Shown: in pieces, positions 1 to 64,000 of the stretch | Numbering within the stretch: position 1 is the first letter of the stretch | Layout: every line of letters starts with the position of its first letter | Source: Lutibacter sp. A80 | Lineage (GTDB): Bacteria > Bacteroidota > Bacteroidia > Flavobacteriales > Flavobacteriaceae | DNA length: 64,000 nt | Direction of reading: 5' to 3' | Assembly: GCF_022429645.1 (NCBI RefSeq) | Contig: NZ_CP092480.1 | Span: 833,501 to 897,500, forward strand | The notes under the pieces: model-generated | What the model saw: the letters and a program-made list of their open reading frames with translations, nothing else | Told to the model about the DNA's origin: nothing | The model's database searches: none | Made by a program: the position numbers and the translations under genes

Positions 1-45
1 AATTTTGAAGATTTATTACATAATCAAATTGTTTTAGATTTATAA
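1..45 (+). CDS. C-terminal tail of an upstream CDS (partial)
   Basis: Frame 1 is open from the first base and ends in TAA at 43-45, giving the last 14 residues of a protein (NFEDLLHNQIVLDL). A strong terminator follows 6 bases later, which supports a real gene ending here. The product cannot be identified from so short a tail. Confidence 0.55.
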   Translation, partial: NFEDLLHNQIVLDL

Positions 46-51
46 AAACAC

Positions 52-84
52 AAAAACGCCAAACTTAAGTTTGGCGTTTTTAAT
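52..84 (+). terminator. Intrinsic terminator of the upstream gene
   Basis: Bases 52-81 form a perfect 30-base palindrome. The core stem is ACGCCAAACTT with its complement, flanked by A5 on the left and T5 on the right. The hairpin ends in a U run in either direction, so it can work both ways. It closes the transcript of the partial gene at 1-45. Confidence 0.8.
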
Positions 85-345
85 ATTTAAAACATATAAT
101 TCTAAACTAGAATTTCATTATATTTTTCTATTATTTTAAGCTTGTATTGCTTTTTGAATGGTGAAATATAAAATGGTTTAATTAAAATTAGATTTATTAT
201 TGAATTTATCACAACTTCATTTTACTATTCGTAAAAGTTGTTAAAAAAACAGCTTAAGTATTTATTTTTTTCTGAATTAAAATAAAATTTCACTAAAATT
301 CATATAAAAGTATTGTAGTATTAAAAAAATAGTTAATTTTACAGT
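85..345 (+). other. Intergenic region upstream of the thr leader
   Basis: These 261 A+T-rich bases lie between the terminator and the putative threonine leader peptide. The thr operon promoter must lie here, but I see no clear TAnnTTTG element. No ORF of note and no RNA gene are recognised. Confidence 0.4.
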
Positions 346-435
346 ATGCAAACAGCAAATACAAATAAGTTAACACAAAACGCAACTCAAATGCGCAACT
401 TAAATATTGCTACAACAACTACAACAACCCTTTAG
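346..435 (+). CDS. thrL: Threonine-rich leader peptide of the thr operon
   Basis: A 29-codon ORF (ATG 346, TAG 433-435) lies 94 bases before thrA. It has ten Thr codons, six of them consecutive (412-429), with one Ile just before. A run of Thr codons ahead of thrABC is the hallmark of ribosome-mediated attenuation: scarce Thr-tRNA stalls the ribosome and changes RNA folding downstream. An AACCC/GGGTT hairpin (426-440) overlaps the stop codon, and a GTTTTC/GAAAAC hairpin lies at 471-490. Neither is followed by a long U run, so the exact switch is unclear. The peptide call rests on composition and position. The gene name is by analogy with enterobacterial thrL, not by sequence homology. Confidence 0.7.
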   Translation: MQTANTNKLTQNATQMRNLNIATTTTTTL

Positions 436-490
436 GGGTTCTATTCTATTTATACCATCCGTACACATTCGTTTTCTCCATTTTGAAAAC
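426..490 (+). promoter_or_regulatory. Putative threonine attenuator region
   Basis: Two short inverted repeats follow the Thr codon run: AACCC (426-430) with GGGTT (436-440), and GTTTTC (471-476) with GAAAAC (485-490). Their place between leader peptide and thrA suggests alternative leader RNA folds. Pairing strength is modest and a U-tract terminator is not evident. Confidence 0.4.
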
Positions 491-529
491 AATAAAAAAT
501 ATTTCAATAAATAATTATATAGTATTAAT

Positions 530-2974
530 ATGAAAGTATTAAAATTTGGAGGGTCTTCAGTAGCATCCTCAGAAAACATAAACAAAGTAGTTAACATAGT
601 TAAAGAAAGTTCAAATAAAAACAATATTGCTGTAGTTGTTTCTGCACTTGGTGGAGTAACAGACTTACTTTTAAAAGCGGGTAAATTAGCTTGTATTGGT
701 GATCAAAATTATCTTGAAACTTTTAAAACTATTGAAGAAAAACACTTACAAGTTGTAAGAGAACTAATTCCAATTAGCAATCAAAGTAATGTTTTAGGAC
801 AGATTAAAAAGATGTTAAACAAATTAGAAAGCACATTAGAAGGTGTTTTTTTAATTAATGAATTATCAAATAAAACATCTGATAAAATTGTAAGTTTTGG
901 AGAACTTTTTTCTTCTTTTATTATTGCAAATACAATGCAAAGTAACGGTTTAGATGCTGTTTTAAAAAACTCACAAGAATTAATTGTTACTAATAATAAC
1001 TTTTCTAATGCAAGTGTAAAATTTGATAAAACAAATGCAAATATTAAAGCATTTTTTAAACAAAACACAAATAAAGTAGTTGTATTTCCAGGTTTTGTAG
1101 CTAAAACAGAAAATGGTGAAGTTTCTACATTAGGACGTGGTGGTTCAGATTATACAGCGGCAATTATTGCAGCTGCAGTAAACGCTTCTGTACTAGAAAT
1201 TTGGACAGATGTAAGCGGAATGTATACTGCAAATCCAAAATTTGTCCGTGAAGCTTTTCCTATACCAAATATTTCATACCAAGAAGCTATGGAATTATCT
1301 CATTTTGGAGCAAAAGTATTATACCCGCCTACAATTCAACCAATATTAAAAAAAGAAATTCCTATCTGTATAAAAAACACTTTTGACCCAAGTGACTCAG
1401 GAACTTTAATCACAAAAACAGCTTTAAACAGTAATCCTATTAAAGGAATTAGTCATATAGAAAATATGGCATTAATAACGTTAGAAGGTAGTGGAATGGT
1501 TGGTATACCTGGAATTTCTAAACGTTTATTTGAAGCATTATCCTTAGAAAAAATAAATATTTCATTAATTACACAAGCCTCATCAGAACATTCAATTTGT
1601 TTTGCTATAAATAATAGCAATGCTTTAAAAGCTAAAAATGCAATAGAAACAGAATTTAGTTATGAAATTGAGCATGCTAAAATTGATCCTGTAATTATTG
1701 AAGAAAACAATGCAATTATTGCTTTGGTTGGTGATAATATGAAAAGCCACCAAGGTATTAGCGGTAAAATGTTTAGTACTTTAGGAAAAAACAATGTAAA
1801 CATTAGAGCTATTGCACAAGGAGCTTCAGAAAAAAACATTTCAGCTGTAATTTTACATAAAGACATAAAAAAAGCTTTAAATACTTTACACTCAGAATTT
1901 TTTGAAAATCAAACAAGACAGTTAAACCTATTTGTTGTAGGTGTTGGAAATGTTGGAGGTAAATTATTAGAACAAATTAAACAACAACAAGCATATTTAT
2001 TAAAGAATTTAAGATTACAAGTACGTGTAATTGCATTAACAAATTCTAAAAAAATGGTGTTTAATGAAGATGGTATTGATTTAGAAAACTGGAAACCTTC
2101 TTTAGATAAAGGTGAAACTTTAGATATGAGTTTATTTCACCAAAAAGTAGTTGATTTAAATTATAGAAATAGCATTTTTGTAGATAATACAGCCAACGAA
2201 AACATTTCTAAACTATATGCTAGCTACTTAAAGGAAAGTGTAGCTGTTGTAACTTGTAATAAAATAGCCTGTTCCTCTAAATACACTAACTACTTAAATT
2301 TAAAGAAATTATCTAGAACCTATAACGCTCCTTTCTTATTTGAAACAAATGTTGGCGCTGGACTACCAATTATAGATACACTTAAAAATTTAATTGCTTC
2401 TGGAGATAAAGTCAAAAAAATTCAAGCAGTACTTTCTGGTAGTTTAAATTTTGTATTTAATAATTTTAATAATGAAAATTCATTTTATAATGTAGTTGAG
2501 CAAGCCGGAATTGAAGGCTACACAGAACCTGATCCAAGAATTGATTTAAGCGGTGTAGATGTAATGCGTAAAATTTTAATTTTAGCTCGTGAAAGTGGTA
2601 CACAATTAGAATTAAGTGATATTGAAAATGATTCATTTTTACCTAAATCTTCACTAGCAGCAGAAACAGTTCCAGAATTTTTAGAAACTGTTAAATTAGA
2701 AGCAGCACATTTTAATAAAATTTATAATAATGCTGCTAAAAATAATTGTAGATTAAAATTTGTTGCAGAATTCGACAACGGTAAAGCAAAAGTTGGTTTG
2801 CAAGAAATACCTTCAGACCATCCTTTTTATAATTTAGATGGAAGCGATAATATTGTGTTATTTTTTACTGAAAGATATCCTGTACAACCATTAATAATTA
2901 AAGGTGCTGGCGCTGGTGCTGATGTTACTGCTTCTGGTTTATTTGCAGACATTATTAGAATTGGAAATAATTAA
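530..2974 (+). CDS. thrA: Bifunctional aspartate kinase / homoserine dehydrogenase I
   Basis: This 814-residue fusion catalyses the first and third steps of the aspartate pathway: phosphorylation of aspartate and NAD(P)H-dependent reduction of aspartate semialdehyde to homoserine. The N-terminus KFGGSSVA is the aspartokinase nucleotide motif, and LGRGGSDYTAA (near residue 200) is its second signature. Two ACT-type regulatory regions follow (about 310-460). The dehydrogenase begins near residue 466 with a Rossmann motif VVGVGNVGG (about 469-477) and contains the catalytic region VLSGSLNFVFNNF. Length matches the family (about 815). It heads thrA-thrB-thrC behind a Thr-rich leader. Feedback inhibition by threonine is usual for this fusion; that is family knowledge. 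Confidence 0.97.
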   Translation: MKVLKFGGSSVASSENINKVVNIVKESSNKNNIAVVVSALGGVTDLLLKAGKLACIGDQNYLETFKTIEEKHLQVVRELIPISNQSNVLGQIKKMLNKLESTLEGVFLINELSNKTSDKIVSFGELFSSFIIANTMQSNGLDAVLKNSQELIVTNNNFSNASVKFDKTNANIKAFFKQNTNKVVVFPGFVAKTENGEVSTLGRGGSDYTAAIIAAAVNASVLEIWTDVSGMYTANPKFVREAFPIPNISYQEAMELSHFGAKVLYPPTIQPILKKEIPICIKNTFDPSDSGTLITKTALNSNPIKGISHIENMALITLEGSGMVGIPGISKRLFEALSLEKINISLITQASSEHSICFAINNSNALKAKNAIETEFSYEIEHAKIDPVIIEENNAIIALVGDNMKSHQGISGKMFSTLGKNNVNIRAIAQGASEKNISAVILHKDIKKALNTLHSEFFENQTRQLNLFVVGVGNVGGKLLEQIKQQQAYLLKNLRLQVRVIALTNSKKMVFNEDGIDLENWKPSLDKGETLDMSLFHQKVVDLNYRNSIFVDNTANENISKLYASYLKESVAVVTCNKIACSSKYTNYLNLKKLSRTYNAPFLFETNVGAGLPIIDTLKNLIASGDKVKKIQAVLSGSLNFVFNNFNNENSFYNVVEQAGIEGYTEPDPRIDLSGVDVMRKILILARESGTQLELSDIENDSFLPKSSLAAETVPEFLETVKLEAAHFNKIYNNAAKNNCRLKFVAEFDNGKAKVGLQEIPSDHPFYNLDGSDNIVLFFTERYPVQPLIIKGAGAGADVTASGLFADIIRIGNN

Positions 2975-3016
2975 AAATGTACACTATATTTAATACCAGA
3001 TACAAAACACTTGAAA

Positions 3017-3943
3017 ATGAAGAATGAAGAATTAAAAATATTTGCTCCTGCTACTATTGCCAATATATCTTGTGGTTTTGATGTATTAGGACTTGCTTTA
3101 GACAATGTTGGAGACGAAATGATTATTAGAAAAGTTGCAAAAAAAGGTATAACTATTACTAAAATTATTGGTCAAGATTTGCCTTTAGAAACACATCAAA
3201 ATGTTGCTGGTGTTGCAGCTCTTGCTTTATTAGCTGAAACAGAAAGTGAATTCGGTTTTGAAATTGAAATAGACAAACGTATTAAACCAGGAAGTGGTAT
3301 TGGAAGTAGTGCTGCAAGCTCTGCCGGAACTGTTTGGGCTATAAACAAATTATTAGGAAACCCTTTTAATGCAACTGATTTAGTTCGCTTTGCAATGGAA
3401 GGTGAACGTTTAGCAACAGGTGTAGCTCACGCAGATAATGTAGCTCCTGCCCTTTTTGGCGGATTTACTTTGGTTAAAAGCTACGAACCTTTAGATATTA
3501 TTAGTATTAATACACCATCAAAATTATATGCCACTGTTATTCATCCGCAAATTGAAGTTAAAACTTCTGATGCTCGTGAAATATTAAAAACAAACATTCC
3601 TCTAAAAGATGCTATTAAACAATGGGGAAATGTTGGAGGATTAATTAGCGGTTTATATACAGAAGATTATGAATTAATTGGACGTTCTTTAGAAGATTAT
3701 ATTATTGAACCAATTCGTTCTATTTTAATTCCTGCTTTTGATGCAGTAAAACAACAATCTATAAATGCAGGAGCTTTAGGATGTGGAATTTCAGGATCTG
3801 GACCCTCAATTTTTGCTTTAAGCAAAGGAAAAGAAACAGCTTTAAAAGTAGCTGATGCAATGAAAAGTGTTTATCAAAAAGTTGGTATTGACTATGATAT
3901 ACACGTTTCAAAAATAAATCAACAAGGAATCAAAGAATTATAA
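3017..3943 (+). CDS. thrB: Homoserine kinase
   Basis: A GHMP-family kinase of 308 residues that phosphorylates homoserine to O-phosphohomoserine, the substrate of ThrC. The GHMP phosphate-binding loop PGSGIGSSAASSAG starts at residue 91, and the C-terminal glycine-rich motif GCGISGSGPSIFAL is present. The frame is also open from a TTG at 3011, but ATG 3017 gives the usual N-terminus MKNEELKIFAPATIAN, so I chose it. It sits 42 bases after thrA and 18 bases before thrC, so it is surely co-transcribed. Confidence 0.95.
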   Translation: MKNEELKIFAPATIANISCGFDVLGLALDNVGDEMIIRKVAKKGITITKIIGQDLPLETHQNVAGVAALALLAETESEFGFEIEIDKRIKPGSGIGSSAASSAGTVWAINKLLGNPFNATDLVRFAMEGERLATGVAHADNVAPALFGGFTLVKSYEPLDIISINTPSKLYATVIHPQIEVKTSDAREILKTNIPLKDAIKQWGNVGGLISGLYTEDYELIGRSLEDYIIEPIRSILIPAFDAVKQQSINAGALGCGISGSGPSIFALSKGKETALKVADAMKSVYQKVGIDYDIHVSKINQQGIKEL

Positions 3944-3961
3944 AATCAACATTAATAAGCA

Positions 3962-5257
3962 ATGCAATACTATAGTTTAAATAAAAAAGCACCTAATGTA
4001 TCATTTAAAGATGCAGTTATTAAAGGTATAGCACCCGATAAAGGTTTATATTTTCCTGAAAGTATAACTCCACTATCTCAAAATTTTTTCAATAAAATAG
4101 AAACTTTAAGCACTACAGAAATTGCCTATGAAGCAATTAAACAATTTGTTGGTGCTGAAATTCCTGAAAATGAATTAAAAAAAATTATAAAAGATACTTT
4201 AAGCTTTGATTTTCCAGTTGTACCAATAAATGATACTATTGCATCCTTAGAATTATTTCACGGACCAACAATGGCTTTTAAAGATGTTGGAGCACGATTT
4301 ATGGCACGTTGTTTTGGTTATTTCAATAAAGACAAAGCAACAACAAAAGTAACAGTACTAGTAGCTACTTCTGGTGATACTGGAGGTGCTGTTGCTAGTG
4401 GTTTTTTTGGTGTTGAAGGCATAGATGTTGTAATTTTATACCCAAGTGGAAAAGTTAGTGAAGTACAAGAAAAACAACTAACTACTTTAGGAAATAATAT
4501 TAAAGCATTAGAAGTAAACGGAACATTTGATGATTGCCAAGCAATGGTAAAAACTGCTTTTTTAGATGAAGAATTAACTTCTCAAAGAAATTTAACTTCA
4601 GCAAATTCTATTAATGTTGCACGTTGGTTACCGCAAATGTTTTATTTCTTTTTTGCTTACAAACAATTAAAAGATAAAAATAAAGATCTTGTTTTTTCTA
4701 TTCCAAGCGGTAATTTTGGAAATATTTGTGCAGGTATAATGGCACAACAATTAGGCTTACCAGTTAAGCAGTTTATTGCAGCAACCAATGCTAATAATAT
4801 TGTTCCTAATTATTTAGAAACAGGAATCTACAGTCCTAAACCTTCAAAACAAACAATTTCTAATGCAATGGACGTTGGTGACCCTAGTAATTTTATAAGA
4901 ATTCAAGAAATTTATGGAAGTGACAAAGAACTAAAAAAGAATCTTAGCTCTTATTCCTTTTCTGATGATGAAACACGAGAAGCAATGAAAGAAATAAAAC
5001 AAAATTCTGGATATGTTGCAGATCCCCACGGTGCTGTTGGTTATTTAGGTTTAAAAAAATATTTTGAAAATAATAATGGTCAAGGTATCTTTTTAGAAAC
5101 TGCACATCCAGTAAAATTTTTAGATGTTGTAGAGCCCGTTTTAAATGAAACTATAAAATATCCTCAGCAAATTTTAAATGTTATTGATAAGGAAAAAAAA
5201 TCAACAATAATTTCAACATATCAAGAACTAAAAACCTATTTAATAAACACTAAGTAA
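3962..5257 (+). CDS. thrC: Threonine synthase
   Basis: A PLP enzyme of 431 residues that converts O-phosphohomoserine to threonine. The motif HGPTMAFKDVGARF contains the PLP-binding Lys107. ATSGDTGGAVASGF and the phosphate-binding loop SIPSGNFGNICAG are also present. N-terminal YYSLNKKAPNVSFKDAVIKG and the overall length fit the bacterial ThrC group. It is the last gene of the thrABC operon; the next gene is 53 bases away. Confidence 0.96.
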   Translation: MQYYSLNKKAPNVSFKDAVIKGIAPDKGLYFPESITPLSQNFFNKIETLSTTEIAYEAIKQFVGAEIPENELKKIIKDTLSFDFPVVPINDTIASLELFHGPTMAFKDVGARFMARCFGYFNKDKATTKVTVLVATSGDTGGAVASGFFGVEGIDVVILYPSGKVSEVQEKQLTTLGNNIKALEVNGTFDDCQAMVKTAFLDEELTSQRNLTSANSINVARWLPQMFYFFFAYKQLKDKNKDLVFSIPSGNFGNICAGIMAQQLGLPVKQFIAATNANNIVPNYLETGIYSPKPSKQTISNAMDVGDPSNFIRIQEIYGSDKELKKNLSSYSFSDDETREAMKEIKQNSGYVADPHGAVGYLGLKKYFENNNGQGIFLETAHPVKFLDVVEPVLNETIKYPQQILNVIDKEKKSTIISTYQELKTYLINTK

Positions 5258-5285
5258 TTGTTAATATAAATAAAAATAGTAGATT

Positions 5286-5328
5286 AGTCAGGTAATTTAA
5301 TTTTCATAAAATGAAGAACTACCTGACT
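5286..5328 (+). promoter_or_regulatory. Inverted repeat spanning the start codon of the next gene
   Basis: AGTCAGGTA (5286-5294) and TACCTGACT (5320-5328) are a perfect 9-bp inverted repeat. The ATG at 5311 lies in the 25-base loop. In RNA this could mask the start region; in DNA it could be an operator. Function is inferred from position only. Confidence 0.3.
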
Positions 5329-5805
5329 TTATTATTATTTATCGCTTCAACTACAATAATATCACAAAACACTTTAAAATTAGGCGATAACATAAGTCCG
5401 AATGCCTCTATTAATGATATTTCTTGGATTGCTGGTTATTGGGTAGGTGAAGCTTTTGGCGGAATTACCGAAGAAATTTGGACAGCACCACTTGGAAAGT
5501 CTATGATGGGATCTTTTAAATTAGTAGTTGAAGACACCGTTCAATTTTATGAATTATGCACAATTACGGAAGAAAACAATAGCCTCCTACTGCGTATCAA
5601 ACATTTTGATAAAGATTTAAACGGATGGGAAGATAAAGATACTTCAATAGAATTTCCTCTTGTAAAAATTGAAAAAAATAAAGTATTTTTTGATGATCTT
5701 ACTTTTGAAAAAATTTCTGAAAATGAATTAGTTATTTATGTAATTTTTAAAGAAGAAGGAAAAGATGAAGTTGAAATGAAATTTAATTACAAATTAGCTA
5801 AATAA
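5311..5805 (+). CDS. Secreted DUF6265-like protein
   Basis: 164 residues with a Sec signal peptide (about residues 1-19, ending near SQN). The mature part has the pattern ISWIAGYWVGEA...EEIWTAPLGKSMMGSF typical of proteins I know as DUF6265: small, probably beta-barrel, exported proteins of unknown function. There is no catalytic motif that I recognise. It lies downstream of thrC on the same strand but behind an inverted repeat, so its link to the thr operon is uncertain. The next gene starts 4 bases after its stop. Confidence 0.7.
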   Translation: MKNYLTLLLFIASTTIISQNTLKLGDNISPNASINDISWIAGYWVGEAFGGITEEIWTAPLGKSMMGSFKLVVEDTVQFYELCTITEENNSLLLRIKHFDKDLNGWEDKDTSIEFPLVKIEKNKVFFDDLTFEKISENELVIYVIFKEEGKDEVEMKFNYKLAK

Positions 5806-5809
5806 TTTT

Positions 5810-6178
5810 ATGCTTAAAAATATCTCTGTAACTGATTTAGTTGGTGATTATTCTATAATTGGTAGCAATCAAGATGAAACAGACGAAACCTATAAAGGAA
5901 CATTAAACTTAACACTTGATAATAACAATAGAATAATTGCAAAATGGCTAATACAAAATACTCAAAAACAGTATGGAACTGGCTTTTTTAAAGATAATAT
6001 ATTAGTTATTAATTTTAGTTACCTATCTGAAAACAACCAAACTTACAAAGGTGTAGTGGTGTATCGCTGCATCTCTAATGATTTATTAGATGGATTTTGG
6101 TCTGAAGAATATGGAGATCCAGCTTATTTAGGTAAAGAACGCTGTTTTAAAATTAAAGATACAACTACAATTAATTAA
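5810..6178 (+). CDS. Hypothetical protein, probable small beta-barrel
   Basis: 122 residues, no signal peptide. The pattern of alternating strands (YKGTLNLTLD, RIIAKWLIQ, GTGFFKDNILVINFSY, YKGVVVYRCI) suggests a lipocalin-like or related beta structure, as in small proteins whose repeated motifs read G-T-G and G-V-x-V-Y. I do not recognise the family and assign no function. It starts 4 bases after the DUF6265-like gene, so the two are probably translated from one transcript. Confidence 0.6.
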   Translation: MLKNISVTDLVGDYSIIGSNQDETDETYKGTLNLTLDNNNRIIAKWLIQNTQKQYGTGFFKDNILVINFSYLSENNQTYKGVVVYRCISNDLLDGFWSEEYGDPAYLGKERCFKIKDTTTIN

Positions 6179-6256
6179 ATTTTTATTTTTTAAGTTAATT
6201 TACAATCTCAAGTTAAATTCCAGATTCTTTCCAATTTTAAATATTATTTTTATCCT

Positions 6257-6934
6257 ATGAAAATTTTAATAATTGAAGATGAATTAGAGTTGTGTAAAAC
6301 AATAGCAACTTCCCTTCAAAAAGAATTGTATTTAGTAGAAACTGCAAGCAACTACGAGGAAGCATTTGAAAAAATTTCAATGTATGAATATGATTGTATT
6401 TTATTAGATATTATGCTACCTGATGGTAACGGATTAGACATACTTACTGAACTAAAAAAACTTGGAAAATCTGAAAATGTTATCATACTTTCAGCCAAAA
6501 ATTCTATAGACGATAAAGTAAATGGATTGTCACTTGGCGCAGACGATTATTTAACCAAACCTTTTCATATTGCAGAATTAAATGCACGTATTAAAGCCGT
6601 TTTTAGAAGAAAAAACTTAAACGGTAAAAATACTATTGAACTTAAAAATACAGTTTTAAATCTGGATGAAAGAACACTCTTTGTCAACAATAACAACATT
6701 CATTTAAATAGAAAAGAGTTTGATATTTTAAAATATTTTTTATCAAACAAAAACCGTTTAATTACAAAAACAGCTTTAGCAGAATATGTTTGGGGAGATC
6801 ATATAGATCAGGTAGATAATTTTGATTTTATCTATTATCAAATTAAAAATCTTAGAAAAAAATTAAACGAAGCACTATCTAATATTGAAATAGAATCCGT
6901 TTATGGTGTTGGATATAAACTTATTGAAAAATGA
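6257..6934 (+). CDS. OmpR-family response regulator
   Basis: 225 residues: an N-terminal receiver domain and a C-terminal winged-helix DNA-binding domain. Receiver landmarks are the acidic pocket (Glu7, Asp8), the phosphoacceptor Asp51 in LLDIMLPDG, and Lys101 in DDYLTKPFH. The C-terminal half shows the OmpR/PhoB pattern (HLNRKEFDILKYFLSNKN, then ESVYGVGYKL near the end). Its stop overlaps the start of the histidine kinase gene by 4 bases (ATGA), so they form one translational unit. Confidence 0.95.
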   Translation: MKILIIEDELELCKTIATSLQKELYLVETASNYEEAFEKISMYEYDCILLDIMLPDGNGLDILTELKKLGKSENVIILSAKNSIDDKVNGLSLGADDYLTKPFHIAELNARIKAVFRRKNLNGKNTIELKNTVLNLDERTLFVNNNNIHLNRKEFDILKYFLSNKNRLITKTALAEYVWGDHIDQVDNFDFIYYQIKNLRKKLNEALSNIEIESVYGVGYKLIEK

Positions 6935-8217
6935 AACTTCTAAACCGCTCTTTATTATACCTTTCAGTTACCTTTTTAATTATTATTGGTGTATGGTCTG
7001 TTATCTTTTATTTCAATTTAAAAAATGAAATTAGAGACAGTATAGATGATGGTTTAGATAATAATAGAATTTTAATTATTAAAAAATTAGAGCAAGACAC
7101 CTCACTCCTATCACAAAATGAATTTGGTGGAAATAACTTTGAAATTCATCCAACTTCAAAACAAATTGCATTAGAATTTAAAGATATTTATAAAGATACG
7201 TTAATGTATCGCATTAATGAAGACGACCTTGAACCAGTACGTATTCTACACTCTGCTTTTAAGCATAAAAACACTTATTATCACCTAAAAGTTATTTCTT
7301 CGTTAGTAGAAGAAGACGATTTAATTGAAGATTCTTTTTGGAGTGTTGTGTGGTTGTTTATAATTTTAATTGCTACTATATTTATTATTAACAATGTAAT
7401 TATACGCAAAGTTTGGAATCCATTTTACGATATTTTAAATCGTTTAAAAGCCTATAGATTAGATAAAAACGAAGCTGTAATTAATGTAGAAACTAAAACC
7501 AAAGAGTTTATAGAATTACAAAATGCCTCAAATACATTAATTAAACATTCTAAAGATGTATTTTCTTCTCAAAAACAATTTACCGAAAATGCTTCACATG
7601 AACTACAAACACCTCTGGCTATTATTACCAATAAACTAGAACTTTTATTAGAATCAAAAAATCTTACAGATGCAGATGCACAAACCATAGCAGATGTTAT
7701 TAATAGTACGCAAAAGTTAACACAACTTAATAAATCATTATTACTTTTAGCTAAAATTGAAAATAAACAATTTGCTAATACAACATCCGTTTCTGTAAAC
7801 AGTACTGTAACCGATTTTATTTCTAGCTTTCAAGACTTTATCGATTTTAAAAATATAACAATTGAGATTGAAGAAAAAGCAACATTAATAGTAAATTTAA
7901 ATGTGTCTTTATTAGAAATATTAATTACTAATTTAATAAAAAATGCTGTTTTTCATAACAAAAACAATGGAACAATAACCGTGATTATTTCTAATGATAA
8001 ATTCACTATTTATAATACAGGAAATAATACTGCTTTAAACCCAAAAACAATTTTTAATCGCTTTCAAAAAGAAGCCTCAAGTACAAAAAGTACAGGAATT
8101 GGCTTGGCTGTTTGTAAAGCAATTTGCAAATTATACACAACACCTATCAACTATTCATATAGTAAAAATCAACATTGTTTTACAGTAAATTTTAAAAATA
8201 TTATTTCTACAGATTAG
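6931..8217 (+). CDS. Sensor histidine kinase
   Basis: 428 residues. One membrane helix lies near residues 8-28 and a second near 136-158, with a sensor region of about 105 residues between them on the outer face. The dimerisation and phosphoacceptor motif is FTENASHELQTPLAI with His223. The ATPase domain has an N-box (NLIKNAVFHN, about 335-345) and a G-box STGIGLAVCKA. It is paired with the overlapping response regulator. The two genes downstream encode exported PepSY-like proteins, which are probable targets or partners. The signal is unknown. Confidence 0.93.
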   Translation: MKLLNRSLLYLSVTFLIIIGVWSVIFYFNLKNEIRDSIDDGLDNNRILIIKKLEQDTSLLSQNEFGGNNFEIHPTSKQIALEFKDIYKDTLMYRINEDDLEPVRILHSAFKHKNTYYHLKVISSLVEEDDLIEDSFWSVVWLFIILIATIFIINNVIIRKVWNPFYDILNRLKAYRLDKNEAVINVETKTKEFIELQNASNTLIKHSKDVFSSQKQFTENASHELQTPLAIITNKLELLLESKNLTDADAQTIADVINSTQKLTQLNKSLLLLAKIENKQFANTTSVSVNSTVTDFISSFQDFIDFKNITIEIEEKATLIVNLNVSLLEILITNLIKNAVFHNKNNGTITVIISNDKFTIYNTGNNTALNPKTIFNRFQKEASSTKSTGIGLAVCKAICKLYTTPINYSYSKNQHCFTVNFKNIISTD

Positions 8218-8281
8218 ATTCCAAAATCTTTCCAGAATCTACCAATATATTTGTTTTATAATTTAAAAAAATCATTATAAA

Positions 8282-8713
8282 ATGAAATCAAAAATATATT
8301 TTTTAGCAATTGCATTATGCATATGCTCAACAATAGTTACGGCTCAAGACATACCGCAAAATCAAGTACCATCATTAGTAATTAATAATTTTAAAAAGAA
8401 ATTTCCAAAAGCAAAAGACATTGAATGGGAATACAAAAAGAACAATTACAATGTTGAATTTGAAATTGGTTTATTTACTGATTTTGAAGCTTGGTATGAT
8501 AATTCTGGAAAATTAATTAAATACTCTGAAGAAATTTCAAAAAGAAATTTACCTAAAATAATACAAGAAAACATCAAAAAAAATTATCAAAATTACCATA
8601 TAGATAATATAGAAAAAGTTGTTGAAAATAATTCAATTATATACTATGTAGAAATTGAAAAAGGCAACAATGAAATAAACTTAAAATATTTAGAAAACGG
8701 AAAACTAATTTAA
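8282..8713 (+). CDS. Secreted PepSY-like domain protein
   Basis: 143 residues with a signal peptide (about 1-21, ending VTAQD). The mature protein has the PepSY-like (beta-lactamase-inhibitor-like) pattern: VINNFKKKFPKAKDIEWEYK, then a strand-rich segment NVEFEI...FEAWYDNSGKLI, repeated in weaker form in the second half. Such periplasmic proteins often lie beside two-component systems in Flavobacteriia. It starts 64 bases after the kinase and 14 bases before a second PepSY-like gene. Confidence 0.75.
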   Translation: MKSKIYFLAIALCICSTIVTAQDIPQNQVPSLVINNFKKKFPKAKDIEWEYKKNNYNVEFEIGLFTDFEAWYDNSGKLIKYSEEISKRNLPKIIQENIKKNYQNYHIDNIEKVVENNSIIYYVEIEKGNNEINLKYLENGKLI

Positions 8714-8727
8714 TAAAATCTTAAAAA

Positions 8728-9552
8728 ATGAAAATCTTAAAAATAACTATAATTACACTTTTTACAACTTTAATTGCTTGTAACAACGATGATGATAACG
8801 AAGTAAAATTATCTACTACCGAAATTCCGGTTACAATTACAGACTTTGTAGAAACACATTTTGCTTCTAACACAATTAATAACGTATATAAAGATATTGA
8901 TACAAATGAAACTACATATGAAGTACATTTAAGTAATAATTTAGAATTAGAATTTAATAGTGACTTCGAAATTTTAAGTATTGATGGAGCTTCTAAATTA
9001 CCAGATACTGTTATTCCAGAATCAATATTAACTTATATTACTGCAAATTATCCTAATAATTTTATAACTGACTGGGAACTTGAAACAAATTATCAAGAAA
9101 TTGAATTAGACAATAATGTTGAGTTAGATTTTACACTTGAAGGAGAATTTATAAAAATTGATACAGATAAAAACAACGATGAGATAGTTTTAAATGAAAC
9201 TGAATTTCCAACCAGTTTAAAAGATTATATTTCAACCTATTTCCCTTCAAATAATATTATCTCAGTAATTAAAGATACAGATGATAATCTAATAACTTAT
9301 GAAGTTTATTTAAAAACCAATTTAGAATTAGAGTTTAATAGTGACTTTGAAATTATAAGTATTGATGGAACTTCTAAATTACCAGATGCTGTTATTCCAG
9401 AATCAATTTTAACTTATATTACTGCAAATTATCCTAATAATTTTATAACTGACTGGGAACTTGAAACAAATTATCAACAAATTGAACTAGACAATAATGT
9501 AGAGTTAGATTTTACGATTGAAGGAGAATTTATAAAAATTGATAACGATTAA
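8728..9552 (+). CDS. Lipoprotein with duplicated PepSY-like domains
   Basis: 274 residues. The N-terminus ends in a lipobox-like TTLIAC (Cys18), then an Asp/Asn-rich linker. The rest is two copies of a PepSY-like unit of about 127 residues (roughly 26-147 and 153-274). At DNA level 8938-9162 and 9319-9543 are about 95% identical (11 differences by eye in 225 bases), while the first part of each unit has diverged far more. That pattern points to recent conversion or re-duplication. It is the last gene of the two-component/PepSY cluster, before a strong terminator. Confidence 0.75.
   Translation: MKILKITIITLFTTLIACNNDDDNEVKLSTTEIPVTITDFVETHFASNTINNVYKDIDTNETTYEVHLSNNLELEFNSDFEILSIDGASKLPDTVIPESILTYITANYPNNFITDWELETNYQEIELDNNVELDFTLEGEFIKIDTDKNNDEIVLNETEFPTSLKDYISTYFPSNNIISVIKDTDDNLITYEVYLKTNLELEFNSDFEIISIDGTSKLPDAVIPESILTYITANYPNNFITDWELETNYQQIELDNNVELDFTIEGEFIKIDND
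8938..9162 (+). repeat. Internal direct repeat, copy 1
   Basis: A 225-base unit inside the PepSY-like lipoprotein gene. Its partner lies exactly 381 bases (127 codons) downstream with 11 mismatches. Confidence 0.9.
9319..9543 (+). repeat. Internal direct repeat, copy 2
   Basis: Second copy of the 225-base unit at 8938-9162. The reading frame is kept, and several differences are silent. Confidence 0.9.
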
Positions 9553-9581
9553 TTTATAGCTAGATTATACGTATAAAAATT

Positions 9582-9638
9582 AAGCTTCCAATTTAATTAT
9601 TACAAAAGTTAATAATTAAATTGGAAGCTTTTTGTTTT
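9582..9638 (+). terminator. Long intrinsic terminator
   Basis: A perfect 21-bp stem (9582-9602 with 9610-9630) encloses a 7-base loop and is followed by TTTGTTTT. It ends the two-component/PepSY cluster. Confidence 0.9.
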
Positions 9639-9702
9639 ATTTTCAAATAATTATTTAAATTAGATTTTTAATAAATCCTAAAACTCATAAACCAAATTAA
9701 GA

Positions 9703-9786
9703 AAAGCTATGAGCAGAGTCGCTTTGATTTAAAATTAAACCCCTCTACTTTTAAACCTTTAGTTACCCCCCTAAACCCATAGCTTT
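9703..9786 (+). promoter_or_regulatory. Possible structured 5' leader before the PLP enzyme gene
   Basis: AAAGCTATG (9703-9711) and CATAGCTTT (9778-9786) are a perfect 9-bp inverted repeat. The 66 bases between them are C-rich for this genome, with repeated AAACC-type blocks. It lies 51 bases upstream of a sulfur-amino-acid-type gene, so a cis-regulatory RNA is conceivable. I do not recognise a canonical SAM riboswitch. Confidence 0.3.
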
Positions 9787-9837
9787 ATTTCATAGTATTT
9801 ATATATTTAGACACCAAATAATTTAATCGGTCACATA

Positions 9838-10962
9838 ATGAAACCAAAATTTGAAACTTTAGCAATAAAAAGTACTGAAAACAACTTTTCAGAAGTTAAA
9901 TCAGTGAGCATACCTATTTACCTATCAAGCACTTATAAAAGAAATGAAGATGGTACTTATAATAATGATTTTGTTTACTCTAGAAATGATAATCCAAATA
10001 GACAAATTATTGAAAAAAGTATTGCTAAATTAGAAAATGCAACTTATGGATTCGCTTTTTCATCAGGAATGGCAGCTGTTAGCACTATTTTACAAAGTTT
10101 AAAAACAGGTGATCACGTATTATTACCCGATGATATTTATTTTACAATAAAAAATTTATTTAAAGAAGTTTTTACATCTTGGGGTTTAAGTTACAATCAA
10201 ATTGATATGAGTAATTTAGAAACCATTAAAACTGCAATAAAACCAAATACTGCTTTAATTTGGGTTGAAACACCATCAAATCCACAATTAAAATTAAGTG
10301 ATATAAAAGCAATTTCAGAAATTGCACATAAAAATAACGCTTTATGTGTTGTAGATAACACTTGGTTAACTCCAGTTTTTCAAACTCCATTAAATTTAGG
10401 AGCAGATATTGTAATTCATTCTACAACAAAATATTTTGGAGGACATAGCGATGTTTTAGGTGGTACTGTTGTTTTAAATGATGAAAAAATTGCCTCAAAA
10501 ATTAAATCTATCCAACAATTAAATGGTGCTGTGCCTGCTCCTTTTGACTGCTGGTTAATTGGTAGAGGAATACAAACCTTACACTTACGTGTTACTAAAC
10601 AAAGTGAAAATGCACATAAATTGGCTGTTTTTTTAGAAAATCATCCAAAAATTGAACAGGTAAATTACCCTGGACTAAAAAGTCACCCACAACATAATTT
10701 AGCCGTAAAACAACAAAACAAAGGTTTTGGAGCAATGCTATCTATACTAATTAAAGGAACTGAGAAAGAAGTATTTAAAATTTCAACAAAATTAAAATAT
10801 TTTACTTCAGCAACAAGTCTTGGTGGTGTTGAAAGTCTTGTAGAGCATAGAAAATCTGTTGAAGGCCCTGATAGTTCAACACCTAGCAATTTAATTAGAA
10901 TTTCTGTTGGAATAGAGCATATAGACGATTTAATAGCTGATTGGGAACAAGCATTAAATTAA
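9838..10962 (+). CDS. Trans-sulfuration PLP enzyme (cystathionine gamma-synthase/lyase type)
   Basis: 374 residues of the Cys/Met-metabolism PLP family. YSRNDNPNRQIIEKSIAKLE and SSGMAAVSTIL form the substrate and phosphate region. Lys198 in HSTTKYFGGHSD is the Schiff-base lysine, and SLGGVESLVEHRKS is the family C-terminal signature. The family includes cystathionine gamma-synthase (MetB), beta-lyase (MetC), gamma-lyase and O-acetylhomoserine enzymes. Sequence reading alone does not settle which reaction this one performs, so no symbol is given. It is transcribed alone, convergent with aroQ. Confidence 0.85.
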   Translation: MKPKFETLAIKSTENNFSEVKSVSIPIYLSSTYKRNEDGTYNNDFVYSRNDNPNRQIIEKSIAKLENATYGFAFSSGMAAVSTILQSLKTGDHVLLPDDIYFTIKNLFKEVFTSWGLSYNQIDMSNLETIKTAIKPNTALIWVETPSNPQLKLSDIKAISEIAHKNNALCVVDNTWLTPVFQTPLNLGADIVIHSTTKYFGGHSDVLGGTVVLNDEKIASKIKSIQQLNGAVPAPFDCWLIGRGIQTLHLRVTKQSENAHKLAVFLENHPKIEQVNYPGLKSHPQHNLAVKQQNKGFGAMLSILIKGTEKEVFKISTKLKYFTSATSLGGVESLVEHRKSVEGPDSSTPSNLIRISVGIEHIDDLIADWEQALN

Positions 10963-10969
10963 TCGATTT

Positions 10970-11383
10970 TTATAAAAAACTCTGTATTGCCAAATCATAA
11001 CTTTTTAAACCAAAACCAGCAATTACACCTTTTGCGTTTGGCGCTATAAACGAAATATGTCTAAAATCTTCTCTAGAATGTACATTTGAAATATGCACTT
11101 CAATAACAGGAGTTTCTATACCTTTTATGGCGTCGCCTATTGCAACAGATGTGTGTGTGTAAGCACCTGCATTTAAAATAACACCGTCAAAACTAAAACC
11201 TACTTCGTGTAATTTATCGATTAATTCACCTTCAATATTACTTTGGAAATAATGTAAATCAACTGTTGGAAAATTATTTTTTAAACTTTTAAAATAGGAT
11301 TCAAAAGTTAAACTTCCATAAATTTCTGGCTCACGTTTTCCTAATAAATTAAGGTTTGGACCATTTAAAATTAATATTTTCAT
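10970..11383 (-). CDS. aroQ: Type II 3-dehydroquinate dehydratase
   Basis: 137 residues. It dehydrates 3-dehydroquinate to 3-dehydroshikimate in the shikimate pathway. The N-terminus ILNGPNLNLLGKREPEIYG carries the lid and catalytic Tyr22. LNAGAYTHTSVAIGDAI and VIEVHISNVHSRE supply the active-site Asn and His. It is slightly shorter than many type II enzymes (about 145) but keeps all the motifs. It lies convergent with the PLP gene, with 7 bases between the stops. Confidence 0.95.
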   Translation of the reverse strand: MKILILNGPNLNLLGKREPEIYGSLTFESYFKSLKNNFPTVDLHYFQSNIEGELIDKLHEVGFSFDGVILNAGAYTHTSVAIGDAIKGIETPVIEVHISNVHSREDFRHISFIAPNAKGVIAGFGLKSYDLAIQSFL

Positions 11384-11468
11384 AAGTAGTTTTGCTATAA
11401 ATAAATTGAAGATTACACTTCTTACATCAAATTTAAAAATTATTATCTAATTGAAGAATTTAACTAAA

Positions 11469-12032
11469 TTAATTATCAAATTTATAGGTCAAACCTATTT
11501 GAATAAAATTTAATTTAGTGTTTTGATGATTGCCTCTATCAATATAATTAGAAACTGCTAAATTATAACGTGCATCAATTGCAAATTCATTTGAAATTAT
11601 AAAACCAACACCTGCAATTGCGGATAAAATAAACTTTTTATATGATTTATCTTTATTAATATCAATTCCATATACCGACAATAAAAACTGAGATTCTGGA
11701 CCTCCGTAGAGTTCAAATCTATTTCCTAATTTATATTTTAAAAGTATTGGTATATGTAGTAATCCAATATTTTCATCATATTCATTTTTGTTTGATGAAT
11801 AGTATACTTCTGGTTGAATAGAAAAGTTTACACTCCTTCTAAACTCCATAAAAGCACCTAAATAAAACCCATTTTTATTTAAATGAGTTACACCATCATC
11901 GCTAAGCTTATCCCTAATATCAACAAAATTAATTCCTGCTTTTAATCCGAATTCATTTAAACTTTGTGCTTTTCCAGAATTAAAATTCAGAATAAAAATT
12001 AAAATAAAAATACTTAAACTAAAATTTTTCAT
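11469..12032 (-). CDS. Outer-membrane beta-barrel protein (PorT-like)
   Basis: 187 residues with a signal peptide (about 1-22, ending GKAQS). The mature part alternates strands and turns as in small outer-membrane barrels: GLKAGINFVDI near the start, FSIQPEVYYSS in the middle, then FILSAIAGVGFIISN and FIQIGLTYKFDN at the end with a C-terminal aromatic strand. It looks like the 8-stranded PorT/OmpA-like porin family common in Bacteroidota. No specific role can be given. It is divergent from xerD, 99 bases away. Confidence 0.8.
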   Translation of the reverse strand: MKNFSLSIFILIFILNFNSGKAQSLNEFGLKAGINFVDIRDKLSDDGVTHLNKNGFYLGAFMEFRRSVNFSIQPEVYYSSNKNEYDENIGLLHIPILLKYKLGNRFELYGGPESQFLLSVYGIDINKDKSYKKFILSAIAGVGFIISNEFAIDARYNLAVSNYIDRGNHQNTKLNFIQIGLTYKFDN

Positions 12033-12131
12033 AAACTAAAATTTAAAGCAACTAATATACTTATTTTATATGTAAAGTCTAATTTTAAAATTATTTTAAA
12101 ATCAACTTTTTAAAATACTTATCTTTACAAA

Positions 12132-13028
12132 ATGAAATGGAATAGTACATTAACAGACTATATTAGCTATTTAAAAATTGAAAAAGGCTTAGCAAAAAAT
12201 TCAATTGAAAGTTATGCACGTGATGTAAAAAAATTAATTTCCTTTTTAGAAGAAAACGAATTAATATATTCACCTATAAATATACATCAAGACTGTATTC
12301 AAGAATTTATTTACACTAGTTCTAAAACTATAAATGCACGTTCACAAGCACGATTAATATCTGGTATTAGAAATTTTTTCAATTATTTAATTTTTGAAGA
12401 ATATAGAAAAGATAATCCTACAGATTTAATTGAAACTCCTAAAATTGGCTTAAAATTACCCGATACTTTATCTATAGAAGATATTGATAAATTAATACAA
12501 GCAATAGATTTAAGTAAACCCCAAGGCGAACGCAACAGAACTATAATTGAAACGCTTTATAGTTGTGGCTTAAGGGTTTCTGAATTGGTTGAATTACAAC
12601 TTTCAGATTTATTTTTTGATGAAGGTTTTATTCGGGTTTTAGGAAAAGGTAATAAACAACGTTTTGTTCCAATAAATATTCAAACTCAAAAATATATAAC
12701 CAATTATATTAATGATATTAGAGTTCATATAAATGTAAAAAAAGGCTTTGAAGATACCGTATTTTTAAACAGAAGAGGAAAAAAATTAACACGTGTAATG
12801 ATTTTTACCATTGTTAAAAATTTAGCCATTAAAATAGATTTAAAAAAGAAAATAAGTCCGCATACTTTTAGACATTCTTTTGCCACTCACCTATTAGAAC
12901 GCGGAGCTGATTTAAGAGCTATTCAACAAATGTTAGGACACGAAAGTATAACTACTACAGAAATTTATATGCATTTAGATAAAAGCTTTTTAAAAGAAGT
13001 TGTTAATACATTTCATCCGAGAAAGTAA
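12132..13028 (+). CDS. xerD: Site-specific tyrosine recombinase XerD
   Basis: 298 residues, the usual Xer length. An N-terminal SAM-like core-binding domain is followed by the catalytic domain. Catalytic residues seen are Arg148 (SCGLRVSEL), His244 and Arg247 (HTFRHSFATHLLE), His270 (LGHESI) and nucleophile Tyr279 (TTEIYMH). It resolves chromosome dimers at dif together with FtsK, whose gene is also in this window. XerC cannot be fully excluded, but a lone chromosomal copy of this type is normally called XerD. It stands alone, with no integrase-like neighbours. Confidence 0.9.
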   Translation: MKWNSTLTDYISYLKIEKGLAKNSIESYARDVKKLISFLEENELIYSPINIHQDCIQEFIYTSSKTINARSQARLISGIRNFFNYLIFEEYRKDNPTDLIETPKIGLKLPDTLSIEDIDKLIQAIDLSKPQGERNRTIIETLYSCGLRVSELVELQLSDLFFDEGFIRVLGKGNKQRFVPINIQTQKYITNYINDIRVHINVKKGFEDTVFLNRRGKKLTRVMIFTIVKNLAIKIDLKKKISPHTFRHSFATHLLERGADLRAIQQMLGHESITTTEIYMHLDKSFLKEVVNTFHPRK

Positions 13029-13192
13029 GGTTTACGTTAACCTAAACTTATTTCAAGCTCTAAAATTTACTGATTATCAGATTAATGAGATACTGAATAA
13101 AGTTCAGTATAACGGTTTTTAATTACCTTTTTAAACAATTCTAATTATTATTTCAATTAAAAAATGAGCATTAATCTTAATTTATAAAGCAA

Positions 13193-13224
13193 AACCTAAC
13201 AGATTTTTAAAAACCTGTTAGGTT
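13193..13224 (-). terminator. Terminator of the large minus-strand gene
   Basis: AACCTAACAG (13193-13202) pairs with CTGTTAGGTT (13215-13224), and the T5A5 centre can extend the stem. On the minus strand the stem is followed by TTTTG, as expected after the gene ending at 13233. It may also stop xerD read-through. Confidence 0.7.
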
Positions 13225-13232
13225 AATAATTA

Positions 13233-16200
13233 TTATTTTCTGTATAAAGGATCTGCTCCAATTGTACCTTTTAAAGATTCTATGTATGTTTCTGAACTTG
13301 CTTCTTCAAACAACACTTTTACTTTCGCTAATTTAGTTAACAAATCTAATTCAGTAACAATATCTATATTGTTAGGATTTGCAATAAACGTTTCTAAATA
13401 TGTAAGTTGTTTTTTATAAAAAGTAATATCTTTTTGTTGTTTAATTATTAAACGTTCTTTATACCAATCACTATTTAAAATAGCTTCTCTATCAAAATAA
13501 GCTCTTAATTCAGGATTGCTAATATCTTTTCCTTCAAATTCACCATAAGCCATAATATGCAATAATATTTTTAAAGGTGGAATCGCCGCATCAACACTTC
13601 CATCTTCAAAATAACGAAGTGCTACTTTTTGTTGCGCTTCAACAATATTATTTATTCCATCAACAAAATCTTCTAAACCTTGTAATTCTGGTTTTAACAT
13701 TTTTTTGTTAAATACTGCGTTTGGTTCATCGAACAAACGGTTTAAACAACGCAATGAAAAAGTGCTTGTAATTCTATATCCTAAACGACTTGCTAAAACT
13801 TTTTTCCCTTCGTATTCAAAATCTTCTAATTTTTCTAATGAACCGTTTTCAATTAATTTTTTAGGATCTCTATCATTAGGTTCTAAACGTGCCCAAATCT
13901 CAGGAATTAGTAAACTAATATCGTGATCTACTTTATTGTCTCCACCAACATAACCAGCAGCTGTACTAAATGCATTAGATTCTGTTAAAATATGTGATAA
14001 CAACGCATTGTTTAAATCGGTTGTTGGAGTTAACATATTAAAAGGTCCTTTGGTTAAAGCTCCTTCTGAACCAGCTCCTGTTGTAGATGGTGATTTTCCT
14101 GTAAGACTACAAATAAAATCCATAAACATTTCTGGAGCTTCTTGGTAATGAATTGGATTGTAAACAGCTAACGGACGAATACCTGCTTCTCTTTCGGCTG
14201 GATTATTTCTTCTCCCTGGCAATACGGCGTTTACAACGTTAATAACTGGATCTTCAGATTTAATTTTTCTGCACAAACGCACACCAATATCACCCAAGTA
14301 ACTAGCTTCAGTTTCATTAATAAAAATATTACGTTCTAAATATCGTGGATTTTTAGTAGGTTCTCCATTTACAATACGTGTATGCGATGGTAATGAAAAA
14401 TATTCCTCTTCGTTTGGACTGTTAACAATACTTAAAATTAAATCTTTAACAGGCTGTGTATATTTATCAAAATTAATAGTGTCTTCATAAATTTCTATAG
14501 CATCTTTTTTAGTTAACAACTCGTAATTTGTTAAGAAAACATTGTTAGAAACTAAATCGCGTTCTGCACCTTCATCGTACCCTCTAACTATTGCTTCATC
14601 TGGTCTTTGGAATAGATGACTTTCACAATTGGCAACAACTTTTAAACTTTTATTATCAAATTCTGGGTTAAGATTTTTAAAATATTGTCTAGGTAATGTT
14701 ATTGAAGCTGAAATATCATCTTCCAATTGAATTTTTTGACTTGCAGAGAAATCAGATCTTAATTTATTTAACAACCATTGTCCTTCTTGATTAAATCCAA
14801 TACGCACATAACTTCCAACAACATCGGTATTAAAATATTTTAAAGCAGTACCTTTTTGTCCGTTCACAATTTCAACAGACATACAGTCTTTCCAATTCAA
14901 AGATTCGTGATCTTGACGGTACAAACGCTTTACAAATAATACTAAAGATCTAATATGCACAGGAATATTGCTGACAAATTCATTAAATTCATCTGAATTT
15001 TTTGATGATGGTGTTAATAATTTTACAGCTGAACCTAAAGTTCTTCCTTTATCTAAAAATGATCTAGAAGGTGGTAAGGTTGGATCGTAATTTTTCCATC
15101 GTTTTGAATAATCGTATTCAATAACTTCATCTGCTTTTTTAAAATCTTCATCAATATCAATAATATTAAATGAACTATACGTAATAGCATTTAACATAGA
15201 CTTTGAAATTTCAGATTTTCCACCACCTGAAACTGTACAAGGCTTGTGACAAAATATACCTTCTGGAGCTGTATTTACAATTCTCCATAAAGAAATTGCT
15301 TTATGTTTTTCTAATTTAAATTTATTTCCTGTTGGGTGAATGTATGTTTTTAGTGGAGATAAAATTATTTTTTGTTCCTTATTATTATAATCCCAAGTAA
15401 TGCTATTTGTATTGGTGTTTATATATGCATTTTCAGGAATGTAAACTAAATTTGGGTATTTTTTATCTACTGCATAATTTGCTTCATTAATTTCAATTCT
15501 ATCACCTAATAATTCTTTTACATCTTTAAAAGTAAAACGATTACCATATTTTTTAGAAAAAGCTGCACCATCAACAATATCTCCCATTACACCTCTTGGA
15601 AATGCAATTGCACCACCTGAATGCTCTTCTTCTACTAAACCAAATAAATTAGCTGAATAACTAATTTGTGTTTTAATTTCTTTTTTAGAATATCCAAAAT
15701 AATTATCTGCAATTAGCGTTACTACCACGCCTCTATCATCTCTACAAGTAATTTTAAATGCTCCACCATTGTTATACAACTCATCTTCGTTTTTCCAGCA
15801 CATTCCGTCATTTCTTTGACGTTCTGTTGCATTATCCCAATGTGGCAGGCCAACATCTTTTTTCTTTAAGGTTTTTAATTGAGGTGCTAAAACAACACAA
15901 CCTGTATGTCCTGTCCAATGTTCCGGATCTAAGGCAGCATCATTATGTGCTAAATTTGGATCTCCTGCATTACCAAAAATAGATTCCACAAAATCTAAAT
16001 TACTCACTAAACTTCCTGGCGCAAAAAAGCGAACTTCCATACTTTTCTCTGAAATTACACCTTTAACTTCCGGACAAACAACTGGACGTAATAATAAAGA
16101 TACTATTACTTTGGCTTTATTTTCTTGATTTGCTGTAAATGGTAATGTTTTTAATTCTTCAGAAGGATTAAACGCAGCATTTAAAAAATGAGCAAAAGTT

Positions 16201-16700
16201 ACTTTTGGCACTTCAAACTTATCTAAAGGTACTGGTAAATCTCCTTCTACAATATGAAAAGTACCTTTTGTGGTTCTTTTATCGTTAATAGGATTATTTA
16301 AAATTCCTTGTTTTATTCTATATGAAGTAATATTTTCACTTACAAAAGAAGTCCCATTAGGTGGTAAACTTATTTCTCTTGCGTGCCCTTTTTGATTTAA
16401 AACCAATGTGTCATTTGGAATTAATTCCTTTTTGTAGAATTTAATATCCTTCAAATAATCATTTAAAAAATGTTGAATTCTTGTGTCTGCTGGTGAAAGA
16501 TATTGAGAAAGTAATCTTGATTTTTCTCTAAAACCCTTTGTAAATGCACCAGTTAATTGTTGAAGCTTTAGATTACAAAATTTTTCTTTAGCATTAGCAT
16601 CATCTTGAAAAAGCGGTTGACCTAAAGACGCTAATTGTAGATTAATATACTGTACTGTGTCTTTTCTAATTTGGCTAATTTTACCCTGATTTAAACTCAT
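13233..16700 (-). CDS. Large conserved protein, probable PPi-type phosphoenolpyruvate carboxykinase
   Basis: 1155 residues, no signal peptide or membrane segment. Around residues 491-497 is a P-loop-like SGGGKSE, followed about 20 residues later by a strand ending IIDIDED. This spacing resembles the kinase-1 and kinase-2 motifs of PEP carboxykinases. Size and this motif set fit the PPi-dependent PEPCK family (about 1100-1200 residues, described from Entamoeba and Propionibacterium), which links PEP and oxaloacetate using pyrophosphate/phosphate instead of a nucleotide. This is recalled from family knowledge, not from a search, so it may be wrong. It is a single-gene unit with its own terminator. 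Confidence 0.55.
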   Translation of the reverse strand: MSLNQGKISQIRKDTVQYINLQLASLGQPLFQDDANAKEKFCNLKLQQLTGAFTKGFREKSRLLSQYLSPADTRIQHFLNDYLKDIKFYKKELIPNDTLVLNQKGHAREISLPPNGTSFVSENITSYRIKQGILNNPINDKRTTKGTFHIVEGDLPVPLDKFEVPKVTFAHFLNAAFNPSEELKTLPFTANQENKAKVIVSLLLRPVVCPEVKGVISEKSMEVRFFAPGSLVSNLDFVESIFGNAGDPNLAHNDAALDPEHWTGHTGCVVLAPQLKTLKKKDVGLPHWDNATERQRNDGMCWKNEDELYNNGGAFKITCRDDRGVVVTLIADNYFGYSKKEIKTQISYSANLFGLVEEEHSGGAIAFPRGVMGDIVDGAAFSKKYGNRFTFKDVKELLGDRIEINEANYAVDKKYPNLVYIPENAYINTNTNSITWDYNNKEQKIILSPLKTYIHPTGNKFKLEKHKAISLWRIVNTAPEGIFCHKPCTVSGGGKSEISKSMLNAITYSSFNIIDIDEDFKKADEVIEYDYSKRWKNYDPTLPPSRSFLDKGRTLGSAVKLLTPSSKNSDEFNEFVSNIPVHIRSLVLFVKRLYRQDHESLNWKDCMSVEIVNGQKGTALKYFNTDVVGSYVRIGFNQEGQWLLNKLRSDFSASQKIQLEDDISASITLPRQYFKNLNPEFDNKSLKVVANCESHLFQRPDEAIVRGYDEGAERDLVSNNVFLTNYELLTKKDAIEIYEDTINFDKYTQPVKDLILSIVNSPNEEEYFSLPSHTRIVNGEPTKNPRYLERNIFINETEASYLGDIGVRLCRKIKSEDPVINVVNAVLPGRRNNPAEREAGIRPLAVYNPIHYQEAPEMFMDFICSLTGKSPSTTGAGSEGALTKGPFNMLTPTTDLNNALLSHILTESNAFSTAAGYVGGDNKVDHDISLLIPEIWARLEPNDRDPKKLIENGSLEKLEDFEYEGKKVLASRLGYRITSTFSLRCLNRLFDEPNAVFNKKMLKPELQGLEDFVDGINNIVEAQQKVALRYFEDGSVDAAIPPLKILLHIMAYGEFEGKDISNPELRAYFDREAILNSDWYKERLIIKQQKDITFYKKQLTYLETFIANPNNIDIVTELDLLTKLAKVKVLFEEASSETYIESLKGTIGADPLYRK

Positions 16701-17038
16701 TTTTTAGTGTGTTATTCTTGTTCTTAAAAGCTATTTTTTTATTAAAATAACTGAAAAAATTATTATTTAGACAGTTTTAAAAATTGGTTAACCAATTTTA
16801 TTTTTCTAAAATTAAGAATAAAATGTGATATATAAACTACAAAATATTGATAATTAACAATTAATTGAATTATTAGTAAAATTTTAAATTATGCTTATAT
16901 AAAATTAAAGATTAGTTTAAAAAAAGAAACATACTACTACATTAGTATAAAAACTACATAAAGAATTTTAAAATTATAAATAAAAAAAATCCCGTAAATA
17001 CGGGATTTTTTGTCTTATATATGTAGTTAATAAATAAC
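16701..17038 (-). other. Intergenic region between rny and the large PEPCK-like gene
   Basis: This 338-base A+T-rich stretch holds the promoter region of the minus-strand gene ending at 13233 and, near 16984-17011, the rny terminator. I see no additional gene or RNA in it. Confidence 0.5.
16984..17011 (-). terminator. Terminator of rny
   Basis: ATCCCGT and ACGGGAT form a 7-bp stem with a 4-base AAAT loop (16990-17005), flanked by A and T runs. On the minus strand it follows the rny stop at 17039 and ends in a long U run. Confidence 0.9.
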
Positions 17039-18607
17039 TTATTTGGCTATATTCACTGCTCTTGTTTCTCTAATAACAGTTACTCTAACTTGACCTGGAT
17101 ATGTCATATCATTTTGAATTTTTTGCGAAATAGTAAATGATAATTCAGATGCTTTAGCGTCATTTACTTTTTCACTTTCTACAATAACACGCAATTCTCT
17201 ACCAGCTTGTATTGCATAAGCTTTTTGCACACCTGTAAAACCAAAAGCAATATCTTCTAGATCTTTTAAACGTTGAATGTATGAATCTAATACCTGACGG
17301 CGAGCACCTGGTCTGGCACCTGAAATTGCATCACAAACTTGTACAATTGGTGCTATTAACGATTTCATTTCAATTTCATCGTGGTGTGCTCCAATAGCAT
17401 TACAAATTTCTGGGTTTTCATTATATTTTTGTGCCCATTCCATACCTAATAAAGCATGTGGTAAATCACTTTCAGTTTCTGGAACTTTACCTATATCGTG
17501 TAATAATCCGGCTCTTTTAGCTAGTTTAGCATTTAAACCTAGTTCTGCAGCCATTAATCCACAAAGATTTGCTACCTCTCTAGAGTGTTGTAATAAATTT
17601 TGACCATAAGAAGAACGGTATTTCATTCTACCAATAGTTTTAATAAGTTCAGGATGTAAACCGTGAATTCCTAAATCTATAACAGTACGTTTACCAACTT
17701 CAATAATTTCTTGTTGTAATTGTTTTTCAGTTTTCTTAACAATTTCTTCTATACGTGCAGGATGAATTCTACCATCAGTTACTAATTTATGTAAAGATAA
17801 ACGAGCTATTTCTCTACGAACAGGATCAAAACAAGATAATATAATTGCTTCTGGAGTATCATCTACAATTATCTCTACTCCTGTTGCTGATTCTAATGCA
17901 CGGATATTTCTACCTTCACGACCAATAATTCTACCTTTAACATCATCTGATTCTATATTAAATACAGAAACACAATTTTCAACAGTTTGTTCTACTCCAA
18001 CACGCTGAATAGTATTTAAAATTACTTTACGAGCTTCTTGTTGTGCGGTTAATTTTGCTTCTTCAATGGTATCTTGTATATGCGCCATTGCATCAGATCT
18101 AGCTTGATCTTTTAAAGAACTTACCAATTCTTTTTTAGCATCTTCTGCAGATAAACCAGAAATTACTTCTAAGTTTTCAACTTGCTTTCTATGTAATTTC
18201 TCTACTTCTTCAGTTCTTCGTTCTAAAAAGTCAATTTTTTTATTATAATCGTCTATTTTAGACTTTACTTCAATATTTAATTTTTTATTTTTATCAAGTA
18301 CTTGAGAAACTTGAGATTCTTTGTCTCTTACTCTTTTCTCTGTTTCAGCAATTTTTTTATCACGACCAATAATTACTTTTTCGTGTTCAGATTTTAGTTC
18401 AATAAATTTTTCTTTTGCTTGAAGTATTTTATCTTTTTTAATAGCAGCTGCTTCAATCTGAGCTTCTCTAATTATAGAGGTTGCTTCTTTCTTTGTATTT
18501 CTTAAAATTTTAGTTGCTTTCTTTTTTTCAAGCGATTTTGCAATTACATAACCTATTGCTAATCCTATTGCTATGCCAATTACAATTGACACTATATATT
18601 CTACCAT
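17039..18607 (-). CDS. rny: Ribonuclease Y
   Basis: 522 residues. This membrane-anchored endoribonuclease starts mRNA decay. The order is an N-terminal membrane helix (about 3-23), a long Lys/Glu-rich coiled coil (about 30-190), a KH RNA-binding domain with [15 protein letters not shown] (about 225-239), and an HD domain with His341 ([11 protein letters not shown]) and His370-Asp371 (GLLHDIGK) as metal ligands. Length and order match the family. A structured RNA and zapA lie directly upstream on the same strand. Confidence 0.96.
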
Positions 18608-18623
18608 ATTTCAAATTTATATA

Positions 18624-18788
18624 TAAAAAAACCTACACTAGTTGGGTTTTTATTAAACTCCTAAAAAACAAGTTTAGAGCTAACTAACTGGTCGAGGATC
18701 CGTTCTAGACGGCTTGCTCTAATAGTATAGACTCACTCTTCATAAAAATGTGACGTTGAGTTTAACAAACAATAACTAATGTAGGCAG
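18624..18788 (-). ncRNA. ssrS: 6S-like regulatory RNA (6S-Flavo type)
   Basis: The rny-zapA spacer folds, on the minus strand, into a long hairpin. A 12-bp closing stem (18774-18785 with 18632-18643, one G-U pair) is followed by an internal loop. Next come a 9-bp stem (GTTAAACTC with GAGTTTAAT), a large asymmetric bubble, a 6-7 bp stem (TTAGAGC with GCTCTAA), and a small CCGT/ACGG hairpin. The closing stem ends in a run of U. A rod with a central bubble is the 6S RNA design, which binds sigma-70-type RNA polymerase. The neighbourhood (zapA) matches 6S genes elsewhere, and a 6S-Flavo motif is known in Flavobacteriia. The end points are estimates. Confidence 0.75.
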
Positions 18789-18817
18789 TATTATTAATTA
18801 ATATTATTTTAAAGAAC

Positions 18818-19114
18818 TTATTTGTTTAAATGTTCATCTATTAAAACATTCAATTTATTTATTTTTTCTATTGCTTCTGTCATATCTTCTTCCTTATTAA
18901 TAGCTTTTATTTCAATTAATGAAGCAAACTGTAAAGCACACATTGCTAAAACATCTTGTTTATCACTAACTGCATAATTTTTTTCAAAATTACTCACTAA
19001 TTCATTAATTTTTGTTGCCGCCTTACGCATTCCTTGTTCCTCGTTAGCGTTTTTAACTCTTAGAGGATATACTCTACCTGCAACTGTAACTTTAATTTTT
19101 AGTGTTTCTGCCAT
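18818..19114 (-). CDS. zapA: Cell division protein ZapA
   Basis: 98 residues. ZapA binds and cross-links FtsZ filaments. The N-terminal globular domain has the family pattern LKIKVTVAGRVYPLRV followed by EEQGMRKAATKINELV. The C-terminal half is a dimerising coiled coil (ALQFASLIEIKA onward). It lies 15 bases after a short coiled-coil gene and 30 bases before the 6S-like RNA. Confidence 0.92.
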   Translation of the reverse strand: MAETLKIKVTVAGRVYPLRVKNANEEQGMRKAATKINELVSNFEKNYAVSDKQDVLAMCALQFASLIEIKAINKEEDMTEAIEKINKLNVLIDEHLNK

Positions 19115-19129
19115 TTATTTTGAAAGATC

Positions 19130-19420
19130 TTATTCGCTTAATTGAGCGATACATGTATCAATTTCACGAATTAAAGCATTTATTTTCAATTTAGTATTTC
19201 TACTATTCTCTTTACTGCCTTCTATAGTTTTAGCTATTTTTAATGTTTGATATTTATTTTCAATATCTTCATTAACTTGCTTTTCTTTAGCTATTTGATG
19301 TTCTAAATCTGCTATTTTATTATATAAAACCTCATTTTCTTCTTTCAAAAAATTATAATTTTCTAAAAGAATGTTAAGTTTTCTTTCAAATAAATTAACA
19401 ACTTCATTTAAATTACTCAT
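19130..19420 (-). CDS. Short coiled-coil protein upstream of ZapA
   Basis: 96 residues, almost entirely heptad-like helix rich in Glu, Lys, Asn and Leu (FLKEENEVLYNKIADLEHQI). No signal peptide or membrane segment. Its place right before zapA, 15 bases away, suggests a partner in the divisome. It resembles ZapB in size and coiled-coil nature, but I cannot show homology. A promoter-like element lies about 30 bases upstream. Confidence 0.75.
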   Translation of the reverse strand: MSNLNEVVNLFERKLNILLENYNFLKEENEVLYNKIADLEHQIAKEKQVNEDIENKYQTLKIAKTIEGSKENSRNTKLKINALIREIDTCIAQLSE

Positions 19421-19449
19421 ATATAACTATAGAATGTAAACTATAAGTA

Positions 19450-19480
19450 CAAAGTTAGTGTTAGTATGCCAATATTACAA
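19450..19480 (-). promoter_or_regulatory. Promoter of the coiled-coil/zapA transcript
   Basis: On the minus strand TTG (19480-19478) is followed after 20 bases by TAACTTTG (19457-19450). This fits the Bacteroidota sigma-A pattern of a -33 TTG and a -7 TAnnTTTG. The start codon is at 19420. Confidence 0.6.
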
Positions 19481-19588
19481 CTGTTTTTTTTGCATTTTGT
19501 AAAAAACTTACAATATTTATTAATAATTCATTGAATTTTTAGACTTTACAAAAAATAATATTTAGTATTTTAGCCTAAAATAATAAAT

Positions 19589-21304
19589 GTGAAAAAAGCA
19601 ATTTTAATACTATTTTTATGCATCTATGGCTCTAGTTTTAGCCAAGGAAATGCTAATTCTAAAGATAATTATCCTGTAAATTATTTTAGTAACCCTCTTA
19701 AAATACCAATGGTTTTATCTGGAACTTTTGGAGAATTAAGGAGCAACCATTTTCATGCTGGTTTAGATATTAAAACCTTAGGAAAAGAAGGTTTAGATGT
19801 TTATGCACCTGCAGATGGCTATGTTTCTAGAATTAAAGTTTCACACTGGGGTTATGGAAAAGCGCTTTATATAACCCATCCAAATGGCTATACAACTGTA
19901 TATGCTCATTTAAAAAAATTCGGTAAAAAAATTGAAGATTACGTAAAAAGACAACAATATAAAAAGAAGAGTTTTGAAATACAATTATTCCCTTCTGCTG
20001 CTGCTTTACCTATTTCTAAAAATGAAATTATAGCATATTCGGGTAATACTGGTGGATCAGGTGGACCACATTTACATTTTGAAATAAGAGACTCCAAAAC
20101 CGAAAAACCTATAAATCCAATGTTGTTTGGTATTGAAATTAACGATACTAAAAAACCAAGGATTAATACCTTAATTGGTTACTCTTTAAGTGAAAATTCT
20201 CACATTAATAAAATTTCTAAACCAATACAAATAGCTTTAGTAAAACAAAATAATGGGGATTTATTATCTAAAAAAATAAAAGCTTTTGGAACTATAGGCT
20301 TTGGAATAAATGCCTACGATCAATTAGATGGAGCATACAACAAAAACGGATTGTATAGCTTGTCTTTAAATGTTAACGGAAAAAAAGTGCATGAATTTAA
20401 CGCCAAATCTTTTTCATTTTACGAAAGCAAGTATATAAACTTGCTAATTGATTATGAACGTTTTAATACTTTAAAACAACGTATTCAAAAATGCTTTATT
20501 GAACCTGCAAATAAATTAAGTGTGTATACAAACACAAATAGCAATGGCTACATAACTATTAAAGATGGAATGGACTATACTGTTGAAATTATTGCAAAAG
20601 ATTTTAAAGGCAATAGTCAAAAAATTACAATTCCTATTACAGGTAGTAACGATACTATTTTAGTAAAAGAAAAAATTAAAAAAACTCCTTATAAAATTAA
20701 ACGTTCTATTTTTAATGTTTTTAAAAAAGATGGAATTACCGTTGCTTTTCCTAAGTATACTTTTTATAACGATTTTTATTTAGATTTTGAAGTGCAACAA
20801 GATTCTATTGTAAAAGTACATACTCCTACAATACCTTTAGACAAAAAATACACCTTAACTTTTGATGTTTCAAAATATACTGAAAGTCAAAAAAAACAGC
20901 TTTACATAGCTTCAATTGATACTAGAGGAAGAACCGATTATGAAACTACTGTTAAAAAGAGTACTACTTTTTACACTTCAACTAAAAGTTTAGGAAATTT
21001 CACATTATTAACTGATAATAAGAAACCTAAAGTCTCTTTAGTTAATTTTAAAAATGAACAATGGATAACAAATTATAACGAATTAAAGATAAAAATTATA
21101 GATAATGAATCTGGTATAAAATCTTATAGAGGAGAAATTGATGGAGAATGGATTTTATTAGAATACGATCCGAAAACAAATTTATTAGTTTATAATTTAA
21201 ACGATAAAAGTTTTACCACAGCCCAACACAATCTTAAAATAACAGTAACAGATAATGTTGGAAACAGTACCACTTTAAATGCTACCTTCTTTAGAAAAAA
21301 ATAA
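19589..21304 (+). CDS. Secreted M23 family metallopeptidase
   Basis: 571 residues starting with GTG; the N-terminus is a signal peptide (about 1-19). The M23 (LytM-like) domain carries zinc ligands His56 and Asp60 (FHAGLD) and the HLH motif at 161-163 (GPHLHFEIR). The remaining 400 residues are beta-rich with no motif that I recognise. Such enzymes cut peptide cross-links in peptidoglycan. The next gene's signal peptide begins 10 bases after this stop, suggesting one transcript. Confidence 0.9.
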   Translation: MKKAILILFLCIYGSSFSQGNANSKDNYPVNYFSNPLKIPMVLSGTFGELRSNHFHAGLDIKTLGKEGLDVYAPADGYVSRIKVSHWGYGKALYITHPNGYTTVYAHLKKFGKKIEDYVKRQQYKKKSFEIQLFPSAAALPISKNEIIAYSGNTGGSGGPHLHFEIRDSKTEKPINPMLFGIEINDTKKPRINTLIGYSLSENSHINKISKPIQIALVKQNNGDLLSKKIKAFGTIGFGINAYDQLDGAYNKNGLYSLSLNVNGKKVHEFNAKSFSFYESKYINLLIDYERFNTLKQRIQKCFIEPANKLSVYTNTNSNGYITIKDGMDYTVEIIAKDFKGNSQKITIPITGSNDTILVKEKIKKTPYKIKRSIFNVFKKDGITVAFPKYTFYNDFYLDFEVQQDSIVKVHTPTIPLDKKYTLTFDVSKYTESQKKQLYIASIDTRGRTDYETTVKKSTTFYTSTKSLGNFTLLTDNKKPKVSLVNFKNEQWITNYNELKIKIIDNESGIKSYRGEIDGEWILLEYDPKTNLLVYNLNDKSFTTAQHNLKITVTDNVGNSTTLNATFFRKK

Positions 21305-21314
21305 GTATCATCAT

Positions 21315-23765
21315 TTGAAAAATTATATATTACTATTCTTTTTAGTATTTGCATCAGTTACTTTAACTGCCCAAAAAGCAACAATTAAAGGTACTGTAAA
21401 AAACACTTCAAAAACTCCTATTGAAGGTGTTTCAATTACGTATGCAAATTACGGAACAACTACAAATAATGATGGAGAATATTTATTACAAATACCTGCT
21501 GAAAAAGAAATTGTAATTAAATTTAGTCATGTTTCTTATAAAACATTTATAAAAAAAGTTACAATTCCACAAAACAGAACATTCCGTTTCTCCCCTACTT
21601 TAACTATCCAAATTGAAGAAATTAATGAAATACTTGTTGAAGATCGAAAAAAAGATGCACAAGGAACTTTAAATATAAATACCGAAACTGTTGCAAAAAT
21701 TCCAGGTGCAAATGAAGGTGTAGAAAATATTTTAATGACACTTCCTGGAGTTAACAATAATAATGAACTTAGCACACAGTATAATGTAAGAGGTGGAAAT
21801 TTTGATGAAAACTTAATTTATATTAATGGCATAGAAGTTTATAGACCTTTTCTTGTAAGGTCTGGTCAGCAAGAAGGCTTAAGCTTTGTAAACAGTGCTA
21901 TGGTTCAAAATGTAAATTTTTCTGCAGGCGGTTTTCAAGCTAAATATGGAGATAAATTAGCATCGGTATTAGATATAACATATAGAACTCCAACAGAATT
22001 TAGCGCAAATATAAATGCAAGCCTTTTAGGTGGAAGTATAACTGCCGAAGGTATTTCTTCTAATAAAAAACTAAGCGCTTTAATTGGTGTTCGCTATAGA
22101 AACAACAGTTTATTTATCAACAGTAAAGATATAGAAACTAACGCGGAACCTAATTTTACAGATGTTCAAGCTTTTTTATCTTATGTTATAAATCCTAAAT
22201 TAAAAATAGATTTCTTAGGAAATTATGCACTCAATAATTACAAATATATTCCTAAAACCAGAAGAACTAAATTTGGAACAATTTCAGACCCTCAAGAGTT
22301 AATTGTGTATTACGACGGACAAGAAAAGGACAAATTTAAAACTGTTTTTGGTGCCTTAAAAGGAAGTTACAAAGTAAACGATAATTTAAACCTTTCACTA
22401 ACAACATCTGCTTATCATACCATAGAAGAAGAATATTACGATATTTTAGCAAGTTATAATATTGGAGAAGTAAACAACGATTTTGGCTCTGAAGATTTTG
22501 GTGAAGTTGAATTTTATGAAGGGATCGGTTCTCAATTAAATCACGCTAGAAACACAATAGATGCACTTATTAATAATGCAGAACTTAAAGCAACCTATAA
22601 AAAAAACAATCATTTATTTGAAGTAGGTATTAAATATCAATATGAAGATATAAAAGATCGCATTAAAGAATGGGAAGTTGTAGATTCTTTAGGTTTTAAT
22701 GTACCACCACCAGATTTCACAACTAACAATCAACCTTACGAACCTTTTTCTGGCGAAATAACACCTTATCAAAGTATTGATTCACAAAATCATATAAAAA
22801 TTGACAGACTAGTTTGGTTTGCACAATACAGCAAAAACAGTAATTGGGACAACCATAAAATATGGTATAATTTGGGAGTTCGTTCTCATAATTGGAATGT
22901 TAATGGCGAAAATCTTGAAACTTCAAATCAAATAATTTATAGTGTTAGAGGTCAGTTTGCAATAAAACCTGATTGGCAAAAAGATATGCTTTTTAGAATT
23001 GCAGGAGGAATGTATAACCAACCTCCATTTTATAAAGAATTAAGAGATTATAATGGTGTAGTTAATACAGCTGTAAAAACACAAAAATCGGTGCAAGTGG
23101 TTTTAGGTAATGATTATAGTTTTAAACTCTGGAACAGGCCTTTTAAATTTATTTCAGAAATCTATTATAAAAACTTAACCAATGTAAACACTTATACCGT
23201 AGATAATGTTAAAATTAGATATAGTGCCAACAATAATGCAACTGCGTATGCTACAGGTGTAGATCTAAGATTAAATGGTGAATTTGTTCCTGGAACCGAA
23301 AGTTGGGTAAGCATTGGTTTATTAAAAACTGAAGAAAATTATAACAATCAAGGTTATATTGCTCGCCCTACAGACCAAAGGTTTAAATTCGGAATGTTAT
23401 TTCAAGATTATGTTCCAAATATCCCTAAAATTAGAATGTATTTAAATTTAGTTTTCAATTCAGGTCTACCAGGTGGTAGCCCTTCTTATGCAAATCCTTA
23501 CGAATATCAAAATAGACTAAACGCATATAAAAGAGCCGATATTGGAATTTCATATGTTTTTGCAGATGCTAATAATGTACATACATCTGGTAAGTTAAAA
23601 AACATTAAAGAATTTGCACTAGGATTTGAAATATTTAACATGTTCGATGTGCAAAATTCAATTACCAATACTTGGGTTAGAGATGTTTATTCTAAGCAAT
23701 TTTATGGCATTCCAAACTATATGACACCAAGAGTATTAAATATTAAAATGAATCTGAAATTTTAA
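21315..23765 (+). CDS. TonB-dependent receptor with carboxypeptidase-like regulatory domain
   Basis: About 816 residues. A TTG at 21315 gives a proper signal peptide (MKNYILLFFLVFASVTLTAQ). The frame is also open from ATG 21279, but that start overlaps the previous gene by 26 bases and puts extra residues before the signal peptide. Domains: regulatory-like beta sandwich (IKGTVKNTSKTPIEGVSITY), plug (LMTLPGVNNNNELSTQYNVR, then a GG...YINGIEVYRP segment), and a 22-strand-type barrel ending LNIKMNLKF. It imports an unknown large ligand across the outer membrane. There is no SusD partner, so a glycan locus is unlikely. Confidence 0.9.
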   Translation: MKNYILLFFLVFASVTLTAQKATIKGTVKNTSKTPIEGVSITYANYGTTTNNDGEYLLQIPAEKEIVIKFSHVSYKTFIKKVTIPQNRTFRFSPTLTIQIEEINEILVEDRKKDAQGTLNINTETVAKIPGANEGVENILMTLPGVNNNNELSTQYNVRGGNFDENLIYINGIEVYRPFLVRSGQQEGLSFVNSAMVQNVNFSAGGFQAKYGDKLASVLDITYRTPTEFSANINASLLGGSITAEGISSNKKLSALIGVRYRNNSLFINSKDIETNAEPNFTDVQAFLSYVINPKLKIDFLGNYALNNYKYIPKTRRTKFGTISDPQELIVYYDGQEKDKFKTVFGALKGSYKVNDNLNLSLTTSAYHTIEEEYYDILASYNIGEVNNDFGSEDFGEVEFYEGIGSQLNHARNTIDALINNAELKATYKKNNHLFEVGIKYQYEDIKDRIKEWEVVDSLGFNVPPPDFTTNNQPYEPFSGEITPYQSIDSQNHIKIDRLVWFAQYSKNSNWDNHKIWYNLGVRSHNWNVNGENLETSNQIIYSVRGQFAIKPDWQKDMLFRIAGGMYNQPPFYKELRDYNGVVNTAVKTQKSVQVVLGNDYSFKLWNRPFKFISEIYYKNLTNVNTYTVDNVKIRYSANNNATAYATGVDLRLNGEFVPGTESWVSIGLLKTEENYNNQGYIARPTDQRFKFGMLFQDYVPNIPKIRMYLNLVFNSGLPGGSPSYANPYEYQNRLNAYKRADIGISYVFADANNVHTSGKLKNIKEFALGFEIFNMFDVQNSITNTWVRDVYSKQFYGIPNYMTPRVLNIKMNLKF

Positions 23766-23767
23766 TA

Positions 23768-23998
23768 TTATTCCGCTTCGTAGCGTTTCATTTCTCTATC
23801 ATAAAATTCACTTGATTGATCAATAAGTGTAGCTACTTGAAGTTCTAACTCTTCTCTATCAGTCCCTTCAAAATCTTCCAACCATTCAATCTCATCATCA
23901 ATTAGATTTATTATGAATCTCGGAAATTCTGTATGAATTACAAAAATATCATTTGAACAATCTGTATTATCTCCCATTAAAAATTTAGGTAATTCCAT
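23768..23998 (-). CDS. Small acidic conserved hypothetical protein
   Basis: 76 residues, strongly acidic (DDEIEWLEDFEGTDREELEL), no signal peptide. The start overlaps the end of the MATE exporter gene by 14 bases on the same strand, so translation is probably coupled. I recognise no domain. Small proteins of this kind occur next to exporters in related genomes, but no function can be given. Confidence 0.65.
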   Translation of the reverse strand: MELPKFLMGDNTDCSNDIFVIHTEFPRFIINLIDDEIEWLEDFEGTDREELELQVATLIDQSSEFYDREMKRYEAE

Positions 23999-25343
23999 TT
24001 TTTTCTTGAATTAATTTATTTGTTAAATAATTAAACCTTATAAATAATAATAAAGCTGAAAACGTAAGACCAACTAAAAGTCCTATCCATATTCCAAATG
24101 TACCAAAACCAGCTTTAGTTCCAAAATAATAACTTATTGGAAAACCTATAATCCAATACGCTACAAATGTTAATGCTGAAGGTATATTTACATCTTGCAA
24201 ACCTCTTAAAGCTCCTAAAATTACAGCCTGAAGGCCATCGGACAATTGAAAAAGACCTGCAATTATTAATAATGTTGATGCTATTTTAATTACTTCTTTA
24301 TTGTCTGTAAAAATTAATGGTAAATAATCTTTAAACACCATAAATCCAACAGAGAAGGTTGCCATTAAAATTAAAATCATTAAAAAATTAGAAAAAGCAA
24401 TACGCCTTAATTCTTTATAATTTTTTAAACCTTTCTGATTTCCAACTCTAATAGTTGCTGCTACTCCTACTCCAACGGCAACCATAAATGTTGAGGATGA
24501 TAATTTTAACGCAATTTGATTTGCTGCTTGTGGAAATGCACCTAAAGTTCCTGCTAATAAGACTGAAGATGTAAATAAACCAACTTCAAAAAGCATTTGT
24601 AAAGCAGATGGAAAACCTAATTTTAATATTTTTAAAAAACGTTCTTTATTTAGCTCTTCAAATTTTAATCTTTTCAAATAAATTGCAAACTTGTCTTTTT
24701 TAGCAATCATAAAATATATAAAAAACACCATTACAAATCTGGATATTAGTGTTCCTAAAGCAGCGCCTACCAATTCTAAGCGCGGAAAAATCCAAAATCC
24801 ATAAATTAATGTAAAGTTTAAAATAACATTTACAACATTTGTTAAAATTGTTGCCCACATGGCATATTTAGTTTGAGACAATCCGTCTGCAAACTGTTTA
24901 AAGCCTTGAAAAAGCATTAAAGGAATCATAGAAAAAGCAACAATTTCATAGTAAGGAATTGCTAACACTACAACTTCTTCTGGTTGATCTAAATGGTATA
25001 ATATTGGTTTCAAAAATAGCAATCCAATAAACATAACAAGCCCAATAATAGCTGTTAAAATAATACCGTGTTGAAAAATACTTCTACCTTTTTCTTTATC
25101 TCCTTCTCCATCAGACTCAGCAATTAATGGAGTAATTGCAAAAGAAAAACCTAAACCTACGGAAAGAGTAATAAAAAAAATACTATTTCCTAAAGAAGTA
25201 GCTGCAAGTTCAACTGCACCTAATCTTCCAACCATTATATCATCAATTAGCCCAACTAATAAATGCCCTAAAGAGCCCATCATTACTGGAGTAGCTAACT
25301 TTATATTGTTTTTAAATTCTGATGTGTATTTTGCTAATTTCAA
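23985..25343 (-). CDS. MATE family multidrug efflux transporter
   Basis: 452 residues with about 12 membrane helices in two similar halves. N-terminal GSLGHLLVGLIDDIMVGRLG and the LAATSLGNSIFF segment are MATE landmarks, as is the matching AANQIALKLSS stretch in the second half. It exports cationic compounds or metabolites in exchange for Na+ or H+. The substrate cannot be read from sequence. Divergent from tpx. Confidence 0.92.
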   Translation of the reverse strand: MKLAKYTSEFKNNIKLATPVMMGSLGHLLVGLIDDIMVGRLGAVELAATSLGNSIFFITLSVGLGFSFAITPLIAESDGEGDKEKGRSIFQHGIILTAIIGLVMFIGLLFLKPILYHLDQPEEVVVLAIPYYEIVAFSMIPLMLFQGFKQFADGLSQTKYAMWATILTNVVNVILNFTLIYGFWIFPRLELVGAALGTLISRFVMVFFIYFMIAKKDKFAIYLKRLKFEELNKERFLKILKLGFPSALQMLFEVGLFTSSVLLAGTLGAFPQAANQIALKLSSSTFMVAVGVGVAATIRVGNQKGLKNYKELRRIAFSNFLMILILMATFSVGFMVFKDYLPLIFTDNKEVIKIASTLLIIAGLFQLSDGLQAVILGALRGLQDVNIPSALTFVAYWIIGFPISYYFGTKAGFGTFGIWIGLLVGLTFSALLLFIRFNYLTNKLIQEKNGIT

Positions 25344-25469
25344 TTAAAATATTTTAGGCTGCGAATATACAAGATTTTATATATCTATTTCTCTCTAAAG
25401 TTTAGTTATCTTTAAAATTTAAATTCATTAAAAATTCACAAATTAATTCGTATATTTTAGTTTTTAACC

Positions 25470-25477
25470 TAACTTTG
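25470..25477 (+). promoter_or_regulatory. Promoter -7 element for tpx
   Basis: TAACTTTG fits the Bacteroidota TAnnTTTG -7 consensus and lies 26 bases before the tpx ATG. No clear -33 TTTG is seen. Confidence 0.5.
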
Positions 25478-25503
25478 ATTTTTTAACTAAAAAATATACA
25501 AAT

Positions 25504-26001
25504 ATGACTAAAATAACACTAAAAGGAAATCCTTTTAAAACGTCAGGAAAATTACCAAAAGCTGGTAAAAAAGCTCCTAAATTCTCTTTAATAAAAGCAG
25601 ATTTATCAAAAGCTAAATTAAAAGATTTTAAAGGATCTAAACTAATTTTAAACATATTCCCTAGTTTAGACACAGGTACTTGTGCCGCTTCAGTTAGAAA
25701 ATTTAATGAAGAAGCTGCTAAATTAGAAAACACAAAAGTATTGTGTATCTCTAGAGATTTACCATTTGCTCAAGCACGTTTTTGTGGTGCTGAAGGTTTA
25801 GAAAATGTAATTACATTATCTGACTTTGCTAAAGGTAAATTTGGAAAAGATTACGGTTTAACAATTAAAAATGGACCATTAGCAAACCTACATTCTAGAG
25901 CTATTGTTATTGTAAATGAAGAAGGTATTGTTACTTATACAGAACAAGTTCCGGAAATAGCTGACGAACCAAACTATGAAGCTGCTTTAAAAGCACTTTA
26001 A
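25504..26001 (+). CDS. tpx: Thiol peroxidase (Tpx-type peroxiredoxin)
   Basis: 165 residues, typical Tpx length. It reduces hydroperoxides with thioredoxin as electron donor. The peroxidatic Cys60 lies in FPSLDTGTCAASVRKF, where the T-x-x-C context is characteristic. The resolving Cys94 is in ARFCGAEGLENV. It is the first of a run of same-strand genes; dgkA starts 4 bases after its stop. Confidence 0.95.
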   Translation: MTKITLKGNPFKTSGKLPKAGKKAPKFSLIKADLSKAKLKDFKGSKLILNIFPSLDTGTCAASVRKFNEEAAKLENTKVLCISRDLPFAQARFCGAEGLENVITLSDFAKGKFGKDYGLTIKNGPLANLHSRAIVIVNEEGIVTYTEQVPEIADEPNYEAALKAL

Positions 26002-26005
26002 TTTT

Positions 26006-26374
26006 ATGAATTTAGAAAGTAATTTTATTTTAAATAGAATAAAAGCTGTTAAATACGCAGCTAAAGGATTTTGGATTTTAATTACTTCAGAAAAAAGTAT
26101 TATAGCACAGGTTATTATTGCTATAATAATGACCATTTTTGGTTTTATTATACAAATTTCTGCTACCGAATGGATGTTCCAAATTTTTGCAATTGGACTT
26201 GTTTTGGTAGCAGAATCTTTAAATACTGCAATTGAAAAAATCGCAGACTTTATACATCCAGAATACCATAAAAAAATTGGAACTATAAAAGATATTTCTG
26301 CAGGTGCTGCTTTTTTTGCTGCAATATTTGCTGTTATTATTGGTTTTATAATCTATATTCCTAAAATATTTTAG
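26006..26374 (+). CDS. dgkA: Diacylglycerol kinase family protein
   Basis: 122 residues with three membrane helices. The DgkA signature is LVAESLNTAIEKIADFI with the catalytic Glu, followed by IGTIKDISAGAAFFAAI. Proteins of this family phosphorylate diacylglycerol or undecaprenol at the inner membrane; the lipid used here is not known. It follows tpx by 4 bases and precedes ftsK by 52. Confidence 0.9.
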   Translation: MNLESNFILNRIKAVKYAAKGFWILITSEKSIIAQVIIAIIMTIFGFIIQISATEWMFQIFAIGLVLVAESLNTAIEKIADFIHPEYHKKIGTIKDISAGAAFFAAIFAVIIGFIIYIPKIF

Positions 26375-26402
26375 TAATACAACAGCAATCACAATAATTT
26401 TA

Positions 26403-26410
26403 TATTTTTG
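26403..26410 (+). promoter_or_regulatory. Promoter -7 element for ftsK
   Basis: TATTTTTG matches TAnnTTTG and lies 16 bases before the ftsK ATG, implying a very short leader. It could allow ftsK transcription independent of tpx-dgkA. Confidence 0.4.
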
Positions 26411-26426
26411 TGGCATATAAATACCA

Positions 26427-28781
26427 ATGGCAAAAAAGAAAGAGATAAAATCTAAAACGAAACGAAAACCTGTTTTCCAAAAAATAAATTCATTTTTTGG
26501 AAATAGACAAACACAAACATTAATAGGTGTTTTTACCATGTTATTTGCTGTGTTTTTATTAATTTCCTTTTTTTCTTACCTTTTTAACTGGCAAGAAGAT
26601 CAAAGTCAACTTTCTAATTTTACAGATAAAAATATTACTGTTAAAAACTTATTAGGTAAAATTGGAGCTAGTATTAGCCATTTTTTTATTTATAATGGTT
26701 TTGGAATTGCTTCAATATACATCACGGTTTTACTATTTTTATCTGGAATAGCTATATTTTTAAAAGGAAGTTTACAGCATATCAAAAAATATTGGGGCTG
26801 GGGTATTTTAGGCATAATATGGCTTTCAATTACAATTGGTTTTTTTAGTTCTAAAAACGCATTGTTAGCAGGCGTAATTGGTTACGAATTGAATAGTTAT
26901 TTCCAACAGTTTTTAGGAAAAACAGGTTTACTATTAGTACTACTTTTTTTATTAATCTCATATTTAGTATTACGATTTAAATTAACGCCAGAAAAAATTA
27001 AAAACCTTTTCCCTGAAAAAAAAGTTGTAAAGAATTCTGAAATTAAAGTAAAACCAGAAGTTGTTAAAAATCCAATAGAAGCACCTTTAACTACTCCTGT
27101 AGAATCTAAAGAAGAAAAAGAAACCACCAATTTTGATTTAGAAATAGACAACAAAAAACCTACTACTAAAAAAGAAGAATCTAAAGATACTGATGAAAAA
27201 GTAACCATAGATGTCGAAAAAATTGTTGAAGAAACTCATGTAGCAGAAAACATACCTAACAAATTAGTTAAAGATTTTGGAGAATTTGACCCTACTTTAG
27301 AATTAGGTAGCTATACTTTCCCTACGTTAAACCTTTTAAAAGATTACGACGAAAGTATTTCTATTGATCAAGAAGAATTAGAAAATCACAAAAATAGAAT
27401 TGTTGAAACGCTTAACAATTACAATATTGGAATAGCCAAAATAAAAGCGACTGTAGGACCAACAGTAACGCTTTATGAAATTGTTCCAGAAGCAGGTATT
27501 AGAATTTCTAAAATTAAAAATTTAGAAGACGATATTGCACTATCATTATCGGCAATGGGAATTCGAATTATTGCACCAATTCCTGGGAAAGGAACTATTG
27601 GTATAGAAGTTCCTAATAAAAAAGCTACAATGGTTTCTATGAAATCTGTTATCTCCTCTGCAAAATTTCAAAATTCGGAAATGGAATTACCTGTTGCAAT
27701 GGGAAAAACAATTTCTAACGAAACATTTGTTTTTGATTTAGCTAAAATGCCACATTTATTAATGGCAGGTGCTACAGGTCAAGGTAAATCTGTAGGTTTA
27801 AATGCTGTTTTAACTTCGATATTGTATAAAAAACATCCTGCTGAAGTTAAATTTGTATTGGTAGATCCAAAAAAAGTAGAACTTACATTATTTAACCATA
27901 TAGAACGCCATTATCTTGCAAAATTACCCGATACAGAAGATGCTATAATTACAGATACCGCAAAAGTAATTAACACCCTAAATTCTTTATGTATTGAAAT
28001 GGATAATCGTTACGATTTGCTTAAAAAAGCTATGGTTCGTAATATTAAAGAATACAATACAAAATTTAAAGAACGAAAATTAAACCCTGAAAATGGTCAT
28101 ACTTTTTTACCTTATATAGTATTAGTAATTGATGAATTTGCAGATTTAATTATGACTGCAGGTAAAGAAGTTGAAGCACCAATTGCCCGATTAGCACAAT
28201 TAGCACGTGCCATTGGAATTCATTTAATTGTTGCAACACAACGACCTTCTGTTAATGTTATTACAGGTATTATTAAAGCAAATTTCCCTGCTAGAATTGC
28301 TTTTAGAGTTACTTCAAAAATAGATTCTAGAACAATTTTAGATGGATCAGGAGCAGATCAATTAATAGGTAAAGGTGATATGTTATTTACCAATGGAAAT
28401 GATGTAATTCGTTTACAATGTGCATTTGTAGATACACCAGAAGTAGAAAGAATTACTGATTATATTGGATCACAAAGAGCATATCCAAGCGCATATCTAT
28501 TACCAGAATATAATGGCGAAGAAGTTGGCACAAGTCTTGATGTAGATATCAGCGAAAGAGATGTTTTATTTAGAGATGCCGCATTAGTTATTGTTTTAGC
28601 TCAACAAGGCTCTACTTCTTTATTGCAACGTAAATTAAAACTAGGTTACAATAGAGCTGGTAGAATAATTGATCAATTAGAAGCCGCAGGTATAGTTGGT
28701 CAATTTGAAGGTAGCAAGGCAAGGCAGGTGCTAATTCCAGATGAAATGGCTCTAAATCAATTATTAGACGGGGAAAAATAA
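26427..28781 (+). CDS. ftsK: DNA translocase FtsK
   Basis: 784 residues. Four membrane helices occupy about 25-185 and anchor it at the septum. An acidic/Lys-rich linker (about 195-285) is followed by the RecA-like motor. Walker A is GATGQGKS (448-455) and Walker B is VLVIDEFADLIM. The C-terminal gamma winged helix (LLQRKLKLGYNRAGRIIDQL) reads chromosome polarity and activates XerD. Its partner XerD is at 12132. The following lolA-like, lptF-like and ribB genes lie close behind on the same strand. Confidence 0.96.
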   Translation: MAKKKEIKSKTKRKPVFQKINSFFGNRQTQTLIGVFTMLFAVFLLISFFSYLFNWQEDQSQLSNFTDKNITVKNLLGKIGASISHFFIYNGFGIASIYITVLLFLSGIAIFLKGSLQHIKKYWGWGILGIIWLSITIGFFSSKNALLAGVIGYELNSYFQQFLGKTGLLLVLLFLLISYLVLRFKLTPEKIKNLFPEKKVVKNSEIKVKPEVVKNPIEAPLTTPVESKEEKETTNFDLEIDNKKPTTKKEESKDTDEKVTIDVEKIVEETHVAENIPNKLVKDFGEFDPTLELGSYTFPTLNLLKDYDESISIDQEELENHKNRIVETLNNYNIGIAKIKATVGPTVTLYEIVPEAGIRISKIKNLEDDIALSLSAMGIRIIAPIPGKGTIGIEVPNKKATMVSMKSVISSAKFQNSEMELPVAMGKTISNETFVFDLAKMPHLLMAGATGQGKSVGLNAVLTSILYKKHPAEVKFVLVDPKKVELTLFNHIERHYLAKLPDTEDAIITDTAKVINTLNSLCIEMDNRYDLLKKAMVRNIKEYNTKFKERKLNPENGHTFLPYIVLVIDEFADLIMTAGKEVEAPIARLAQLARAIGIHLIVATQRPSVNVITGIIKANFPARIAFRVTSKIDSRTILDGSGADQLIGKGDMLFTNGNDVIRLQCAFVDTPEVERITDYIGSQRAYPSAYLLPEYNGEEVGTSLDVDISERDVLFRDAALVIVLAQQGSTSLLQRKLKLGYNRAGRIIDQLEAAGIVGQFEGSKARQVLIPDEMALNQLLDGEK

Positions 28782-28804
28782 TATAAAAAGTTTAACAACA
28801 AATC

Positions 28805-29458
28805 ATGAAAAGAATTATACTAGTACTAAGTGTTTTTTTATTAACTGCAAATGTATTTAGTCAAGACGCAAGTAAAGCTAAAGCCTTACTTGATGAAGTT
28901 GCTCAAAAAGTAGAAGGTTATTCAAATATTTATCTTGAATTTAATCATAGAATAGATAATTACGACGCTGATGTTCATCAAGAAACATTAGGTAGTGTTA
29001 ATTTAAAAGGTGAAAAATACCATTTAAATTATATGGGAACAGAACAAATTTTTGATGGAACAAAAACGTATATTATAATACACGAAGATGAAGAAGTAAT
29101 TATTCAAAAAGCATCAAACAATCAAAATGAAACACTAACTCCTTCAAAAATATTTTCATTTTATAAAAAAGGCTTTAATTACCAAATGGGTGAATTAAAA
29201 AACACCAAAGGAATCAAAATTCAATATGTTAAGTTAACACCAATAGACAGCGATTCTGAAATAGATAATGTAATGGTTGGTATTGATAGTAGAACAAAAC
29301 ATATCTATACTATTATTGAAACCGGTAAAAACAGTACAATTACAACACTTGAAGTAAGAACTTTTAAAACAAATCAACCTATATCCGAAAAGCTTTTTAT
29401 CTTTGACGAAGCAAAATACAGAGGTCAAAAAAATTATACGATTTCTGAACCAAATTAA
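28805..29458 (+). CDS. LolA-like outer-membrane lipoprotein carrier
   Basis: 217 residues with a signal peptide (about 1-19). After KAKALLDEVAQKVEGYSNIY the protein shows the LolA/LolB half-barrel pattern: an alternating strand series YLEFNHRID, GSVNLKGEKYHLNYM, TYIIIHEDEEVIIQ. LolA ferries lipoproteins through the periplasm. It sits 23 bases after ftsK and 6 bases before the LptF/G gene, a grouping I associate with Flavobacteriia. Confidence 0.85.
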   Translation: MKRIILVLSVFLLTANVFSQDASKAKALLDEVAQKVEGYSNIYLEFNHRIDNYDADVHQETLGSVNLKGEKYHLNYMGTEQIFDGTKTYIIIHEDEEVIIQKASNNQNETLTPSKIFSFYKKGFNYQMGELKNTKGIKIQYVKLTPIDSDSEIDNVMVGIDSRTKHIYTIIETGKNSTITTLEVRTFKTNQPISEKLFIFDEAKYRGQKNYTISEPN

Positions 29459-29464
29459 ACAGCG

Positions 29465-30916
29465 TTGAAAATATTTGATAAATACATTTTAAAAAGCTTT
29501 CTACAGCCTTTACTAGCCACATTTTTTGTGGTTCTTTTTGTGCTTGTAATGCAAGCACTATGGTTAGCTTTTGATGAAATTGCAGGTAAAGGAATCGATA
29601 TATTTTTTATTTTAAAATTTCTTGGTTATTTATCGTTAATACTAACACCAACAGCTTTACCAATTGGTATATTATTATCATCCATTATGGCATTAGGTAA
29701 TTTATCTGAAAATTACGAATTTGCCGCCATAAAATCTGCTGGTATTTCTTTAAGAAGAGTTATTAAACCATTGGTTATATTAACAGTACTATTAAGTGGT
29801 TTAAACTTTGTTTTCTTAAATAATATTTATCCGTGGGCAACATTAAAACAAAAGAACCTGTATTTAAATATGAAAAAAAAGAAACCAGCTTTGGCACTGG
29901 TTCCTGGTGCATTTAATACAGAAATTCCTGGTTTTAATATTAAATTTGATGAAAAATATGGCGAAGAAGAAAATTTACTGAAAAATGTTCAAATTGCCGA
30001 TTTAACAAATAACCAAGGGAAAGTAAAAATAATTACTGCTAAAAACGGTGAAATATCTACGGAGGAAGGAAGTAAATATATGACCTTAACTCTAAAAGAT
30101 GGTAATTATTATGAAGAGCATAGCAAACGTGCTATGACACAAAAAGAACGGAAAAAAATGCCCGCCTCTGCAGCAAAATTCGATACATACACAATTAATA
30201 TTGATATTTCTGCTTTTAATGATGATCAAAAATTAGATAATGAAGATATAACGCAACATCATGGAATGTTAAGCATAAATCAGTTAGATTCTATTTCAAA
30301 AGTTGAAAAATCTAGTTATGATGAATATCTGAGGTTACGCTCCAACGATTTTTACAGGTCGGTTAAAGCAAATAAACTATATAAATACCCCGACTCTATT
30401 AGAGACACCATTTTAAAACCTGAAATATTAGATAACTTTACCACCACTAATAAATCTAATATTACAAGAGATGCCGTTCAAAATTTAAAACGGGTTACAG
30501 ACAGAATAAAAAATCAAAAAGATAAAATTAAACGAGATCGAAAGCGACTAAATTTATATGATTATGAATATAATTATAGATTTTCTTTTTCGCTAGCTTG
30601 CCTTGTACTCTTTTTTATAGGTGCCCCTTTAGGTTCTATTATACGAAAAGGAGGTTTTGGATTACCAATGATAATGGCAATTACAATTTTTGTAATTTAT
30701 TTTTTCATTTCACAATTTGGAAAAAATTTATCAGAAGAAAGTGCCATTACTACCTCATTAGGTGGTTGGGTATCAACAATAATACTTTTACCCTTTGGTA
30801 TCTTATTAACCAGAAAAGCAACCCAAGGAATGGGAGTATTTAACATAGATTCCGTTCTAGATTCAATAAAAAAATTTTTCAATAGATTTAATAAAAAATC
30901 AATTAAAAACCCATGA
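29465..30916 (+). CDS. LptF/LptG family permease
   Basis: 483 residues starting with TTG 6 bases after the LolA-like stop. Three N-terminal helices (FLQPLLATFFVVLFVLVMQA onward), a periplasmic beta-jellyroll region (about 140-350), and three C-terminal helices starting LACLVLFFIGAPLGSII give the YjgP/YjgQ layout. These permeases extract lipopolysaccharide from the inner membrane with LptB. Whether it acts as LptF or LptG cannot be told. Its stop overlaps the ribB start by 4 bases (ATGA). Confidence 0.9.
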   Translation: MKIFDKYILKSFLQPLLATFFVVLFVLVMQALWLAFDEIAGKGIDIFFILKFLGYLSLILTPTALPIGILLSSIMALGNLSENYEFAAIKSAGISLRRVIKPLVILTVLLSGLNFVFLNNIYPWATLKQKNLYLNMKKKKPALALVPGAFNTEIPGFNIKFDEKYGEEENLLKNVQIADLTNNQGKVKIITAKNGEISTEEGSKYMTLTLKDGNYYEEHSKRAMTQKERKKMPASAAKFDTYTINIDISAFNDDQKLDNEDITQHHGMLSINQLDSISKVEKSSYDEYLRLRSNDFYRSVKANKLYKYPDSIRDTILKPEILDNFTTTNKSNITRDAVQNLKRVTDRIKNQKDKIKRDRKRLNLYDYEYNYRFSFSLACLVLFFIGAPLGSIIRKGGFGLPMIMAITIFVIYFFISQFGKNLSEESAITTSLGGWVSTIILLPFGILLTRKATQGMGVFNIDSVLDSIKKFFNRFNKKSIKNP

Positions 30917-32055
30917 GAACTCCAACAAAAGAAATAAAATTAAATACAATTGAAGAAGCAATTTCCGATATTAAAAATGGTAAAGTAGTAATTGTTGTTG
31001 ATGATGAAAACAGAGAAAATGAAGGTGATTTTGTAGCTGCTGCAGACAAAGTAACTCCAGAAATGATTAATTTTATGGCTACTAACGGTAGAGGTCTTAT
31101 TTGTGCCCCTATTACTGAAAAAAGATGTAAAGAATTAAACTTAGATTTAATGGTTGGCTTAAATACCGACCCACTTGGAACTGCTTTTACAGTTTCTATA
31201 GATTTTCATGGAAAAGGTGTTACCACAGGAATTTCAGCTCATGATAGAGCAATTACCGTAAAATCTTTAACCGATACTGAAACCAGACCACACGATTTAA
31301 GTAGACCAGGTCATATATTCCCTTTAAAAGCACGCGAAGGTGGTGTTTTAAGAAGAACTGGACATACAGAAGCTATTATAGATTTAGCGCGTTTAGCAGG
31401 TCTAAAACCTGCAGGTGTTATTGTTGAAATTATGAATGAAGATGGAACAATGGCACGTCTTCCTCAATTAGTTAAAATTGCAAAACAATTCGATTTAAAA
31501 GTAATTTCTATTGAAAATTTAGTTGAATATAGAATGCAACACGATTCTCTAATTGAACTTACTGAAGATTTTACAATAAACACTCGATTTGGAGAATATA
31601 GATTAAGAGCCTATAAACAAACCACTAATAAACAAGTACATTTATCTTTAACTAAAGGAACTTGGACCGAAGGTGAAGAAGTTTTAGTTAAAGTTAATTC
31701 AACATTAGTAAATAATGATATTTTAGGTACACTTACTAAAAATCCTGATGATAAATTAAAAGGTGTTTTTGAAGCCATAAATAAGGCTGGTAAAGGTGCT
31801 GTTGTTTTTATAAACCAAGAAAATCAAAATTTTAATTTACTTACAAGATTGGCAATTTTAAAAGAAAGCCAAGCTAATAACGAAGCATATACTCCAAATT
31901 TAAAAATGGATGAAAAAGATTTTGGAATTGGTGCGCAAATCTTACACGACTTAGGTATAACAAAGTTAAAAGTACTTTCTAATGCTTCATCATTCAGAAA
32001 AAGAGTTGGTATGACAGGTTATGGTATTGAAATTATTGAATATGTAAACTATTAA
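30913..32055 (+). CDS. ribB: 3,4-dihydroxy-2-butanone-4-phosphate synthase with degenerate RibA-like domain
   Basis: 380 residues. The N-terminal half (1-205) makes the four-carbon riboflavin precursor from ribulose 5-phosphate. It has DDENRENEGDFV, the TDPLGTAFTVSID segment, THGH-equivalent RPGHIFPL, and RTGHTEAIIDLARLAG. The C-terminal half aligns with GTP cyclohydrolase II in layout (FGEYRLRAY, MTGYGIEIIE) but lacks the zinc-binding cysteines; the usual SECLTGD...LRCDCG region reads NSTLVNNDILGTLTKNPDDK. It also lacks the RGQEGRGIG-type site. RibA activity is therefore unlikely, and a separate RibA is expected elsewhere. Confidence 0.92.
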   Translation: MRTPTKEIKLNTIEEAISDIKNGKVVIVVDDENRENEGDFVAAADKVTPEMINFMATNGRGLICAPITEKRCKELNLDLMVGLNTDPLGTAFTVSIDFHGKGVTTGISAHDRAITVKSLTDTETRPHDLSRPGHIFPLKAREGGVLRRTGHTEAIIDLARLAGLKPAGVIVEIMNEDGTMARLPQLVKIAKQFDLKVISIENLVEYRMQHDSLIELTEDFTINTRFGEYRLRAYKQTTNKQVHLSLTKGTWTEGEEVLVKVNSTLVNNDILGTLTKNPDDKLKGVFEAINKAGKGAVVFINQENQNFNLLTRLAILKESQANNEAYTPNLKMDEKDFGIGAQILHDLGITKLKVLSNASSFRKRVGMTGYGIEIIEYVNY

Positions 32056-32106
32056 AGTTTGTGTATTTAATAAACGTATTATTAATTTTATATAAACAAC
32101 TTAATA

Positions 32107-32841
32107 ATGAATAAAACTTATACAAATGCAATAAAAAATCTAATTTTTATTTGCAGTTGTATACTTGTTTTAAGTGCTTGTAAAAAAGAGAAAGTTCCTG
32201 AAAAAGAGAATATTTCTGTAGTTAAAAATACATTTACAATTCATGGTACTTTAAAAAATTTTCATCCACAAGAAGTTTATCTAAACAAAATTATTGAAAA
32301 CTCAATTTATGTTATTGATTCTTCAAAAGTTAAAAACAACACCTTCTCTTTTAAAGGTTTTGTAGAATATCCAGAACGTTTTGCTATTAGTTTCAAACAA
32401 TATTCTTCAACAGTTATATTAATAGTAGAAAATGCAGATATAACCATAACTATTGATGCTAACGATTTTGAAAATACTCCAATAGAGGGTTCTAAATTAA
32501 ATTCTGAATTTAAAAACTACCAATTAAACTCTAAAAAAATATTTAAAAAAATAACGTATCTATTTCCTCAATTTCAAAAATATAGATTGGAAAATAATGC
32601 TAATCAATTAGCTGATATTAGTCGTCAAATGAAAGAAATTGAACAAGAATACGTAGATTTTAGTTACAATTATATCGCACAAAATAACAACTCTTATATT
32701 GCAGCAATAATTTTAAGAGATCAATTAAAGAACACTAAAATAGATACTCTAAAAATTATAAATTCATATAATAAATTAACCGATAGCATTAAAAAGTCTC
32801 CAGATGCACATATAATTGCCTTAACTTTAAACTTACATTAA
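32107..32841 (+). CDS. DUF4369-type lipoprotein without a thioredoxin domain
   Basis: 244 residues. The lipobox is LVLSAC (Cys25), after an N-terminal hydrophobic stretch. Residues about 38-130 follow the DUF4369 pattern (FTIHGTLKNFHPQEVYLNKI ... YVIDSS ... FSFKGFVEYPERFAI) that normally precedes a TlpA/ResA thioredoxin domain. Here only a helical segment follows and there is no CxxC. It could be a genuinely short family member or a truncated one; the frame is clean. Its end overlaps the convergent pepE end by 9 bases. Confidence 0.75.
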   Translation: MNKTYTNAIKNLIFICSCILVLSACKKEKVPEKENISVVKNTFTIHGTLKNFHPQEVYLNKIIENSIYVIDSSKVKNNTFSFKGFVEYPERFAISFKQYSSTVILIVENADITITIDANDFENTPIEGSKLNSEFKNYQLNSKKIFKKITYLFPQFQKYRLENNANQLADISRQMKEIEQEYVDFSYNYIAQNNNSYIAAIILRDQLKNTKIDTLKIINSYNKLTDSIKKSPDAHIIALTLNLH

Positions 32842-33540
32842 AAAGCTTAAATCTGAATCCGGAGGTAATTCTAAGGGTTGTTTTCCTTGTTGAAATAAAC
32901 GTGCAAATAATGGGCCTTTTAATACTATTTTACTACCATTAACGTGTATCCAACTTCCCTCTCTTAAACCTAAAACTGGGATTTTATTTAATGTATGAAA
33001 CTCGTTAATACGTGTTTCTCTAGTTTCACCCATATGTGTTGAGTTTGGGTCTGGATCTAAATAATGCGGATTAATATTAAAATTAACAAACCCAAATGAA
33101 GTAAAACTCTTTGGGTAAATTATGGGCATATCATTTGTATTTTGAATGGTTAAACCTGTAATATTACTTCCTGCACTTGTTCCAAAATAAGGAGTCCCAT
33201 TTTCTACAACATTTTTTAAACTGGAAATCACCTTAGTATCATACAATTGTTTTAGTAATAAAAATGTATTTCCTCCTCCAGTAAAAATACCTTTAGCACT
33301 ATTAATTGCACCAAACGGATTTTTAAATTCGTGAATTCCTCTAACTCTTATATTAATTTTTTCAAAAGCAGTACTTGCAATTTCAGTATAAGCATCGTGC
33401 GAAATCCCTCCTGGCCTAGCATATGGAATAAATAAAATTTCGTTAACACCTTTAAAAAATTCGGATAACTCTGGTAAAATATATTCTAAATACTTTTTAC
33501 CATGTACGGTAGAAGTACTTGCAATAAGTAATTTCTTCAT
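32833..33540 (-). CDS. pepE: Dipeptidase E (peptidase S51)
   Basis: 235 residues. It hydrolyses N-terminal aspartyl dipeptides in the cytoplasm. Motifs are FIPYARPGG near residue 38, GIFTGGGNTFLLLKQL, and the nucleophile Ser in YFGTSAGSNIT, then FVNFNINPHYLD and the ETRETRINEF region. Length fits the family (about 230). It is convergent with the DUF4369 lipoprotein gene and divergent from the three-paralogue cluster. Confidence 0.92.
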   Translation of the reverse strand: MKKLLIASTSTVHGKKYLEYILPELSEFFKGVNEILFIPYARPGGISHDAYTEIASTAFEKINIRVRGIHEFKNPFGAINSAKGIFTGGGNTFLLLKQLYDTKVISSLKNVVENGTPYFGTSAGSNITGLTIQNTNDMPIIYPKSFTSFGFVNFNINPHYLDPDPNSTHMGETRETRINEFHTLNKIPVLGLREGSWIHVNGSKIVLKGPLFARLFQQGKQPLELPPDSDLSFLM

Positions 33541-33641
33541 AAATATAAAGTTTTACCAAATATACTATTTTTATTGCTTTTAACATTAATTTACAATAGC
33601 CTTAATACTATTTTAAGATTTCAATAACGTTCTTTGTTATA

Positions 33642-34424
33642 ATGAAATTAACCTTAACCAACCTAACTTTTTTCATTTTTATAACTACAAACTCTTTTTC
33701 ACAAGAAAAACTAGTTACAATAACGGGAACTATTTATTCTAATAATAAAGCTATTAGCGATATTCATATAGTAAATTTAAATAATGGTTTTGGCACAATT
33801 AGTAATAATAACGGAGCTTTTAAAATCTTAGCAAAACAAGGAGATATACTGCTTTTTTCTTCTATTGAATATGAAAATAAAAAAATTACTATTTCAAAAT
33901 TCCACATACAATCAAATTCATTAATTATAAAATTAGTACCTACCGTAACTATTTTAAATGAAGTTTTTTTACACGGTTTAACAGGTAGTTTAGACATAGA
34001 TTTTAAAAAAACACCGAAAGATACAACTGTAAAGCCTAACTTTGTATACAAATTAAGTGATTTAGATAAAAAATTACCCGGAGATGAGCTTGGATATAAA
34101 AAAAATGTAAATGCCGAGTCTTTTACAAATCCGCTATATATAGCAGGTGGTGCTCAAGGTAGTAAATATAACAGACAACTAGAAAATGAAAGAGCTTTAA
34201 AAAGAAAACTAAAAAAAAAGAAAGATTTCCCATTTCAACTAAGAAAACAATTGGGTGATGATTTTTTTATAGAAACTCTAAAAATTCCAGAAGACAAAAT
34301 CTATTTATTTATTGATTATTGTGAATCTAAAAATATCTTTACTAAATATTACAATAATAAAGTTTTAGAAATTATTGAAATTTTAAAAGTAGAAAGTATA
34401 AATTATAATGAAATTAAAAATTAA
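33642..34424 (+). CDS. Carboxypeptidase-like regulatory domain protein, paralogue 1
   Basis: 260 residues with a signal peptide (about 1-20, SFSQE). Residues about 24-110 form a carboxypeptidase-like regulatory beta sandwich (ITGTIYSNNKAISDIHIVNL, GTISNNNGAFKILAKQGDIL). A charged C-terminal part follows, ending with the shared pattern FFIETLKIPEDKIYLFIDYC. It is the first of three tandem paralogues. Its last 17 bases overlap the next start. Role unknown. Confidence 0.75.
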   Translation: MKLTLTNLTFFIFITTNSFSQEKLVTITGTIYSNNKAISDIHIVNLNNGFGTISNNNGAFKILAKQGDILLFSSIEYENKKITISKFHIQSNSLIIKLVPTVTILNEVFLHGLTGSLDIDFKKTPKDTTVKPNFVYKLSDLDKKLPGDELGYKKNVNAESFTNPLYIAGGAQGSKYNRQLENERALKRKLKKKKDFPFQLRKQLGDDFFIETLKIPEDKIYLFIDYCESKNIFTKYYNNKVLEIIEILKVESINYNEIKN

Positions 34425-35208
34425 AAAATATTTTTTAGTGTCTTGTTTTCTTGTTTTATGCAACATAAATACAAATGCACAAATTAAGTACATCACATTT
34501 TCTGGAGTTATTTTTGACTCAACTAATACATTGAGTGATGTACACGTTGTAAATTTAAATAATAAAATGGGTACAATTAGTAGTAATACTGGTACATTTA
34601 AAATTACAGCTTCAGTAGGTGATATTTTATTAATTTCTTCGATTCAATATGAACCTCTAAAAATTAAAATAACCAAAGAACATGCACTCACCAAAAATCT
34701 AAGTATTTTATTAGAACAAAATATAAACAAGCTAGATGAAGTTTTTTTAAACGGTTTAACTGGTGATTTAAGTTTTGATTTAGCAAATAAACCAAAAGAA
34801 ACTTTACCAAAACATTCTTTTTCTTTTGATAGAAGTCAGGTTAATAAATTAGGAGCAGATTATGCTACCGATTTTTCTAAAGCTCCAGATGCAAGGAGGT
34901 TAACCGATCCAACTGCTGCAGGAGGTGGTGTTGGTACAGGTTTTTCGTTACCCGACAAAAGACTTGAAGCAGAAAAAAAATTAAAAAGAGAACTAAAAAA
35001 CGATCTTAAATTTCCGGATAAACTTAAAAGAAAATTTGGAACCTCATTTTTTGTAAACGATTTAAAGATTCCTGAAGATAAAATTTATAACTTTATTAAT
35101 TATTGTGAAAATAGAAATATTATTAAAAAATTCAACGAAAACAAACTATTTGAAATCATAAAAATCTTACAAGAACAAAGCATTCTATACAATGAAATTG
35201 AAAAATAA
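34408..35208 (+). CDS. Carboxypeptidase-like regulatory domain protein, paralogue 2
   Basis: 266 residues with a signal peptide (about 1-23, NTNAQI). It has the same domain order as its neighbours: beta sandwich (FSGVIFDSTNTLSDVHVVNL), a middle segment with GGGVGTGFSLPDKR, and the C-terminal FFVNDLKIPEDKIYNFINYC. Its ATG lies inside the last codons of paralogue 1 (17-base overlap), and its own end overlaps paralogue 3 by the same 17 bases, so translation is probably coupled. Confidence 0.75.
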   Translation: MKLKIKKYFLVSCFLVLCNINTNAQIKYITFSGVIFDSTNTLSDVHVVNLNNKMGTISSNTGTFKITASVGDILLISSIQYEPLKIKITKEHALTKNLSILLEQNINKLDEVFLNGLTGDLSFDLANKPKETLPKHSFSFDRSQVNKLGADYATDFSKAPDARRLTDPTAAGGGVGTGFSLPDKRLEAEKKLKRELKNDLKFPDKLKRKFGTSFFVNDLKIPEDKIYNFINYCENRNIIKKFNENKLFEIIKILQEQSILYNEIEK

Positions 35209-35959
35209 ATTTACGATAATATTACTATTTTTTTTAGTTACAAATATGCAATTATTTGCTCAAAAATCACTTGTAGTAATAGATGGAATTGTAAAATCTG
35301 ACTCTACATTTTTAGAAAATATAAATGTTTTAAATCGCACCCAACAACTCGGTTCTTCTAGTAATTCAAAAGGAGAATTTTCACTACATGCAAAACTTGG
35401 AGATTCTATTTTATTCTCTTCTATAAATTATACAAATAGAGTTATTAAAATTTCAGAAAAACATATTAACGAAAAAAAATTACTTGTTTACTTAGAAGAA
35501 AATTTTAATGAATTAGACGAAGTTTTATTAAACCAAAAAATAAGATTAAACTTTGGTAAAATTGATGTTCAAAAAGGAATGATCTTAAATACCAACGAAG
35601 ACAGTAAAAAAAAGGGTCCAGATTTACGTAGAATGACTGATCCAACTTATGGGAATACTGGTGTTGACTTTATTTCAATTTTTAGTTTGATTACAAAAGG
35701 TATACGAAGTAAAAATAAAGCAAGAAAAGCTTCTGAACTGAAAAATCAACGTCTTTTAGAAGAATTTCCAACTAAATTATATACACTTTATAAGGCAGAT
35801 TTTTTTATTGATGAATTAAATATTCCAGATCATAAAATTTATTTATTTTTAGAATATTGTCAAGACAATGGTTTAAGCAATCACATAAACAGTACAGAAT
35901 TTCAAATTAAAAACTTTTTAATAGTACAAAGCAGAAAGTTTAATAAAATAAATGAATAA
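35192..35959 (+). CDS. Carboxypeptidase-like regulatory domain protein, paralogue 3
   Basis: 255 residues with a signal peptide (about 1-22, LFAQK). It has the same architecture as the two preceding genes, but the most diverged N-terminal sandwich (VIDGIVKSDSTFLENINVLN). The C-terminal signature is FFIDELNIPDHKIYLFLEYC. It ends the triplet and no further overlap follows. The three proteins are probably exported to the cell envelope; no enzyme motif is visible. Confidence 0.75.
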   Translation: MKLKNKFTIILLFFLVTNMQLFAQKSLVVIDGIVKSDSTFLENINVLNRTQQLGSSSNSKGEFSLHAKLGDSILFSSINYTNRVIKISEKHINEKKLLVYLEENFNELDEVLLNQKIRLNFGKIDVQKGMILNTNEDSKKKGPDLRRMTDPTYGNTGVDFISIFSLITKGIRSKNKARKASELKNQRLLEEFPTKLYTLYKADFFIDELNIPDHKIYLFLEYCQDNGLSNHINSTEFQIKNFLIVQSRKFNKINE

Positions 35960-36042
35960 TATATTTTTAAAGCTACTTAACCATAATTTTAAATCATTTT
36001 TTGTTTCTTGCAGCTTATTATTTTTAAAAATAAGCAACTAAA

Positions 36043-36576
36043 ATGGAAGCAATGCTTTTTGAAACAGAACGCTTGGTAATTCGAACATTAAAAATTTCGG
36101 ATTCAGAACCTTTTTTTGATATGATGGGAAACCCAAATGTTATGAATCCCATTCCTCAAAAAGTTATGTCTAAAACAGAAAGCGACATCACACTAAAAAA
36201 ATTAATTGCACTTGAAAAAAACTCCACAAAAAAAATATGGAGTCTCATTGAAAAAGAAAGCTCTAATTTTATAGGTATTTGTGGATTATTAAAAAATAAT
36301 GAAGACGAACCCGAAATTGCATATAGATTAAGAGAAAAATATTGGGGAAAAGGTTATGGTACCGAAATTGCAAAAGGTTTAATTAATTTTAGTTTCGAAA
36401 CTTTAAATTTTAATATAATTACTGCAGATGTAAATATTATAAATATGAAATCTGTAAAAATTTTAGAAAAATTTTTTATTAAAGATCACGATTTTTTTAA
36501 TAAACGAGACAATTGTACCGATAGAAGATATAAATTAACTAAAACAAATTGGGCAAAAACCTTTAAGAACAATTAA
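36043..36576 (+). CDS. GNAT family N-acetyltransferase (RimJ-like)
   Basis: 177 residues. FETERLVIRTLKISDSEPFFDMM is the RimJ/RimL-type N-terminus. AYRLREKYWGKGYGTEIAKG carries the acetyl-CoA loop (Q/R-x-x-G-x-G/A). The substrate is unknown. A second ATG at 36052 would also give a normal start. The next gene begins 3 bases after the stop. Confidence 0.85.
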   Translation: MEAMLFETERLVIRTLKISDSEPFFDMMGNPNVMNPIPQKVMSKTESDITLKKLIALEKNSTKKIWSLIEKESSNFIGICGLLKNNEDEPEIAYRLREKYWGKGYGTEIAKGLINFSFETLNFNIITADVNIINMKSVKILEKFFIKDHDFFNKRDNCTDRRYKLTKTNWAKTFKNN

Positions 36577-36579
36577 CCA

Positions 36580-37077
36580 ATGAAAATTAAAAATTATTTA
36601 TTTTTAGTACTTATAATTCCGCTACTTTCATTTACAATGCATAAATATTATTTAAGTTTATGTGAAATTGAATACGTAGAAGAAAAACAATCTATACAAA
36701 TTATTATTGGCTTTTTTATTGATGATATTGAATTAACTTTAAATAAAGATAATAACACAAAACTTAAGTTAGCTACTAAAGATGAAGCTCCAAATATTGA
36801 CCAGTATTTTGAAACCTATCTAAATAACAATTTTAAATTAGCTGTAAATAATAATTCAGCTTCTTATACATATATTGGAAAAGAATATGATGATGATATT
36901 GTACGGTTTTATTTAGAAATTACAGATGTTAAAGTTTTAAATTCAATAGATATTTACAATACCTGTTTAATTAGAGATTTTGAAGATCAGCAAAATATAA
37001 TTAAAATATATGCAAACAATATTCAAAAAACATTCTATTTAAACAACAAAACACTTAAAGCTTTGTTAAAATTTTAA
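36580..37077 (+). CDS. DUF6702-like protein
   Basis: 165 residues with a hydrophobic N-terminus (signal peptide or anchor, about 5-18). The HKYYLSLCEIEYVEEKQSIQ start of the mature part and FFIDDIELTLNK fit the DUF6702 pattern I know from Bacteroidota, where it often sits next to M1-type metallopeptidase genes. That is the case here, with the M1 gene 153 bases downstream. Function unknown; possibly an envelope partner of the peptidases. Confidence 0.7.
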   Translation: MKIKNYLFLVLIIPLLSFTMHKYYLSLCEIEYVEEKQSIQIIIGFFIDDIELTLNKDNNTKLKLATKDEAPNIDQYFETYLNNNFKLAVNNNSASYTYIGKEYDDDIVRFYLEITDVKVLNSIDIYNTCLIRDFEDQQNIIKIYANNIQKTFYLNNKTLKALLKF

Positions 37078-37230
37078 TTTTTATCAGAAAATATTGTTAA
37101 AATTATTAATTTACACCCTTAAATTTTATTTGTGAAATAAAATATAACTAAATGTTAAAAAGTGTATCACAAAACTTAGTTATCAGTTACAAATAAATAA
37201 GTAAGCTTTGAAAAAAAACAACGTATAAAT

Positions 37231-39495
37231 ATGAAACAATTTTACCTATTATTACTTTCTTTAGTAATAATTTCTTCTACAACTTTTGCTCAAAACATAC
37301 AAGAAAAAAAAGAGCAAAATGGACACTACAACATTAGTAAATTTAAACAATTAAATGAAGAATTACCAACACCAAACAAGCAACACACTGCTTCTGGTGC
37401 TCCTGGTTACCAATACACGCAACAACAGGTAGATTATAAAATGGACATTGTTTTAGATACTGAAAAACACAGAATTTCAGGTTATCAAACAATTACATAT
37501 TATAACAACTCTAAAGATAATTTAGACTATTTATGGGTGCAATTAGATCAAAACGTACGTGCAGCAAATTCAAAAACAAAAGACATTAATGCTGATCGCC
37601 CTAGAGCAGCATACACGCCATCAAGTTTTACAAAAGACTTTATGGGAAAACCTTTTGATGGTGGTTTTAAAATTGAAGCATTAAAAGATGCTAATGGAAC
37701 CGATTTAAGTTATACAATTAACAATACAATGATGCGTATTGATTTACCAACAGCATTAGCAAGTGGTAAAAGTTTTACGTTTGATATTAAATGGTGGTAT
37801 AACATCAATAACTATAAAGAAGATAGAGGAAGATCTGGTTTTGAAATATTTGAAGATGGCAATAAAGCTTATGCTATTGCACAGTTTTATCCACGTTTAG
37901 CAGTTTACAATAATGTTGAAGGTTGGCAAAATTTACAATTTTGGGGTTCAAGTGAATTTGCCTTAGAATTTGGTGATTTTGAAGTTTCAATAACGACACC
38001 TAAAAATTATATTTTAAATGCAACTGGAGAATTACAAAACCCGAAAGAAGTATTATCTAAAAATCAATATAAAAGATATTTAGAAGCAAAAACCACCTAT
38101 AACAATCCAATATTTATTGTAACTCCTGAAGAAGCTATGGAAGCTTCAAAAGAGAAAAGTAATAAAACAAAAACTTGGAAATTTAATGCCGAAAATGTAC
38201 GTGATTTTGCATTTGCAACCTCAAATAAATATATGTGGGATGCAATGGCTGTTAAATTAAATGAAAAAACAGTAATGGCATACTCTTTATATCCTGAAGA
38301 AGGTAAAGCGCTTTGGCAAGAACATTCTACAAGAGTTGTTGCAAATACATTAGAGGTTTATTCTCAACACACTTTTGATTACCCTTATCCGCATGCTTCA
38401 TCTATAAATGTTGAAATGGGAATGGAATATCCAATGATTAGCTTTAATTTTGGAAGAGGCGATAAAAACGGAAACTTTACCGAAAGAACAAAAAAAGGAA
38501 TGATTGGTGTTATTACACACGAAATCGGTCATAATTATTTTCCTATGATTGTGAATTCAGATGAACGTCAATGGACTTGGATGGATGAAGGTATTAATTC
38601 TTTTGTTGAAATTTTAGCAGAATATAAATACGATTCTATTATGTTTCCTATGACAAAATATCCAAAAAACATTGTTGGTTATATGAAAGGAGATCAAAGT
38701 AGATTAGCTCCAATTATGACACAAGGTGATAATACATTTAATTTTGGTGCAAATGCATATTCAAAACCAGCTGCAGGCCTTTTTATTTTACGTCAAACTA
38801 TAATGGGTCCAGAATTATTTGACCATGCTTTTAAAACATATGCAACGCGTTGGAAATTTAAACATCCTACTCCTGCTGATTTCTTTAGATCTATGGAAGA
38901 TGCTTCTGCAATGGATTTAGACTGGTTTTGGAGAGGTTGGTTTTATACCACTGGTAACACAGATATTGGTATAAAAGAAGTGAAAAAATACCATATAACA
39001 GATAAGCCAACAGAACAAGCAATTAAAAGATATGAGCGTTTTGGTATTAGTAAAAACGATATTCCACCATCATTATATTTAGTATCGGAAGACAGTGACG
39101 AATTTACTGAGGATTTAAAAAATAATACGGCTGAAGATTTTAGTTCTTTAAGTAATTATATTGATGAAAACTTTTCTTCAGAAGAAAAAGCAACATTAAA
39201 ATCTCCTAAATATTTTTATGAATTAAAATTTGAAAAACCAGGAGATTTAGTAATGCCTATTATTGTTGAATTAGAATATAACGATGGCACAAAAGAACGC
39301 AAACAATATCCTGCACAAATTTGGAGAAAAAACGATGCCGAAGTAACCAAGGTAATTCCTACTAGTAAAGAAATTAAAAAAATTACTATTGATCCAGATC
39401 AACAAACAGCTGATGTAGATTTAAGTAACAACAGCTGGCCAAAGAATACTGAAACCAAATTTGAAAAATTTAAAAAGCAACGAATAAGAAGTTAA
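37231..39495 (+). CDS. Secreted M1 family metallopeptidase, copy 1
   Basis: 754 residues with a signal peptide (about 1-20, TFAQN). The zinc site is HEIGH (430-434) with Glu453 18 residues on, in DERQWTWMDEGINSF: the HExxH-x18-E layout of M1 aminopeptidases. The exopeptidase GAMEN-type loop appears as VEMGMEYPMISF. The N-terminal domain is the usual beta saddle. From about residue 527 to near the end it is almost identical to copy 2, unlike the first 500 residues. It probably releases amino acids from peptides in the periplasm or at the cell surface. Confidence 0.92.
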   Translation: MKQFYLLLLSLVIISSTTFAQNIQEKKEQNGHYNISKFKQLNEELPTPNKQHTASGAPGYQYTQQQVDYKMDIVLDTEKHRISGYQTITYYNNSKDNLDYLWVQLDQNVRAANSKTKDINADRPRAAYTPSSFTKDFMGKPFDGGFKIEALKDANGTDLSYTINNTMMRIDLPTALASGKSFTFDIKWWYNINNYKEDRGRSGFEIFEDGNKAYAIAQFYPRLAVYNNVEGWQNLQFWGSSEFALEFGDFEVSITTPKNYILNATGELQNPKEVLSKNQYKRYLEAKTTYNNPIFIVTPEEAMEASKEKSNKTKTWKFNAENVRDFAFATSNKYMWDAMAVKLNEKTVMAYSLYPEEGKALWQEHSTRVVANTLEVYSQHTFDYPYPHASSINVEMGMEYPMISFNFGRGDKNGNFTERTKKGMIGVITHEIGHNYFPMIVNSDERQWTWMDEGINSFVEILAEYKYDSIMFPMTKYPKNIVGYMKGDQSRLAPIMTQGDNTFNFGANAYSKPAAGLFILRQTIMGPELFDHAFKTYATRWKFKHPTPADFFRSMEDASAMDLDWFWRGWFYTTGNTDIGIKEVKKYHITDKPTEQAIKRYERFGISKNDIPPSLYLVSEDSDEFTEDLKNNTAEDFSSLSNYIDENFSSEEKATLKSPKYFYELKFEKPGDLVMPIIVELEYNDGTKERKQYPAQIWRKNDAEVTKVIPTSKEIKKITIDPDQQTADVDLSNNSWPKNTETKFEKFKKQRIRS
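38809..39420 (+). repeat. Near-identical 3' block, copy 1
   Basis: About 612 bases that match 41183-41794 at a constant offset of 2374, with about 21 differences by eye, mostly silent. The upstream parts of the two genes are far less alike. Confidence 0.9.
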
Positions 39496-39601
39496 CTATA
39501 CTTCTACCCCACTCAGTAACTATAATAAATATGTGCTGTTTAATGTTAAGTTTATTACTAACTAACAAAGTCAATTTCTAAAAAAATCGTAAATCTCTAA
39601 A

Positions 39602-41869
39602 ATGAAAAAAGCATTTTTACTCTTTCTAACAATTTTACTAAGTTCACCCGTTATTTTAGCCCAAAAAATTGAAAAAAAAGAAACACAAAAAGGACACTAT
39701 AATATCAGTAAGTTTAAACAACTGAATGAAGAATTACCAACACCAAACAATCAGCACACAGCTTCTGGAGCTCCAGGTTATGAGTATTCTCAACAAAAAG
39801 TGGACTATAAAATGGATCTTATTTTAGATGATGAAAACCAACGTATTTATGGTGAAGAAATAATTACCTACCATAATAACTCTAAAGATTATTTAGAATA
39901 TTTATGGCTTCAATTAGATCAAAATGTGCGAGCTTCAGACTCTAAATCACCTGAAATTCAATCACGTGGTTTAAATACATTATATACACCTTCTCAATTT
40001 TCAAAAACTTTTATGGAAGATAAGTTTGATGGAGGTTTTAAAATTGATTTTGTAAAAAATATGGACGATAGCGACGCTTCTTATCTTATCAACCAAACTA
40101 TGATGCGTTTAAATTTAGAAAAACCATTAGCTCCTGGTCAATCATATTCATTTAAAATAAAATGGTGGTATAATATTAATAACCATGTAACGCAAGGCGG
40201 TAGATCTGGTTTTGAACATTTTCCTGAAGATGGAAATAATAGTTATGTAATAGCTCAGTTTTTTCCAAGGTTGTGTGTTTATAATAATGTAGAAGGTTGG
40301 CAAAACGATCAATTTTGGGGACGCAGTGAATTTGCTTTAGAATTTGGTGATTATGATGTTTCTATAACAACACCAGCTGATCATATTCTTGGTGCTACCG
40401 GAGTTCTAATGAATGAAAGTGAAGTACTTACCAAAACACAACAAACTAGATTGGCAACTGCAAGAAAAACTTTTGACAATCCTGTACTAATTGTATCTCA
40501 AGATGAAGCTACAAAAACTGAACAAAAAAAATCTAAAAAAACAAAAACCTGGAGATTTTTTGCTGAAAATGTAAGAGATTATGCATTTGCAACATCAAGA
40601 AAATTTATTTGGGATGCAATGGCGGTAGATATAAATGGAAGAACTGTAATGGCCTATTCTTATTACACAAAAGAAGCAAATCCATTATATGGAGACCATT
40701 CTACTAGAGCAACCGCACAAACACTAATAACATATTCTAGACATACTTTTGATTATCCTTACCATAAAGCAATTTCTGTAGATGGACAAATGGGTATGGA
40801 GTACCCTCAAATTTGTTTTAATCCTGGAAGACCTAATCCTGATGGAACATATAACGATAGAACTAAATACAGAATGATTGGTGTTACCATTCACGAAGTA
40901 GGTCATAACTTTTTCCCGATGATTGTAAACTCTGATGAGCGTCAATGGACTTGGATGGATGAAGGTTTAAATTCTTTTGTTCAAATGCTAGCTATGATGG
41001 ATTATGAAGATAACTATCCGTTAAACAGAGGTTTGCCAAAAAATATTGTTGGCTATATGAAAGGAGACCAATCTAAATTAGCTCCAATTATGTCTAAGGG
41101 AGATGATGTGTATCAATTTGGAAATAATGCATATGCTAAACCAGCTACAGCATTGTGGATATTAAGACATACCATTATGGGACCAGAATTATTTGACCAT
41201 GCTTTTAAAACATACGCAACACGTTGGAAATTTAAACACCCTACTCCTGCTGACTTTTTTAGAACTATGGAAGATGCTTCTGCAATGGATTTAGACTGGT
41301 TTTGGAGAGGTTGGTTTTATACCACTGGAAACACAGATATTGGAATAAAAGAAGTGAAAAAATACCATATAACAGATAAGCCAACAGAACAAGCAATTAA
41401 AAGATATGAGCGTTTTGGTATTAGTAAAAACGATATTCCACCTTCATTATATTTAGTATCGGAAGACAGTGACGAATTTACTGAGGATTTAAAAAATAAT
41501 ACGGCTGAAGATTTTAGTTCTTTAAGTAATTATATAGATGAAAACTTTTCTTCAGAAGAAAAAGCAACATTAAAATCTCCTAAATATTTTTACGAATTAA
41601 AATTTGAAAAACCAGGAGATTTGGTAATGCCTATTATTGTTGAATTAGAATATAACGATGGAACCAAAGAACGCAAACAATATCCTGCACAAATTTGGAG
41701 AAAAAACGATGCCGAAGTAACCAAGGTAATTCCTACAAGCAAAGAAATTAAAAAAATTACTATAGATCCAGATGAAGAAACAGCCGATGTTGATTTAAGT
41801 AATAACAGTTGGCCAAAAACAGCCGAAAACAAATTCGATAAATTCAAAAAAAGGCAAATTAAAAGCTAA
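39602..41869 (+). CDS. Secreted M1 family metallopeptidase, copy 2
   Basis: 755 residues, a tandem paralogue of the preceding gene. It has a signal peptide (about 1-20, ILAQK). The zinc site is HEVGH (431-435) with Glu454, and the substrate loop is GQMGMEYPQICF. The C-terminal third matches copy 1 nearly exactly, whereas the middle differs at many positions, including around the active site (GVTIHEVGHNFFP here, GVITHEIGHNYFP in copy 1). The two may therefore differ in substrate. 106 bases separate the genes. Confidence 0.92.
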   Translation: MKKAFLLFLTILLSSPVILAQKIEKKETQKGHYNISKFKQLNEELPTPNNQHTASGAPGYEYSQQKVDYKMDLILDDENQRIYGEEIITYHNNSKDYLEYLWLQLDQNVRASDSKSPEIQSRGLNTLYTPSQFSKTFMEDKFDGGFKIDFVKNMDDSDASYLINQTMMRLNLEKPLAPGQSYSFKIKWWYNINNHVTQGGRSGFEHFPEDGNNSYVIAQFFPRLCVYNNVEGWQNDQFWGRSEFALEFGDYDVSITTPADHILGATGVLMNESEVLTKTQQTRLATARKTFDNPVLIVSQDEATKTEQKKSKKTKTWRFFAENVRDYAFATSRKFIWDAMAVDINGRTVMAYSYYTKEANPLYGDHSTRATAQTLITYSRHTFDYPYHKAISVDGQMGMEYPQICFNPGRPNPDGTYNDRTKYRMIGVTIHEVGHNFFPMIVNSDERQWTWMDEGLNSFVQMLAMMDYEDNYPLNRGLPKNIVGYMKGDQSKLAPIMSKGDDVYQFGNNAYAKPATALWILRHTIMGPELFDHAFKTYATRWKFKHPTPADFFRTMEDASAMDLDWFWRGWFYTTGNTDIGIKEVKKYHITDKPTEQAIKRYERFGISKNDIPPSLYLVSEDSDEFTEDLKNNTAEDFSSLSNYIDENFSSEEKATLKSPKYFYELKFEKPGDLVMPIIVELEYNDGTKERKQYPAQIWRKNDAEVTKVIPTSKEIKKITIDPDEETADVDLSNNSWPKTAENKFDKFKKRQIKS
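41183..41794 (+). repeat. Near-identical 3' block, copy 2
   Basis: Partner of 38809-39420. The reading frames correspond codon for codon, so this is a coding duplication kept similar by recombination, not a mobile element. Confidence 0.9.
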
Positions 41870-41968
41870 AATTTAACTTATTTTAAAAGGTTTTCTTAGT
41901 GTAAATAGGTGTTACATAACTATTTGAATAATAAGTAGTTTTATTTAGGTTATCTCATAACTTGGCAT

Positions 41969-41976
41969 TATCTTTG
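41969..41976 (+). promoter_or_regulatory. Promoter -7 element for the cold-shock gene
   Basis: TATCTTTG matches TAnnTTTG, 34 bases before the ATG at 42011, leaving a short A+T-rich leader. Confidence 0.5.
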
Positions 41977-42010
41977 TCATTATAATATAATTAATATAAA
42001 ATTTTTTAAG

Positions 42011-42202
42011 ATGAGTAAAGGAACAGTAAAATTCTTCAATGAAACTAAAGGTTTCGGATTTATTACAGAAGAAGGTTCAAACAAAGAACATTTTGTTCAC
42101 ATTTCTGGATTAATTGACGAGATTCGTGAAGGCGATGAAGTTGAATTTGATTTACAGGAAGGTAAAAAAGGATTAAACGCAGTAAATGTAAAAGTAATTT
42201 AA
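42011..42202 (+). CDS. Cold-shock protein (CspA family)
   Basis: 63 residues, a single OB-fold cold-shock domain. RNP1 is KGFGFI and RNP2 is HFVHI. It binds single-stranded RNA and acts as an RNA chaperone. It is a single-gene unit with its own promoter element and a strong terminator 25 bases after the stop. Confidence 0.95.
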   Translation: MSKGTVKFFNETKGFGFITEEGSNKEHFVHISGLIDEIREGDEVEFDLQEGKKGLNAVNVKVI

Positions 42203-42226
42203 TATATACTTCTTAATTTTTTACAA

Positions 42227-42257
42227 AAGCCCATCTTAACAGATGGGCTTTTTTTGT
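42227..42257 (+). terminator. Terminator of the cold-shock gene
   Basis: AAGCCCATCT (42227-42236) and AGATGGGCTT (42241-42250) form a 10-bp stem with a TAAC loop, followed by a T run. Confidence 0.95.
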
Positions 42258-42292
42258 GTTAAATTTTAATATGTTTTATGTAATTTTATAAA

Positions 42293-42865
42293 ATGAATAC
42301 TAATTATATAGATAGTCAAACTTTTAAAGGAAAAGACTATACTTCTAACAACTTTATAAAAGGAGAATACGATAATTGTACTTTTATTAACTGCAATTTT
42401 TCATCCTTACACCTTGCTAATAACGAATTTTTAGAATGTGAATTTTTTAACTGTAATTTCAGTAATTCTAATATAAAAAATGTTGCTTTTAAAGATGTTA
42501 TTTTTGATACTTGTAAATTAGTTGGTTTAAATTTTAGCGAGTGTAATCCTTTTTTACTTGCTATTACTTTTAATAATTGCCAATTAAATTTAGCTTCATT
42601 CTATCAATTAAAACTAAAAAACACCAAATTCACCAACTGTAATTTACAAGAAACCGATTTTGTAGATGCAGAAATACCAAATTCAGTATTCAAAAACTGT
42701 GATTTAAATAAAGCTATTTTTGAAAATACAGATTTACAAAAAGCCGATTTTAGAACCTCTTATAATTATTCTATAAATCCAGAAATTAATACTATTAAAA
42801 ATGCTAAATTTTCTTTAAACGGAATTACCGGTTTATTAGAAAAATATAACCTTACAATTGAATAA
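42293..42865 (+). CDS. Pentapeptide repeat protein
   Basis: 190 residues made of consecutive five-residue units of the A/C/S-x-F-x-N type (CTFINCNFSS, CEFFNCNFSN, TKFTNCNLQE, SVFKNCDLNK), which fold into a four-sided beta helix. Some members mimic DNA and inhibit gyrase; nothing here shows that this one does. No signal peptide. It is followed 2 bases later by a methyltransferase gene, so they are probably co-transcribed. Confidence 0.9.
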   Translation: MNTNYIDSQTFKGKDYTSNNFIKGEYDNCTFINCNFSSLHLANNEFLECEFFNCNFSNSNIKNVAFKDVIFDTCKLVGLNFSECNPFLLAITFNNCQLNLASFYQLKLKNTKFTNCNLQETDFVDAEIPNSVFKNCDLNKAIFENTDLQKADFRTSYNYSINPEINTIKNAKFSLNGITGLLEKYNLTIE

Positions 42866-42867
42866 TA

Positions 42868-43482
42868 ATGGCTACATCTCACTTCGATAAAAAAGCTGAA
42901 AATTGGGACAATAATCCTGAAAAAATAAAAAGAGCTTCTGTTTTTGCTGAAGAAATAATTAAATTTATTAAACCTTCTAAAAAAACTAAAGCATTAGAAT
43001 TTGGTTGTGGAACTGGTTTATTAAGTTTTCAATTACAAAATTATTTTAAAGAAATTACCCTTGTTGACACTTCTGAAGGGATGCTAAATGTTTTAAAAGA
43101 AAAAATTAAACAATTAAAAATTACAAACTTTAAACCTCTTAAAATCAATATTTTAAAAAACTTTAATACTGTTTCAAAAATTGATGTTATCTACACATTA
43201 ATGACTATGCATCATATTAAAAATATTGATAAAACTATACAGGTATTTAACCTTATATTAAACAAAAATGGTTATTTGTGTATAGCCGATTTAGTTGAAG
43301 AAGATGGAACATTTCACAATTCATCACCCGATTTTGATGGACACAATGGTTTTAAAAAAGAAAATTTAACGGCAACGCTTTTAAAAAATGGATTTAAAAC
43401 AATCCACTACTCAGTATGTTATGAAATTAAAAAAAACAATAAAACATATCCCCTTTTTCTATTAATTGCTGAAAAAATATAA
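42868..43482 (+). CDS. Class I SAM-dependent methyltransferase
   Basis: 204 residues. Motif I is ALEFGCGTGLLSFQL and motif II is ITLVDTSEGML. A later hydrophobic strand IDVIYTLMTMHHI and YLCIADLVEEDGTF complete the Rossmann methyltransferase fold, of the UbiE/Methyltransf_11/25 type. The substrate is unknown. The gene follows the pentapeptide protein gene closely and is convergent with the MBL gene, 2 bases apart. Confidence 0.88.
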   Translation: MATSHFDKKAENWDNNPEKIKRASVFAEEIIKFIKPSKKTKALEFGCGTGLLSFQLQNYFKEITLVDTSEGMLNVLKEKIKQLKITNFKPLKINILKNFNTVSKIDVIYTLMTMHHIKNIDKTIQVFNLILNKNGYLCIADLVEEDGTFHNSSPDFDGHNGFKKENLTATLLKNGFKTIHYSVCYEIKKNNKTYPLFLLIAEKI

Positions 43483-43484
43483 TT

Positions 43485-44249
43485 TTAATCAACTTCAATA
43501 ACAAGTTCATCATACGCTAAAAACACATTTTCAGGTAATGTTTGTTCAACTTCTGCATGAAAACCTAAATCTTGACTTATATGTGTTAAATATGTTTTTT
43601 TAGGTTTTAATTCTTTAATTAATGTTAAAGCTTCCTCTAAATTTAAATGAGAATGATGTGGTTTATGGCGAATAGCATTAATAATTAACACATCTAAATT
43701 CTTTAATTTTTCTTTTTCAGAATCTTCAATGGTTTTAACATCAGTTAAATAAGCTAAATTTTTAAACCTATATCCGTAAATTTTTAATTTACCGTGATAA
43801 ACTTCAATAGGAATTACTTGTAAATCACCCAATAAAAAAGGTTTATTAGCAATTACATTTTGATGTACACTAGGTGCACCCGGATATTTATTTTCATCTA
43901 TAAAAATGTAATCAAACCGTTTTGCTAAATTAGTTAGAACACGTTGTTTAGCATAGATTGGAACACCTCCCATTTGAAAACTATATGGACGTATATCGTC
44001 TAAACCAGCAGTATGATCCGAATGTTCATGAGTAAATAATACACCATTTATAGCATTTACATTTGCACGTAACATTTGGTATCTAAAATCTGGCCCACAA
44101 TCTACTATATATTTATAATTATTCCATTCTACAATAATAGAAACACGCAAACGCTTATCTCTTTTATCTGTTGATAAACAAACAGGATGTTTAGAATTTA
44201 TTACAGGAATACCTTGTGATGTACCTGTTCCTAAAAAAGTAATCTTCAA
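43485..44249 (-). CDS. MBL fold metallo-hydrolase (PhnP-like)
   Basis: 254 residues. LGTGTSQGIPVI starts the fold, FTHEHSDHTAGLDDIRPY is the metal-binding HxHxDH motif, and later His residues (KPHHSHLNLEEAL, THISQDLG) complete the di-metal site. It resembles PhnP/ElaC-like phosphodiesterases, but the substrate is unknown. N-terminal KHPVCLSTDKRDKRLRVS is typical of this Bacteroidota group. Confidence 0.88.
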   Translation of the reverse strand: MKITFLGTGTSQGIPVINSKHPVCLSTDKRDKRLRVSIIVEWNNYKYIVDCGPDFRYQMLRANVNAINGVLFTHEHSDHTAGLDDIRPYSFQMGGVPIYAKQRVLTNLAKRFDYIFIDENKYPGAPSVHQNVIANKPFLLGDLQVIPIEVYHGKLKIYGYRFKNLAYLTDVKTIEDSEKEKLKNLDVLIINAIRHKPHHSHLNLEEALTLIKELKPKKTYLTHISQDLGFHAEVEQTLPENVFLAYDELVIEVD

Positions 44250-44474
44250 TTTTTAATTTTTTTTAAAAATACATTTTATATTCAAAAATAATACAACTAG
44301 TTTAAAGAAATAACTTAAATAATAAAAATGTTATTTCTGCTACATTATTATAATATTTATAACATAAATAGTTTCTTTGCATTTTAAAACAATGGTAACA
44401 TAAATGTGATTTTTATCAACCTTTTATAAAGGTTTAAAAATTACTTTTATACTGTTTTAAATAACATTATAAAA

Positions 44475-44540
44475 ATGAAGTATTTTATTGTTTTGATTTT
44501 ATATTATTTAGACATTTTATCAGAACAAAAACCTTTATAA
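44475..44540 (+). CDS. Possible 21-residue leader peptide or small protein
   Basis: ATG 44475 to TAA 44540 encodes MKYFIVLILYYLDILSEQKP plus Leu: a hydrophobic, Ile/Leu/Tyr-rich peptide. It ends where the left arm of a terminator-like hairpin begins. In DNA this A+T-rich such a short ORF can arise by chance, so confidence is low. Confidence 0.25.
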   Translation: MKYFIVLILYYLDILSEQKPL

Positions 44541-44578
44541 AACTTAAATTAATTTCTATATATTAATTTAAGTTTTTT
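44540..44578 (+). terminator. Terminator-like hairpin upstream of pntAA
   Basis: AAACTTAAATTAAT (44540-44553) and ATTAATTTAAGTTT (44562-44575) form a perfect 14-bp stem followed by further T residues. It lies 65 bases before the first transhydrogenase gene. Confidence 0.55.
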
Positions 44579-44642
44579 AACAATACACTCGTTTTATAAA
44601 TGATATAAAATTAGGAATATTAAAGTTTAAATATTTAAGTAA

Positions 44643-45749
44643 ATGAAAATAGGCATATTAAAAGAGACTCAGAAAAGTGAAAAAAGAGTATCTATTTCAC
44701 CAAATATTGCTAAACAACTTATTGCCCTCGGATTTGATGTTTTAATAGAAGAAGATGCCGGATTTGCATCAGCTTATAAAAATTCAGATTATCAAAATGT
44801 TGGCGTAAAAGTCGAAAAAAAAGAAGTTGTTTTTAAAGAAGCTAAAATTTTAATTAAAATTAATCCTTTTACATTAGAAGATTTAAAGCTAATTGATAAA
44901 TCTCATATTTTAATGAGTCAATTATACCATAAATCTAATGAGGAACTAATAAAAGCTATTGCAGCTACTGGTGCAACTGCTTTTTCTATGGATGCTATGC
45001 CTCGTATTTCGAGAGCACAAGATATGGATGTTTTAAGCTCTCAAAGCAATCTTGCAGGGTACAAAGCAGTTATTGTAGGTGCAAATGAGATGACTAAAAT
45101 ATTTCCTTTAATGATGACTGCAGCAGGAACTATTACTCCTGCAAGAGTGTTAATTTACGGTGTTGGTGTTGCAGGATTACAAGCAATTGCAACAGCTAAA
45201 AGATTAGGAGCTGTTGTTGAAGCTACAGATATTAGAATGGAAACAAAAGAACAAACAGAATCTCTTGGTGCTAAATTTATTTCTGTTGACAATACTGGTG
45301 AAGAAAAATCTGAAGGTGGTTACGCTAAAACTGCTTCTGAAGATTATGCCCGAAAACAAAAAGAAGCCGTTAACAAATCTTTATTTAAAGCAGATTTAGT
45401 AATTACAACTGCTATGGTTCCTGGTAGAAAATCTCCTGTTTTAATTTCTGAAGAACAAGTAAAACAAATGAAAAATGGGGCTGTTATTATAGATTTAGCT
45501 GCAGTACAAGGCGGTAACTGTGAAATAAGTGAAATGGATAAAACCATAATTAAACACGGTGTTAAAGTAATTGGAAGCTCAATCTCTCCAATTAGTGTTT
45601 CAACAAATGCAAGTGATTTGTATGCTAAAAACATGTTTAATTTCTTAAAACATTTAACTGATGATAAAAATGAATTTAAATGGGAATTAGATGAAGAAAT
45701 AACAGATGAAACTTTAATTATACAAGAAGGAAAAATCAGAAAAAACTAA
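44643..45749 (+). CDS. pntAA: NAD(P) transhydrogenase subunit alpha, NAD-binding part
   Basis: 368 residues. This is domain I of the proton-translocating transhydrogenase, which binds NAD(H). KETQKSEKRVSISPNIAKQL opens the alanine-dehydrogenase/PNT fold, and VLIYGVGVAGLQAIATAKRLG is the nucleotide-binding GxGxxG. The RQD-like loop and VVITTAMVPGRKSPVL follow. It is encoded apart from the membrane part, as in many bacteria with a split alpha subunit. pntAB follows after 12 bases. Confidence 0.93.
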   Translation: MKIGILKETQKSEKRVSISPNIAKQLIALGFDVLIEEDAGFASAYKNSDYQNVGVKVEKKEVVFKEAKILIKINPFTLEDLKLIDKSHILMSQLYHKSNEELIKAIAATGATAFSMDAMPRISRAQDMDVLSSQSNLAGYKAVIVGANEMTKIFPLMMTAAGTITPARVLIYGVGVAGLQAIATAKRLGAVVEATDIRMETKEQTESLGAKFISVDNTGEEKSEGGYAKTASEDYARKQKEAVNKSLFKADLVITTAMVPGRKSPVLISEEQVKQMKNGAVIIDLAAVQGGNCEISEMDKTIIKHGVKVIGSSISPISVSTNASDLYAKNMFNFLKHLTDDKNEFKWELDEEITDETLIIQEGKIRKN

Positions 45750-45761
45750 AAGTAGAATAAT

Positions 45762-46070
45762 ATGGATAATTTAATAGAATTTATTAATAGTAACCTACAA
45801 CTTTTATACATTTTAATACTAGCTGTATTTATTGGGGTAGAGTTAATTAAAAATGTTCCAACAGTTTTACATACACCTTTAATGTCAGGTGCTAATGCTC
45901 TTTCAGGAGTTGTAATTGTAGGTGCAATTTTAGTAATGCTACAAGCTGATCCAACAAACTATATAGCCTTAGCTTTTGGATTTGTTGCTATAGTATTAGG
46001 AATAATAAATGTTGTTGGTGGATTTGCAGTTACCGACAGAATGTTACAAATGTTTAAAAAGAAAAAATAA
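45762..46070 (+). CDS. pntAB: NAD(P) transhydrogenase subunit alpha, membrane part
   Basis: 102 residues with three membrane helices (about 13-31, 41-62 and 67-91). HTPLMSGANALSGVVIVGA is the conserved loop of the membrane domain. It forms part of the proton channel with PntB. Its last base is the first base of the pntB start (TAATG). Confidence 0.93.
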   Translation: MDNLIEFINSNLQLLYILILAVFIGVELIKNVPTVLHTPLMSGANALSGVVIVGAILVMLQADPTNYIALAFGFVAIVLGIINVVGGFAVTDRMLQMFKKKK

Positions 46071-47473
46071 TGAATATCGCTTTAGGAATTATATATTTAA
46101 TAACAACAGTAACTTTTGTTATTGGTTTAAAAATGTTAGGTCATCCAGAAACAGCAAAAAAAGGAAATCTTTTATCTGGTGCTGGTATGGTTATAGCTAT
46201 TCTTGCTACATTATATTTACACGATTTTGAAGTTCCTGCTTTAAATTATATTTTAATATGGACAGCTTTAATTATTGGTGCAGTAATAGGATATCTTATT
46301 GCCATAAAAGTTGAAATGACTAAAATGCCAGAACTTGTTTCTTTATTTAATGGTTTTGGTGGTGCAAGTGCAACCTTAATAGGATTGGTAGAATTTAGCA
46401 AAAATATTGGTGTAGAAGATTCTATGAAAGCTTCATCTGCCATAGTAACAACTATTATTGCAGCAATAATAATAGGAAGTATTACTTTTACCGGAAGTTT
46501 AGTTGCTTGGGCAAAGTTAAACGGTTCGTTAAAAGATATTCGTTTACCAAAATACAACCTCATAAATAATTTATTATTTTTAGCTTTAATTGCTTTTGGA
46601 GCTTATATAGTATTAGTAAATACAGATAGTCTTATACTAATGTATACACTATTAGTAGCTTCTTTAATTTATGGTTACTTATTTGTAATTCCAATTGGAG
46701 GAGCAGATATGCCTGTTGTAATTTCATTATTAAACTCTTTAACAGGTATTGCTGCTGCTATTACAGGTATTTTATATGGTAATATGGTTATGTTAGTTGG
46801 TGGTATTTTAGTTGGTTCTGCTGGATTAATATTAACATTTGCTATGTGTAAAGCTATGAATAGATCTTTAGGGAGTGTTATTTTTGGTGCTTTTGGAGGT
46901 GGTGCCGCTGCTGCTGCAGGTACTGTAAGTAAAACTGGTGGAAACATTAAAAAAACAAGTGCTAGTGATTCTGCAGTTATGCTAAACTATTCTTCAAATG
47001 TAATAATTGTTCCTGGTTACGGATTAGCTGTTGCACAAGCACAGCATGTAATTCACGAATTAGAAGAAATTTTAACTGAAAAAGGAGTAAATGTAAAATA
47101 TGCAATTCACCCAGTTGCAGGTAGAATGCCTGGCCATATGAACGTGCTTTTAGCTGAAAGTAATGTAGATTATGATAAGCTGGTTGAAATGGATGCAATA
47201 AACCCTCAATTTCCAAATACTGATGTAGTATTAGTTGTTGGTGCAAATGATGTTGTAAACCCAGCTGCACACAACGATCCTTCAAGTCCAATTTACGGAA
47301 TGCCTATTTTAGATGTTGAAAATGCAAAACATATAATTGTTAACAAAAGAAGTATGAATGCTGGTTATGCTGGAATTGAAAATGAACTATTCTTTAACCA
47401 AAAAACTTCTATGCTTTTTGGAGATGCAAAAGCAGCTTTAACTGAACTAGTTGCAGAATTAAAAAACATGTAA
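46070..47473 (+). CDS. pntB: NAD(P) transhydrogenase subunit beta
   Basis: 467 residues. Multiple membrane helices (about 1-270) are followed by the NADP(H)-binding domain III with VPGYGLAVAQAQHVIHELEE, HPVAGRMPGHMNVLLAE and VLVVGANDVVNPAA. With the two alpha parts it uses the proton gradient to drive hydride transfer from NADH to NADP+. It overlaps pntAB by one base. A conserved protein of unknown role follows 179 bases later. Confidence 0.95.
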   Translation: MNIALGIIYLITTVTFVIGLKMLGHPETAKKGNLLSGAGMVIAILATLYLHDFEVPALNYILIWTALIIGAVIGYLIAIKVEMTKMPELVSLFNGFGGASATLIGLVEFSKNIGVEDSMKASSAIVTTIIAAIIIGSITFTGSLVAWAKLNGSLKDIRLPKYNLINNLLFLALIAFGAYIVLVNTDSLILMYTLLVASLIYGYLFVIPIGGADMPVVISLLNSLTGIAAAITGILYGNMVMLVGGILVGSAGLILTFAMCKAMNRSLGSVIFGAFGGGAAAAAGTVSKTGGNIKKTSASDSAVMLNYSSNVIIVPGYGLAVAQAQHVIHELEEILTEKGVNVKYAIHPVAGRMPGHMNVLLAESNVDYDKLVEMDAINPQFPNTDVVLVVGANDVVNPAAHNDPSSPIYGMPILDVENAKHIIVNKRSMNAGYAGIENELFFNQKTSMLFGDAKAALTELVAELKNM

Positions 47474-47489
47474 AACTCTTTTTTACCAG

Positions 47490-47556
47490 TTACCTCGATT
47501 TATTAATATTTAAATATAAATATTTAAGCTTAAAATAATAAATCGAGGTAATTTTA
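47490..47556 (+). terminator. Large hairpin after pntB
   Basis: A 16-bp perfect stem (TTACCTCGATTTATTA at 47490-47505 with its complement at 47536-47551) encloses about 30 bases that are also palindromic, followed by TTTTATA. It probably terminates the pnt operon; the size is unusual. Confidence 0.6.
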
Positions 47557-47629
47557 TATACTATTATTACAAATATGCTAAAAATTTAAAGTTACATTTA
47601 ACATAGTTTTATTCAAGAAATTATTTTAG

Positions 47630-47637
47630 TATTTTTG
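47630..47637 (+). promoter_or_regulatory. Promoter -7 element for the 484-residue protein gene
   Basis: TATTTTTG matches TAnnTTTG, 16 bases before the ATG at 47653, implying transcription separate from the pnt operon. Confidence 0.5.
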
Positions 47638-47652
47638 TGAAAACTAAAAAAA

Positions 47653-49107
47653 ATGGCTTTAATATTAAAAGGAGATAGAGAGATTAATGAAGTAAAATCC
47701 AGTAAAGCAAAAGCTTTAAAAGTTAATCTGAATAAACATACTTATGGAACTTTTGCAGAAATAGGTGCAGGTCAAGAAACTGTGCGTCATTTCTTTAGAG
47801 CTGGAGGTGCATCTGGTACTATTGCAAAAGCCATGAGTGCTTACGATAAAGATTTCTCTGATGCTATATATGGAGTCGAAGAAGACGGTCGTTATGTTAC
47901 TGAAAATAGGCTTAAAAAAATGCTTACCTATGAGGTAGAAATAATTGAAGACCGTTTAAGTAGAAAAACACATCCTAACAACATATTTTTCACCTATGCC
48001 AATACAGTAACCACCATAGATTTTGTTAAAAAATTTAAAGGCCATGGTTGGGTAGGTATTCGATTTCAATTATCACCTTTAGAAGATTACAGTGAAATAA
48101 TCTTACACATTCGATTTAAAGAAACAGATGCTAAATTACAACAAGAAACCCTAGGAGTTTTAGGAGTTAATTTAATATATGGTGCATTTTATTTAAACGA
48201 CAAACCTAAAGAATTATTAAAATCTCTGTATGATAATTTACATGAAGTTCAGTTAGAAATTGATATGATTAATTTTTCTGGACCTCGTTTTTCATATGTA
48301 GATAATAGGTTAATGAGTTTACTACTGGTAAAAAATGGTATGACAAATGCCGTAATGTTTGGTCCAGATGGTAATAACTTACTACCTGCACAACAATTAT
48401 ACAAAGCCAATATTTTAGCTCTAAGAGGTAGCTTTAGACCTGTTACAAAAGTAAACATGGATATGTTTAAACTTGCAGAGCAAATGTTTTTAAATGAAAG
48501 TAAGGTAAAAGCTGAAAACACAAAAATTATTTTTGAAATTACCTTGACAAATTTAAGTTCTGATGGAGAAATTGATGAAAGAGATTTCTTAGATCGAGCG
48601 GAATTACTTTGTTCTCTTGGACAAAATGTTATGATTACCAATTACCAAGAATACTATAAATTGGTTGAATATTTTTCAGAATTCACAAAAGAAAGAATTG
48701 CTTTAGCAATGGGTGTTCAAAGTTTTGTTCAAATATTTAACGAAAAATATTATCGTAATTTAAGCGGTGGAATTTTAGAAGCCTTTGGTAAATTATTCTT
48801 TAAAGATTTAAAAGTTTACTTATACCCTCTTAAAGATGAACGCACTGGAGAAATTAAAACTAGCGAAAACTTAAAAGTACATCCTCGTATGAAAGAATTA
48901 TACAAATTCTTTAAATACAATGGAAAAGTTATTGATATTAAAGATTTTGATCCAGAAATACTAGATGTCTTCTCTAGAAAAGTATTAGATATGATTGCTA
49001 ATGGAGAACATGGATGGGAAGAAATGCTTCCTATCGGAATTGCTGAAACCATTAAAAGTGAACGTTTATTTGGGTATTCAAAAAGAAAATTTTTCAAAAA
49101 ACACTAA
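47653..49107 (+). CDS. Conserved 484-residue protein of unknown function
   Basis: A soluble protein with no signal peptide or membrane segment. The N-terminus is highly regular: HTYGTFAEIGAGQETVRHFF then RAGGASGTIAKAMSAYDKDF. Later come a strand-helix series and ALAMGVQSFVQIFNEKYYRN. I recall close homologues across Bacteroidota being labelled nicotinate/nicotinamide-nucleotide adenylyltransferase, but the (H/T)xGH nucleotidyltransferase signature is not visible, so I do not use that name. It follows the transhydrogenase genes and has its own promoter element. Confidence 0.7.
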   Translation: MALILKGDREINEVKSSKAKALKVNLNKHTYGTFAEIGAGQETVRHFFRAGGASGTIAKAMSAYDKDFSDAIYGVEEDGRYVTENRLKKMLTYEVEIIEDRLSRKTHPNNIFFTYANTVTTIDFVKKFKGHGWVGIRFQLSPLEDYSEIILHIRFKETDAKLQQETLGVLGVNLIYGAFYLNDKPKELLKSLYDNLHEVQLEIDMINFSGPRFSYVDNRLMSLLLVKNGMTNAVMFGPDGNNLLPAQQLYKANILALRGSFRPVTKVNMDMFKLAEQMFLNESKVKAENTKIIFEITLTNLSSDGEIDERDFLDRAELLCSLGQNVMITNYQEYYKLVEYFSEFTKERIALAMGVQSFVQIFNEKYYRNLSGGILEAFGKLFFKDLKVYLYPLKDERTGEIKTSENLKVHPRMKELYKFFKYNGKVIDIKDFDPEILDVFSRKVLDMIANGEHGWEEMLPIGIAETIKSERLFGYSKRKFFKKH

Positions 49108-49166
49108 TTTTTTGCTATAAATTAAACCTTTATTAATTTTAGGTGTCTTATAATAAATATTCATAA

Positions 49167-49709
49167 GTGGATAACGATGCATTATTAGTAGCGCAACTAA
49201 AAGATAAAAAAACACAAGAACAAGCTTTTAGAAAATTAATGTCTTTATACAAAGAACGTTTGTATTGGCATATACGTAAAATTGTATATGTACATGCCGA
49301 TGCTGATGATGTTTTACAAAACACTTTTATAAAAATTTTTAGAAACATTCATTCATTTAAAGAAGAAAGCAAATTATATTCTTGGATGTACAGAATTGCT
49401 ACTAATGAAGCTATTACATTTATCAATAAAAAAGCAGCTAAACAACAAATAGATTTAAGTGAATTACAATTAAAATCTGTTGAAAATTTAAGTAACGACA
49501 TCGATTTTACAGGTGATGAAATTCAATTGTTGCTTCAAAAAGCAATTATTACATTACCGCATAAACAGCAATTGGTATTTAATATGAAATATTTTGATGA
49601 AATGAAATATAAAGAGATGTCAGAAATTTTAGATACTTCTGTTGGCGCTTTAAAAGCATCCTATTTTCATGCAGTAAAAAAAATTGAAGATTTCTTAAAA
49701 AACCATTAA
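49167..49709 (+). CDS. ECF-type RNA polymerase sigma factor
   Basis: 180 residues from a GTG start. Region 2 (about 23-90) includes DADDVLQNTFIKIFRNIHSF and SWMYRIATNEAITF. Region 4 (about 120-176) includes LPHKQQLVFNMKYFDEMKYK and DTSVGALKASYFHAVKKI, the DNA-binding helix-turn-helix. It directs polymerase to a small set of genes, usually its own operon. Two genes follow within 50 bases each: a single-helix membrane protein and a Spy-like exported protein. Confidence 0.95.
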   Translation: MDNDALLVAQLKDKKTQEQAFRKLMSLYKERLYWHIRKIVYVHADADDVLQNTFIKIFRNIHSFKEESKLYSWMYRIATNEAITFINKKAAKQQIDLSELQLKSVENLSNDIDFTGDEIQLLLQKAIITLPHKQQLVFNMKYFDEMKYKEMSEILDTSVGALKASYFHAVKKIEDFLKNH

Positions 49710-49744
49710 ACCTTAAAACTTTAAGTAAGTCTAAGCTAATAGTA

Positions 49745-50356
49745 ATGAACAATAAAGAAATACATAAAATGACTCCAATACTAGATAAAATGGTAGCAAA
49801 AAAACACGGTTTTAGCGTGCCAGAAGCCTATTTTAATACTATTGAAGATGGTGTATTTGCTGAAATAATTACTTCAAAAATTAATGTAAATAAAACAAAC
49901 TTTAAAGCTCCAAACGCTTATTTCGACACTGTTGAAGAGAATATTATTTCTAAACTTAAAACATATATAATTAAAAAAGAAACAGCACATTCAGTACCCG
50001 AAGGGTATTTTGAAACACTAGAAGATCAAGTTTTAAACAAAATTAAAACTACTTCAAAAGTTAGAACACTAAAAAAAGTTTCAAAATATATAGCTCCACT
50101 AGCAATTGCAGCTTCTTTTCTACTAATTTTTATATTGAACAATACACAAGACACAATTACTTTTGATAATTTAACTACTTCAGAAATTGAAGATTTTATA
50201 GATAATGATATGCTTCATTATGATGCCGAAAGTTTAGCAGCTATTTTTCCTGAAGTATCTCTAGATGATCTAAATTATACCGAAACTATACCTGATGCAG
50301 ATGTTGTAAACTATTTAAACGAAAATGATATAGATGCATTATTATTAGAAAATTAA
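49745..50356 (+). CDS. Putative anti-sigma membrane protein with three VPxxYF repeats
   Basis: 203 residues. The first 110, on the cytoplasmic side, contain three related units: FSVPEAYFNTIEDGVFAEI (about residue 24), FKAPNAYFDTVEENIISKL (about 56) and HSVPEGYFETLEDQVLNKI (about 87). One membrane helix (about 117-137) is followed by an acidic outer domain. Its position directly after an ECF sigma gene and its topology suggest an anti-sigma factor, although it lacks the ZAS His/Cys motif. The role is inferred; the repeats are seen directly. Confidence 0.75.
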   Translation: MNNKEIHKMTPILDKMVAKKHGFSVPEAYFNTIEDGVFAEIITSKINVNKTNFKAPNAYFDTVEENIISKLKTYIIKKETAHSVPEGYFETLEDQVLNKIKTTSKVRTLKKVSKYIAPLAIAASFLLIFILNNTQDTITFDNLTTSEIEDFIDNDMLHYDAESLAAIFPEVSLDDLNYTETIPDADVVNYLNENDIDALLLEN

Positions 50357-50367
50357 ACCTACTAGAA

Positions 50368-50820
50368 ATGAAAAAATTATTATATATATCGTTAATTTTA
50401 TTAATTGCAACAAATTCTGTTGTTGGTCAAAAAAAGAATAGACAAAATATAAAATTGTTAAAAACCGCATTTATTACAAATGCTATAACTTTAAAACCAG
50501 TTGAAGCTGAAAAATTTTGGCCAGTATACAACCAATACACAAATAAAATTCAACAGTTAAAAGTTGACTTAGAAAATAGCAAAACACAAGAATTTAAAAA
50601 TTCTGGAGGAATTGATAGTTTATCAGAATCTGATGCTCAAAAAGTTTTAGATCAATATTTACTTTATGAAAAAGAAGTTTATGAAACTAAAATTAGTATG
50701 ATTAAAGACCTTTCAACTATAATTTCAGCACATCAAATTATAAAATTGCAAAAAGCGGAACGCGATTTTAATAAACGAATGTTGCAAGAATACGGTAGAA
50801 GAAAAAGAATGGGACAATAG
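50368..50820 (+). CDS. Spy/CpxP-like exported helical protein
   Basis: 150 residues with a signal peptide (about 1-20, VVGQK). The mature part is entirely helical and charged (FITNAITLKPVEAEKFWPVY, then the IIKLQKAERDFNKRML stretch), like Spy/CpxP/ZraP periplasmic chaperones. It is the third gene of the ECF sigma unit, 11 bases after the putative anti-sigma gene, and could act as a periplasmic sensor or stress protein. Confidence 0.75.
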   Translation: MKKLLYISLILLIATNSVVGQKKNRQNIKLLKTAFITNAITLKPVEAEKFWPVYNQYTNKIQQLKVDLENSKTQEFKNSGGIDSLSESDAQKVLDQYLLYEKEVYETKISMIKDLSTIISAHQIIKLQKAERDFNKRMLQEYGRRKRMGQ

Positions 50821-50860
50821 TAGTATTTAAACTCTACATACTCCTACTCTACTAACAATT

Positions 50861-51358
50861 TTACTTTGGAAGTTTTATTTTTAAAGCTTCTACAATATTA
50901 TATGCAGCCGGACAAATTTCTGTGTTTTTAATAGTTAGATCAGCAATTTGAATAAATTTTCGTCTATCTGTGTGTGGATATTCACTACAAGCTTTTGGAC
51001 GAACATCATAAATCATACACATATTATCATTTAAATCTAAAAAAGCACAAGGAGCAGTTTTTAGCACATAAAAATTATCAGCATCTAACTCTAAATACTG
51101 AGTTGTAAAATCAAATACTTTCATTTTAAAATGTTTAGAAATACGTTCAATATCTTTATTAGTAAATATTGGACTTGTAGTTTTACAACAATTTCCGCAA
51201 GTTAAACAATCCGTTTTTTCAAACTCTTTGTCATGTAGATCTTGCATTACTACGTCTAAATTTTTAGGAGTGCGTTTCTTTAACTTCTGAAAATATTTTT
51301 TATTCTCAATAAGTTTATCTTTAGCTAACTTTGGTAATTCCTTTAAAAATTCTTCCAT
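50861..51358 (-). CDS. YkgJ family cysteine-cluster protein
   Basis: 165 residues from ATG 51358. The frame runs 11 codons further upstream to an earlier ATG, but the chosen start gives the usual MEEFLKELPKLAKDKL. Cysteines occur as CLTCGNCCKT, CAFLD...CMIYD, RPKACSEYPH and TEICPA, the zinc/iron-chelate pattern of the family (about 8 Cys). The function is unproven; a metal-binding or oxidoreductase role has been suggested for the family. Confidence 0.88.
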   Translation of the reverse strand: MEEFLKELPKLAKDKLIENKKYFQKLKKRTPKNLDVVMQDLHDKEFEKTDCLTCGNCCKTTSPIFTNKDIERISKHFKMKVFDFTTQYLELDADNFYVLKTAPCAFLDLNDNMCMIYDVRPKACSEYPHTDRRKFIQIADLTIKNTEICPAAYNIVEALKIKLPK

Positions 51359-51490
51359 TTTGCAAATATAAATGATATTTATTAGTACCATTGAGAATAC
51401 ATTTAAAATTTAATTTTAAAAATCTAGACCAACTATTTGTATTAAAATTAATTTGATTTTATAAAATCGTATAAATTATTTGAAATTTAG

Positions 51491-51498
51491 TACTTTTG
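51491..51498 (+). promoter_or_regulatory. Promoter -7 element for argS
   Basis: TACTTTTG matches TAnnTTTG, 25 bases before the argS ATG. Confidence 0.5.
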
Positions 51499-51523
51499 CA
51501 GCTTAAAATAATTTAGCAAAAAT

Positions 51524-53293
51524 ATGCACAATAGTTTAGAAATAGCTGTAAAAAAGGCTTTTAAAGAGATCTATAATACAGAAATAGAATCTGTTGAATT
51601 CCAGGCAACTAAAAAAGATTTTAAAGGTGATATAACCATAGTTGTTTTTGCCTTTTTACGATTTGTTAAAGGAAATCCAGTTGAAATTGGAACTAAAATT
51701 GGTACTTATTTAAAAGAAAATGTAGCAGAAGTTGCAGATTTTAATGTTGTTAAAGGGTTTTTAAACTTAGAAATCTCTGATTCGTTTTTTATAGAAAGCT
51801 TTAATACAATCTATAAAACCAATAATTTCGGTAAAGTAGCTACAACTAAAAATGAAAAAGCTGTTATGGTAGAATATTCTTCGCCAAACACTAACAAACC
51901 ACTTCATTTAGGGCATATTAGAAATAATTTATTAGGTTATTCTGTTGCTGAAATTATAAAAGCCTCAGGTAAACAGGTTTATAAAACTCAAATTATTAAC
52001 GATCGTGGAATTCATATTTGTAAAAGTATGGTCGCTTGGTTGCATTTTGGAAATGGAGAAACTCCAGAAAGTACAGGTTTAAAAGGCGATAAATTAGTTG
52101 GTAATTATTATGTTGCTTTTGATAAAGCTTATAAAAAAGAAATTGCACAACTTATTACAGAAGGAAAAACAGAAGAAGAAGCTAAAAAAGAAGCACCTCT
52201 TTTAATTGAAGCACAACAAATGCTCTTAAAATGGGAAGCTGGAGATAAAGAAGTAGTTGATTTATGGAAAACTATGAATCAATGGGTTTATGATGGTTTT
52301 GCTATAACCTATAAAGAATTAGGTGTAGATTTTGATAAAAATTATTATGAAAGTAATACCTATCTATTAGGAAAAGATATTGTAGCAGAAGGTTTAGAAA
52401 AAGGAATATTTCATAAAAAAGAAGACGGCTCTGTTTGGATAGATTTAACCGATGAAGGTTTAGATGAGAAAATTGTATTACGTGCCGATGGAACTGCTGT
52501 TTATATGACACAAGATATTGGTACTGCAATTGAACGTTTTAAAGATTTTGACCTTCAAGAGTTGGTTTATACCGTTGGAAACGAACAAGATTACCACTTT
52601 AAAGTATTATTTTTAATTTTAGATAAATTAGGATTCGATTGGGCTAAAAACTTATATCACTTATCATACGGAATGGTAGATTTACCAAATGGTAAAATGA
52701 AATCTAGAGAAGGAACTGTTGTTGATGCCGATGATTTAATGGTTGAAATGACAGATACAGCAAGAACAATCTCTCAAGAATTAGGTAAATTAGAAGGCTA
52801 TTCTAACGAAGAAAAAGAAACGCTATACAAAACTATTGGTTTAGGCGCGCTTAAATATTTTATTTTAAAAGTAGACCCTAAAAAACGTATTCTATTCGAC
52901 CCAGAAGAATCTGTTGATTTTGCTGGTAATACAGGTCCTTTTATTCAATATACTTATGCTAGAATACAATCTATTTTAAGAAAAGCTACCTTTGATTATA
53001 CTAAAGAAATAACCACAATTAGTTTAGATCCAAAAGAACGAGAATTAATTAAACAAATACAATTATTTCCTGAAATTATTCAAAATGCAGCTCAAAATCA
53101 TAGTCCTGCAATTATAGCAAATTATACATACGATTTGGTAAAAGTTTACAATTCATTTTACCAAACAGTACCAATTTTAGGCTGTGGAAATGAACAAGAA
53201 AAAATATTTAGAACACAACTATCATTCAAAGTAGCAGAAATAACAAAAACAGCATTTTCTTTATTAGGAATAAATGTTCCAGAGAGAATGTAA
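51524..53293 (+). CDS. argS: Arginine-tRNA ligase
   Basis: 589 residues. The N-terminal Add-1 domain is followed by the class I catalytic core: EYSSPNTNKPLHLGHIRNNL with HLGH at 128-131, and a KMSK-like KMKSREG at 391-397. The C-terminal DALR anticodon-binding domain has FIQYTYARIQSILRKA and ends NVPERM. It charges tRNA-Arg without a prior activated pool. Single gene with its own promoter element. Confidence 0.96.
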   Translation: MHNSLEIAVKKAFKEIYNTEIESVEFQATKKDFKGDITIVVFAFLRFVKGNPVEIGTKIGTYLKENVAEVADFNVVKGFLNLEISDSFFIESFNTIYKTNNFGKVATTKNEKAVMVEYSSPNTNKPLHLGHIRNNLLGYSVAEIIKASGKQVYKTQIINDRGIHICKSMVAWLHFGNGETPESTGLKGDKLVGNYYVAFDKAYKKEIAQLITEGKTEEEAKKEAPLLIEAQQMLLKWEAGDKEVVDLWKTMNQWVYDGFAITYKELGVDFDKNYYESNTYLLGKDIVAEGLEKGIFHKKEDGSVWIDLTDEGLDEKIVLRADGTAVYMTQDIGTAIERFKDFDLQELVYTVGNEQDYHFKVLFLILDKLGFDWAKNLYHLSYGMVDLPNGKMKSREGTVVDADDLMVEMTDTARTISQELGKLEGYSNEEKETLYKTIGLGALKYFILKVDPKKRILFDPEESVDFAGNTGPFIQYTYARIQSILRKATFDYTKEITTISLDPKERELIKQIQLFPEIIQNAAQNHSPAIIANYTYDLVKVYNSFYQTVPILGCGNEQEKIFRTQLSFKVAEITKTAFSLLGINVPERM

Positions 53294-53370
53294 TTTTAAC
53301 AAATTATAAAAATATAAATAGTATACTGTTTAAATTATTAAGCTATTAATAAATTAAAACAAAAAATAAC

Positions 53371-53378
53371 TAAATTTG
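53371..53378 (+). promoter_or_regulatory. Promoter -7 element for lpdA
   Basis: TAAATTTG matches TAnnTTTG, 45 bases before the lpdA ATG. Confidence 0.45.
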
Positions 53379-53423
53379 CTGTGTAAAACCAGTAAGTACT
53401 CATAAAAATTAAAATTTAAAAAC

Positions 53424-54812
53424 ATGAAATACGATATATTAATAATTGGTAGTGGTCCTGGAGGATATGTTACAGCTATTAGAGCTTCACAACTTGGTTT
53501 TAAAGTTGGTGTGGTTGAAAAAGAAAATTTAGGTGGAATTTGCTTAAATTGGGGTTGTATTCCTACAAAGGCCTTATTAAAAAGTGCACAAGTTTATGAT
53601 TATTTAAAACATGTAGATCAATATGGTTTAAAAGCTGAAGCTATTGATAAAGATTTTGATGCGGTAATAAAACGCAGTAGAAATGTTGCTGAAGGAATGA
53701 GTAAAGGTGTTCAATTTTTAATGAAAAAAAATAAAATTGATGTTATCGATGGTTTTGGAAAAATTAAAACTGGTAAAAAAGTTGATGTAACAGATGCCGA
53801 TGGTAAAGTAACTGAATATAGTGCAGACCATATTATTATTGCAACTGGAGCACGCTCACGTGAGTTGCCAAACTTACCACAAGATGGTAAAAAAGTTATT
53901 GGTTATAGACAAGCAATGACGCTACCTAAACAACCTAAAAAAATGATTGTTGTTGGTTCAGGTGCTATAGGTGTTGAGTTCGCTCACTTTTATAATTCAA
54001 TGGGTACCGATGTAACTATTGTAGAATTTATGCCAAATGTAGTTCCAGTTGAAGATATTGAAATTTCTAAACAATTTGAACGTTCACTAAAAAAATCTGG
54101 AATAAAAGTTATGACAAATTCTTCTGTAGAATCTGTTGATACTTCTGGTAAAGGTGTAAAAGCTGTTGTTAAAACTAAAAAAGGAGAAGAAATTTTAGAA
54201 GCTGATATTGTTTTATCTGCTGTTGGAATTAAATCTAACATAGAAAATATTGGATTAGAAGATGTTGGAATTGTTGTTGATCGTGATAAAATTTTGGTAA
54301 ACGATTTCTATCAAACTAACATTCCTGGTTATTATGCAATTGGAGATGTTGTTCCTGGTCAAGCCTTAGCACATGTTGCTTCTGCTGAAGGAATTACTTG
54401 TGTTGAAAAAATTGCTGGTTTACATACCGAAAAAATTGACTACGGAAATGTTCCTGGTTGTACATATGCAACTCCAGAAATAGCTAGCGTTGGTTTAACT
54501 GAAGCTAAAGCTATTGAAGCTGGTTACGAAATTAAAGTTGGTAAATTTCCTTTCTCTGCATCTGGAAAAGCAAAAGCTGCTGGTAACCCAGAAGGATTTG
54601 TAAAAGTTATTTTTGATGCAAAATATGGAGAATGGCTAGGTTGCCATATGATTGGTGCTGGTGTTACTGATATGATTGCTGAAGCAGTTTTAGGTAGAAA
54701 ATTAGAAACTACTGGACACGAAGTATTAAAAGCTATTCACCCTCACCCAACTATGAGTGAAGCTGTTATGGAAGCTGTTGCTGCAGCTTACGACGAAGTT
54801 ATACACTTATAA
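53424..54812 (+). CDS. lpdA: Dihydrolipoyl dehydrogenase
   Basis: 462 residues. This FAD enzyme (E3) reoxidises dihydrolipoamide in 2-oxo-acid dehydrogenase complexes and the glycine cleavage system. FAD motif GSGPGGYVTAIRA is at the N-terminus; redox cysteines are Cys40 and Cys45 (GGICLNWGCIPTKALL). The NAD motif is VVGSGAIGVEFAHF, and the C-terminal active site is HPHPTMSE with His441 and Glu446. Strong terminator after the gene. Confidence 0.96.
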   Translation: MKYDILIIGSGPGGYVTAIRASQLGFKVGVVEKENLGGICLNWGCIPTKALLKSAQVYDYLKHVDQYGLKAEAIDKDFDAVIKRSRNVAEGMSKGVQFLMKKNKIDVIDGFGKIKTGKKVDVTDADGKVTEYSADHIIIATGARSRELPNLPQDGKKVIGYRQAMTLPKQPKKMIVVGSGAIGVEFAHFYNSMGTDVTIVEFMPNVVPVEDIEISKQFERSLKKSGIKVMTNSSVESVDTSGKGVKAVVKTKKGEEILEADIVLSAVGIKSNIENIGLEDVGIVVDRDKILVNDFYQTNIPGYYAIGDVVPGQALAHVASAEGITCVEKIAGLHTEKIDYGNVPGCTYATPEIASVGLTEAKAIEAGYEIKVGKFPFSASGKAKAAGNPEGFVKVIFDAKYGEWLGCHMIGAGVTDMIAEAVLGRKLETTGHEVLKAIHPHPTMSEAVMEAVAAAYDEVIHL

Positions 54813-54830
54813 AATATAAATTAGATACCA

Positions 54831-54918
54831 AAGAGGTTTTCTAAAACGTTTAAAATTTGTTAGACTGAATTTATTTCAAAAAACATTAAATAAACGCTTT
54901 TGAAAACCTCTTTTTTTA
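54831..54918 (+). terminator. Terminator of lpdA
   Basis: A long imperfect stem: AGAGGTTTTC pairs with GAAAACCTCT, and inside it CGTTTA pairs with TAAACG, followed by TTTTTTTATT. Confidence 0.85.
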
Positions 54919-54959
54919 TTTAGAAAAGTTAAATTTTATATAGTGAAATTATATTTTAG

Positions 54960-54967
54960 TATATTTG
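54960..54967 (+). promoter_or_regulatory. Promoter -7 element for the metal-ribbon lipoprotein gene
   Basis: TATATTTG matches TAnnTTTG, 31 bases before the ATG at 54999. Confidence 0.45.
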
Positions 54968-54998
54968 ATTTTTAACTTTTAAATCAAAAAATAACTAT

Positions 54999-55418
54999 AT
55001 GAAAGCATTAAAATTACTAGTACTACTTATTTTTGTTACTACAATTTCTTGTAAAGAAGATAAACCAAAAACAAATGCTAATAATAAAGTAACCGTTAAA
55101 CATTATATTTGTTTAAATGAATGTGAAAATAGTGGTTCAGATGTTCAAGGTGTTTGTCCTACTTGTAATACGCCATATACTCACAATGATGCTTTTCATA
55201 ATAATGATTTTTTAAAAAATGGTCCTTTAACGGTTCCTTCAAACACTCCAACAAATACAAATACAATTACTCCACCAACACAATCACCAGCTCAAAATGC
55301 GTCTGGAGTTTATCATTATACTTGCGCTAACGGTTGTCCTGGAGGTGCTGGTTCAGCTTCTAATTGTAAATCTTGTGGTAATACACTTGAACATAATCAA
55401 GCATATCATAACATCTAA
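54999..55418 (+). CDS. Lipoprotein with two cysteine-ribbon domains
   Basis: 139 residues. The lipobox is TTISC (Cys18). Two copies of a Cys/His module follow: HYICLNECENSGSDVQGVCP with TCNTPYTHNDAFHN (about 35-68), and HYTCANGCPGGAGSASNCKS with CGNTLEHNQAYHN (about 105-137). Each has CxxxC, CxxC and a terminal H...H pattern resembling heavy-metal-binding ribbon domains. A Thr/Pro/Asn-rich linker joins them. It probably binds zinc or copper at the outer membrane; the metal is unknown. Confidence 0.75.
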   Translation: MKALKLLVLLIFVTTISCKEDKPKTNANNKVTVKHYICLNECENSGSDVQGVCPTCNTPYTHNDAFHNNDFLKNGPLTVPSNTPTNTNTITPPTQSPAQNASGVYHYTCANGCPGGAGSASNCKSCGNTLEHNQAYHNI

Positions 55419-55434
55419 TTTTTAAAATTAAAAT

Positions 55435-55860
55435 ATGGCATTTTCATTATCCAAACTTTTTAAAAACAAGCCTAAAGAAGTTCCTTCTATTCCAGAAATT
55501 ATAGAAAAAATAGATTTTAAAGGAGGTACTAAATATGCTAAAAATGAAACTAATATTGTATATGCTGATGTTGAAGAATTAGGAGGTTTTCCTTACTTAA
55601 AAACTGTAATTATTGGTGACACTTCTGTAAATATTAAAAGAGTAGGCTGTACTGCAACATTTAAATTTAACAATGAATCTATTGTATTAAATTCTGACAA
55701 TACAACTATAGAGTCTAATAAAATTAAAAATACAAACGTTTTTTTTACTGAAATTGATTTTGAATTAAACGAACAAGAAGCTACTAAAATTAAAGATCAA
55801 AAAGTTGTTACTTTAGAATATGGTTTCAAAAATAAAGTTACACCTTTTACACCTTTCTAA
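55435..55860 (+). CDS. Conserved hypothetical protein
   Basis: 141 residues, no signal peptide. A short basic N-terminus (LSKLFKNKPKEVPS) is followed by a strand-rich domain (FPYLKTVIIGDTSVNIKRVG then CTATFKF). I recognise no family. It starts 16 bases after the metal-ribbon lipoprotein and its last 4 bases overlap the convergent bshC stop. Confidence 0.6.
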   Translation: MAFSLSKLFKNKPKEVPSIPEIIEKIDFKGGTKYAKNETNIVYADVEELGGFPYLKTVIIGDTSVNIKRVGCTATFKFNNESIVLNSDNTTIESNKIKNTNVFFTEIDFELNEQEATKIKDQKVVTLEYGFKNKVTPFTPF

Positions 55861-57449
55861 TATTCTATAACAGAAAATTCTAATTTTAATGGTTCCAATG
55901 CTTTTAAAAGCATTGGTATTAAATCTGTACCTAAATCTATATAGAATTCAGAAAAATTACGTGTGCGCTCTTCTAAACTTCTGTTTGGAAATAATTCATT
56001 TTGTAACGTTTCAATTCTAGTTACTACATCAGACAATTTTCTTTTTTGAGCTTTTAACAAGCGTTTTTCTAAATTATTTAATCCTTTCAATTGCTTTTTT
56101 TCTTGTGCATGTACTGCACCAATAAAAGATTTATCGGTTTGCTCAGCTAATTCTTTTAATGCTAAAAATTGCTCTTGTAAAAACTGCTTTTGCTGTGAAA
56201 AATCTATTGAAATATCGGAAATTTCTTTTACCTTTTTATTTATTAAAACTTCTTGCTTATTAAAAATTTCTTTTAAAGTTACATTTAATTTACCCAGCTT
56301 AATCAATTGTTTTTCAGTAATTAACAATACTGAATTACGTAATAATAAAATTGGAAATGGTGTAGCAACTTTTGAAAAATAATCTTTTAACTGAAACCAA
56401 TACGCTAGTTCTCCTCCTCCACCAATATAACATAAATTTGGTAAAATTGTTTCTTGATATAAGGGTCTCATAATTACGTTAGGACTAAAACGATCTGGAA
56501 AATTAGTTAGCTCTTTTAAAATATCTTGTTCAGAAAAAACAATAGATGTATTATTAATTTTATAGACATTATCTTCAAAAATAATACGTTCTCTTAAATC
56601 ATCTTTTAAATAAAAAAGGTTAATTTCTCTTGGATTTACCTGAATATTATAATTTTCAGCTAATTTTTCACTTGTTTTTGAAACTGCTTTAAAAGAAGTA
56701 GCATTTAATAATTCGTCTTTAACAATTGAAGAAAATTCATGTTTAAGTTCAATAGCATCTCCATCAATAATAACCAAACCATATTCACCAAATAATTCAT
56801 TTACTAAATAGCGAGTTGCATCTGTTAAATTGTGATGCTTTAAATATGCATTCTCAAATAATGATTTTATGTAATTTTCATTGATAGAATTTCCTAATTG
56901 TTTGGAAAATACATTAAAAATATCTTCAAAACCTTTGGTATTAAGTCTTCCAACAGCACCGCTACTTTCTCTATCCCAAACTACTTTTTTACCTTTAAAA
57001 TTAAAATAATTAATTTCTTCAAAATCGTGATCTTCTGTTGCCATCCAATAAACTGGCACAAAATTATGTTGAGGAAATTGAGTTTTTAATTGCTTTGTTA
57101 AATTTATAGTAGATACAATTTTGTACAAAAAATACAAAGGCCCTGTAAAAATATTTAACTGATGCCCTGTTGTTATTGTAAATGTGTTATCCTTTTCTAA
57201 TAATTTAATATTATTTAACGTTAAATCATTTATATCTAACTTATTGTATTGTTTAAAAAGTGATTCGGCTAAAATAGCTCTAGATTTAGATTTAAATGAA
57301 GCTTGCTTAAGCGTTATCTGATTTTTAAATCCCTCTAAATTAGGGAAGTTACCATAAAATTGAGTTAGTTTAGAATTTTTATCTAAATAATCTCCAATTA
57401 AACTTGAAAAATATCCGGTTTCTTGAAATGGAATATGATGTACTTTCAT
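55857..57449 (-). CDS. bshC: Bacillithiol biosynthesis cysteine-adding enzyme BshC
   Basis: 530 residues. It joins cysteine to glucosamine-malate, the last step in making bacillithiol, the low-molecular-weight thiol of Firmicutes and many Bacteroidota. Signatures are HHIPFQETGYFSSL at the N-terminus, TTGHQLNIFTGPLYFLYKI, VYWMATEDHDFEEIN and GGGGELAYWFQL. A coiled coil occupies about 395-480. It is a single gene on the minus strand; bshA and bshB are not in the window. Confidence 0.93.
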   Translation of the reverse strand: MKVHHIPFQETGYFSSLIGDYLDKNSKLTQFYGNFPNLEGFKNQITLKQASFKSKSRAILAESLFKQYNKLDINDLTLNNIKLLEKDNTFTITTGHQLNIFTGPLYFLYKIVSTINLTKQLKTQFPQHNFVPVYWMATEDHDFEEINYFNFKGKKVVWDRESSGAVGRLNTKGFEDIFNVFSKQLGNSINENYIKSLFENAYLKHHNLTDATRYLVNELFGEYGLVIIDGDAIELKHEFSSIVKDELLNATSFKAVSKTSEKLAENYNIQVNPREINLFYLKDDLRERIIFEDNVYKINNTSIVFSEQDILKELTNFPDRFSPNVIMRPLYQETILPNLCYIGGGGELAYWFQLKDYFSKVATPFPILLLRNSVLLITEKQLIKLGKLNVTLKEIFNKQEVLINKKVKEISDISIDFSQQKQFLQEQFLALKELAEQTDKSFIGAVHAQEKKQLKGLNNLEKRLLKAQKRKLSDVVTRIETLQNELFPNRSLEERTRNFSEFYIDLGTDLIPMLLKALEPLKLEFSVIEY

Positions 57450-57815
57450 TAAATCTTAATATCTACTTTTAAAATAAGATGTGTATTTTCTTACTATAAT
57501 TTAATCTAAAATTTCATTTTAGAAACTTCAGCTTTTATAAAAATTTTTATAAAAATACACAATTAATATAGTTTGTCGTTAGTACTTTAAATATCTAACA
57601 TTTTTTTAACTTATTTTAAAAAAGAAAAACTGTCTAAAAATATTATTATACTTTTTTAATCATTTAAATACAATTATTTTGAAAGCTCACTTTTAATATA
57701 ATCTCAATCTTATTATTTTGTATTAAAAAGATACTAAAATCAAAATAAATCCAGCGAATTATAATATGTTCTTTTTATAAAAATCACTTATTTTAGCAAA
57801 TTATTACTGTACAAT
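57450..57815 (+). other. Intergenic region with no recognised feature
   Basis: 366 very A+T-rich bases between the divergent bshC and a methyltransferase gene. Promoters for both must lie here, but no convincing TAnnTTTG with a -33 partner is seen. A short direct repeat TTTTTATAAAAA occurs near 57538-57556. No ORF or RNA gene is recognised. Confidence 0.4.
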
Positions 57816-58508
57816 ATGTGGTTTAAAATAAAATCCTATCTTTTATTCTTATTAAAATCTACCAATAAACATGGAATACATTCTCCTTTTGTGTACAATT
57901 TAGTAACTAATTGCTTTACTATAAAAACAGCAGCTTCAAAAAAACAAAAACTGGTTACTATTCTAAATTATTTCAAAAACAATAATATTGAAATTCCTAA
58001 TATTACTAAAAAACAAGCGCTTCTCTTAATAAGAATTGTAACCTATTTTAAACCTAAATCTATTCTAGAATTGGAAACTTCTTTTGGATTTAATACTGCA
58101 CTATTAAGTATAGGAAACCCAAAAGCAGCTGTTACCACTATAAAAAACAATAAAACTATTAATAAAGAAGCTGCAGCGCTTTTTAATAACATAGAACTTT
58201 TAAATATTACATTAATTAACAGTAATTTAAAAAATAAACTAATTAATAATTCGCAATTCGATTTCATTTATTTTGATAAAACCCATCAAAAAACAACATT
58301 GTTAAATAATTTTAAAGATTGTTTAGTTGCTTCACATAATAATTCTGTTTTTATTTTTAACGCTATTAATTCTTCAAAAGAACTACAAGAAGCTTGGGAA
58401 GAAATAAAAAACAACCCTAAAGTTACTATTACAATAAATACTTATTTTTATGGTATTGTTTTTTTTAGAACTGAACAAGCAAGACAACATTTTACCATAC
58501 GTGTTTAA
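57816..58508 (+). CDS. Class I SAM-dependent methyltransferase-like protein
   Basis: 230 residues. NKHGIHSPFVYNLVTNCF is a start I associate with a Bacteroidota methyltransferase group. Motif I reads ILELETSFGFNTALLS, where most class I enzymes have LELGxGxGxxT, so SAM binding may be altered. The strand FDFIYFDKTHQKTTLL matches the usual acidic post-II region. No substrate can be named. Monocistronic. Confidence 0.7.
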   Translation: MWFKIKSYLLFLLKSTNKHGIHSPFVYNLVTNCFTIKTAASKKQKLVTILNYFKNNNIEIPNITKKQALLLIRIVTYFKPKSILELETSFGFNTALLSIGNPKAAVTTIKNNKTINKEAAALFNNIELLNITLINSNLKNKLINNSQFDFIYFDKTHQKTTLLNNFKDCLVASHNNSVFIFNAINSSKELQEAWEEIKNNPKVTITINTYFYGIVFFRTEQARQHFTIRV

Positions 58509-58577
58509 ATTTAATTTTATATAAAATTAAAACCATAGTTAATACATAACTCAATACCAACTCACAACTAATATTTG

Positions 58578-58585
58578 TACATTTG
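58578..58585 (+). promoter_or_regulatory. Promoter -7 element for the cobalamin adenosyltransferase gene
   Basis: TACATTTG matches TAnnTTTG, 25 bases before the ATG at 58611. Confidence 0.5.
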
Positions 58586-58610
58586 CAATCATTTAATTTA
58601 ATGCAGCATT

Positions 58611-59183
58611 ATGAAAATATATACCAAAACTGGAGATAAAGGAAAAACATCGTTATTTGGTGGAACTAGAGTTCCTAAATACGATTTACGTATTGAGGCT
58701 TATGGAACTGTTGATGAATTAAACTCTTACATTGGATTAATTCGTGATCAAAAAATTGATGACTATACTTCTCATGTACTGATAAAAATTCAAAACGAAT
58801 TATTTACTCTAGGTGCAATGTTAGCAACACCTGCTGAAAAAAAGATTTTAAAAAACGGTAAAGAACGTCTCAATATTAATAAAATAGACATTAAATCTAT
58901 AGAATTATTAGAAATTGAAATTGACAATATGAACGAGACAATACCTCCAATGACAAATTTTGTTTTGCCAGGCGGACATACAACCGTGTCATTTTGTCAT
59001 ATATCACGTTGTATTTGTAGAAGAGCAGAGCGTATAGCCACACAATTAAGTGACGAAAGTACAATTGATGAACTAATAATTGTTTATTTAAATAGACTTT
59101 CTGACTACCTTTTTGTACTGGCACGAAAATTGATTATTGATAATAAAGCTCAAGAAATCCCTTGGATTCCTGAGAAATTATAA
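58611..59183 (+). CDS. Cob(I)yrinic acid a,c-diamide adenosyltransferase (PduO type)
   Basis: 190 residues. It transfers adenosyl from ATP to cobalt in corrinoids, making coenzyme B12. The N-terminal ATP loop YTKTGDKGKTSLFGG, RIEAYGTVDELNSYIG and the C-terminal helix CRRAERIATQLSDE are the PduO signatures. VLPGGHTTVSFCHISR replaces the more usual LPGG...AA-HxAR pattern but keeps the key residues. There are no cobalamin synthesis genes nearby, so it probably serves salvage. Confidence 0.92.
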   Translation: MKIYTKTGDKGKTSLFGGTRVPKYDLRIEAYGTVDELNSYIGLIRDQKIDDYTSHVLIKIQNELFTLGAMLATPAEKKILKNGKERLNINKIDIKSIELLEIEIDNMNETIPPMTNFVLPGGHTTVSFCHISRCICRRAERIATQLSDESTIDELIIVYLNRLSDYLFVLARKLIIDNKAQEIPWIPEKL

Positions 59184-59221
59184 TAAGTTCTTTTTATTAA
59201 TGAAAAAAATTAAGAAATAAC

Positions 59222-59251
59222 TTGTTTCTTTAAGTAAAAAAATTATTTTTG
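59222..59251 (+). promoter_or_regulatory. Promoter of the DUF2795 gene (TTG-N19-TATTTTTG)
   Basis: TTG (59222-59224), a 19-base spacer and TATTTTTG (59244-59251) fit the full Bacteroidota -33/-7 pattern. The start codon is at 59277. Confidence 0.65.
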
Positions 59252-59276
59252 CAAAAATATTTAATACAAAAAAGTT

Positions 59277-59498
59277 ATGTATTGGACACTAGAATTAGCA
59301 TCGTATTTATCAGATGCACCATGGCCTGCGACAAAAGATGAGTTAATTGATTATGCTATAAGAACAGGAGCACCTTTAGAAGTTGTTGAAAATCTTCAAG
59401 AAATTGAAGATGCCGATGAAAACTTTGAATCTATTCTTGAAATTTGGCCAGATTATCCTTCCGAAGATGATTATCTCTGGAATGAAGATGAATATTAA
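59277..59498 (+). CDS. DUF2795 family small protein
   Basis: 73 residues, acidic C-terminus. WTLELASYLSDAPWPATKDE and LIDYAIRTGAPLEVVENLQEI match the DUF2795 pattern found throughout Bacteroidota. Function unknown. It has a good promoter and its own terminator, so it is a one-gene unit, upstream of secA. Confidence 0.85.
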   Translation: MYWTLELASYLSDAPWPATKDELIDYAIRTGAPLEVVENLQEIEDADENFESILEIWPDYPSEDDYLWNEDEY

Positions 59499-59511
59499 AA
59501 TATTAAAATTC

Positions 59512-59540
59512 AAAAAAAGTCTCGGTTGAGGCTTTTTTTT
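59512..59540 (+). terminator. Terminator of the DUF2795 gene
   Basis: AAGTCTC and GAGGCTT form a 7-bp stem (one G-U pair in RNA) with a GGTT loop, followed by a run of eight T. Confidence 0.85.
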
Positions 59541-59667
59541 GGTTTTAAACCATAATTTAAACAAAAATTTAAGCTTTTTAAAATATAAATATTTTAAATT
59601 CGCTTACTAAATAATAATAAAAAACACCTTATTTAAAGGTTAATAAATATAAATTCATACACAAAAA

Positions 59668-62600
59668 ATGAGTATTATAAATTCCGTACTAAAAGTATTT
59701 GTTGGAGATAAGAAAAAAAGTGATTTAAAATTGTTACGACCTATTGTAAAAAAGGTTGCAGCATTTGAAAGTGAAGTTTCTAATCTAACAAACGATCAAT
59801 TAAGAGAAAAAACAGCTTATTTTAAAGACATTATTGCAAAAGCAACTAATGAATATACTTCAAAAATAAATGAGTTAAAAAAAGAAGCTCACGATGCAAA
59901 TGTTGATAGAAAAGAGGAAATTTACTCTGAAATTGATGAATTAGAAGAAAGCGCGTATGAAGTTTTAGAAAAAACCCTAAATAATATAACAGCTGAAGCT
60001 TTTGCTGTTGTTAAAGAAACTGCAAAACGTTTTAAAGAAAATAAAACTATTACTGTTACAGCAACTCCTTTTGATAGAGAACTCTCTGCAACTAAAGGCA
60101 ATGTAACTCTAGAAGATGATAAAGCTTTTTGGTCAAATACTTGGGATGCTCAAGGTAAACAAGTAACTTGGGATATGGTACATTACGATGTACAGCTTAT
60201 TGGTGGTACTGTTTTACACCAAGGTAAAATTGCCGAAATGATGACTGGTGAAGGTAAAACATTAGTATCTACACTCCCAATTTATTTAAATGCATTGTCC
60301 GGAAAAGGTGTACACGTTGTAACTGTAAACGATTATTTAGCAAAACGTGATGCTGCTTGGATGGGACCTATATTTGAATTTCATGGTTTAAGTGTTGATT
60401 GTATAGATCACCACCAACCAAATTCAGATGCTCGAAGAAAAGCATATAATTCTGATATTACTTACGGTACAAATAACGAATTTGGTTTCGATTATTTACG
60501 TGATAATATGGCACACTCACCTGAAGAACTGGTACAACGCCCTCATAATTATGCTATTGTAGATGAGGTCGATTCTGTATTAATAGATGATGCACGTACA
60601 CCTTTAATTATATCTGGTGCAACTGCTAATGCTGATAGACATGAATTTAACGAATTAAAACCAAGTGTAGATAAACTTGTATCCATTCAAAGAAATTACC
60701 TAACGGGTGTTTTAGCAGATGTTAAAAAATTAATTGCAGAAGGAAATACAAAAGACGGTAGTTTTTTATTACTTCGCGTATATAGAGGTTTACCAAAAAG
60801 TAAAGCCTTAATAAAGTTTTTAAGTCAAGAAGGTATTAAACAACTTTTACAAAAGACTGAAAACCACTATATGCAAGATAATAATCGTGAAATGCCAAAA
60901 ATTGACGAGGATTTATATTTTGTAATTGATGAAAAAAACAATTCTATAGAGTTAACAGATAAAGGTATTTCTTATTTATCTGGAGACGACGGAGATGAAA
61001 ACTTCTTTATTTTACCAGATTTAAGTACCGAAATTGCTGCAATTGATAGTGAAAATCTTTCCGCTGAAGAAACTGCGGCTAAAAAAGAAGAATTATATAG
61101 AGATTTTAGCATTAAAAGTGAACGAATTCATACAATGAATCAACTATTAAAAGCATATACCCTATTTGAAAAAGATGTGGAATATGTAATAATGGATGAT
61201 AAAATTAAAATTGTAGATGAACAAACTGGTCGTATAATGGACGGCCGTCGTTATTCAGACGGATTACACCAAGCAATTGAAGCTAAAGAAAATGTAAAAA
61301 TTGAAGCTGCAACACAAACATATGCAACCGTAACACTTCAAAATTACTTTAGAATGTACCGCAAATTAAGTGGTATGACAGGGACTGCAATTACAGAAGC
61401 TGGTGAATTTTGGGATATTTACAAATTAGATGTTGTTGAAGTACCTACAAATGTACCTTTAGTTAGAGATGATAAAGAAGATTTAATCTTTAAAACAAAA
61501 AGAGAAAAATACAATGCTGTTATTAATGAAATTGAAAAATTAGTTAATAACGGACAACCTGTTTTAGTTGGTACTACCTCTGTTGAAATTTCTGAATTAT
61601 TAGGAAGAATGCTTTCTATTAGAAAGATAAAACACAATGTATTAAATGCAAAACTACATAAAAAAGAAGCAGATGTAGTTGCTGAAGCTGGTAACCCAGG
61701 AGTTGTAACTATTGCAACAAATATGGCAGGACGTGGTACAGATATTAAATTATCTGATGCTGTAAAAGCTGCTGGTGGTTTAGCTATTATTGGTACAGAA
61801 CGTCACGATTCTAGACGTGTAGACCGTCAGTTACGTGGACGTGCTGGTCGTCAAGGAGATCCAGGTTTATCACAGTTTTACGTATCATTAGAAGATAATT
61901 TAATGCGTTTGTTTGGTTCTGAACGAATTGCTAAAATGATGGATAGAATGGGACTTCAAGAAGGTGAAGTTATTCAACATTCTATGATTACTAAATCTAT
62001 TGAACGCGCGCAACGTAAAGTTGAAGAGAATAACTTTGGTGTTCGTAAACGTTTATTAGAATATGATGATGTTATGAACTCGCAACGTGAAGTTATATAC
62101 AAACGTCGCCGACACGCATTATACGGAGAGCGCTTACAAGTAGATATTGTAAATATGGTATATGATACTTGTAGTGCAATAGTAAGAGAGAGCAAACTTG
62201 CAAACGATTATCAGAATTTTGAATTTGAATTGATTCGTTTTTCTTCTACTTCTTCTCCATTTACCGAAGAAGAATTCCAAAAACTTTCTGAACAAGAACT
62301 TACAGATCAACTTTTTGATATTGTTTACAAACACTATAAAGAAAAACTGGAAAGAAGTGCAAAAGCAGCTTATCCAGTAATTAAAGATGTGTATGAAAAT
62401 CAAGGTGATAAATACGAACGTATTGTGGTGCCTTTTACTGATGGAACTAAAGAATTAAAAGTTGTAACTAATTTAAAAGAAGCCTATGAAAGTGAAGGAA
62501 AAGGCTTAGTTACAGACTTTGAAAAAAATATTACTTTAGCAATTATTGACGATACTTGGAAAGATCATCTACGTCAAATGGATGAATTAAAACAATCGGT

Positions 62601-63006
62601 TCAAAATGCTACTTACGAGCAAAAAGATCCTTTATTAATTTACAAATTTGAATCATTTGAATTGTTCAATCAAATGCTTGATAAAGTAAATAAAGAAGTT
62701 CTTTCATTCTTATTTAAAGGTGAATTACCATCGCAAGATGCAAATCAAGTTTCTCAAGCTAGAGAGCAAAAAAGAGAAAAAGTACAATTAAGTAAAGAAG
62801 ATTATAAAAACACTTCTGAACAAACACAAACAAACCAAACCCAACAACCGCAAGTTGTAGAAACTATTGTTAGAACCGAACGCAAAATAGGTAGAAACGA
62901 AAAAGTGACTATTAAAAATGTGATGAATGGTGAAAACAAATCTGTAAAATACAAACAAGCAATTCCTTTAATTCAAAAAGGAGAATGGGTAATTGTTGAA
63001 GATTAA
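59668..63006 (+). CDS. secA: Protein translocase subunit SecA
   Basis: 1112 residues. This ATPase pushes preproteins through SecYEG. Walker A is MTGEGKT (192-198); GTNNEFGFDYLRDNMAHSPE, VDEVDSVLIDDARTPLIISG and ATNMAGRGTDIKL follow in DEAD-motor order. It is about 200 residues longer than E. coli SecA because of an insertion near residues 330-430 of the first nucleotide domain, as usual in Bacteroidota. The C-terminus ends KGEWVIVED and lacks the zinc-binding CxCx8CH tail used for SecB binding. Confidence 0.97.
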   Translation: MSIINSVLKVFVGDKKKSDLKLLRPIVKKVAAFESEVSNLTNDQLREKTAYFKDIIAKATNEYTSKINELKKEAHDANVDRKEEIYSEIDELEESAYEVLEKTLNNITAEAFAVVKETAKRFKENKTITVTATPFDRELSATKGNVTLEDDKAFWSNTWDAQGKQVTWDMVHYDVQLIGGTVLHQGKIAEMMTGEGKTLVSTLPIYLNALSGKGVHVVTVNDYLAKRDAAWMGPIFEFHGLSVDCIDHHQPNSDARRKAYNSDITYGTNNEFGFDYLRDNMAHSPEELVQRPHNYAIVDEVDSVLIDDARTPLIISGATANADRHEFNELKPSVDKLVSIQRNYLTGVLADVKKLIAEGNTKDGSFLLLRVYRGLPKSKALIKFLSQEGIKQLLQKTENHYMQDNNREMPKIDEDLYFVIDEKNNSIELTDKGISYLSGDDGDENFFILPDLSTEIAAIDSENLSAEETAAKKEELYRDFSIKSERIHTMNQLLKAYTLFEKDVEYVIMDDKIKIVDEQTGRIMDGRRYSDGLHQAIEAKENVKIEAATQTYATVTLQNYFRMYRKLSGMTGTAITEAGEFWDIYKLDVVEVPTNVPLVRDDKEDLIFKTKREKYNAVINEIEKLVNNGQPVLVGTTSVEISELLGRMLSIRKIKHNVLNAKLHKKEADVVAEAGNPGVVTIATNMAGRGTDIKLSDAVKAAGGLAIIGTERHDSRRVDRQLRGRAGRQGDPGLSQFYVSLEDNLMRLFGSERIAKMMDRMGLQEGEVIQHSMITKSIERAQRKVEENNFGVRKRLLEYDDVMNSQREVIYKRRRHALYGERLQVDIVNMVYDTCSAIVRESKLANDYQNFEFELIRFSSTSSPFTEEEFQKLSEQELTDQLFDIVYKHYKEKLERSAKAAYPVIKDVYENQGDKYERIVVPFTDGTKELKVVTNLKEAYESEGKGLVTDFEKNITLAIIDDTWKDHLRQMDELKQSVQNATYEQKDPLLIYKFESFELFNQMLDKVNKEVLSFLFKGELPSQDANQVSQAREQKREKVQLSKEDYKNTSEQTQTNQTQQPQVVETIVRTERKIGRNEKVTIKNVMNGENKSVKYKQAIPLIQKGEWVIVED

Positions 63007-63019
63007 TAAATATTGTGAA

Positions 63020-64000
63020 TTACTGATTATTTAATTCATTTAATACTAAACGCAAATCGATGTAAGAATACTTATCATCGATTTTGTGTTTTAAATCTGA
63101 AATACTTTCAAAAGTTATTGTAGGAATTAACGCTTTTAATTCTTTATAATAACTTTTTGATATTAAATCAGTTATTTCAACTTCTTTTGAAGGAATAAAA
63201 GAAGCTAAATGTGTAGTAATTGTTTCTGCAGTAAGTCCTCTTTCATCAGCAATTTCTTGAATAGTTTTACCAGATTTAAATAATTCCAACGATATCTTTT
63301 TACTGCTTCCTTTCTTTTTTTTTCTTGAAGGTTTGTCTTCAAGAAACATGTTTTCATTAGAAATTTCAATATCATTTTCAATCCAATAATCTCCAATAAC
63401 TTTTAAAATAGCTTCACCATACTTTTTTACACGTACTTTACCAAAACCTTTTATACTTAATAGTTCTTTAGAACTTGTTGGTAAAATTTCACATAATTTA
63501 TACAAAGCTTTCTGAGAAAAAACTTGATAATGGTTTATATCATTTTTCTCAGCAATGGTATCTCTTAATTTATGTAAACGTTCAAATAATTCTTTATTTT
63601 CAGTGCCTTCCACAGCTATAACTTTAGCTTTTTTAGATGATTTTTTAGCCAAAAAGACTGCGTTAGCTCTTAATTCTAAAAATTTTAAAGTGCTAAATCC
63701 TACTGTCAAATTTTTAAAATAACTTAATTTGGTTATTAAAAATTCTTCAATTATATCTAATTGCTTATCAATATCAGTTGCTACAGCTTTATTATCTGTT
63801 GTATAATTAAAGGCTTTATAAGGAGTTTCTATAAAGTTTATAGTTTGTTCATTAAAGTATTGATTAGCCTTTATAAAACGCTCTTGAATTGTCTTATCTG
63901 CTTCTGGCTCTGTACTTGTATTTGCTAAATTATGTAATTGTATTTTAAATGAATTTCCTACTTTTAATAAGTTTGTAATTGTATCTTTTATTGCTATAAA
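63020..64000 (-). CDS. C-terminal part of a helicase-like protein with HRDC and HTH domains (partial)
   Basis: The minus-strand frame is open from the window edge to the stop at 63020 (326 residues read), so the N-terminus lies beyond 64000; the TTG at 63709 is internal, not a start. An HRDC-like domain is seen (LFERLHKLRDTIAEKNDINH, then LLSIKGFGKVRVKKYG). After a Lys-rich linker comes a helix-turn-helix ISLELFKSGKTIQEIADERG as in HTH_40 domains of RecQ-type and PIF1-like proteins. In Flavobacteriia I associate this tail with an N-terminal PIF1-like ATPase, which is not visible here. Confidence 0.75.
   Translation of the reverse strand, partial: FIAIKDTITNLLKVGNSFKIQLHNLANTSTEPEADKTIQERFIKANQYFNEQTINFIETPYKAFNYTTDNKAVATDIDKQLDIIEEFLITKLSYFKNLTVGFSTLKFLELRANAVFLAKKSSKKAKVIAVEGTENKELFERLHKLRDTIAEKNDINHYQVFSQKALYKLCEILPTSSKELLSIKGFGKVRVKKYGEAILKVIGDYWIENDIEISNENMFLEDKPSRKKKKGSSKKISLELFKSGKTIQEIADERGLTAETITTHLASFIPSKEVEITDLISKSYYKELKALIPTITFESISDLKHKIDDKYSYIDLRLVLNELNNQ

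Follow-up and report, generated by a model that had tools for sequence, protein, structure and literature searches.

In the 64,000-nucleotide stretch of Lutibacter sp. A80 DNA analysed here (the window), the gene of an ECF sigma factor is followed by those of a membrane protein bearing short repeat units and of a small Spy-like protein. This set probably constitutes an autoregulated sigmaE-type envelope-stress unit of the Bacteroidia, in which an anti-sigma factor with a single transmembrane (TM) helix would wrap around its sigma factor, perhaps like CnrY or NepR. Confidence in this reading is held at fairly good, given that the structure model leaves the middle repeat disordered and that the compact form of sigma is common to the complex with the class I anti-sigma RsiW and to SigG1. 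The features of the unit are as follows.

49122..49150, + strand: P1, TTAAACCTT-N14-GTCTTA, upstream of the sigma gene, exact match to TTAAACCWT-N14-GTCWWA
49167..49709, + strand: ECF sigma factor, RpoE/SigW-like, 180 aa, GTG start
49706..49734, + strand: P2, between the sigma and repeat genes, exact match to the same element
49745..50356, + strand: putative anti-sigma, one TM helix and three repeat units, 203 aa
49817..49867, + strand: repeat unit 1, VPEAYFNTIEDGVFAEI, by pattern
49907..49957, + strand: repeat unit 2, APNAYFDTVEENIISKL, by pattern
49994..50044, + strand: repeat unit 3, VPEGYFETLEDQVLNKI, by pattern
50087..50137, + strand: predicted transmembrane helix, approximate, YIAPLAIAASFLLIFIL, by hydropathy
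50368..50820, + strand: Spy/CpxP-like secreted protein, 150 aa

Gene content and distribution

Three open reading frames, all on the forward strand and at coordinates given beforehand, encode the sigma factor, the one-TM repeat protein and the Spy-like protein. The first matches Sigma70_r2 (PF04542, 8e-13) and Sigma70_r4_2 (PF08281, 8e-12) above the Pfam cut-offs and scores 86.3 bits against NCBIfam TIGR02937 (cut-off 42.9), and thus qualifies as an ECF sigma factor; its nearest solved relatives in a PDB profile search were SigW, AlgU and sigmaE. For the repeat protein, scanned together with three relatives, no family in Pfam or NCBIfam exceeded its cut-off, and no class I anti-sigma family was found among the Pfam and NCBIfam matches up to E 1. 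The protein contains no cysteine and therefore no ZAS motif (HxxxCxxC), which confirms what the preliminary description had claimed of it. An 18-residue window with a mean hydropathy of at least 1.6 is present in 131 of 131 members of the repeat-protein family, and in the window protein about 70 residues lie beyond the TM helix, with a short and acidic C-terminal tail. The window Spy-like protein matched nothing in Pfam and nothing above cut-off in NCBIfam, and neither it nor five relatives reached the curated cut-off for membership of Spy/CpxP (LTXXQ, PF07813). Of the five relatives scanned, one matched LTXXQ with 21.9 bits, where 24.3 is the cut-off, and another matched Metal_resist with 19.1 bits, where it is 29.2; a PDB profile search with the Spy-like alignment returned no relevant chain. 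A Synapsin_N match on L145 (E 1.7e-5, 24.8 bits, cut-off 27) was taken as chance. The sigma gene is preceded by that of a 484-aa protein (window positions 47653-49107) without a Pfam match above cut-off, which is also found in many loci of the genus.

A contig scan with the sigma alignment confirmed at least 576 relatives, the best 80 of which were kept for neighbourhood reading, and the closest matches among these were from Lutibacter. The repeat protein stands next to sigma in 79 of 79 readable loci (77 by pattern; L083 and L090, with degenerate units, by eye), one further locus, L026, ending ahead of the following gene, and the Spy-like third gene follows in all 76 loci whose flank is long enough to show it (73 recognised by pattern and 3 by eye). 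The proposed combination of an ECF sigma factor with a repeat-bearing membrane protein that lacks ZAS is therefore a real and conserved three-gene unit. The third gene likewise keeps its position throughout, but its Spy/CpxP likeness is weak, with sub-threshold LTXXQ or Metal_resist matches in two of five relatives. The search for the repeat across the Bacteroidota, run with a profile built almost wholly from genus sequences, matched 49 of 296 phylum genomes, every one in the window's own class, Bacteroidia, and left 247 without a match at that sensitivity. All 29 phylum-search loci that were read have the same order of sigma, repeat protein and Spy-like protein, by eye. As judged from these profile matches, the unit is present in several families of Bacteroidia, far beyond the window. 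Single-sequence searches with the repeat protein matched 23 of 60 relatives and 2 of 20 genera, and a single-sequence contig scan gave no match.

Within its own genome, which holds 19 ECF genes and the primary sigma factor above cut-off, the repeat unit occurs in the next gene for the window sigma only. Many of the genus genomes searched carry, alongside the window-type sigma or instead of it, a sigma that is more distantly related (E about 1e-68 to 1e-83); it sits with a one-copy repeat protein in L025 and with a two-copy one in L192, and several genus genomes carry only this type.

Repeat units and structure models

The repeat protein holds exactly three [VA]PxxYFxTxE units, VPEAYFNTIE at residue 25, APNAYFDTVE at residue 55 and VPEGYFETLE at residue 84. 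Three copies of VPxxYFxTxExxx with a period of about 32 residues had been described from the sequence; the number holds, but the spacings are 30 and 29 and the second copy starts with A. When the first 110 residues of the protein were shuffled 200,000 times, 58 shuffles contained one unit and none contained more. Counted with a relaxed pattern, 131 repeat proteins carry one copy in 53 cases, two in 43, three in 31, five in 2, six in 1 and seven in 1, counts that overlook degenerate units (L032), may overcount (L053), and come from a set that includes the contig-cut L013 and L014 and takes the identical pairs L009/L027 and L022/L028 twice. Among the 131 proteins, spacings of 29 (seen 36 times) and 32 (seen 28 times) are the most frequent. 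Since 53 of the 131 relatives have a single copy, the basic function does not need repetition. An 18-asparagine run between units 2 and 3 of one genus protein (L005:1501-2157) indicates that the length of the linker can vary.

Comparison of the units of 17 three-copy proteins from the genus gives 49% identity between species for equivalent positions and 38-39% for different positions, so that a unit resembles its positional counterpart in another species more than it does the other units of its own protein (39%). The five inner copies of the seven-copy protein L149 are mutually 67-88% identical, whereas identity to the other copies is 38-54% for the first copy and 38% for the last; the inner copies thus look recently duplicated, with distinct copies at the ends. 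The last unit of the 131 proteins keeps Y in 131, P in 125 and F in 123, although the search pattern itself fixes Y and nearly fixes P. Conservation within the genus extends to the N-terminal stretch ahead of the units, where H7, P11 and L13 are nearly invariant.

Co-folding of sigma with the repeat region, which the preliminary description had suggested as a check, was carried out with AlphaFold2 on single chains obtained by read-through at loci where the sigma and repeat genes share a reading frame. Of 78 loci, 51 are of this kind, 41 of them with no stop codon other than TAA; the alignments used had 40 and 39 rows, and the models came out with moderate confidence. The three-copy target, L031, reached a pLDDT of 66.9 and a pTM of 0.54, with pLDDT values of 61 for the block of the first copy, 28-37 for the middle and 56-62 for the third. 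The one-copy target, L060 (pLDDT 69.9, pTM 0.52), gave 78 and 69 for the motif blocks and 46 and 39 for the flanking blocks; apart from sigma, nothing but the unit is ordered in this model. The modelled sigma takes a compact sigma2-sigma4 arrangement, as with wrap-around anti-sigmas: the sigma part of L031 superposes over both domains on 5wuq, 5uxx and 4cxf with Z of 16-18, with rmsd values of 2.7 Å over 158 residues for SigW-RsiW, 2.4 Å over 154 for CnrH-CnrY (4cxf) and 3.6 Å over 160 for RpoE-NepR. Polymerase-bound sigmas aligned over both domains gave an rmsd of 21 to 29 Å, and with sigmaE-RseA just 94 residues were aligned. The L060 model gave 3.6-3.7 Å against the wrapped forms, 12.4 Å against sigmaE-RseA and about 20-29 Å against polymerase-bound forms, a separation seen by rmsd alone because Z ties the wrapped forms with sigmaE-RseA (12.5 vs 12.2).

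These models would fit a repeat protein that wraps around sigma. The compact form may, on the other hand, be an AlphaFold default, since sigma was folded only joined to the repeats and SigG1 (7qh5, by its title not an anti-sigma complex) also ranks high, with Z 16.0 and rmsd 4.4 Å. Nor does the arrangement decide for class II, because the best match is SigW-RsiW and RsiW, the partner of SigW, is classed as a class I anti-sigma (PMC7406223, PMC8103513). The idea that each repeat clamps sigma goes beyond these models: with a pLDDT of about 28-37 the model lends binding by the middle copy no support, and 53 of 131 proteins have a single copy.

The same observations bear on a rival in which the protein is a true anti-sigma but other N-terminal residues hold sigma, the PxxYF units serving for self-assembly or for contact with something else, for instance a protease adaptor or the membrane. 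The single unit of those 53 proteins, the disordered middle unit of the three-copy model and the conservation of H7, P11 and L13 ahead of the units would all suit such an arrangement, which is nevertheless unlikely in view of the strong conservation of the last unit described above and of the L060 model, where it alone is ordered outside sigma.

Promoter-like elements and candidate targets

An element derived from the sigma-upstream regions, TTAAACC[TA]T-N14-GTC[TA][TA]A, occurs exactly at P1 and again at P2, where the stop codon of the sigma gene (TAA, 49707-49709) falls inside the -35 box. Across loci, 94 P1 and 96 P2 regions were scanned with a score of at least 11 of 14 counted as a hit, L009/L027 entering twice in each set. 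With a free spacer of 8-21, 82 of 94 P1 regions reached this score, all 82 with spacer 14, as did 86 of 96 P2 regions, 80 of them with spacer 14; shuffled regions reached 11 with any spacer in 15.9% (P1) and 6.6% (P2) of cases. With the spacer fixed at 14, hits were found in 82 of 94 P1 regions against 67 of 4800 shuffles and in 83 of 96 P2 regions against 26 of 4800, and both elements were present in 69 of 94 loci. The stop codon stands at the start of the P2 -35 box in 75 of 96 loci, and is TAA in 94 of 96. Among the 29 phylum-search loci, P2 was found in 26 (6 of 6 and 20 of 23) and P1 in 20 (6 of 6 and 14 of 23), the shuffled control applying to the 6 alone. None of the 18 other ECF genes of the window's genome scored 11 at the fixed spacer. 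The promoter-like element ahead of the sigma and repeat genes appears to be new here, and with two promoters of the same type the unit seems to be under its own control.

With the reversed pattern as control, the window's genome holds 5 exact sites against 0, 28 genomes of the genus 84 against 3, and 119 genomes of the family, 101 of them with a site, 318 against 24. The five own-genome sites are P1, P2, one ahead of a separate Spy-like gene, one ahead of a lipoprotein-like gene and one without a good gene. Allowing one mismatch gives 18 own-genome sites against 16 in the control, so that single weak sites mean little. On the genus loci read for targets, which are not a random draw, 64 of 71 sites have an ORF start 5-160 nt downstream; the others are L159, L190, L191, L200, L210, L233 and L234, and the L191 site is the P1 of a sigma gene whose ORF begins within the element. 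By pattern, the 64 targets comprise 9 sigma genes, 7 anti-sigma genes and 48 others, and by a crude hydropathy rule 47 of these 48 have an export-type N-terminus, compared with 22 of 53 window genes under the same rule; 18 of the 48 are Spy-like by pattern. From the family, 30 sites were read, 26 with an ORF start 5-160 nt downstream and 4 without, and 17 of the 19 targets outside the unit are export-type and 4 Spy-like. Recurrent target families noted by eye are short YYxWxGKxYxKT proteins (L188, L214, L236, L240, L243, L249), LREEEKLARDVYL lipoproteins (L206, L213, L223) and EF-hand-like proteins (L212, L239, L242, L253). By eye no type IX gene lies downstream of any of the 18 own-genome sites, and a connection with type IX secretion, by way of the SM6 promoter of F. 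psychrophilum (PMC9723704) and of SigP (PMC4800418), was dropped.

Exact sites occur in 18 of 18 genus genomes with a window-type sigma (E <1e-95) and in 1 of 10 without (Fisher 1.4e-6), a p-value that overstates the evidence because the 10 genomes may be related and the cut between sigma types was drawn after the E-values had been seen. The exception, G017, has 5 sites, a more distant sigma, its own two-copy repeat protein and a P2. That genome would fit the view that the element belongs to another regulator, either a different ECF or the primary sigma with an activator, and that the unit is merely one of its targets. This is improbable, however, since the window sigma alone among the 19 own-genome ECF genes is flanked by the element on both sides, and since sites are absent from 9 of the 10 genus genomes that lack a window-type sigma, even with the more distant sigma present in 8 of these 10.

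Under the favoured reading of an autoregulated envelope-stress unit, the N-terminal VPxxYFxxLE units would keep sigma compact and unable to join RNA polymerase, the anti-sigma wrapping around it perhaps in the class II manner of CnrY and NepR. In the predicted topology, the acidic C-terminal tail together with the Spy-like protein would sense envelope damage in the periplasm. The released sigma would be expected to use elements of the P1/P2 type, with P1 driving the sigma gene itself and P2 the genes of the anti-sigma and the Spy-like protein; the wider regulon would consist of exported proteins, a second Spy-like one among them. The feedback through P2 would be negative and independent of the sigma message. 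The copy number of 1-7 probably tunes affinity or capacity, which is offered as a guess.

A bolder version, which is doubtful, sees here a new anti-sigma module of the Bacteroidia in which a short linear sigma-binding unit evolves by copy number from 1 to 7. One membrane protein would then soak up several sigma molecules like a sponge, or grip just one through avidity, with the repeat count setting capacity and release threshold, and sigma itself would re-supply its brake through the promoter built over its stop codon. If one sigma left the middle copy unoccupied, as in the model, that would suit the sponge version.

Relation to known systems and meaning

The cnr genes run in the order cnrYXH, which differs from that of the window unit, and CnrX has a Spy-like fold. 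The CnrYXH system nonetheless resembles the window unit, as interpreted here, in that an ECF sigma is combined with a periplasmic sensor and with a membrane anti-sigma that is short and does not bind zinc. The modelled sigma superposes on CnrH from the CnrY complex (4cxf) with Z 16.2 and an rmsd of 2.4 Å over 154 residues; the window unit differs in its repeat units and exported-protein targets. CnrY is described as embracing sigma2 and sigma4 with two helices, with CnrX as the metal sensor (PMC4598750), and CnrY and NepR are listed as class II anti-sigmas (PMC8103513; CnrY also PMC7406223). That the unit is likewise a metal-responsive system rather than one of general envelope stress, as these same three kinds of part and the one third-protein relative near Metal_resist (19.1 bits, cut-off 29.2) could indicate, has little likelihood, given that by eye, from the first 75 residues and with Pfam run on three own-genome targets, 0 of 64 genus targets resemble metal-efflux genes.

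The element described here would have its AAC-N17-GTC register in common with the sigmaE consensus, GGAACTT-N15-GTCTAA. E. coli RpoE-RseA is further comparable to the envelope-stress unit proposed here in that RpoE is among the nearest solved sigmas, the targets are of envelope type and a site lies ahead of the sigma's own gene. In contrast, no similarity of the repeat protein to RseA was found with Pfam, NCBIfam or the PDB profile search, and the modelled sigma cannot be superposed over both domains on RseA-bound sigmaE. The PDB profile search with the repeat alignment gave nine matches up to E 5 (best E 0.044) with no anti-sigma among them, its LRR and globin matches being taken as chance; the anti-sigma types described so far are reported to have little sequence in common (PMC7406223).

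Also from the Bacteroidota are the Dma/Reo anti-sigmas of Bacteroides, described with Das/EcfO (ECF21) as membrane anti-sigmas beside an ECF sigma in envelope stress and as spanning both membranes (PMC13088901, PMC9308784, PMC13114119). The repeat protein, with 203 aa and about 70 aa past the TM helix, is unlike them in being too short for an outer-membrane beta-barrel. In the window's genome, the gene after each of the ECF genes at L117, L118 and L124 (C1:2368199, 2989870 and 774667) encodes a larger one-TM protein that, judged by eye, resembles the Dma/Reo barrel type. The unit profile gave noise against the larger own-genome ECF partners (L118 E 1.5, L120 E 3.4; L117 and L124 absent up to E 20), and the idea of an anti-sigma box common to the unit and Dma/Reo-like proteins, prompted by a P...W..L..KL stretch near the TM helix of the partners in L117, L118, L120 and L124 that by eye resembled the unit, was dropped. 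With Spy/CpxP (LTXXQ) the third protein has in common that it is small and secreted, with sub-threshold LTXXQ in one relative and in the own-genome target L163, and it differs in falling below the curated cut-off and in being encoded with a sigma factor. Deletion of sppA in F. columnare is reported to raise an ECF gene called algU (log2 1.64) along with envelope changes (PMC13236525). No naming of the repeat, the promoter or the regulon was found in the open-access literature searched; an earlier mention elsewhere may exist.

A class I anti-sigma domain is reported near only 6% of Bacteroidetes ECFs (PMC7406223), which raises the question of how most of them are held. The unit offers a widespread candidate brake without a family model, together with a likely promoter and a list of targets, and so makes the question of ECF control directly testable. 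Natural variation from 1 to 7 repeats makes it possible to ask how the number of binding sites sets a stress threshold, and the second promoter over the sigma stop codon, if true, would be a compact coupling of activation to its own brake. Taken together, a putative anti-sigma built of short units, for which no family model was found, lies in a real and widespread unit that fits an autoregulated envelope-stress system.
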